From Candidatus Gottesmanbacteria bacterium GW2011_GWC1_43_10 (lineage in GTDB: Bacteria > Patescibacteriota > Microgenomatia > UBA10105): 32,665 nt of DNA. Of this stretch, positions 1-32,665 are shown one piece after another. Each line of letters starts with the position of its first letter. The stretch's first letter is position 1. The position numbers and the translations under genes were made by a program. The stretch covers positions 1 through 32,665 of the forward strand of contig LCEX01000007.1 of the NCBI GenBank assembly GCA_000995415.1. The letters are read 5' to 3'. The notes under the pieces are model-generated. The model worked only from the letters and a program-made list of their open reading frames with translations, made no database searches and was not told the origin of the DNA.

Positions 1-74
1 AGGAGAACCTATCATCCGGCAATGTTTAAGGCATCTGTCTATTTGGCTTTAATCATTATTCTGGTAAGATATTC

Positions 75-1271
75 CTAGTTTTGAAATGAGTTCATGGGCG
101 TCACAATGTCTAAATCCCCGTCGGCGGTTACTTCATCTGATTGCGTCGGATTCAGGCTAAAGGCTTTGGCTTCTGCCATCTTCGTCGATCCGGCAAGCTT
201 ACGTATTTCATAGTGAGGTTTTACTTCTGAAGGATAAACCCATTTTTTGTTTGAGTACACACGCTCCACGACAACTTCCATTTGTTTTACCGGAGTAGGC
301 GGGTAGAGATCGCGCGCATTCATTTTCAGTGCGGCTGCGATTATCTCCAACTCATTAATGGAGGGAAAAAGCCGTCCGCTTAAAAATTTGTGGATTTTAT
401 TTATACTCAGACCCGTCATTCTGGATAGAACCTCGTCGGTCATAAAACTATCTTGTGTTTTAACTCTAAGTAAATCGCTGAAAGAAGTTTTTTTTGCCGT
501 CAGATCGAGCAATGCGTTGTTGACTTCGTCCGGACGCAATACTGACAATTCTTGTTGAACTGCCGAACCAAGCTTGCCGGAAAAGGTAACAGCCATAATA
601 TAAGCTTCTTTACTTGTGTCGCGAGTCGTAAAAGAATGGGGTACATATGGTGTACCGTAATTTGAATCGCCGGTGTCCATAAACAAGGTGTGTGACCCAC
701 TGTCATCTTTCCAATGTAAATTTACCGGGCCCACATACATGGTAAGCTGATGCATGAAGTGTCCAGTGTTATAAGCAATATCTGGATCGTTTCCGTCTTC
801 TGTCGTTACTTCTCTTAATTCTTTAATCCATTCGGGTCTAAAGGGACCCAAATCGCTCATAGCGGCATCCCTGTATTCGTAGTACGGGGTTGGCATTCCA
901 TTTTTGTCTTTCCGGTCAAAAATTCTGCTGGTGGTTGCCGATTCCTGAGCATGTTTTACGATAACGCCGCCGTCCGTATCATCCCGTACAACTTCCAACG
1001 CAAGTCGAGAGACAGGGTATGTTGCCACCATTTTTTCAATAAGTTGATTTGTTTCGTCCTGAGAAGCTTCGCCCGCCAAAATACTTTTGACCGTTGGTAA
1101 CGGTAACTTAAGCTCCGAAGCTAAAAAATCGGGATGTCTTTTTATATCTCCGGCAACTCTCAACAGCAAACCACCCTGTCTTATTTTATAAGAAGGGTCC
1201 TCTGACTGTCTTGTACCGGGAACTCGTTGTTCTATCATATTTTTACACTGCTGTTTTAGCACGCACCTCAA
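75..1271 (-). CDS. mpnS: HTH-cupin Fe(II) oxygenase of the HEPD/methylphosphonate synthase family; probable methylphosphonate synthase
   Basis: Two HTH-like segments (LASELKLPLPTVKSILAGE; LSRMTGLSINKIHKFLSGRLFPSINELEIIAAAL) and a cupin core NTGHFMHQLTMYVG...GDSNYGTPYVPHSFTTR. It is the last gene of a PEP mutase/Ppd/ADH operon. The listed start is TTG at 1271; an ATG at 1238 (MIEQRV) is an alternative. Confidence 0.8.
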   Translation of the reverse strand: MRCVLKQQCKNMIEQRVPGTRQSEDPSYKIRQGGLLLRVAGDIKRHPDFLASELKLPLPTVKSILAGEASQDETNQLIEKMVATYPVSRLALEVVRDDTDGGVIVKHAQESATTSRIFDRKDKNGMPTPYYEYRDAAMSDLGPFRPEWIKELREVTTEDGNDPDIAYNTGHFMHQLTMYVGPVNLHWKDDSGSHTLFMDTGDSNYGTPYVPHSFTTRDTSKEAYIMAVTFSGKLGSAVQQELSVLRPDEVNNALLDLTAKKTSFSDLLRVKTQDSFMTDEVLSRMTGLSINKIHKFLSGRLFPSINELEIIAAALKMNARDLYPPTPVKQMEVVVERVYSNKKWVYPSEVKPHYEIRKLAGSTKMAEAKAFSLNPTQSDEVTADGDLDIVTPMNSFQN

Positions 1272-2419
1272 TAAATTGCAACCAAGAACCTTTTAAGGCG
1301 CTGTTTATCATATTGTAGCGGAATGTTATTTACCCGATTTGTATAGAAGCTATCTTCAATAATCACATTAATATTTTCTTTTGTAATACCTAAAGCAGAT
1401 AGCTTGATTTTTAATCCAATGCGTATCATGAGTTGTTCTACGACATTTGCTCCCAGTGCCGGGGTGTGTGCGTTCAATGCTGAAAGAAGATGTTTTTGCC
1501 TATTTTTAGGCAACGCTGGAATTATGCCCCGCATAAAGCTTGGAAGCGTTACTGACGTAGCTTGTCCGTGTGTAACACCCCAGCGCGCGGTTAATGGATA
1601 AGAAACAGCATGACAGATTGTTGTTTGAGTATTGGAAAATGCGAGCCCCTGCATGAACGATCCCCATGCCATACGATCCCTGATTTTTTTTGTAGGATTA
1701 CGTACTGCATTTTCTAAGTTTGTACGTATTACGCTAATTGCCTCCAAAGCATATATATCAGATTGTCTATTGTGGTGTTTGTTCCAATAAGCTTCAATCG
1801 CCTGACACAATGCGTCCATACCGCTGGTTGCAGTATCTTTCTGGTTTAACGAATCGGTCAAATGAGAATCGACAATCGCAATGGCGGGGAACATGAAGCC
1901 CTTAGAATATAGAGAGTACTTTCTTTTATTATCTCCCCAAACGGTCGCCCATGGAGTAACTTCAGTTCCTGTTCCGGCAGTAGTGGGTATAGCAATATAT
2001 AGGAGCCCCTTCGCAGTTATTTTTTTTGATTTGGATACTAAATACTCCTCGATGAGTCCTTTGTGTGTGGTTAAAATAGCTGCACATTTCGCGGTATCCA
2101 ATACAGAACCCCCTCCGATTGCGATGATTGCTTCGTATCGATACTTTCTGCAATATGTAACGATCCTGTTAATGGTACTAAAATCGCTCCTTTTGATTTT
2201 TTCGTTGTAAACATCGATCGGTGTTTCTTTCAAATTCGAAATGACTTGACGGTAATCATCAGATTTTTTAAAATGTTCTCCGCAGACAAGAAGGGCAGAA
2301 TGAATACTTTTTTCAACTATTATATTCCCCAACAGTTGCAAGCTATTCCGACCAAAATATGCTTTTGTGGGCATTGAATACCGTTTAGTCTTTTTAGGCT
2401 CGAAAGTTTTAGCTTTCAT
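1268..2419 (-). CDS. Iron-containing alcohol dehydrogenase, probable phosphonoacetaldehyde reductase (PhpC-like)
   Basis: Fe-ADH motifs GGGSVLDTAK, TTAGTGTEVTPWATVW, MDALCQAIEAYW, CHAVSYPLTARWGVTHGQA; located between Ppd and the cupin oxygenase. Confidence 0.85.
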   Translation of the reverse strand: MKAKTFEPKKTKRYSMPTKAYFGRNSLQLLGNIIVEKSIHSALLVCGEHFKKSDDYRQVISNLKETPIDVYNEKIKRSDFSTINRIVTYCRKYRYEAIIAIGGGSVLDTAKCAAILTTHKGLIEEYLVSKSKKITAKGLLYIAIPTTAGTGTEVTPWATVWGDNKRKYSLYSKGFMFPAIAIVDSHLTDSLNQKDTATSGMDALCQAIEAYWNKHHNRQSDIYALEAISVIRTNLENAVRNPTKKIRDRMAWGSFMQGLAFSNTQTTICHAVSYPLTARWGVTHGQATSVTLPSFMRGIIPALPKNRQKHLLSALNAHTPALGANVVEQLMIRIGLKIKLSALGITKENINVIIEDSFYTNRVNNIPLQYDKQRLKRFLVAIY

Positions 2420-2438
2420 GTGTCGCGCATTGTTGAGG

Positions 2439-3530
2439 TTAAAAATTCTCCATAAAACGGCTTTTTATTTGAGGACACGTATAGGCATCAGAAACCCTCT
2501 TAGCCACTTTATCATCAAATCTTACCTTAATATGAACAAAAACAGCACCATCATAGTTAGACAAGATCGATAAAAATAACGACAATTCTTTCAAAGTTGT
2601 AGCTTGATAAAAATTGTGGAATCTAAAAGCTTTCGCTAAATATGAGAAGTCGATATTCCTTGAGATGCTTGGTTGCCCGCCGGTGCTTTCATAGCTTTCA
2701 TTATCGAAAACAGTATACAAAATATTTTTATGAACTGCCGGATTAAATGAGGCTAATCCTCCAAGATGCATTAATAATGATCCATCTCCGTCAAAAACCA
2801 CAACGCGTTTATTTGTATTCGGGGCTAACCCTAATGCGATGGAAAAAATGTGTCCCATTGATCCGACCGTATAAAAATCCGGTGTATCTTTGATGGAAAA
2901 TGAATCACGGGTCGCGTATCCCGTGGTGGAAAGAAAAATCGCGCTTTTGAACAACTTTTCCTTGATCATCTTCATCGCTTCATATCTACTCATCTCATAC
3001 TTTGCATCAGTCAATTCGGAACCTACGAACGGTGTAAATGTATTTTTCCTAACAATAAGCGCAACCGGATTTTTTGTAATCCTCGCCTTTTGGGAAAGCT
3101 GTCTAATCTGTTGCACATACTCGGCGTCAGATATGATTTTATACGGAATGTTAAAAGTTTTGAGTATTTTTTCCATATTTTCCCCGACGATATCGTGTTC
3201 AGGAGCATCATGCCCTTTACCCCCCTCACCTCTCCAGGAAATAATGTAAAAGATCGGAATATTATAAACCTGATTCAGAGAAGTAAGCGCGTTAAGCGTA
3301 TTCATAAACCCAGAATTTTGTATTGCAACAATTGGAATAGTTCCTGAGGATAAATATTTGCCGGACGCAATACCTACAGCTAACGCTTCATTCGTAGGAT
3401 TAATTATTTCACACGCTTTACTGTTCCGGACATAATTCAAAAAATCTTTGAAATACGAACACGGTATCTCAACCAAGGGGCCGAGTTTATTGTGCATGAG
3501 AGCTTGTGTGAAATCCTTTGGATGAATCAT
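2439..3530 (-). CDS. Phosphonopyruvate decarboxylase (TPP-dependent)
   Basis: TPP-binding motif FDGDGSLLMHLGGLASFNP...NILYTVFDNESYESTGGQPS, typical of Ppd; its ATG overlaps the end of the PEP mutase gene by 4 nt. Confidence 0.88.
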   Translation of the reverse strand: MIHPKDFTQALMHNKLGPLVEIPCSYFKDFLNYVRNSKACEIINPTNEALAVGIASGKYLSSGTIPIVAIQNSGFMNTLNALTSLNQVYNIPIFYIISWRGEGGKGHDAPEHDIVGENMEKILKTFNIPYKIISDAEYVQQIRQLSQKARITKNPVALIVRKNTFTPFVGSELTDAKYEMSRYEAMKMIKEKLFKSAIFLSTTGYATRDSFSIKDTPDFYTVGSMGHIFSIALGLAPNTNKRVVVFDGDGSLLMHLGGLASFNPAVHKNILYTVFDNESYESTGGQPSISRNIDFSYLAKAFRFHNFYQATTLKELSLFLSILSNYDGAVFVHIKVRFDDKVAKRVSDAYTCPQIKSRFMENF

Positions 3531-4480
3531 GTCTGTTTAGATTTGTCGTGTTGTTCATTTTCTTTTTGTGTAATTGCCAGTAATCCCGTCACTTCAAAGA
3601 GACTAGCAACTGGACCGCATACCACGTTTACTTCAAAAGATCGGTCATTAAGCAGAATGATTTCGCACGTTTTTTCCATCGCCGTATATGCAGATCGCAA
3701 CATATGATTTGCATATATAATGACCTGGAAACCGGCCTTAGCAAGTTCATCTGCGGTAATCGTGTTGTATGTTGTCGGTGCACAAACGAGCACTTTATTC
3801 TTTATCAACTTTTTAGGAAGCTGATAATATTTTTTGGCAAACTCTAATATTTCTGACGGGGTAGAGGATTTAGAATGTATCATTATTCCGTCCGCTCCGG
3901 CTGACAAAAATATCTTTGCTCTTCTGAGAGCATCAGCAACCGTTTCACCTGCTATCAAGCTTTCAAGCCGGGCCACAATCATAAAAGCCCTTTTTTGCTT
4001 CACTTGTACGCCTCTTCGTATTTTTTCAGCAAAGATATTCTGATCCTCAAGGCTTTGTTTTGTATCAACCAAACTATTCCGTTTAGGAAAAACTTTATCT
4101 TCTATAATGACCATGGAGACGCCTGCCCTTATAAGCCGCTTCACCAAATATTCAAAATGATTTACATCGCCACCGGTATCACCGTCAACGATCATTGGTT
4201 TGCCCGTTACTTCTAAAATTTGATTAATCGTATCTAGTCGAGAATCATGACTGACTACTTCAATATCCGGCAAACCCTTCGAAGCAGAATCTGTAAGACT
4301 ACTTTCCCAAAGCCCATCAAATGAAAGCGTGCGGCCTTTTTCTACTAATTGGAAGTTGTCTACAATCAAAGCACTTAATCCATTATGTACTTCCAAAACT
4401 TTAACGAATCCCCTTTTACGAATTAATTCTTTTAAGAGGGATACTCTTTTTTCGTTGTGAACAAACGTCTTAGAAAACAT
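3527..4480 (-). CDS. pepM: Phosphoenolpyruvate mutase (PepM)
   Basis: IVDGDTGGDVNHFEYLVKRL and the diagnostic EDKVFPKRNSL (EDK-X5-NS). Start moved from the TTG at 4513 to the ATG at 4480 (MFSKTFVHNEK), which fits the upstream promoter. Confidence 0.92.
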   Translation of the reverse strand: MFSKTFVHNEKRVSLLKELIRKRGFVKVLEVHNGLSALIVDNFQLVEKGRTLSFDGLWESSLTDSASKGLPDIEVVSHDSRLDTINQILEVTGKPMIVDGDTGGDVNHFEYLVKRLIRAGVSMVIIEDKVFPKRNSLVDTKQSLEDQNIFAEKIRRGVQVKQKRAFMIVARLESLIAGETVADALRRAKIFLSAGADGIMIHSKSSTPSEILEFAKKYYQLPKKLIKNKVLVCAPTTYNTITADELAKAGFQVIIYANHMLRSAYTAMEKTCEIILLNDRSFEVNVVCGPVASLFEVTGLLAITQKENEQHDKSKQT

Positions 4481-4514
4481 GATCCTAACCTCAAGTATTT
4501 GATCCAAACACAAT

Positions 4515-4550
4515 AAGATGTATTATAAGAACAAAGATGTCAAAATACAA
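4515..4550 (-). promoter_or_regulatory. Sigma70-like promoter for the phosphonate operon
   Basis: On the minus strand: TTGTAT, 17 nt spacer, TATAAT (the -10 is 4522-4527). Predicted transcription start is just upstream of the revised pepM ATG. Confidence 0.55.
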
Positions 4551-4576
4551 GTTTAACCCGTAATGACTGGACATTT

Positions 4577-5347
4577 ATGAAAATACGAACAATGCAGTGG
4601 AATATTGGGGGTGCAAAAATCAGAAAATATTTTAATGATCCCACGGATACCTACCTATATGTATACGAAGGATTTGATTACGTGCAGAATATTCTCGCAT
4701 CGTCTCATTCTGACATAATCTCGCTTCAAGAGGTACACACAAGCACAAAAAACAACCAAGCACAGGATCTAGCAAAATATCTTCAATTTCCTTTTTGGGT
4801 CAGCGATACCTATAGTAGGTCGCATATTAAATCAAACCAGTATCTTTCCACTGCGATACTTTCTAAATTTCCTCTTTCTCATCATGTTTTTGACCTATTC
4901 TATAATCCAAAATACAAGGATATCGGGCCTAAAGGGGAAGAATGGACAAGTCATGATAAAGGGATAAGCCGTGCAATCGCGACGCTCCAAAAAGGAAAGA
5001 AATTGGAAATCCAAACGCTCCACCTCACCCCTTTTCATAGATTTCACATAGATCCGCTCGGAGAGGAAGCAAAAAAGGTAAGATTGGACGTTGAGGCAAA
5101 AATAAAGAATGATTGCCCAAAATTACTTCTGCAAGGCGATTTTAATATCGATACACCAAGTCTCCGGCCTTTTTTACCGAAGCTTTTTGCAGACAAAATG
5201 AAACAGGTCATCCTCAAAACTCCAACCACACCCAAAGGCAAATGGTATGATCATATTCTCTACAAGGGATTCCATCACCTTCAATCTTATGTTATCACTG
5301 ACGTACTCACGGACCATTTCCCAATCTATTCGGAGTTCGAAGTTTAG
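4577..5347 (+). CDS. Endonuclease/exonuclease/phosphatase (EEP) family protein
   Basis: MQWNIGG, ISLQEVH, LLQGDFNID and C-terminal DHFPIYSEF motifs of the EEP fold. Confidence 0.8.
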   Translation: MKIRTMQWNIGGAKIRKYFNDPTDTYLYVYEGFDYVQNILASSHSDIISLQEVHTSTKNNQAQDLAKYLQFPFWVSDTYSRSHIKSNQYLSTAILSKFPLSHHVFDLFYNPKYKDIGPKGEEWTSHDKGISRAIATLQKGKKLEIQTLHLTPFHRFHIDPLGEEAKKVRLDVEAKIKNDCPKLLLQGDFNIDTPSLRPFLPKLFADKMKQVILKTPTTPKGKWYDHILYKGFHHLQSYVITDVLTDHFPIYSEFEV

Positions 5348-6306
5348 TAAACTTGGATATCCATTGTACGTTGTGCAAGTTCAATCATTTGCGGGGAAAA
5401 GAGAAACATTCTGTCGCTACAATTAATAAATTTCAGTTGATTTGGATCTAAAGCGCGTTTTCTTTCTATTTCAAATCTCTGTTTCAGGTGTTTTTTAAAG
5501 TGGTCGATTGAGGCTGTTATTGATCCGTCAGCATCATATTCTACGTTAAAATTAGGAATGATATGATTATGATGTTGCCCTGTATAGAGATGACCATTTG
5601 ATATGATGGTGGCCGGTAAATTTACGATGGCTCCTCCCTCTTGTGGATATTCTTCCGTCAAACGAAATTCACACGGCTCATGTAAAAAGTTATATCTAGG
5701 AAATACCATGTTCAAGTATGTGCTGGAATATGGCCCTTGTTTATAATCCCGTACTATTGCGACTGCATCCTTATCGCCAAAAATAATATCTCCGAGCTCC
5801 GTATCAAACTCTCTTATAAACGTTCCCTTTGGAAATATTTTTATGCTTGCTAGGTAGTCATCAATTGAAGATTTTAAACTAATCATATCAGCCTTTCCCT
5901 CAGCACACAGTTTTTGAAAAACGCGAGAGCGCAATGCAAAATCATCACATGCAGATCGGCAAAAACCTTTGTCTTCCCCTATTAAGTGCTGTCCATGATC
6001 CTCTTGGAAAAATTCTTGAGCAACAATAAAAAAGATATCTAAGTCAGAAGGATCAGGCTCTCCACGAATATTATAGAAGGGGCCGTATGATATGGATCCA
6101 CCTAAGATAACCCCAGTTACGCTTGGAGGTAAATTTTTGACTAATTTTTCAAAAAAAAGTAATCGTTTTGCATATAAATCAAAAGCAAATCTTCCGAAGA
6201 TATACTCTCTTGTTTGACCAGTCGATAGGTCTTCGCGGGCATTCTGCGTAAGCCGTTGCAATAGTCGATTCGGATTGTAAATGCGTTCTATTTCTGTTAT
6301 TTTCAT
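5344..6306 (-). CDS. Nucleotidyltransferase-fold (pol beta type) protein
   Basis: VILGGSISYG...GEPDPSDLDIFFIV matches the GG/S-X-DxD pattern of the NTP_transf_2 superfamily. Confidence 0.6.
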   Translation of the reverse strand: MKITEIERIYNPNRLLQRLTQNAREDLSTGQTREYIFGRFAFDLYAKRLLFFEKLVKNLPPSVTGVILGGSISYGPFYNIRGEPDPSDLDIFFIVAQEFFQEDHGQHLIGEDKGFCRSACDDFALRSRVFQKLCAEGKADMISLKSSIDDYLASIKIFPKGTFIREFDTELGDIIFGDKDAVAIVRDYKQGPYSSTYLNMVFPRYNFLHEPCEFRLTEEYPQEGGAIVNLPATIISNGHLYTGQHHNHIIPNFNVEYDADGSITASIDHFKKHLKQRFEIERKRALDPNQLKFINCSDRMFLFSPQMIELAQRTMDIQVY

Positions 6307-6469
6307 ATACCAAAAGAGTATCTTAATCTCACTTTCTCAAACAATCAAATTTAGTAGTTGTACATGAACGAGCGGCTATCCTAGGGTTTTTAACCCTCGG
6401 CTGCAAAGCTCTTTTCGACAATGTTAGCATTAACAAAGATACCAAGGACTTTTAGCCATCGAAGATTCA

Positions 6470-6844
6470 TTGAGTTATATGGCCAAAGTAAAATTCAAAT
6501 TCAAACGGGATAAATATCGGAAGGCAAGAGGCGGATACTCTAAATTCCTGGATATTTATTGCAGTAATTGCAAACAATATCTTCTCTTGTATCAAAAAGA
6601 TGGACCTGGCCCGTTAAAAAGACTGTACTTTGACCGTATTTTTGCTCCCAAATACCTGGCAGACTTACAAAATCTAAACTCAATTAAAGAAATAAAAAGA
6701 CTTGAGTGTCATCGTTGTCAGCAATTCATTGGAATGCCCATTATTTATCAAAAAGAAAACCGGAAATCATTTCATCTTGAGCAAGGAGCGTTTATAAAAA
6801 AAGTCGGCAAAGGCGTTTATCCTCCTGAAAATGCATCTTTGTAG
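6470..6844 (+). CDS. Small zinc-ribbon protein of unknown function
   Basis: Two CxxC pairs (CSNC; CHRC) in a 124 aa basic protein. Confidence 0.55.
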   Translation: MSYMAKVKFKFKRDKYRKARGGYSKFLDIYCSNCKQYLLLYQKDGPGPLKRLYFDRIFAPKYLADLQNLNSIKEIKRLECHRCQQFIGMPIIYQKENRKSFHLEQGAFIKKVGKGVYPPENASL

Positions 6845-6846
6845 CT

Positions 6847-6890
6847 AAGGGCTCGTTCGTCCCGATTTAATCGGGACGATTACGGCCCTT
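6847..6890. terminator. Hairpin between convergent genes, possible bidirectional terminator
   Basis: Perfect 9 bp stem CGTCCCGAT-TTA-ATCGGGACG (6858-6878) inside an outer AAGGGC/GCCCTT pair; lies between the zinc-ribbon gene and the histidine kinase. No clear U-tract. Confidence 0.45.
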
Positions 6891-6946
6891 TGTGCCGCAT
6901 CTTTCAATATTATAGCGATCACGTTGTTAACGGATGCGGCCTAAAG

Positions 6947-8401
6947 TCAAGCAGACACCACCGGTAAGGAAAAGAAGAACGTGCTCCCCTGGCCGACGGT
7001 AGATTCGAGCCAGATTTTCCCTTTGAGGCCTTCAATGATTTGCTTGCTGATATAGAGCCCCAAACCCGTTCCCCCGACTTGTTTGGTGTAGCTACCCACC
7101 TGCGAAAATTTCTTAAACAGTAAGTCCTGGTCTTCTTTGGATATCCCGTGCCCGGTATCAGCTACCGAAACCACGATCATATTGTCTTTGCGGCTGGCTT
7201 TGATCGTGATTCCGCCTTCGTGGGTAAATTTAAGCGCATTCCCAATCAGATTTATCAGCACCTCTTTGACTTTATCGATATCGGCAAATACCGGCACCAG
7301 TTCACCGTCTGTTTCATATTTGAGATAAAGATTTTTCTCTTTGGCTGCCATCTGCAAATTATTAATCACTTCACTTATCAATTTGTCCATCCCGACTTTG
7401 ACCACGGTAAAGGTGAACCTGCCGGCTTCAATCCGGGAAATATTCAGTAAGTTATTGACGAGTCTGATCAGGCGGTCGTTTTCGTTGTAGGCCGCGGTCA
7501 AAAAGTCGCGCGACTCCTTACTTACCTCCCCGGCATATCCTTCCAGGATAGTCGAAATTGAGCCTTTGATCGCCGTCATCGGCGTCCTCAGTTCATGCGA
7601 AGCCAACGACACAAACTCGTCTTTCAACTTGTCAAGCTCCTGAAGTTTTTCATTAGCACTTTGCAACTCCGTATTTATTTGGCTTAATTTCTGATGTAAC
7701 TGCGCCCTGTCCAAAGCGATTGTCACCACATCAATCAGTTCCTCAAGCGTTTCTTTTTCTGCCCGTGACAGATCATCTACCCGTTTACCCAGTCCGATAG
7801 TCAACGCTCCGATCGCTTTTTCTCCCAATATCAGTGGGTAGACAATGAGCGTTTTTACTTTAATGATTTTGTCAATTTCATCAGCTACCTCTTGTACAGC
7901 AAAAGGCACTAATATATCCAGGATATTGCCGGTGATTTTGCGCTCCTTATCTTTGATGGCATCAATAATCAAGTTGGAGGTATCGTCAAGCGCCACTATC
8001 AACTCTGAAAATGATTTACCCATGAGTTCAATGGCTTGGAGAATATCAGGAGATTGGGTGATAGCCAGCGGACGCAGTACCTTTTCCTGGTAGTCAACCA
8101 CGTTGATCAAAACTGCATTGAAATTGAGTTCTTTTGCCACCGTATCAACTATCCGCTGGGCGATCTCACCCACATCGAATGATGTCATGGTGATGGCATA
8201 AAGGGTCCGCAAGACTGACAAGGTTTTATTACGGATCGCGAGTTCAAAGTTCTGTTTATACATCTCCTCGGTGACTTTTTTGTATGAAGCCTCATCGTGG
8301 ATTGACAAAACGCTATCGTCACCACTTTGTAGGGATTGGTTTCCAGAATTACTTACAGGCTTATTCGAAGAACCATAGTAGACCAAATTCTGTGCAGGCA
8401 T
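6947..8401 (-). CDS. GAF-domain sensor histidine kinase, no obvious transmembrane segment
   Basis: H-box SLASHELRTPMTAIKG, N-box NLIGNALKFTHEGG, DTGHGISKED, GGTGLGLYISKQIIE; GAF-like N-terminal half. Start placed at ATG 8401 (MPAQNLVYYG), which avoids overlap with the divergent gene. Confidence 0.92.
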   Translation of the reverse strand: MPAQNLVYYGSSNKPVSNSGNQSLQSGDDSVLSIHDEASYKKVTEEMYKQNFELAIRNKTLSVLRTLYAITMTSFDVGEIAQRIVDTVAKELNFNAVLINVVDYQEKVLRPLAITQSPDILQAIELMGKSFSELIVALDDTSNLIIDAIKDKERKITGNILDILVPFAVQEVADEIDKIIKVKTLIVYPLILGEKAIGALTIGLGKRVDDLSRAEKETLEELIDVVTIALDRAQLHQKLSQINTELQSANEKLQELDKLKDEFVSLASHELRTPMTAIKGSISTILEGYAGEVSKESRDFLTAAYNENDRLIRLVNNLLNISRIEAGRFTFTVVKVGMDKLISEVINNLQMAAKEKNLYLKYETDGELVPVFADIDKVKEVLINLIGNALKFTHEGGITIKASRKDNMIVVSVADTGHGISKEDQDLLFKKFSQVGSYTKQVGGTGLGLYISKQIIEGLKGKIWLESTVGQGSTFFFSLPVVSA

Positions 8402-8461
8402 ACTCCTTATTATAAAGGTTTTACAGGAATTCTGATATAATCTTTTGGGAAGAAACAAACC

Positions 8462-9928
8462 ATGCATATTGACCACCGTTTATATATTGATTCCGATCTG
8501 GAAAAAGGCATTGACAAAAGGCTTGAACAGGTTCTTCCGAAACTGATCGTCGTCGGCACCGGTATCACCAGTTCTCATCTGGGTGACGAACGCAATTTAC
8601 GCGAGTTTTTATTTGCGGCGGAGGTGACGCGTTTTTTGCGTGCCAAAAACTACAATGTGTTTTTTATGTTGGCCGACGACTCTTATGATGCTTTGGATTT
8701 CCGCCAATTGAGGGTCGCCGTTAATAAAAACGAAGAGCTGATAGCCAAATTTGAAAAATACTGCGGCATGCCGCTCAAATTTATCCCGGATCCATTTGCC
8801 TGCCACGATAGTTATTCGGCTCATTTCCAAAACGAAATCCTTAAACGTTTTAATGACTTTGGCATCTTCCCCAATATTATCGACTCCTACTCAGCATACG
8901 CTTCGGGGTTATATGACGCGGCTAAAGAAATAGTTTTCTCAAGACATGAAGAAATAAAAGCGTTTCTGAAACAAAAATTCCCCTCGTACACGATGAAAAA
9001 ACTCTTTTATCCGGTTTGCCCTGATTGTAAACGGATGGCCGGAGTAGAAAAGACGGAAATATCCGGAGCCAAAATCCATATCCATTGCACCACCTGTCAA
9101 AAATCATCAACCCATTTATGGAAACAAATACCGGGTAAATTTAGCTGGAAAATAGACGAAGCTATCAAATGGAATGTCTATAAAACTGATTTTGAACCTT
9201 TTTCCAAGGCCTATTTGGACCCCGATGTCGGTAGTTTCTATATAGCCAAAGCGCTATCGGAAACCTTCTTTGGCGGCAACGTTCCAGAGGTGATTGAATA
9301 TGGTCAAGTAATCATGGACAAGAGTTTTTCATATACATTATTAAATACTCTACCGCTCCCTGCCTTTCGCTCACTCTATCTGGAACGCAGAAAAGCTGAT
9401 ATTCAGATTTCACTGCAGAAAATCATCCATGTAGCCAAACAACATCTGGTTGAGAAGGAATTATCCTTTTATGACTACGTCCACGAAAGACTTCCTTATG
9501 ACCTTTTGGAACATTTAAATGGACAACTCCATGATCCTTTTTGGCAAAAGCTATTGCATCTCGGTTTAGAGTTTAACCGGCGCCTCCTCAAGCGGGAAAT
9601 GTATCCCCAACTGCCGGCACTGGAAGCGCTAAAATTACAAAACGCAGAGACTTTAGGGCAAATCAGGTCGTTAATACTCTGGACTCTTACCTGGCGCCGG
9701 CAACCTAATCATGTATATACAGATTTTTCAAACCACTACCAACAATATTTAAAAGATCATAAAATCCAGAAATCCGCGCTTTTCCCAATACTTAGAAAAC
9801 TGCTTTCCCAGGAACAGGGTGTCCCGGTTCGGCGGCTTCTTTACTTTGCTCCGCTCCATTATCTCTATGCCTGCCTTGCACTAATTGATGAAACCAAGGA
9901 AGTAATTGCACCACTTAGTGTAAAATAA
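8462..9928 (+). CDS. Class I lysyl-tRNA synthetase homolog, divergent
   Basis: CGMPLKFIPDPFACHDSYSAHF...GLYDAAKEI, PVCPDC...CTTC zinc site, WKIDEAIKWNVYKTDFEPFSK and FFGGNVPEVIEYGQVIM align with the class I LysRS pattern; HIGH and KMSKS segments are degenerate. Confidence 0.75.
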   Translation: MHIDHRLYIDSDLEKGIDKRLEQVLPKLIVVGTGITSSHLGDERNLREFLFAAEVTRFLRAKNYNVFFMLADDSYDALDFRQLRVAVNKNEELIAKFEKYCGMPLKFIPDPFACHDSYSAHFQNEILKRFNDFGIFPNIIDSYSAYASGLYDAAKEIVFSRHEEIKAFLKQKFPSYTMKKLFYPVCPDCKRMAGVEKTEISGAKIHIHCTTCQKSSTHLWKQIPGKFSWKIDEAIKWNVYKTDFEPFSKAYLDPDVGSFYIAKALSETFFGGNVPEVIEYGQVIMDKSFSYTLLNTLPLPAFRSLYLERRKADIQISLQKIIHVAKQHLVEKELSFYDYVHERLPYDLLEHLNGQLHDPFWQKLLHLGLEFNRRLLKREMYPQLPALEALKLQNAETLGQIRSLILWTLTWRRQPNHVYTDFSNHYQQYLKDHKIQKSALFPILRKLLSQEQGVPVRRLLYFAPLHYLYACLALIDETKEVIAPLSVK

Positions 9929-9973
9929 ATAGCACTGACAAAGACATATTATTATTTTGACTCTAAGGAAAAC

Positions 9974-11386
9974 ATGATTTATGCAAACAGTTTAATAGCT
10001 GGAAATATTGTCACAACCAAGCATGTTCAGACAAACTTTAGTCCAGTGGATAATATTGAATCATCGCAAGTGAGTCTTTTAACTCAGGCAGAACTATCTC
10101 AAGTCTTTATTCAAGCCAAAAAAATAAAAAATAGAGAAATCAAATCTGATTATTCTGAGCTTGATAATTTGGCTAGATATCTTAAGAATAATTATTTACA
10201 GTTCATAAATCAAATTATAAAGGACGCAGGATTTACAAAAAAAGATGCCCAAGATCTGGTAGACTGTTCAATCGAGTTTTGCGAAGACTATCATTTACAT
10301 CTAAATGAAATTATAAAAGATGAAATGACCACGTCTTTTTCTTTTAAAAAGGGTGTGAATCATAAAATTAGACTTGCATCAACTCCCTTTGGTCTGATTG
10401 CTGCCACAACCCCCCGAAACACACCTTTAATTACCGAGCTGACTGTGATTATTCATGCACTTTGGTCGGGAAATGTAGTAGTTTTAAGACCTTCTCCAGG
10501 TGTTGCGGCAACTGTCGCACTGCTTATTGACGGCTTAAAAAAAAGCTTCCGTTCTGAAACACTAGCCAGACTAAATATCGCCTTTTCAGATGCAAAAGAC
10601 TTTGTCAGTACGAGTCTAGAGTACTCGAATCTTTTACATTACGTAGGCAGTACAAAATATTTGGAAGGGACACTTGTAGCAGGCATCAAAAAAGGTGTCA
10701 AAGTTTTAGTAGATGGAGATGGTTGCAGTTTAGTTTTAGTTGATACAACAGCAAATATAGAAGAAGCGGCCAAAACTTGTTATCGAGGCTTAATTCGCTG
10801 CAACGGGGAAATTTGTATCAGTGTACGAGTGATCGTAGTCGAACAATCAGTCTATGAAGAATTCAGCGCTAAATTTTTGAGTCTGGTAAATAAAACAATC
10901 GTGTCTCCACCTAATGATAATAAGAAATCTTTAATGGGTCCACTTTTTTCTTCAGCTCAAGCGGAAAATATACTTAACGTCGCTAAAAAATATAAACTTT
11001 TATCTGGTCAATTGAATCCACTCTCATATGGACAAAATTATATTTCTCCAGTCGTAGTAGAACTAAAACCAACCGATCGGGCTTTTTTGAGAGAAAGTTT
11101 GTTTGGACCAATTGTAGGTATATCTTCCTATCAAGGAAATGGGTGGAAAAGATGGCTCGCGGAAAATCCCATAAACTTAACTGATGTTCTTTTTAGTCAA
11201 GATGAGGGATTTATTGAAGAGTTTTTAAACATCAGCAAATCTCCACGTAAAGTGGTCAATGCCGATCCCACAGTCGAATCTGTTTTCGAGCCTTGGGGAG
11301 CTTTTTTACCTTCGGGGTGGAATGATGTAAGTTATTGGTATTATAAATATCGTAATTATTATCAACTCGTTAGAGAAAGCAAGTAA
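9974..11386 (+). CDS. Aldehyde dehydrogenase-superfamily protein (atypical)
   Basis: TPFGLIAATTPRNTPLITELTVIIHALWSGNVVVLRPSP and catalytic-Cys segment RCNGEICISVRVIVVE; the usual ELGG segment reads LVDGDG. Confidence 0.8.
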   Translation: MIYANSLIAGNIVTTKHVQTNFSPVDNIESSQVSLLTQAELSQVFIQAKKIKNREIKSDYSELDNLARYLKNNYLQFINQIIKDAGFTKKDAQDLVDCSIEFCEDYHLHLNEIIKDEMTTSFSFKKGVNHKIRLASTPFGLIAATTPRNTPLITELTVIIHALWSGNVVVLRPSPGVAATVALLIDGLKKSFRSETLARLNIAFSDAKDFVSTSLEYSNLLHYVGSTKYLEGTLVAGIKKGVKVLVDGDGCSLVLVDTTANIEEAAKTCYRGLIRCNGEICISVRVIVVEQSVYEEFSAKFLSLVNKTIVSPPNDNKKSLMGPLFSSAQAENILNVAKKYKLLSGQLNPLSYGQNYISPVVVELKPTDRAFLRESLFGPIVGISSYQGNGWKRWLAENPINLTDVLFSQDEGFIEEFLNISKSPRKVVNADPTVESVFEPWGAFLPSGWNDVSYWYYKYRNYYQLVRESK

Positions 11387-11388
11387 AA

Positions 11389-12237
11389 ATGTGGTTCTTG
11401 TATGCACTTTTAGGGGCTATAATAACTGGAGTCGGACAAGTTTTGGTCAAAAAAGGACAAATTAAACTCACACCTCTCTTAGATAATTTATTAGCTGCTG
11501 TTATCGTTAATCTTATTTTGGTTCCTTTTCTTCTTCTTAAAGGCGTTGACTTGGGTGCAGGAAAAGGTGTTTTGATTTATGCTCTGATTGCTGCTACGGC
11601 GTATGCAACGTTTTACTATATTATTAGCTTTGGCAATGTTTCCTTAATGATCGGTCTCATCAATACGTTTCCTATAGTTACCATTGCTTTAACGGTTAGT
11701 TTTTTACGCGAATGGCCAAATATATATCAATGGTGCGGTATTTTTCTGGTGGTATTAGGAACCGTCTGTATAAGTAGGGAAAAGTCCACAACTAAGACAA
11801 TAAATAAAAGCAACATGTGGATTTTTTGGGGACTAGTTGGGTCTTTAGCCATAGGCACTGCCGAGTTTGTCACAAAATTAGCCACACTACTGGTAGATGG
11901 TTTTACCTTTACTTTCTTTGTCTACCTAATGTATGTTCCACCGCTATTAATTTTTATGATCTTGGACAAAAAAGGACGGAAATTCAATCAACTCAAAAAT
12001 GTATCAAGTTTGTTTAATACCCTCATCGGTATCTTCTTAATTGAAGCTGGTTTGATAGCTATTGCTTTAGCTTACCAACATGGCCTTGCTAGTTTAGTCT
12101 CACCCGTAGTTGCAACCCATTTATTGATAACGGCTGTGTTAGCCACCTATATTTTAAAAGAAAAACTTTTACGAATCCAGAAAATTGGTATTCTACTTAA
12201 TCTAATTGGGATAAGTATTATTGGCATCAGTTCTTGA
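11389..12237 (+). CDS. EamA/DMT-family transporter
   Basis: About ten hydrophobic segments in two halves, glycine-rich TM pattern; starts 3 nt after the ALDH stop. Confidence 0.8.
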   Translation: MWFLYALLGAIITGVGQVLVKKGQIKLTPLLDNLLAAVIVNLILVPFLLLKGVDLGAGKGVLIYALIAATAYATFYYIISFGNVSLMIGLINTFPIVTIALTVSFLREWPNIYQWCGIFLVVLGTVCISREKSTTKTINKSNMWIFWGLVGSLAIGTAEFVTKLATLLVDGFTFTFFVYLMYVPPLLIFMILDKKGRKFNQLKNVSSLFNTLIGIFLIEAGLIAIALAYQHGLASLVSPVVATHLLITAVLATYILKEKLLRIQKIGILLNLIGISIIGISS

Positions 12238-12273
12238 CATGTTTCAATCGCCTCGTCTACACTAGATTAATAT

Positions 12274-13074
12274 ATGCGATTTAATAAATACATCTATTTC
12301 CTTTTAGGATTCTTCGTTTCTAGTTTTATCTATTACATAGCAGGTGTTCAAGCCTCTGGACCAAAAGATCTACCCTTTTTCCTTATGTTTAGTGTCTCAA
12401 ATTGTGTATTAGCATTAATAGGCGGATTTACGGGATTATTGGTGTCTAGACATTGGGGTGGTTTCAAAAGCGCAGTAGGTAAAGCCGTGCTTTTCATGTC
12501 TCTGGGAACTACTTCATGGGGATTGGGTAATGTTGTGTGGTCATTTTATAATTTTGTACTTCATCTAGAAGTACCATACCCTTCACTTGCAGATCTTGGT
12601 TTTGCAGGAGCGGTACCTTTATGGGCGATTGGCATGTATTACCTTTCTCAAGCAACTGGCGCAAAATTTAGTTTACGTAGGTTAAGGGGACGTGTGTTAC
12701 TAATAGTTTTACCAATTATTGCGGCTATAGCAAGCTATTATTTTCTGTTTGTAATAGCCAGAAATTCTTCGTTTGAAGTAGAAGGGGGCTTGCTTAAAAT
12801 TTTTCTAGACTTTTATTACCCAATTGGAGATTGGGTTATTTTAACTTTGAGTTTCCTACTTTTTGGTCTGTCTTTTAAATATCTGGGCGGTAAATTTAAG
12901 TGGCCTGTTTTTATAACAATACTTGGATTTATAGTGATGTTTCTAGCTGATTTTTCATTCTCTTACACTACAACCGTAGGAACTTATTACAATGGAAATA
13001 TCTCTGATCTGCTTTTTGCTATTGCATTGTTTGTGATCAGTTTTGGAATAAACGGTCTTGATGCAAAAACCTAA
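12274..13074 (+). CDS. Polytopic membrane protein of unknown function
   Basis: Seven to eight predicted hydrophobic helices, no soluble domain recognised. Confidence 0.6.
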   Translation: MRFNKYIYFLLGFFVSSFIYYIAGVQASGPKDLPFFLMFSVSNCVLALIGGFTGLLVSRHWGGFKSAVGKAVLFMSLGTTSWGLGNVVWSFYNFVLHLEVPYPSLADLGFAGAVPLWAIGMYYLSQATGAKFSLRRLRGRVLLIVLPIIAAIASYYFLFVIARNSSFEVEGGLLKIFLDFYYPIGDWVILTLSFLLFGLSFKYLGGKFKWPVFITILGFIVMFLADFSFSYTTTVGTYYNGNISDLLFAIALFVISFGINGLDAKT

Positions 13075-13079
13075 AAACT

Positions 13080-13370
13080 ATGTTACAAATACCAGTTGTT
13101 CAAAATATTGTGAATATCATTATTGACCATCAAAGAGCTATCATTGGCCCACTGGCACTTGAACAAGCCAGCAGAGTTCCCGGTGTCAAAATCGCCGGCG
13201 GCGAACATGTAGAAGTTGAAGCCGGTATAAATCCGCAGTCCCTTCTCAATCAACTTGTAAAACAATATGAAACACTTTTTGGACTCGCCTCTGTCGAAGT
13301 TTGTAAAGATGCGGTGAAAGAATTAAAACCCACAGTTTCTGCAAATGATCTTCCAGAAATCCTGCGCTAA
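13080..13370 (+). CDS. Hypothetical protein (96 aa)
   Basis: Closed ORF 6 nt after the previous gene; no family recognised. Confidence 0.5.
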   Translation: MLQIPVVQNIVNIIIDHQRAIIGPLALEQASRVPGVKIAGGEHVEVEAGINPQSLLNQLVKQYETLFGLASVEVCKDAVKELKPTVSANDLPEILR

Positions 13371-13482
13371 ATTAGCGAGGTAAATTTTTATTTCGATTAA
13401 TCTGTTCAGCAAATATCTTGCCCAACATTTTAACTTCAGTTCCGAAGGATATATAATTAGTACGTTTATCAAATAACTATCT

Positions 13483-13980
13483 ATGAAAAAAGCGCTGTTT
13501 GTGATCGATACCCAAAACTATTTCATAAATGATGTCACCAAAAACCTCCCCGGTAAAATAGCCCGATATATCAAGCGTCATCGGCGAGAGTTTGCGCTCA
13601 TCGTTTTTACCAATTTTGTCAACCACCCCGCCTCAAGCGCGTATCGTTTTCTCGGCTGGAAAAAAAGCCGAACTTCCCCAGATATCGATATCGTTCCCGA
13701 ATTACAACCACTACTGAAATATGGCGTAAGCATGTCAAAGGATGTTTATTCAGCATTAAAAGTGCCGGAGATAAAAACACTACTGAAGAAAAAGAAAATA
13801 CAAGAACTGCTCTTATGTGGTCTAGATACTGATTGCTGTATATTAGCCACTGCTTATGATGCGTTTGATCAGGGGTATAGAGTAAAGTTGTTGGAGGATT
13901 TATGCATGTCATCGACGGGCGATATTTTGCATGAAGCAGCCTTGTCAATGTTTAAAAGGACCGTAGGAGCCAAAAACTAG
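13483..13980 (+). CDS. Isochorismatase-like cysteine hydrolase
   Basis: ALFVIDTQNYF (Asp), SKDVYSAL (Lys), LCGLDTDCCILATAYDAFDQGYRVKLLEDLC (Cys): D-K-C triad. Confidence 0.85.
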   Translation: MKKALFVIDTQNYFINDVTKNLPGKIARYIKRHRREFALIVFTNFVNHPASSAYRFLGWKKSRTSPDIDIVPELQPLLKYGVSMSKDVYSALKVPEIKTLLKKKKIQELLLCGLDTDCCILATAYDAFDQGYRVKLLEDLCMSSTGDILHEAALSMFKRTVGAKN

Positions 13981-14056
13981 ATTCCCGATCTGTGAGGTCA
14001 AATTTTATCGTGATATGATGAAAGCATTGCTATTTGATTTGATAGAAAATGCTGCT

Positions 14057-16294
14057 TTAGTTGCTAATGCTAAATTTAGGATAAAAACCGCTATTCCTTA
14101 GTTTTTTTTGAAAAAGAAACGGAAACACGTCTATATTAAGAGTGTGTATAGTATAACCGCCAACTGCCATCCCCTTCCTTGCCAAACGAAAATTTTCCTG
14201 AGCCAATCGGGAATCTCCTTGTAAATAATATATCAGACCTAAAGCCAAATAATTCCAAAACATATCTCCGATCCGATATCCCAAATGTTTACGAAGTAAT
14301 AAGCTTTTATTGAGATAGTTTATAGCACGACTAAACTGACGTTCATGGAGGAAAATACAACCGATTCTGGATAAAATAGTCTCTTTCTGAGGCAAGTCAT
14401 CAATCGTGTTTACGATGCGGAGCGCCCGCCGTAAATAAGATTTGGCCAGTTTTCTTTTACCCAACATCCAATAGGTCTCACCGATATAAGTAAAAATGTC
14501 GCCCTGTTTTTCTTGATTACCTTGTTTAGTAAAATACGTGAGAGCCTGTTGGAAAAATCGCAGTGCCTTTTTGGAGTGGCGCTGGCTTTGGTAAATTTTT
14601 CCCAACCGAATCCAGGCCAGCGCAATTAAATACGCATCTTTTAATCCTTTTGCCAGTTCCAAACCAACTTGTGCATACTTCTGGGCTTTATTTATATCAC
14701 CTTGCCAATAATGCAACCAACAGAGTTCCCTTAGTAAACAAGTGGCTTCGGCGGAAGCATTATTAACCTTTTGAGAAGCGCGAACCACTAATCGACTGTA
14801 TCTTTCTACTGCCGACCACCGACCGGTATCCCACAAAAATACGCCTAAATATTCCCAGATGTTGATCATTTGCTGCCATAACTTAAGCTCAAAACAAATT
14901 TTCACTATTCCAGTAATATTTTTCAGTTCTTCCTCAACTTTAGGATAAAAATGTCGATTTGCCCTTCCTCCATCTGCCAAAAACTTATGATAATACAAAG
15001 CAAGTAAGTGGTAAGTAGAAGTATTTAGTTTTTTCTGCACAAAGATTTTAACCAATGAATGCAGTCTGTATCTTTTATTCACCGATCGTTCTACCAATGA
15101 CATTTTGTGAAGGACCTGAAGAGTTTGATTTGTTTCTTCCAAACTTAGTTTGTTGATAAAAGCCACTGCTTCAGAGCTAAAATCTACACCTCCAAAGGCA
15201 CCCAGGGAAATAAATACTTGCTTTAGTCTTGTATCCGAACTGTTGAAAGCCAAATCCAAAGATAGCTCCAGATTTTTATTATCATATTGAAACTCTTTCA
15301 AACTCACTTTTTGCTTTCTGATGCGCTCTAGAAATTCATATAATTTCTGAGGGTGGAGGGCTATGCGTCCAAAGAAAATTGTCAGGGCTAGCGGTGAATA
15401 ATAAAGTTGTTTACAAATGATTTGAATCTGCATCTTATTGCTTAAAACATAAGGTTTTCCCAACAATTGATATGCTAGTTGCAACGCTTCTGGTTGTGTA
15501 AAACTGGTTAACTCCAATTTTTGGAATTGGCGGATTTCGGAAGGCAAACTTTTTGAGGTAATTAATAAAGAATATTTTGGATCTTTGGCTGGCAAAAGGA
15601 AACGCAAAGAATCAAAATTGTCAACACTGTCTAAGATAAGAAGTGTGTCACGTTGATCAAGAATAGACCTGACGGTTTTGGCTTTGACTGCTGTATCCCG
15701 AATACTCGATACGTCTTCGCCGTATGTTTGGGCAATATGCGTCAGGATATCATCTATTTTTAGAATATCGAAGCGGTACCACAATATCCCGTCTTTAAAC
15801 CTATTTCTTAAAATATGTCCAATGCGGATAGCTAAAGTGGTTTTCCCGACACCGGCCATGCCATGTATCACTACCGGAGTTTTTTTGAATATTGCCCAAA
15901 CAGCATCTTTTAATGACTTTTCTCTGCCGACAAAATGAGCAGGTTCTTGAGGTACTGTAAACGGCACACTAGACAGTAATTTAGGCGAGAGTTGCAGGGA
16001 TTCGTCTTCTGAAAGATCACGTTGGCTGGCAGCAGCTAGAAATTGGTTTGCTTCAAGTAATGTGGTTACTCCACTTTTTTGAACAAATACTTTCAGTATT
16101 GCAAAAAGTACGTCTCGGTTATGGGGAATCCTCTTTCCCTTTTGCCAGTGGGAAAAAATACTATCTTCATAGACCTTGCCTTCCTCGGCTAAAGCAGATC
16201 CGAAGTCAGAAAGTGTCGCCAATTCGCTCTTTAAACGGTATTTGCGAAACAGATCTGCAAACCGCGGCATTTGGGATGGTATCACGAACTTCAC
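14057..16294 (-). CDS. HTH-NB-ARC/STAND ATPase with C-terminal TPR repeats
   Basis: XRE-like N-terminus (SHWQKGKRIPHNRDVLFAILKVF), Walker A GMAGVGKTTLAIRIG, Walker B LLILDSVDN, then several TPR-type repeats (ALAWIRLGKIYQSQ..., KQGDIFTYIGETYWMLGKRKLAKSYLRRAL). Confidence 0.88.
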   Translation of the reverse strand: MKFVIPSQMPRFADLFRKYRLKSELATLSDFGSALAEEGKVYEDSIFSHWQKGKRIPHNRDVLFAILKVFVQKSGVTTLLEANQFLAAASQRDLSEDESLQLSPKLLSSVPFTVPQEPAHFVGREKSLKDAVWAIFKKTPVVIHGMAGVGKTTLAIRIGHILRNRFKDGILWYRFDILKIDDILTHIAQTYGEDVSSIRDTAVKAKTVRSILDQRDTLLILDSVDNFDSLRFLLPAKDPKYSLLITSKSLPSEIRQFQKLELTSFTQPEALQLAYQLLGKPYVLSNKMQIQIICKQLYYSPLALTIFFGRIALHPQKLYEFLERIRKQKVSLKEFQYDNKNLELSLDLAFNSSDTRLKQVFISLGAFGGVDFSSEAVAFINKLSLEETNQTLQVLHKMSLVERSVNKRYRLHSLVKIFVQKKLNTSTYHLLALYYHKFLADGGRANRHFYPKVEEELKNITGIVKICFELKLWQQMINIWEYLGVFLWDTGRWSAVERYSRLVVRASQKVNNASAEATCLLRELCWLHYWQGDINKAQKYAQVGLELAKGLKDAYLIALAWIRLGKIYQSQRHSKKALRFFQQALTYFTKQGNQEKQGDIFTYIGETYWMLGKRKLAKSYLRRALRIVNTIDDLPQKETILSRIGCIFLHERQFSRAINYLNKSLLLRKHLGYRIGDMFWNYLALGLIYYLQGDSRLAQENFRLARKGMAVGGYTIHTLNIDVFPFLFQKKLRNSGFYPKFSISN

Positions 16295-16490
16295 CTCCTG
16301 ATAAGGCGTATTTTAAGATCTACTATGGGTTTTGTCAAAAAAACTGACAACTGTGTCATTTACACTTCCACACGTACATCATACGCTTCAAGTCAGAATA
16401 TCCGTGAACAGAATTCACATTTTTATGTCAAATATTTGACATATCAGTTTGAATCGACTGTATTCAAACAAAATGTGCCGCTAAGATTTG

Positions 16491-16858
16491 CTATGCACCA
16501 TTTGATGCAAATTTCTGTGGGAATTTTACTTAAAAACAGACGTCCGTCTCTTCTGACATTGTTTTCTCGTCCAAATACCCCTTGTGTTTACTTGACTGAA
16601 ACACTCCAGTCCGGAGAAACTTTTAATCAATGCATCACCCGCGTCACCCGCCAGCTCGGGTTGACTTTAAGAAAAATCCAATTATTAAACAGTAACTATT
16701 TGGACGTAAAACCGCCAGCTTCACCGAACCAATCTAAAACTAGGGCAGTCTACGACCGGATCATGTACATCAATTTTGTTGCTGAAGTCAAGGAAACGCT
16801 CGATAACCCTACCATCAAAACCCAAGGTTACTTCGGACAAAGAAACCTAAGACTATGA
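16491..16858 (+). CDS. Small protein, possibly degenerate NUDIX-like
   Basis: MHHLMQISVGILLKNR...GETFNQCITRVTRQLGLTLRKIQLL resembles a NUDIX layout without the full REUXEE box. The provided ORF starts at 16271; the start here is a guess. Confidence 0.35.
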
Positions 16859-16926
16859 ATCTACTTGAATTTTCACCATAACTGGATTATGATATAAATA
16901 TACTAAAATCTCATCTGGTAATACTT

Positions 16927-19239
16927 GTGCATCTGTTTCGGAAAATTACTTGCCTCACTGTAGCCTTTTTGACCTTACTCATAGGTCTTTATCTGACCTC
17001 TGCCCCCACCCAAGCTGTGGAAACCAGCGTCTATTATTTTAGTATTTTTGCTTCTCAACCTTTTGTTGATACCGGAGTTGATTTTCAGGCGGGTGATTAT
17101 ATTGACTTTAAAACCGTCGTGGGGTACATGATTATACCCGGGATGACAGTGCCGTGGATCTCCACACCCGGTGATCCCGGATGTACGGCCGGACCGACGT
17201 ATATCATACCCGGAGTCTATTGTTATTCCCTGATTGCCCGCTTTGGTGAAAATAATCCATTTCATGTAGGGTTTGCTGCGAATCTTTATGTGGCACAATC
17301 GGGCAGACTTTACCTAGCTGTCAACCATCCCCAGCCCTGGGGTATATCGCAGGGAACCGGGTCTTGGAATATTCGGGTGATCCGCAACTACTCGATCCCT
17401 CCGGCACCACCGACACCGTTTCTGGAACTGCCGTGGGATTATACAAATAAAAACATGGCTTTTGGCGATGCGGCCCTCGCCATCAATTCCTACTTTGACC
17501 ACGAGTATCCGCTACTTAGTGCCGGGTTGGGGGAACCAAGTGAAGCCTTAAATACGACCACATTATATCGAGGAGACTTTCGTACTGATTTTGATTATTC
17601 TTCTCACGATGGCTATGACTATGGTATGTCTGCAGAAGTTAGACTGGGTGATCCTGTACTTGCTGCAGCTAGTGGCTGCGCTTATTATAGATACACCGGC
17701 GGACCAGATAACACTTGGGCAGGAGGAAATGAGATTCATATCATCCATAATGGTACTGGTCAAGGCTACCAGACCAGATATTTTCATCTGCTTGCGGAAA
17801 ACCTGATTACCAAGGAAACTGACCCAACAAAATGCGTCAACGTTACACAAGGCCAATGGATAGGCAACGTTGGTTCAACCGGCCACTCTACCGGACCACA
17901 TCTCCACTTTATGGTCATCCAGGACAAAAACCACGACGGCGATTTTGATGACAATATCCCGGACGGCGTGACTGATCCGTTTGGCTGGCAAAGCACTTTA
18001 CCCGATCCGTGGCCAGGCTATACATTTAACTATAATGGGTTATTGCGTTCCGGTAACCAAAGTTATTACTTATGGCTGCATCCCGTTCCGAACCTTGATC
18101 CGAAACTATTTACTAACGGCGGGTTCTTTCAGCTGGAGCAGTATAAACTAAACTTTCCTTCGGGGGCTACGAATCAAACTCTCAACCTGCATACCATCAT
18201 CGCCCCGATTCAGAAAATATCCGACGCTATTGTCTCTCTGGGGACTTCGTTTGTCGTCACCGCAACTGATCTGTTTGGTAATAGCGTCAATACTTTCCAA
18301 CAGCCGTTCACTTTAACTATTGATTTTTCAGATATTGATTTGACTAAATACAATCAAGATACTCTGAAAATCTATTCCAGCAGCGATGGCAGCAATTGGC
18401 AGCCGGAAGTGACTACTATTGATTTCACGGAAAAAACTGCCAGCGCCCAACTGAACCACCTGACACAATTTGCCCTCTTTGCTGAAAAACTTGATGCCGT
18501 TCCTCCCCAAACTACCATCTATTACAACGGTATCACTCCTCCACCCGCACAACTGGCGCCTCCGGTAAATATCAGCCTGGCGGCAACAGACAGTAGCCAG
18601 GTAGCCTATTCACTCTATCGTTTTGACGATGGCGATTGGCAGGAATACGCGGCTCCGTTTACCGCAGAGTCTGCCGGTTTGCATACACTGGAATATTACT
18701 CGGTGGATACGGCCGACAATATTGAGACGATTAAGAGCGAGACGTTTACTATCGTCACCGATACCATACCACCCGAGACCAGTTGGATATATGACCGGGT
18801 GGCAAACGATGTTGCCTTTACCGGCCTTGATGAACACTTGGAGCGGCTGGAAACCACACCACTCGGAGAAAACCTCTATCAAATGACTGTCACCGACACA
18901 TACGCCAATACATTTCGCATTACTTACAAAAAACAGCTGCAACCCGCGAAGTTGAAACTGGAAATTACTGATATTTCCTATAATAATCAGGCTGTGTCAC
19001 CCTTAATCCCCACTCGACTTTATGTTGAAAATCGCAGTGATACTTCAGGAGTACTCAAACGTACAAGCCAAAGCTGGGTAGTCTGGGATCAAACCAAAGT
19101 GAAGATTGAATACAACGCAGATCTTGACCAAAGCCGCATCACAAAACTGGAAAATGGCCAGGAGACAGTTGAAACCAAACCGGGATTTGTGCCGTTGCAA
19201 ATCACTACCAACCAAGGTATGCTAAATTTTAGTTACTAA
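16927..19239 (+). CDS. Secreted M23 (LytM-type) metallopeptidase with C-terminal Ig/OmpL47-like modules
   Basis: N-terminal signal (RKITCLTVAFLTLLIGLYLTSAPTQA), M23 motifs HDGYDYG and STGPHLHF, then repeated beta-type modules (AYSLYRFDDGDWQEYAAPFTAESAGLHTLEYYSVDTADN). GTG start. Confidence 0.85.
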   Translation: MHLFRKITCLTVAFLTLLIGLYLTSAPTQAVETSVYYFSIFASQPFVDTGVDFQAGDYIDFKTVVGYMIIPGMTVPWISTPGDPGCTAGPTYIIPGVYCYSLIARFGENNPFHVGFAANLYVAQSGRLYLAVNHPQPWGISQGTGSWNIRVIRNYSIPPAPPTPFLELPWDYTNKNMAFGDAALAINSYFDHEYPLLSAGLGEPSEALNTTTLYRGDFRTDFDYSSHDGYDYGMSAEVRLGDPVLAAASGCAYYRYTGGPDNTWAGGNEIHIIHNGTGQGYQTRYFHLLAENLITKETDPTKCVNVTQGQWIGNVGSTGHSTGPHLHFMVIQDKNHDGDFDDNIPDGVTDPFGWQSTLPDPWPGYTFNYNGLLRSGNQSYYLWLHPVPNLDPKLFTNGGFFQLEQYKLNFPSGATNQTLNLHTIIAPIQKISDAIVSLGTSFVVTATDLFGNSVNTFQQPFTLTIDFSDIDLTKYNQDTLKIYSSSDGSNWQPEVTTIDFTEKTASAQLNHLTQFALFAEKLDAVPPQTTIYYNGITPPPAQLAPPVNISLAATDSSQVAYSLYRFDDGDWQEYAAPFTAESAGLHTLEYYSVDTADNIETIKSETFTIVTDTIPPETSWIYDRVANDVAFTGLDEHLERLETTPLGENLYQMTVTDTYANTFRITYKKQLQPAKLKLEITDISYNNQAVSPLIPTRLYVENRSDTSGVLKRTSQSWVVWDQTKVKIEYNADLDQSRITKLENGQETVETKPGFVPLQITTNQGMLNFSY

Positions 19240-19241
19240 AT

Positions 19242-19763
19242 ATGGCGAAGAAAACTGATTTAAATAAACATCTATCTCCCTACTGGGTTATCGTTGCGAT
19301 AATACTAATACTTGGTTTGATTTATGCTAATAAATATAGCTTTGTACCACCACCAAAACCAACACCCTCTCCCCAAAGTGAATCACCGTTTAAAACTTTT
19401 AAATCCAGCAGTGTAATGGATTTCACGATACAAGTTCCAGCTAATTATGCAGTGGAAGAAAAATTAGGGGGTGTTAAAATTATTTCAAATAATAATTCAG
19501 AAATAACAATTGGATTTAACAGTACCAACTATGATAATTTGAAAGATTACTATAATAATAGTCCAAATAGATTCAATGACCGAGTTAAGCAAAAAAACGA
19601 TTTAGAAATAAATGGACTTCAAGGCATTAAAAGTCTATTTGAAGATCATGTAACATATTTTATTTACACAAAAAATCGAGTTTATATTATATCTACGTCA
19701 TTTTCTTCTCTCTATTCCGACCTTGACCAAATCGCCCTATCATTTCGCTACACCCCCAATTAA
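19242..19763 (+). CDS. Single-TM anchored extracytoplasmic protein of unknown function
   Basis: N-terminal hydrophobic helix then Pro/Ser linker and a soluble domain. Confidence 0.55.
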   Translation: MAKKTDLNKHLSPYWVIVAIILILGLIYANKYSFVPPPKPTPSPQSESPFKTFKSSSVMDFTIQVPANYAVEEKLGGVKIISNNNSEITIGFNSTNYDNLKDYYNNSPNRFNDRVKQKNDLEINGLQGIKSLFEDHVTYFIYTKNRVYIISTSFSSLYSDLDQIALSFRYTPN

Positions 19764-19799
19764 ATCTGGCTTCTATTTAAGATTAAGACAAGTCTAAGG

Positions 19800-20771
19800 C
19801 TAGTCGTTTTTTGCGATATTTAGTTCCCTCAAAACTGTCTCCACGGCTAATAATATTGGCACCGCCAGTATGATACCCACGGTACCGCCTAAACGTCCGC
19901 CTACCATTAGAGCCAACAGTGTCACGAGCGGTGGTATCCCCACAGCTTTTTGCATCACTGAAGGCACAATCAAATTATTCTCCAACTGCTGGATGATGAA
20001 GTATAAAGCAGCTACAGTCAGAGCCAGACCAGGAGATATAGTTAAAGCGACCAACACAGCCGGGATGGCGGAGATGATCGGACCGATGATCGGCACCATT
20101 TCCAGTACTCCGGCAACTAGAGCCAAAGGCAAAGCATAGCTTACTCCCAAAAGAGTCAATCCTAGATATGAGGTAATACCAATAATCAAACCTAATGTGA
20201 GCTCTCCCCGTACCCAAGCTCCGAGTCTGATTTCGATCAGACCGATGATACCTCCGATTTTGCGCGCTGATTCCTTCCCCACAAATATTTCCAAGTACTG
20301 TTCTAGTTTTTTTATTTCTAAAAGAAAATAAAATACAAATACGGCCAAAGTAAAAATTGTGACGATATCAGAAACTACGCTAAATGTCACTCTGGCCAGA
20401 TTTTGGCTTAGTGGCGCAAATTCTGAAATTATAGTGTCTATATCTATATTGATAAAAGGTGCTGTCTGCCTCAGATAATACGGCAAATTTGCCATTAATT
20501 TGACAGATTGTGCAACTAATGGTGGAAAAATCAAGGTTCCAAACATGACTAAAATACTTATCACGACCAAGTAAACACCCAAAATCGCCACAAATCTTGG
20601 TAGCTTAAGTCCTTCCAGTTTTTCTACACTTGGCCTCAAAGCCGACATGAAGATAAAAGCAACAAAAAGCAGTGTCAGGATATCCCGAATCCGGATCACC
20701 AACCAACCCAGCCCCAAAATAAGAGCTAGCCAAAGTAGAGTTTTAGGTGAAATTTCCAGTTTTGACGGCAT
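19800..20771 (-). CDS. AI-2E family transporter (PerM-like)
   Basis: Hydrophobic architecture with ALVAGVLEMVPIIGPIISAIPAVLVAL, typical of the family. Confidence 0.88.
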   Translation of the reverse strand: MPSKLEISPKTLLWLALILGLGWLVIRIRDILTLLFVAFIFMSALRPSVEKLEGLKLPRFVAILGVYLVVISILVMFGTLIFPPLVAQSVKLMANLPYYLRQTAPFINIDIDTIISEFAPLSQNLARVTFSVVSDIVTIFTLAVFVFYFLLEIKKLEQYLEIFVGKESARKIGGIIGLIEIRLGAWVRGELTLGLIIGITSYLGLTLLGVSYALPLALVAGVLEMVPIIGPIISAIPAVLVALTISPGLALTVAALYFIIQQLENNLIVPSVMQKAVGIPPLVTLLALMVGGRLGGTVGIILAVPILLAVETVLRELNIAKND

Positions 20772-20873
20772 TTTATTAAATGACTAATGATCAATTCCTG
20801 CCTGCACAGACAGGTCTGATGTCTAAATAATAAAGAAATTTACTGATTTTTCAGATTAATTAGTCATTAGGAA

Positions 20874-21977
20874 TTAGACATTTTGTTTATTATACCATTT
20901 ATCAACCATTTCGATCACGCGTTTTTGATAGTCAGTTGAAGTGATATCAAACCACTCGATTCCCGCCTCTTTCTTAAACCACGTCAACTGCCTTTTGGCA
21001 TATTGCTTCTCATCCAACTTCCACCGCTCAATGATTTCTGATATCAATTTTGAGTTCTGGGATTTGGGTTCTGAGTTCTCAAAGAATGGTTCCCATTCTC
21101 TATACCCCAGCCCACTCATTGCAGGCTTTTCCCATGAATAGCCTTTTTTTAACAGCTTTTCAATTTCCCCAAGCACACCTTGTTTCATCCGCTCGTCAAC
21201 ACGTGCGTCAATCCGATGGAATAACTCATCAGGTGGTGCAGTAAGACCGATTAGTAAATTATCTGTTCGTAACGCCCCCTGACCCCCTCTTAACCTAAGA
21301 GGGGGAAATCCCTCTCTTAAAATAAGAGAGGGTAAGGGTGAGTTATGAACATTTTGTTTTTTCCACTCTTCAACTTCAATCGCCCTCACAAGTCGTCGCG
21401 GATTGAATCTATCTGAATGGTTCATGCTTTCAAATTTCTCGGAGGTATTTTTCTTCAACTCTGTTTGAAGTTCTTCAACAGTTAATTTATCTAGCTTTTG
21501 TCGAAGACTCGCATTTGGTGGAATAAAAATTCCATCCCAAGGCCTAAGTAGTGCACGAACATATAACCCAGTTCCACCAACAATGATAGGTAATTTTCCC
21601 CTCTGCCAAATATCTTGAATAACCGCCTCCGCGAGTTGCTTAAATTCACCCACATTAAACACATAGTCCGGCTCAACTATATCAACTAACCATATCGGAA
21701 CTTCGTCTTTATTCCTAAACCCAACAGTAAATTTTTTATTAACCCCACCCCTCCTCCCCTTTATTAAAGGGGAGGTGAAGGAGGGGTTTAATTTTTCATT
21801 TTGATTTTTGATTTTTGATTTTTGATCAATGTCCTTTCCCGTCCCAATGTCCATACCACGATACACTTGTCTGCTATCTGCAGAAATAAGTTCTCCACCG
21901 AATTTTTTTGCAAGGTGTAACGCCAGCGCAGTTTTACCGGTAGCAGTGGGACCACAGATAATTAATAATTGTTTCAT
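20874..21977 (-). CDS. miaA: tRNA dimethylallyltransferase MiaA with two repeat-derived insertions
   Basis: ICGPTATGKTALALHLAKKF, ISADSRQVYRGMDIGTGK, VDIVEPDYVFNVGEF, IIVGGTGLYVRALL, KRQLTWFKKE. Start placed at ATG 21977. Confidence 0.95.
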   Translation of the reverse strand: MKQLLIICGPTATGKTALALHLAKKFGGELISADSRQVYRGMDIGTGKDIDQKSKIKNQNEKLNPSFTSPLIKGRRGGVNKKFTVGFRNKDEVPIWLVDIVEPDYVFNVGEFKQLAEAVIQDIWQRGKLPIIVGGTGLYVRALLRPWDGIFIPPNASLRQKLDKLTVEELQTELKKNTSEKFESMNHSDRFNPRRLVRAIEVEEWKKQNVHNSPLPSLILREGFPPLRLRGGQGALRTDNLLIGLTAPPDELFHRIDARVDERMKQGVLGEIEKLLKKGYSWEKPAMSGLGYREWEPFFENSEPKSQNSKLISEIIERWKLDEKQYAKRQLTWFKKEAGIEWFDITSTDYQKRVIEMVDKWYNKQNV

Positions 21978-22055
21978 TGTTATATTGTTGAATGGTTGAT
22001 TAACAAGCCTATGCAACAATTTAGCAATAGAACAATCTAACAATGTGCATTCTAT

Positions 22056-23414
22056 TTACAAGACACTCTGGGCTCTAGATGCATATCGATCAATGGTATA
22101 AGTTCCTCTCTTAAGGTTTTTTTGATTTATGAGCTCATCCAAGATTTTCCACCGGCGCTTTTTCTCGGTATGAGGAACATTATCTTGATAAGCTTTGTGG
22201 GCAGCAGTCATCGGCCGGTCTGAATACATCGCCACATAGGCTTTGCTAAATCCGACTTTTTTAACCAAATCTACCGTATTTTCAAACTGTTCTCTTGTCT
22301 CTCCGCAAAAACCAACGATAATATCTGTGGAAAATGTCATTTTCGGTATCTGTTGACGAATTTTTTTGATCAATTCTATATATTCTTCACGAGAGTACCA
22401 GCGATTCATTCGTTTAAGCACTTCATTATCTCCAGATTGCAGTGCAAAATGCAGATGACGAACAATTTTAGTATTCTTTTTGATCGTTTCAATCAGTTCA
22501 TCGGTAAAATCCCATGGGTTTGAGGAAATAAAGTCTACTTTTTCTACTCCACGGATTGCACAGACTTCATCAAGAAGAAACGGAAATAATGTTGGGATAC
22601 GCAACTTTCCTAAATGCTTCACAAATACTGGCGTAACCTTAATCCCGTTTGGCAACCCGTAACCGTCATACGGAACAACTTTATTTTTTGGTAACTCCCC
22701 CTCCTCTCCCCCTCGTAACCCCACCCCTGCCTCGCCGACAGACAGGCTTCCTCCCCTTAAATTAAGGGGAGGTGAGGAGGGGTTATTTTGGAAATAAGTC
22801 CCAACATCAAGATCTCGTAATACTTGAATATTATCTTTTCCCACCACCAAATCCGCTCCGTATGAGTTGACATTTTGACCAACTAAAGTAACTTCTGTAA
22901 ATCCCTGACTAGCCAAGTGCTCGATTTCATGAATGATTTCATGGAAAGGCCGACTAATCTCTCGACCCCTGGTAAAAGGCACTACACAAAAAGTACAAAA
23001 GTTATTGCAACCATTGGAAATCGGCACCCACGCATGTACTCGATTGGTACGGATGGGAGCATTATCAAATCCGACCTCTTCAATCGGCAAAAACTCATCG
23101 ACTTGGGGCATTGCCTCCCGAATCTTTTTGAAAAATCGGCCAGTCTTATCACGCGCCGCCATCCCAATCATACAACCAGTCACCACAACTTTGAGGTTTG
23201 GTTCACTCAATTTACGTTTGGATAAATTATTAACCAATCCGTAGACTCGATTTTCAGCCGACTCCCGAATCATGCAGGTGTTAATCACAATATGATCTGC
23301 TTCGTCAATACTCGCAGAAGGAACCATCCCACGCGCTTCCAACATCCCGGCTACTCTTTCCGAATCCGCTTTATTCGCCTGACATCCGAAGGTTTGGATA
23401 AAGTATTTTGTCAT
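22056..23414 (-). CDS. miaB: Radical-SAM methylthiotransferase MiaB, apparently lacking a TRAM domain
   Basis: FIQTFGCQANKADSERVAG, radical SAM NGCNNFCTFCVVPFTRGRE, FSTDIIVGFCGET; contains a repeat-derived insertion. Confidence 0.92.
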   Translation of the reverse strand: MTKYFIQTFGCQANKADSERVAGMLEARGMVPSASIDEADHIVINTCMIRESAENRVYGLVNNLSKRKLSEPNLKVVVTGCMIGMAARDKTGRFFKKIREAMPQVDEFLPIEEVGFDNAPIRTNRVHAWVPISNGCNNFCTFCVVPFTRGREISRPFHEIIHEIEHLASQGFTEVTLVGQNVNSYGADLVVGKDNIQVLRDLDVGTYFQNNPSSPPLNLRGGSLSVGEAGVGLRGGEEGELPKNKVVPYDGYGLPNGIKVTPVFVKHLGKLRIPTLFPFLLDEVCAIRGVEKVDFISSNPWDFTDELIETIKKNTKIVRHLHFALQSGDNEVLKRMNRWYSREEYIELIKKIRQQIPKMTFSTDIIVGFCGETREQFENTVDLVKKVGFSKAYVAMYSDRPMTAAHKAYQDNVPHTEKKRRWKILDELINQKNLKRGTYTIDRYASRAQSVL

Positions 23415-23439
23415 ACAGGGTATTTTAACAGAAAGGCGG

Positions 23440-24198
23440 CTAAGAGGAGGAAAATTTTTCCAAAATAAATTTCTCTATCACTACAGCCACTCCATCTTCC
23501 TCAACTCCCGGAGCTACAAAATCCGCTATGGCCTTAAGATCCGGCACTGCATTTCCCATCGCAATTTTGAGCCCACACGCCATCAGAAGTGGAAAATCGT
23601 TATAACCGTCGCCGACTCCGATAATTTCATGTGGTTCAACAGGAAGTAATTGACTGACTCGATGTATTCCATGAAGTTTTGAAGCATTCACATGGCAAAT
23701 TTCAATTCCAATTTGTCCTTTATTTGAAACGACCATCTTATGCAGATTAATATTTTTGTAGTGACTTAGGGCTTGAATGATTTGGTCAGCTTTGCTCTCA
23801 GTTAAATCAGGAAGATACAAACTATGAATTGGCTTGGTTATAGCCTCTCCTGCATATGGTACGTCAATAACACCATCAAACTGACGAATTTCCACTTGAA
23901 ATTGTTTCAACAGCTCATAAAGTTCCGGTACAAGCGCCTGATTGATCGGAGTTTCTTCAATAATTTTTCGTTTCACAGGATCATAAATTTGGATGCCGTT
24001 GGAAATGACACACAAACCGCTTAAATTAAGTTTTTCTATAACTGGAAGTGCTGTTAAAAGGATTCTTCCGGTAGCTAAACAAACATGAATCAACTTATCA
24101 GCCGCAAGCACTGCCTCAGTCACCCTTTTACTAGGAACTGTGTTTCCTGTAGACACAGTGGTTCCATCCAAATCCAAAAATAAGGCTTTATATTTCAT
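23440..24198 (-). CDS. HAD-superfamily (Cof-type) hydrolase
   Basis: KALFLDLDGTTVS, VISNGIQIYD, IGVGDGYNDFPLLMACGLKIAMGNAVPDLK. Start at ATG 24198; the longer ORF runs into a palindromic repeat. Confidence 0.9.
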   Translation of the reverse strand: MKYKALFLDLDGTTVSTGNTVPSKRVTEAVLAADKLIHVCLATGRILLTALPVIEKLNLSGLCVISNGIQIYDPVKRKIIEETPINQALVPELYELLKQFQVEIRQFDGVIDVPYAGEAITKPIHSLYLPDLTESKADQIIQALSHYKNINLHKMVVSNKGQIGIEICHVNASKLHGIHRVSQLLPVEPHEIIGVGDGYNDFPLLMACGLKIAMGNAVPDLKAIADFVAPGVEEDGVAVVIEKFILEKFSSS

Positions 24199-24204
24199 AC
24201 ATTT

Positions 24205-24278
24205 TGTCATTCTGGTAAACGAAGTGCATCCAGAATCCGGATTCTGGAGTCGTCGCTTCACTCCTCCCCAGAATGACA
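24205..24278. repeat. Intergenic inverted repeat (TGTCATTCTGG...CCAGAATGACA)
   Basis: Outer inverted repeat TGTCATTCTGG/CCAGAATGACA with an inner palindrome CCAGAATCCGGATTCTGG. Confidence 0.85.
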
Positions 24279-24289
24279 GAATAAAAAAG

Positions 24290-25411
24290 TTAACGTTCAA
24301 CTCCTACCGCTTCAGAAATATGATTTAATCCGTCTCTTTTTAAGAGTTGCACCAATCCTTGATTTATTTGCCCGATTACTTGCGGACCTTCAAAAATCAT
24401 ACCCGTAATTAATTGCACCAAAGACGCTCCGAGCTTTATTTTGATATATGCATCTTCGGCACTAAATACTCCTCCGCAGCCAATAATCATAAGTTTCTTT
24501 CCATAATGTTTATGAGTCAAAGTAATTAATTCATTAGATCTATTCCAACAAGGTTTGCCGCTAAAATGCCCTCTGTCAAATTTTTTAACTTCTACCGGGT
24601 CCAGTGCCGGATCCTGATGATTTTTTTGCAAGTTTCCAATGATCACTCCGGCGATGGGAAAATGGGTGACAACATCCAACATTGACTCAAATTCTTTGTT
24701 AGTTTTTTCTATTGGCATTTTGATAAAAACTGGTTTGGTAAGTTGCAACTTTTTAATTTCTGTAAGTAACTTGCGCAAATTTTTCGGTGGATAAAAAGTG
24801 ATATGTCCCAATAAATTTGGACAAGAAATATTGAGTTCATAATATGCGTGTTTTATGTTCGATTGTTCGAATAATCGAAATGCGGAAGTAATATCAGTGA
24901 TGCTTTGCTTTTGAGTTTTTAGTTGTAAAGAATTAGTCCGACCAACACTTATTCCCACCGGATATGGAAAATGTAAGTGACTCAATTTTTGGACAACTGT
25001 TTTTGCGCCTTCATTTTTGAAACCTTTATTTACCATAAGCGACAGTGATTTTGGTAACCTACCCAACATCGGCCTAGAATTACCTTGGTAAGCCACATTG
25101 GTAATCGTTCCCACTGTGCCGAATCCAAACCCAATACTTGCAAGCACCTGTGTAAGTCTGGCTTCATAATCAAAGCCCGCAGCCAGTCCAATTGGGTTGG
25201 CAAAAGTAATTCCCGCGATTTTTTGGGTCAACATCGGATCTTTATAAGCATAAGTGGTTTGCAGCAATTGTTTGGCAATATTAATTTGCCCGCAAAGTTG
25301 ACCAACTCGTACCATGTGGACATGCACCAACTCCGGATCAATTTTAAAAAGAATAGGCTTAATTAAGTTTTGATAAGTTAATCCCGAGGCATAAGAAATT
25401 GGTGTAATCAT
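24290..25411 (-). CDS. pyrD: Dihydroorotate dehydrogenase, class 2-like
   Basis: FANPIGLAAGFDYEA, GFGFGTVGTITNVAYQGN, ELNISCPN, IIGCGGVFSAEDAYIKIKLGASLVQLITG. Confidence 0.93.
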   Translation of the reverse strand: MITPISYASGLTYQNLIKPILFKIDPELVHVHMVRVGQLCGQINIAKQLLQTTYAYKDPMLTQKIAGITFANPIGLAAGFDYEARLTQVLASIGFGFGTVGTITNVAYQGNSRPMLGRLPKSLSLMVNKGFKNEGAKTVVQKLSHLHFPYPVGISVGRTNSLQLKTQKQSITDITSAFRLFEQSNIKHAYYELNISCPNLLGHITFYPPKNLRKLLTEIKKLQLTKPVFIKMPIEKTNKEFESMLDVVTHFPIAGVIIGNLQKNHQDPALDPVEVKKFDRGHFSGKPCWNRSNELITLTHKHYGKKLMIIGCGGVFSAEDAYIKIKLGASLVQLITGMIFEGPQVIGQINQGLVQLLKRDGLNHISEAVGVER

Positions 25412-25440
25412 GACTTTGATATAATATCATACCTAACTAA

Positions 25441-25492
25441 TAACTCCCCCATTCCCCCTCTTAAATTAAGAGGGGGTCAGGGGGCGTTATAA
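25441..25492. repeat. Intergenic copy of the CCCCTC..TTAA..GAGGGG palindromic repeat
   Basis: taactcccccattccccctcttaaattaagagggggtcagggggcgttataa; the core CCCCCTCTTAAATTAAGAGGGGG is an inverted repeat. Confidence 0.85.
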
Positions 25493-25501
25493 TTTTATTA
25501 T

Positions 25502-26284
25502 TCAACTCGAGGCCGAAGTGTACTGGGTTAATGCATATCTCCACAATTTGAGACTGACTACAAAAAATCCAATTCCTATCACCCCTGAAACTAACATAAA
25601 TTGTGGAGCCAAAAGTCCAAAAAGTGCTTTCGGCGGAAACGTCATCATGACACCAACCGGAATAATAAATGTGATAAATCCGCGCAAAGGTTCACTATAA
25701 ATATCTACCGGAAACCTGGCCATACTTGTGATATCCCGATAAATCATAATCGCGTGGTCAATTTCAGTTGTCAGAATTCCCAATGCCAATACCACAATAT
25801 GAAACGCAGCGGAAATCAAAAAAGCATTTATAAGTAACAGCATAAAAGAAACAAACGTTACAACAGTTACAGATAATTGCGTAATGAACAAAATTAATAA
25901 TCCTATATACGGAACTAATACTATCAAATCCAAAGGGTCTGCTCCGCCAAACAAAATTTTAAACAGTGGATTTATGGGTTTTATTAAAATGTAATCAAAA
26001 TAACCGCTTATTATATGCTCGCGAAACCGGTATACATCCCGAAACAAAAGTTGGGTCAGTGTATCAATCACATTGTAAGTCAGGAAAAAAACAAGTGATT
26101 GGTTAAGTGAATATCCGGCCAGAGACTGAGTTTGTGTCACGATTAAAACCACAATCAGCATAAAAAACCCAAACCGCATGAGTTTAGCAAAAGTAAATAA
26201 AAATGCACCCACACGTGATACAAACGCTATTTGAAATGCGCTTAGTGTGAAGCGTAACCAAATTTTGAAATAGTATTTCAACAT
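25502..26284 (-). CDS. ABC-2 type permease subunit (type B: ...FDYILIKPINPLF)
   Basis: Six hydrophobic segments, LIKPINPLFKILFGG and the LKLWRYALTQYTSASS ending. Start at ATG 26284. Confidence 0.82.
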   Translation of the reverse strand: MLKYYFKIWLRFTLSAFQIAFVSRVGAFLFTFAKLMRFGFFMLIVVLIVTQTQSLAGYSLNQSLVFFLTYNVIDTLTQLLFRDVYRFREHIISGYFDYILIKPINPLFKILFGGADPLDLIVLVPYIGLLILFITQLSVTVVTFVSFMLLLINAFLISAAFHIVVLALGILTTEIDHAIMIYRDITSMARFPVDIYSEPLRGFITFIIPVGVMMTFPPKALFGLLAPQFMLVSGVIGIGFFVVSLKLWRYALTQYTSASS

Positions 26285-26297
26285 AATTATCCAGTAA

Positions 26298-26317
26298 TTC
26301 CTGCCTGCCGGCAGGAA
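26298..26317. repeat. CCTGCC-type palindrome
   Basis: TTCCTGCCTGCCGGCAGGAA, nearly perfect palindrome, in the gap between two permease genes. Confidence 0.75.
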
Positions 26318-26376
26318 ATTATCCAATTTTATTTGATTATTGGATAATTGGTATTTATTTGAGAATTGGATAATTC

Positions 26377-27171
26377 TTATCGTCCTTCTGCGCTATAAAC
26401 TTTGAGTCCTTTTCGCCAAACCAAAAACATGGCCTTAGTTAACAAGAATACCCAAACCGCCATTACTCCAAAACCTTGAATTGTTGCGCTAGTAGTCAGT
26501 TGACCTAAATAAACTTTCACCGGGAAATAAAACATATACGGAAATGGTGTCAACATGAGTATTTGACTCAAAATTTTAGGTAAAATATCAATTGGGAAAA
26601 AATTGCCGGCGACAAAATCCAAAAGTATTATAAATATAAACCTGGTGGCCCAAATCTCACTGGTCCAAAATCCCAAGAACCCCAAAAGTACACTGATACA
26701 AAAATATACTCCCACCGCACCGACAAATGCGACTACTGCCAAAATTATAAGTCCTAAGTTTTCCTGAAAGAAAAACGGCGGTCTAAAAAGCAAATAGATA
26801 ATTGCAAATTCAAACACTGTACAACCAAAGTTGAGAAGCTTGTCACTTACATCCCGTGCCCCTAGACTGATGAAGTAATTGAAAGGCTTAAGTAAATAAT
26901 TCGTCAACTTACCTTCGTTGATTTCAGAACCAATATTTTGGGTCCGTGTGGCAAACACAAAGTTACTCACGAGATAAACCATCAGCACATAGGTAAGCAT
27001 CATTTCCCGTGAATAACCAAAAAACTGTTGATTTCCTGAATAAATTGACGACCACAAAAAGTAAGTAATCAAAAACCGGATGACCACCCGCACCCGCCAT
27101 AATATAAAGTTCAGTCGGTAAACCAACGCTTCATCCCAGGTATTTTTGATGAGCATCCAATATTTTTTCAT
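26377..27171 (-). CDS. ABC-2 type permease subunit (type A: ...EGKLTNYLLKPFNYF)
   Basis: EGKLTNYLLKPFNYFISLGARDVSDK and six hydrophobic segments. Confidence 0.85.
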   Translation of the reverse strand: MKKYWMLIKNTWDEALVYRLNFILWRVRVVIRFLITYFLWSSIYSGNQQFFGYSREMMLTYVLMVYLVSNFVFATRTQNIGSEINEGKLTNYLLKPFNYFISLGARDVSDKLLNFGCTVFEFAIIYLLFRPPFFFQENLGLIILAVVAFVGAVGVYFCISVLLGFLGFWTSEIWATRFIFIILLDFVAGNFFPIDILPKILSQILMLTPFPYMFYFPVKVYLGQLTTSATIQGFGVMAVWVFLLTKAMFLVWRKGLKVYSAEGR

Positions 27172-27956
27172 GAACTCGCACTCGTATAATACTTCATCGC
27201 AAACTGCCAGAACTTTCTTGATCCAATGAAAAATAATGTGGTCAGCAGAAACAAACCTATGGCGTCGAATAGAGTGGCTTTAGCCAACAATACTTTTGTT
27301 GGTGACACAATCACAAATGTCAACGGAAATAAAATATACAAAACTACTTGAGAATACCTTTGAAACATTTCTCGAGGGAATCGCGCCATCCCCATAATAC
27401 TAAACATAAACTCGACTATGTTGGATAGTCTTGGTACCCAGATAAGAAGTGTCACGACACTCATCCAAACTGAATAAATGAGTAGCAATCCGGCTCCAAA
27501 AAAAAGTAGAAAAACTCCACTGGAAACCCAGGTCAGTTTAAATTGGATTTGAACCAGAATATAAATTGTAAAAGCCATTGCTGCAACTAAACGTGTCACG
27601 GCCCCGAAGTTTACATACATGAAACTCGTCAAAAATTGGGAATCGATCGGCTTCAGGAGCCAAGCGTCGAGTCTTCCGAAGTTTACTAAGGCAGCTATAT
27701 TTTCAAAATTTGGAGTCAAAAAGATGTGAAATAAACCCACACCAACACTGAAAACTCCGGTCAAAAGTAAGAGTTCGTTCTTGGTCCAACCGAAAATTTG
27801 GGTTGATCTTGAGGTTAGTAAAAGCATTTGTACGATAATAAATATCCCCCAAACCAAGCTTGATACAAGACTGCTAACAAAGTTTGTCCGGTAAATCACG
27901 AGCTTAGCGAAATTGATCTTTAGTAAATATCGGTAGACTTTTAGGTATCGCTTCAT
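27168..27956 (-). CDS. ABC-2 type permease subunit (type B: ...FGRLDAWLLKPIDSQF)
   Basis: FGRLDAWLLKPIDSQFLTSF and C-terminal RKFWQFAMKYYTSASS, like the 25502-26284 product. Confidence 0.85.
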   Translation of the reverse strand: MKRYLKVYRYLLKINFAKLVIYRTNFVSSLVSSLVWGIFIIVQMLLLTSRSTQIFGWTKNELLLLTGVFSVGVGLFHIFLTPNFENIAALVNFGRLDAWLLKPIDSQFLTSFMYVNFGAVTRLVAAMAFTIYILVQIQFKLTWVSSGVFLLFFGAGLLLIYSVWMSVVTLLIWVPRLSNIVEFMFSIMGMARFPREMFQRYSQVVLYILFPLTFVIVSPTKVLLAKATLFDAIGLFLLTTLFFIGSRKFWQFAMKYYTSASS

Positions 27957-28753
27957 ATTCCAATCGCAGTATATTTTTTAATTCCCTTGACCCAAAGCGA
28001 ACGATAAATCAGATATAACAGGCTTACCCACAATAGCTGGTTCAGTAAAAGTTTAGCTAACTCAAAAGGAAGCAATTTTCCTTGTAGTACTAATACCGGG
28101 TAATAAATCATGTAAGGAAAAGGTGTCATATATGCAAATTTTGATATAAACTGCGGATAAAATTCTATAGGCATCACGAACCCTGCTAAAACCAAAAGTG
28201 TGACAAATACTAATTCCTGAAGGCCGTGGTAATCTGTCATCCAAAAAGTTATCAGCCCTATGATCATTTTGAACAGAAAAGATATTCCATATGCCAGCAT
28301 GAAAACCGGAATTAACCAAGTTATATTTTGAAATGTCAAGTCGATTCCCAATAATCTTGGATAGAAGATGGAAATCGCAATAAAAATCAAAACGGCAAAA
28401 CTTGTCTGCAATAGACGATAAGGAAATTCAGTCAGAAATTTAAATCCCAAATAAGAAAAAGGTTTTAATAAGTATGTAGATAATTTGCCTTCTTTGATAT
28501 CGTATTCTGCTACTTCTTCTTCAATATGAACATGAAGTAAAGTGCTAGTTAACATAAGCAATAAGTAATAAGAAGTGATTGAAGATGAATTCCATCCTGA
28601 CAGACTGATAGATTGTTCTGCAAATGCGCCTTGCCAAAAAATAAGCAGAGTCAGAGGATTAATGACTGCCAACAGAAACCATACAAACGAACGTCCTCTT
28701 GAATCCAAGGCGTCGTGCAGATTTAAACTGAAAATAGTGACAATTTTCTTCAT
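27953..28753 (-). CDS. ABC-2 type permease subunit (type A: ...EGKLSTYLLKPFSYLGF)
   Basis: EGKLSTYLLKPFSYLGFKFLTEFPYR; similar to the 26377-27171 product. Confidence 0.85.
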   Translation of the reverse strand: MKKIVTIFSLNLHDALDSRGRSFVWFLLAVINPLTLLIFWQGAFAEQSISLSGWNSSSITSYYLLLMLTSTLLHVHIEEEVAEYDIKEGKLSTYLLKPFSYLGFKFLTEFPYRLLQTSFAVLIFIAISIFYPRLLGIDLTFQNITWLIPVFMLAYGISFLFKMIIGLITFWMTDYHGLQELVFVTLLVLAGFVMPIEFYPQFISKFAYMTPFPYMIYYPVLVLQGKLLPFELAKLLLNQLLWVSLLYLIYRSLWVKGIKKYTAIGI

Positions 28754-28761
28754 ACATAATT

Positions 28762-29742
28762 TTAGACTAATTCTTTCCCTTTGAACACCTGGCGGATGAT
28801 GTCTTCGATATCCGGCTCTTCGATATTGATATCTGCTACCGGAAATTTTTGTAAAAGCTCTGCTGCTGCCACATTGGATGCTCCTCGCTCGACGGAAATC
28901 ACGACTTTGGGAAAGTTATATTCCTTGATTTCGCCGATAGCGTCCAATTGTTTGGGGTCGACATCGCTTTCAAAAATCACGGTGATTTTTTTGTGTGTAG
29001 CTAGTTTTTTGACGATATCGCCTAGCAATCCATCGTAGATGATTTTACCGTGATCGATGATGATCACACGTTTACAAAGTTCTTTTACATCTTCCATATA
29101 ATGAGATGTCAAAAGAATCGTAGATTTATGTCGTCGATTATACTCTCGGATAAACTCGCGCATCTTTTGCTGCATGATCACGTCCAATCCGATCGTGGGT
29201 TCATCCAAAAATAACACTTTGGGTTTATGAATCAGAGCCGCGATGAGTTCCATTTTCATCCGTTGCCCTAGTGACAATTTCCTCACCTGGGTTTTCAAGA
29301 CATCTGCCACATCTAAAAGTTCTACCAACTCATGCAACGTTTTTTTGTAGACCTCGTCGCTAATTTCATAAATTTCCTTATTTAATAAAAATGTATCTTC
29401 AGCGGGCAAATCCCACCAGAGTTGATTTTTTTGGCCCATCACCAAAGAAATTTGTTTCAAACAAGTATTCTTACGCTCAAAAGGAGTAAACCCCAAAACT
29501 GAAACGTGACCAGAAGTGGGATACAAGAGTCCGGATAAGCATTTAAGTGTCGTGGTTTTCCCCGCCCCGTTGGGTCCGATAAAACCAACTAATTCTCCTT
29601 CACCGATGGCAAAAGAAACATCACTGACTGCATGAACTTCTTTGTACTGGCGATTAAAAAAAGAATTTAACGTGCCCAAAAATCCCGGCTCTTTTTGCGC
29701 GACGCGGTAAGTTTTGGAAAGATGAGATACGGAGATAACCAT
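28762..29742 (-). CDS. ABC transporter ATP-binding protein
   Basis: Walker A GFIGPNGAGKTTTLKCLSG, signature LSLGQRMKMELIAALIHKPKVLFLDEPTIGLD. Confidence 0.95.
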   Translation of the reverse strand: MVISVSHLSKTYRVAQKEPGFLGTLNSFFNRQYKEVHAVSDVSFAIGEGELVGFIGPNGAGKTTTLKCLSGLLYPTSGHVSVLGFTPFERKNTCLKQISLVMGQKNQLWWDLPAEDTFLLNKEIYEISDEVYKKTLHELVELLDVADVLKTQVRKLSLGQRMKMELIAALIHKPKVLFLDEPTIGLDVIMQQKMREFIREYNRRHKSTILLTSHYMEDVKELCKRVIIIDHGKIIYDGLLGDIVKKLATHKKITVIFESDVDPKQLDAIGEIKEYNFPKVVISVERGASNVAAAELLQKFPVADINIEEPDIEDIIRQVFKGKELV

Positions 29743-29785
29743 ATTTAATCGATTCTAATATACGAATCTAATTGTACCACACCAA

Positions 29786-29855
29786 AAAGGAAAGACCCGA
29801 TCCGCTTCCGCTATCCGCCAATTGGCGGAGACGGATGAGGAGGGTTCTCTCCTTT
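29786..29855 (-). terminator. Long hairpin terminator downstream of the HU gene
   Basis: AAAGGA..AGACCC..ATCC / GGAT..GGGTTCT..TCCTTT arms around the palindrome CCGCCAATTGGCGG; a T-rich run follows on the minus strand. Confidence 0.5.
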
Positions 29856-29869
29856 GAGCATGCACATAT

Positions 29870-30154
29870 TTACCGAACTGCTTTTTTCAAAGCTTTACCA
29901 GCCGTAAATCCTGGTGTCTTGCGTGCCGGGATATTGATCGATGCCCCGGTTTGCGGATTGCGACCAGTTCTGGCGGCTCTACTTCTGACCATAAACGTCC
30001 CAAATCCAGTCACTACGACTTTGTCACCCTTTTTTAAAGCATCTTCTACGGCTTTAAACACAGCGGCCACTGCTTCTTTAGCAGCTTTATTGGTCAAGTT
30101 AACTTTTTTGGCTACCAAATCGACTAAATCTGCCTTTGTCATAAATATTTTCAC
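29870..30154 (-). CDS. HU-family DNA-binding protein
   Basis: MTKADLVDLVAKKVNLTNKAAKEAVAAVFKAVEDALKKGDKVVVTGFGTFMVRSRAARTGRNPQTGASINIPARKTPGFTAGKALKKAV. Confidence 0.96.
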   Translation of the reverse strand: MKIFMTKADLVDLVAKKVNLTNKAAKEAVAAVFKAVEDALKKGDKVVVTGFGTFMVRSRAARTGRNPQTGASINIPARKTPGFTAGKALKKAVR

Positions 30155-30200
30155 CTCCCCTCGCCCACCGAAGTACTGAACAATGGCGGGTTAACTTTAT

Positions 30201-30270
30201 GTCATCCTGAATTCATTTCAGGATCTATTGGTTTTTTATTTGGAGATGCTGAAACAAGTTCAGCATGACG
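30201..30270. repeat. Intergenic inverted repeat (GTCATCCTGAA..TTCAGGAT / GATGCTGAA..TTCAGCATGAC)
   Basis: Two nested hairpins read directly from sequence upstream of HU. Confidence 0.8.
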
Positions 30271-30553
30271 AATTAATGAATTTTTCACGCCCATCACAAC
30301 AGTATTTTTTGGGCAGTGTTTTTTATTTAGAAGATTAGAATAAGATCCACAGTCAATGTAGTTTTTTTTTATTGTCCTGTCAAGAAGATCTTTACTATGA
30401 GATTAAGCTAAGGCGTGAAGATAGGCTAAAGTAAAATACTATAGTTATTTAGGTTGATATAGTAAGCAATATTTAAAATAAAAATTCTAATACCAAAATC
30501 CAAATGTCAAATCAAAAGTTCAAAAGTAACAGTTCAGATTTCCGTTACTTTTT

Positions 30554-30582
30554 CGTCATTGCGAGCGTAGCGAAGCAATCTT
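30554..30582. repeat. CGTCATTGCGAGCGTAGCGAAGCAATCTT repeat-type element
   Basis: Single copy here; sequence type recognised as a widespread dispersed bacterial repeat. Confidence 0.55.
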
Positions 30583-30589
30583 CTTAGAT

Positions 30590-32077
30590 TTACCTCGCTA
30601 TATCAATCGCTCTTAACTCCCTGATGACGGTGACCCGAATTTGCCCGGGATAGGTCAGTTTCTTTTCAATTTCATCTTTTAGCTCATGTGCTAAAATCAC
30701 TGCCTTTGCATCATCTATTTCTTGCGGTTCAACTATCACCCGTAGCTCACGTCCGGCCTGAAAAGCAAAGGCTTCTTTGACACCGGTACGCACCTTGGCG
30801 ATCTGCTCCAGATCTGAAAGCCGTTTGATGTAAGCCTCGATATCTTCGTAGCGGGCCCCCGGACGGCTGCCGGAAATCGCATCGGAGATATAGACTAAAG
30901 TCGACTCGATTGAGCTAAACGGTACATCTTCGTGGTGTTGAGCCACGCAATCAATCACTGCCTGGGGCATCCGGTATCTTTTCAATAACTCTACCCCCAA
31001 CTCAATATGTGTCCCTTCTTGGTCAGTGATGATTTTCCCGATGTCATGTAGCAAACACCCGAGACGCACTACATTTACATCAGCACCGATTTCATGGGCC
31101 AAGGCGATTCCGATTTTGGTTTCCTCAAGTGTGTGGGCGATCATATTTTGTCCGTAGGAAAAACGGTATTTAAACCTACCCAAAAGAGCTACTAAAGGTG
31201 GAGGTAAATTAAAGACGCCCACACTGTGGCATAACTTTTGTCCCTCCTCCAGCATGATCCGCTCAATATCACGTTTGACCTCGTTTACCAGTTCCTCGAT
31301 CCGGCCCGGTTGTACCCGTCCGTCTTTCATCAAACGCTCCAGAGCCACACGGGCAATTTCCCGGCGTACCGGATCAAAAGAAGACAGTTTGATCGCCCCT
31401 TCTTCATCCAAATCCACATCCACTCCGGTGACTTGTTCAAAAGTGCGGATATTGCGGCCTTCTTTGCCGATGATTCGCCCCTTCATTTCTTCATCCGGCA
31501 ATTTGACAGTCGAAATCGTATATTCGGCTACATAGTCAGTTGCCCCGTGTTTCATCGCATCCACCAGTATTTCCCGGGCTTTTTTATCAGCATCTTCCCG
31601 GGCATTTTCTTCAGCTTCACGTAGACGTTTGGCGATGTCTTCCTGCAAACTTTCCTCAACTGCCTTCAAAATCAAGTTGCGCGCCTCATCACGGGTCAGA
31701 TGGGCTGCCCGTTCGAGTTTTTGCAGTTGTTCGATTTTGATTTGCTCAAGTTCTTTTAGGCGCTCGTTGATTTTTTCTTCTCCGGCTTGTAATAATTTTT
31801 CGCGCTCTTCTATCGCTCCTTGCTTCCGGTCCAAAAACTCCTCTTTGTGACGTAGTTCTTCCTGAATTCGGTTTTTGATCTTGAGTGCTTCGTCTTTGGC
31901 TTCGATGATGATATCCCGGGCCTCGGCCTGGGCTAGGCGGAGTTGTTCCTGAAGTTGGATCTGTTCCAGCTGCGGTCTGGGCGAAACTGTTTTTTCAATC
32001 TTACGTTTTGGCGGATGAGCTACAACTGGTGGCTTTTTACCTGATAATATTTGTGAAACTGTATCAAAAATACCCAT
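30590..32077 (-). CDS. rny: Ribonuclease Y, without obvious N-terminal TM helix
   Basis: Coiled coil, KH motif GRIIGKEGRNIRTFEQVTGVD, HD motif LLHDIGK, IVEPQEIDDAKA, YPGQIRVTVIRE. Confidence 0.95.
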   Translation of the reverse strand: MGIFDTVSQILSGKKPPVVAHPPKRKIEKTVSPRPQLEQIQLQEQLRLAQAEARDIIIEAKDEALKIKNRIQEELRHKEEFLDRKQGAIEEREKLLQAGEEKINERLKELEQIKIEQLQKLERAAHLTRDEARNLILKAVEESLQEDIAKRLREAEENAREDADKKAREILVDAMKHGATDYVAEYTISTVKLPDEEMKGRIIGKEGRNIRTFEQVTGVDVDLDEEGAIKLSSFDPVRREIARVALERLMKDGRVQPGRIEELVNEVKRDIERIMLEEGQKLCHSVGVFNLPPPLVALLGRFKYRFSYGQNMIAHTLEETKIGIALAHEIGADVNVVRLGCLLHDIGKIITDQEGTHIELGVELLKRYRMPQAVIDCVAQHHEDVPFSSIESTLVYISDAISGSRPGARYEDIEAYIKRLSDLEQIAKVRTGVKEAFAFQAGRELRVIVEPQEIDDAKAVILAHELKDEIEKKLTYPGQIRVTVIRELRAIDIAR

Positions 32078-32259
32078 AAGAAAACTCCTTTATCTTTTCC
32101 TGGAAAATACACATGAAGCAACCTACAAGAAGTAGGTTTACTTGAGAGGTATAGCAAGTAGAATGGAATGGTTTTGCATACTCAAGCTATAGTCTGCCGT
32201 TTTTCCAAGAAAGTTAATTTATGTTTAATTGTAAGATCTATTTTATCCTTTTTTGTAAG

Positions 32260-32665
32260 TCACGTCAAATCAGAGGTGGCCGCCGTTTCTGCCTCTAATA
32301 CCCGGTTTATGACTGCATACGAGAATCCTCGCCGGAGAAGCAGATTTTGCAGCTTGAGGCGCAACTTGAGTGGGGGCAGCTTTTGCCAAAAAGTGAGCTT
32401 TTTAGCTACAATTTGCCTTGCCAGACCAATTTGAGTGGTTTCATCCAGGTGTTTTGTCAAGACTTCCTGGATAATATCTGTGGAAATCCCTTTTTGTTTA
32501 AGTTCCATTTGGAGTGCCCGACTACCTTTGGGTCTAAAAGTCAAACGCTGCTCGACGAACCACTCTGCAAATTTTTCATCGTTTAACCAGTTTTTGGCTG
32601 TGAGCTGATTTAACACTGTTTTTTGGGTAAGTTCGCCGACTTCGTGGCGGGTGAGATAATCTCCA
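32260..32665 (-). CDS. recX: RecX-family regulator, 5' end beyond the window
   Basis: Frame stays open to the window edge: GDYLTRHEVGELTQKTVLNQLTAKNWLNDEKFAEWFVEQRLTFRPKGSRALQMELKQKGIS. Confidence 0.8.
   Translation of the reverse strand, partial: GDYLTRHEVGELTQKTVLNQLTAKNWLNDEKFAEWFVEQRLTFRPKGSRALQMELKQKGISTDIIQEVLTKHLDETTQIGLARQIVAKKLTFWQKLPPLKLRLKLQNLLLRRGFSYAVINRVLEAETAATSDLT

Follow-up and report, generated by a model that had tools for sequence, protein, structure and literature searches.

Genes and features of the locus

The window (the whole stretch of DNA analysed, 32,665 nucleotides) is contig C7 of the Candidatus Gottesmanbacteria bacterium GW2011_GWC1_43_10 assembly. At its left edge, an insertion-sequence end abuts the surviving part of a gene of the hydroxyethylphosphonate dioxygenase (HEPD) and methylphosphonate synthase (MPnS) family, hereafter the cupin gene, which is preceded by three phosphonate biosynthesis genes on the same strand (Table 1).

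Table 1 Features at the left end of the window, with strand and supporting evidence.
Feature	Position	Strand	Evidence or remark
IS4/IS5-family element, right end	1..93	+	Identical 93 nt at start of contig C20
Transposase C-terminal end, last 25 codons	1-78	+	Encodes RRTYHPAMFKASVYLALIIILVRYS followed by stop
Terminal repeat TTTTGAAATGAGTTC of insertion element	79-93		
HEPD/MPnS-family gene, surviving part	94..1271	-	ORF residues 1-392; phmmer 6b9s E=1.3e-77, 6b9r E=3.1e-48
H212, predicted iron ligand (MPnS H190)	636..638	-	49-row alignment
G206, product-diagnostic position 184	654..656	-	Ile in MPnS, Gly in S. albus HEPD, Glu176 in S. viridochromogenes HEPD
L185, product-diagnostic position 162	717..719	-	Phe in MPnS, Tyr in class II HEPD
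Q175, predicted iron ligand (MPnS Q152)	747..749	-	Gln in S. albus HEPD too
H171, predicted iron ligand (MPnS H148)	759..761	-	Invariant in 49-row alignment
N168	768-770	-	Translation of ORF 75..1271
Iron-containing alcohol dehydrogenase, probable phosphonoacetaldehyde reductase	1268..2419	-	PF00465
Phosphonopyruvate decarboxylase	2439..3530	-	TIGR03297 303.1 bits, just under cut-off 312.5
PEP mutase (PepM)	3527..4513	-	TIGR02320 340.7 bits, above cut-off 319.55

The PEP mutase carries the EDK-x5-NS motif (EDKVFPKRNS), and its gene, the decarboxylase gene and the iron-dependent dehydrogenase gene are adjacent, the arrangement by which a 2-HEP operon was recognised here; the best NCBIfam match of the dehydrogenase is TIGR03405 (Phn_Fe-ADH) at 220 bits, well under the cut-off of 423.7. 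The three steps are those of the known 2-HEP route (PMC8931226) and, because they precede the cupin gene, the operon plausibly makes 2-HEP. Homologues of pepM, the decarboxylase or the dehydrogenase are also found near most homologues of the cupin gene. Within the phylum, the cupin gene was present in one of 389 genomes and in neither of the two genomes of the same family, and PepM scored above its cut-off in 6 of the 389. Single-protein scans of genome and viral contigs returned no close relative of the cupin protein, and none was found on plasmids or phages.

Contamination was rejected as an explanation for the contig, as its MiaB is 75–84% identical to those of two same-family genomes. The small size of the genomes and the lack of ribosomal protein uL30 are consistent with Patescibacteria (CPR). 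Elsewhere, the window encodes a class I lysyl-tRNA-synthetase-like protein of 488 aa that matches only the N-terminal catalytic part of its family (8462-9928) and a 745-aa NB-ARC/TPR STAND-type NTPase, a type known from signalling or defence (14057-16294). GC-rich palindromic repeats of 34–38 nt occur at 21270-21307, 21752-21785, 22749-22782 and 25453-25486, the first two within the miaA ORF and the third within the miaB ORF, with the frames unbroken; their core pattern has about 14 matches in the genome vs none for a reversed control, and they resemble palindromic elements inserted in genes.

Iron site and state of the surviving protein

Translation of the ORF at 75..1271 (reverse strand) gives N168-T-G-H171-F-M-H174-Q175, G206 and H212, the residues on which an initial annotation of this DNA had based its assignment to MPnS; the range it gave for the site (636-761) covers H171, Q175, G206 and H212, with N168 lying just beyond. 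The spacings of 4 from His to Gln and of 37 from Gln to the distal His were likewise measured in the ORF, and the N. maritimus MPnS ligands it had given (H148, Q152 and H190) are correct. This numbering follows a TTG start, although an ATG at residue 12 appears likelier going by the length of MPnS. The phmmer match to MPnS spans ORF residues 26–384, a full domain, so the iron-site motif within it is not a chance pattern, and sequence comparison shows the ORF to be genuinely homologous to N. maritimus MPnS and S. albus HEPD. The His-x3-Gln and distal His of the Gln-type enzymes fall in cupin 1 on H171, Q175 and H212 in a 49-sequence alignment, by which the 2-His-1-Gln iron site proposed initially is well supported, with the binding of iron itself predicted from the family.

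The surviving sequence comprises a helical domain, the metal-binding cupin 1, a second helical domain and the start of cupin 2. The residues at all 23 family-invariant columns of the 49-row alignment that fall in the surviving, cupin-1-containing part are retained, including K44, R116, Y131 and N168, and the 392 codons contain neither stops nor frameshifts. Three of 40 near-invariant columns depart from the family (N25G, T113A and Y163H, MPnS numbering), a small number but the joint highest, tied with locus L057, whose gene is uncut. An AF2 model of the ORF (mean pLDDT 88) was compared with known structures, the check that had been suggested for the MPnS assignment; its best Foldseek match is MPnS (6b9s, TMq 0.81, 38% identity), and S. 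albus HEPD comes next (TMq 0.78, 30% identity).

An insertion sequence cuts the gene

The initial annotation overlooked a transposon in this gene. The ORF is broken near codon 393, immediately ahead of the metal-free second cupin, by an IS4/IS5-family element. The window starts 74 bases beyond the ORF stop, and because C7 and C20 part exactly at the element end (base 93/94), the final six or so codons, together with the stop (75-93), belong to the insertion sequence. A full-length relative of the element at C21:8354-9231 encodes a DDE_Tnp_1/DUF4096 transposase (PF01609, PF13340) and has inverted ends TTTTGAAATG(A/G)GTTC; the transposase end in the window is identical to the C21 transposase at 16 of 23 aligned residues. 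The gene's own sequence ends at residue 392, where the second cupin starts with its opening strands in homologues, and beyond MPnS position 340 the window retains 35 residues vs 108–125 in every 3'-complete homologue, the ORF ending some 80 residues early without the C-terminal cupin. A frameshift or mistaken stop was rejected as the cause of the short C-terminus, as no frame of window positions 1-240 continues the second cupin.

A cupin profile search of the whole bin found no second cupin elsewhere. Contigs C50 and C56 carry left ends of this element, the missing cupin is not encoded in the flanks there, and no 3-bp target duplication pairing the four known contig ends was found. The missing part may lie in unbinned DNA or may have been deleted. 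The evidence for insertion comes from one contig end whose other flank was not recovered, and the population may include intact copies. Since the invariant columns are kept and 392 codons are free of stops and frameshifts, the element may have arrived recently, leaving a catalytic cupin that could still be active; the loss of cupin 2 nevertheless probably impairs function in this genome.

Iron ligands, the 162/184 pair and the product

The initial annotation had taken Glu six residues before the distal His as the HEPD state, and its absence, with the Gln, as marking MPnS. For the S. viridochromogenes enzyme the description is right (PDB entry 4yar is titled E176H), and class I HEPD has Glu there in 3g7d vs Gly206 in the window, where a Glu would have spoken against the assignment. 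In S. albus HEPD (6b9r), however, the corresponding segments read HLLYQ and G-L-P-F-A-P-H, with the same Gln-to-His spacing of 37 and an identical H-x3-Q...G...H layout, and the pattern therefore fails to tell MPnS from HEPD: Gln present and Glu absent rules out only the S. viridochromogenes type. Because MPnS and class II HEPD both have the ligand triad, the product is not readable from it. Nor does Gly206 support MPnS, as had been argued, since MPnS has Ile184 at this position; Gly is the HEPD state and would point, if anywhere, to HEPD.

Class II HEPD is diagnosed by the pair Tyr158-Gly179 in AlpG, which makes hydroxymethylphosphonate in vitro (PMC8976061). We assigned this pair to MPnS positions 162/184 by its 21-residue spacing rather than by aligning the AlpG sequence; the spacing agrees with 162/184 (Y163-G184 in 6b9r) and disagrees with Tyr152-Gly184, which are 32 apart. 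An alignment-based scan yielded 63 homologous loci in genome collections and one viral contig, and the pairs counted at 162/184 were Phe-Ile (47), Tyr-Gly (13), Tyr-Ile (2, SAR202), His-Thr (2), His-His (1) and Leu-Gly (1). The sole Leu-Gly protein is that of the window (Leu185-Gly206), which thus has neither the Phe-Ile of MPnS nor, despite its Gly, the Tyr of class II HEPD. Gln-type proteins with H-x-x-H-Q have Ile at 184 nearly throughout, the exceptions being the window (Gly), L021 (Gly), L004 and L065 (Thr) and L011 (His), while every H-L-L-Y-Q protein has Gly. L004, L011 and L065 belong to Actinomycetota (Frankia, Amycolatopsis and Pseudonocardiaceae), and their His162 with Thr or His184 represents a further pair state. 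The L021 protein (L021:2910-4298), from a Marine Group I thaumarchaeote (F20), has Tyr-Gly within the MPnS clade, vs Phe-Ile in its neighbours, and is possibly an archaeal HEPD derived from MPnS.

Phylogenetic placement

In a 62-row tree, the window protein forms a long branch (1.53) adjoining a 19-row third clade with 99–100% bootstrap support, and the clades of N. maritimus MPnS with Pelagibacter and of S. albus HEPD lie on the opposite side of the tree. The third clade includes Rhodospirillaceae, Frankia, Pacearchaeota and Prochlorococcus; to our knowledge, none of its members has been characterised or assayed. Approximately unbiased (AU) tests gave p=0.021 when the window was forced with the MPnS group and p=0.010 with the HEPD group, moderate evidence against placement with either characterised enzyme that is weakened by long-branch effects, so that the separation from characterised MPnS is not firm. 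At 16 positions separating the characterised groups, the window agrees with MPnS at 7, with HEPD at 4 and with neither at 5. Two MPnS loci (L014 and L064) were observed in a 'Patescibacteria' MAG (CRAIB_MAG54), and the L014 contig is probably a binning contaminant because its protein is almost identical to the thaumarchaeal L012.

Proposed function and alternative explanations

We consider it highly probable that the cupin gene encodes a divergent Gln-type enzyme closing a four-gene 2-HEP operon, that its ligands are silent on the product, and that the insertion has cut the gene and probably impaired the protein. The operon would convert PEP to phosphonopyruvate, phosphonoacetaldehyde and 2-HEP, with the cupin gene last, a divergent member of the 2-His-1-Gln branch that holds both MPnS and class II HEPD. 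By analogy with the family, H171, Q175 and H212 would hold Fe(II), which would bind 2-HEP, the presumed substrate, together with O2; the C-C bond of 2-HEP would be cleaved, giving a one-carbon radical that would become either methylphosphonate or hydroxymethylphosphonate, the ligands not telling which and the second-shell pair being that of neither enzyme. Without its second cupin the encoded protein is likely to be impaired, and 2-HEP may be as far as the pathway goes. For the intact ancestor, methylphosphonate as main product has somewhat less than an even chance by our estimate and hydroxymethylphosphonate a lower one, the remainder falling to a mixture or loss.

The methylphosphonate originally assigned as product does not follow from a pair that fits neither enzyme or from a tree that groups the window with neither characterised group. 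That the enzyme, when intact, was a functional methylphosphonate synthase is a tentative reading: MPnS is the best match in sequence and structure, HFMHQ surrounds the Gln as in MPnS vs HLLYQ in S. albus HEPD, Phe-Ile predominates in the nearest clade and Leu185 lacks the Tyr hydroxyl, like Phe, but no other homologue without Tyr162 has the HEPD state Gly184, placement with characterised MPnS is disfavoured (AU p=0.02) and the second cupin is missing from the gene. It is rather unlikely, though conceivable, that Leu-Gly arose because constraint was relaxed as the gene decayed, and not through selection for a specificity. The transposon cut, the long terminal branch and the joint highest count of near-invariant departures are consistent with decay, but across 392 codons neither the catalytic residues nor the frame is disturbed, a fast-evolving lineage would also be expected to give a long branch, and the uncut L057 departs equally often. 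A convergent HEPD, in which the exchange of Ile184 for Gly brought a shift to hydroxymethylphosphonate as product, is unlikely: Gly184 is present in every member (12 of 12) of the S. albus HEPD clade, and L021 changed both positions to Tyr-Gly inside the MPnS clade, but the window lacks Tyr162 and Tyr151, both constant in the HEPD clade, the AU test speaks against grouping it with HEPD (p=0.01) and a Pfam search of the window found no downstream hydroxymethylphosphonate-processing gene. It seems more doubtful still that Leu-Gly, joining the Gln-adjacent residues of MPnS to the Gly of HEPD, is a third natural state of the product switch, whose intact allele in this patescibacterium would give a mixed or distinct partition between methylphosphonate and hydroxymethylphosphonate; if it were, the organism would be an unrecognised source of phosphonate as a methane precursor.

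Methylphosphonate feeds aerobic methane production, and MPnS genes are counted in surveys for this reason. As a marker for such genes, H-x3-Q with no Glu is unsafe, because S. albus HEPD also passes. The second-shell variants (Leu-Gly, Tyr-Gly, Tyr-Ile and His-Thr/His) provide natural material on how one iron site gives two products, and the locus is a rare example, from a small-genome lineage, of an operon for 2-HEP, the cupin occurring in 1 of the 389 phylum genomes searched.

Comparison with known systems

The enzyme that we favour, a divergent Gln-type protein, shares with N. maritimus MPnS (6b9s/6b9t) the 2-His-1-Gln site, HFMHQ, the Lys, Tyr-Tyr-x-Tyr and Asn, at 38–40% identity, and with most MPnS homologues the nearby pepM, decarboxylase and dehydrogenase genes, but differs in that MPnS combines Phe162-Ile184 with a full second cupin, whereas the window protein has Leu-Gly and no cupin 2. 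S. albus class II HEPD (6b9r) has the same H-x3-Q...Gly...His arrangement but Tyr163-Gly184 and HLLYQ where the window has Leu185-Gly206 and HFMHQ, and identity is lower at about 30–32%. S. viridochromogenes class I HEPD (PhpD, 3g7d) resembles the window protein in fold (TMq 0.60) and presumed substrate; unlike it, PhpD has Glu176 as third ligand and no Gln four residues after the His. The third clade is the group nearest to the window in the tree, but its members mostly have Phe-Ile.
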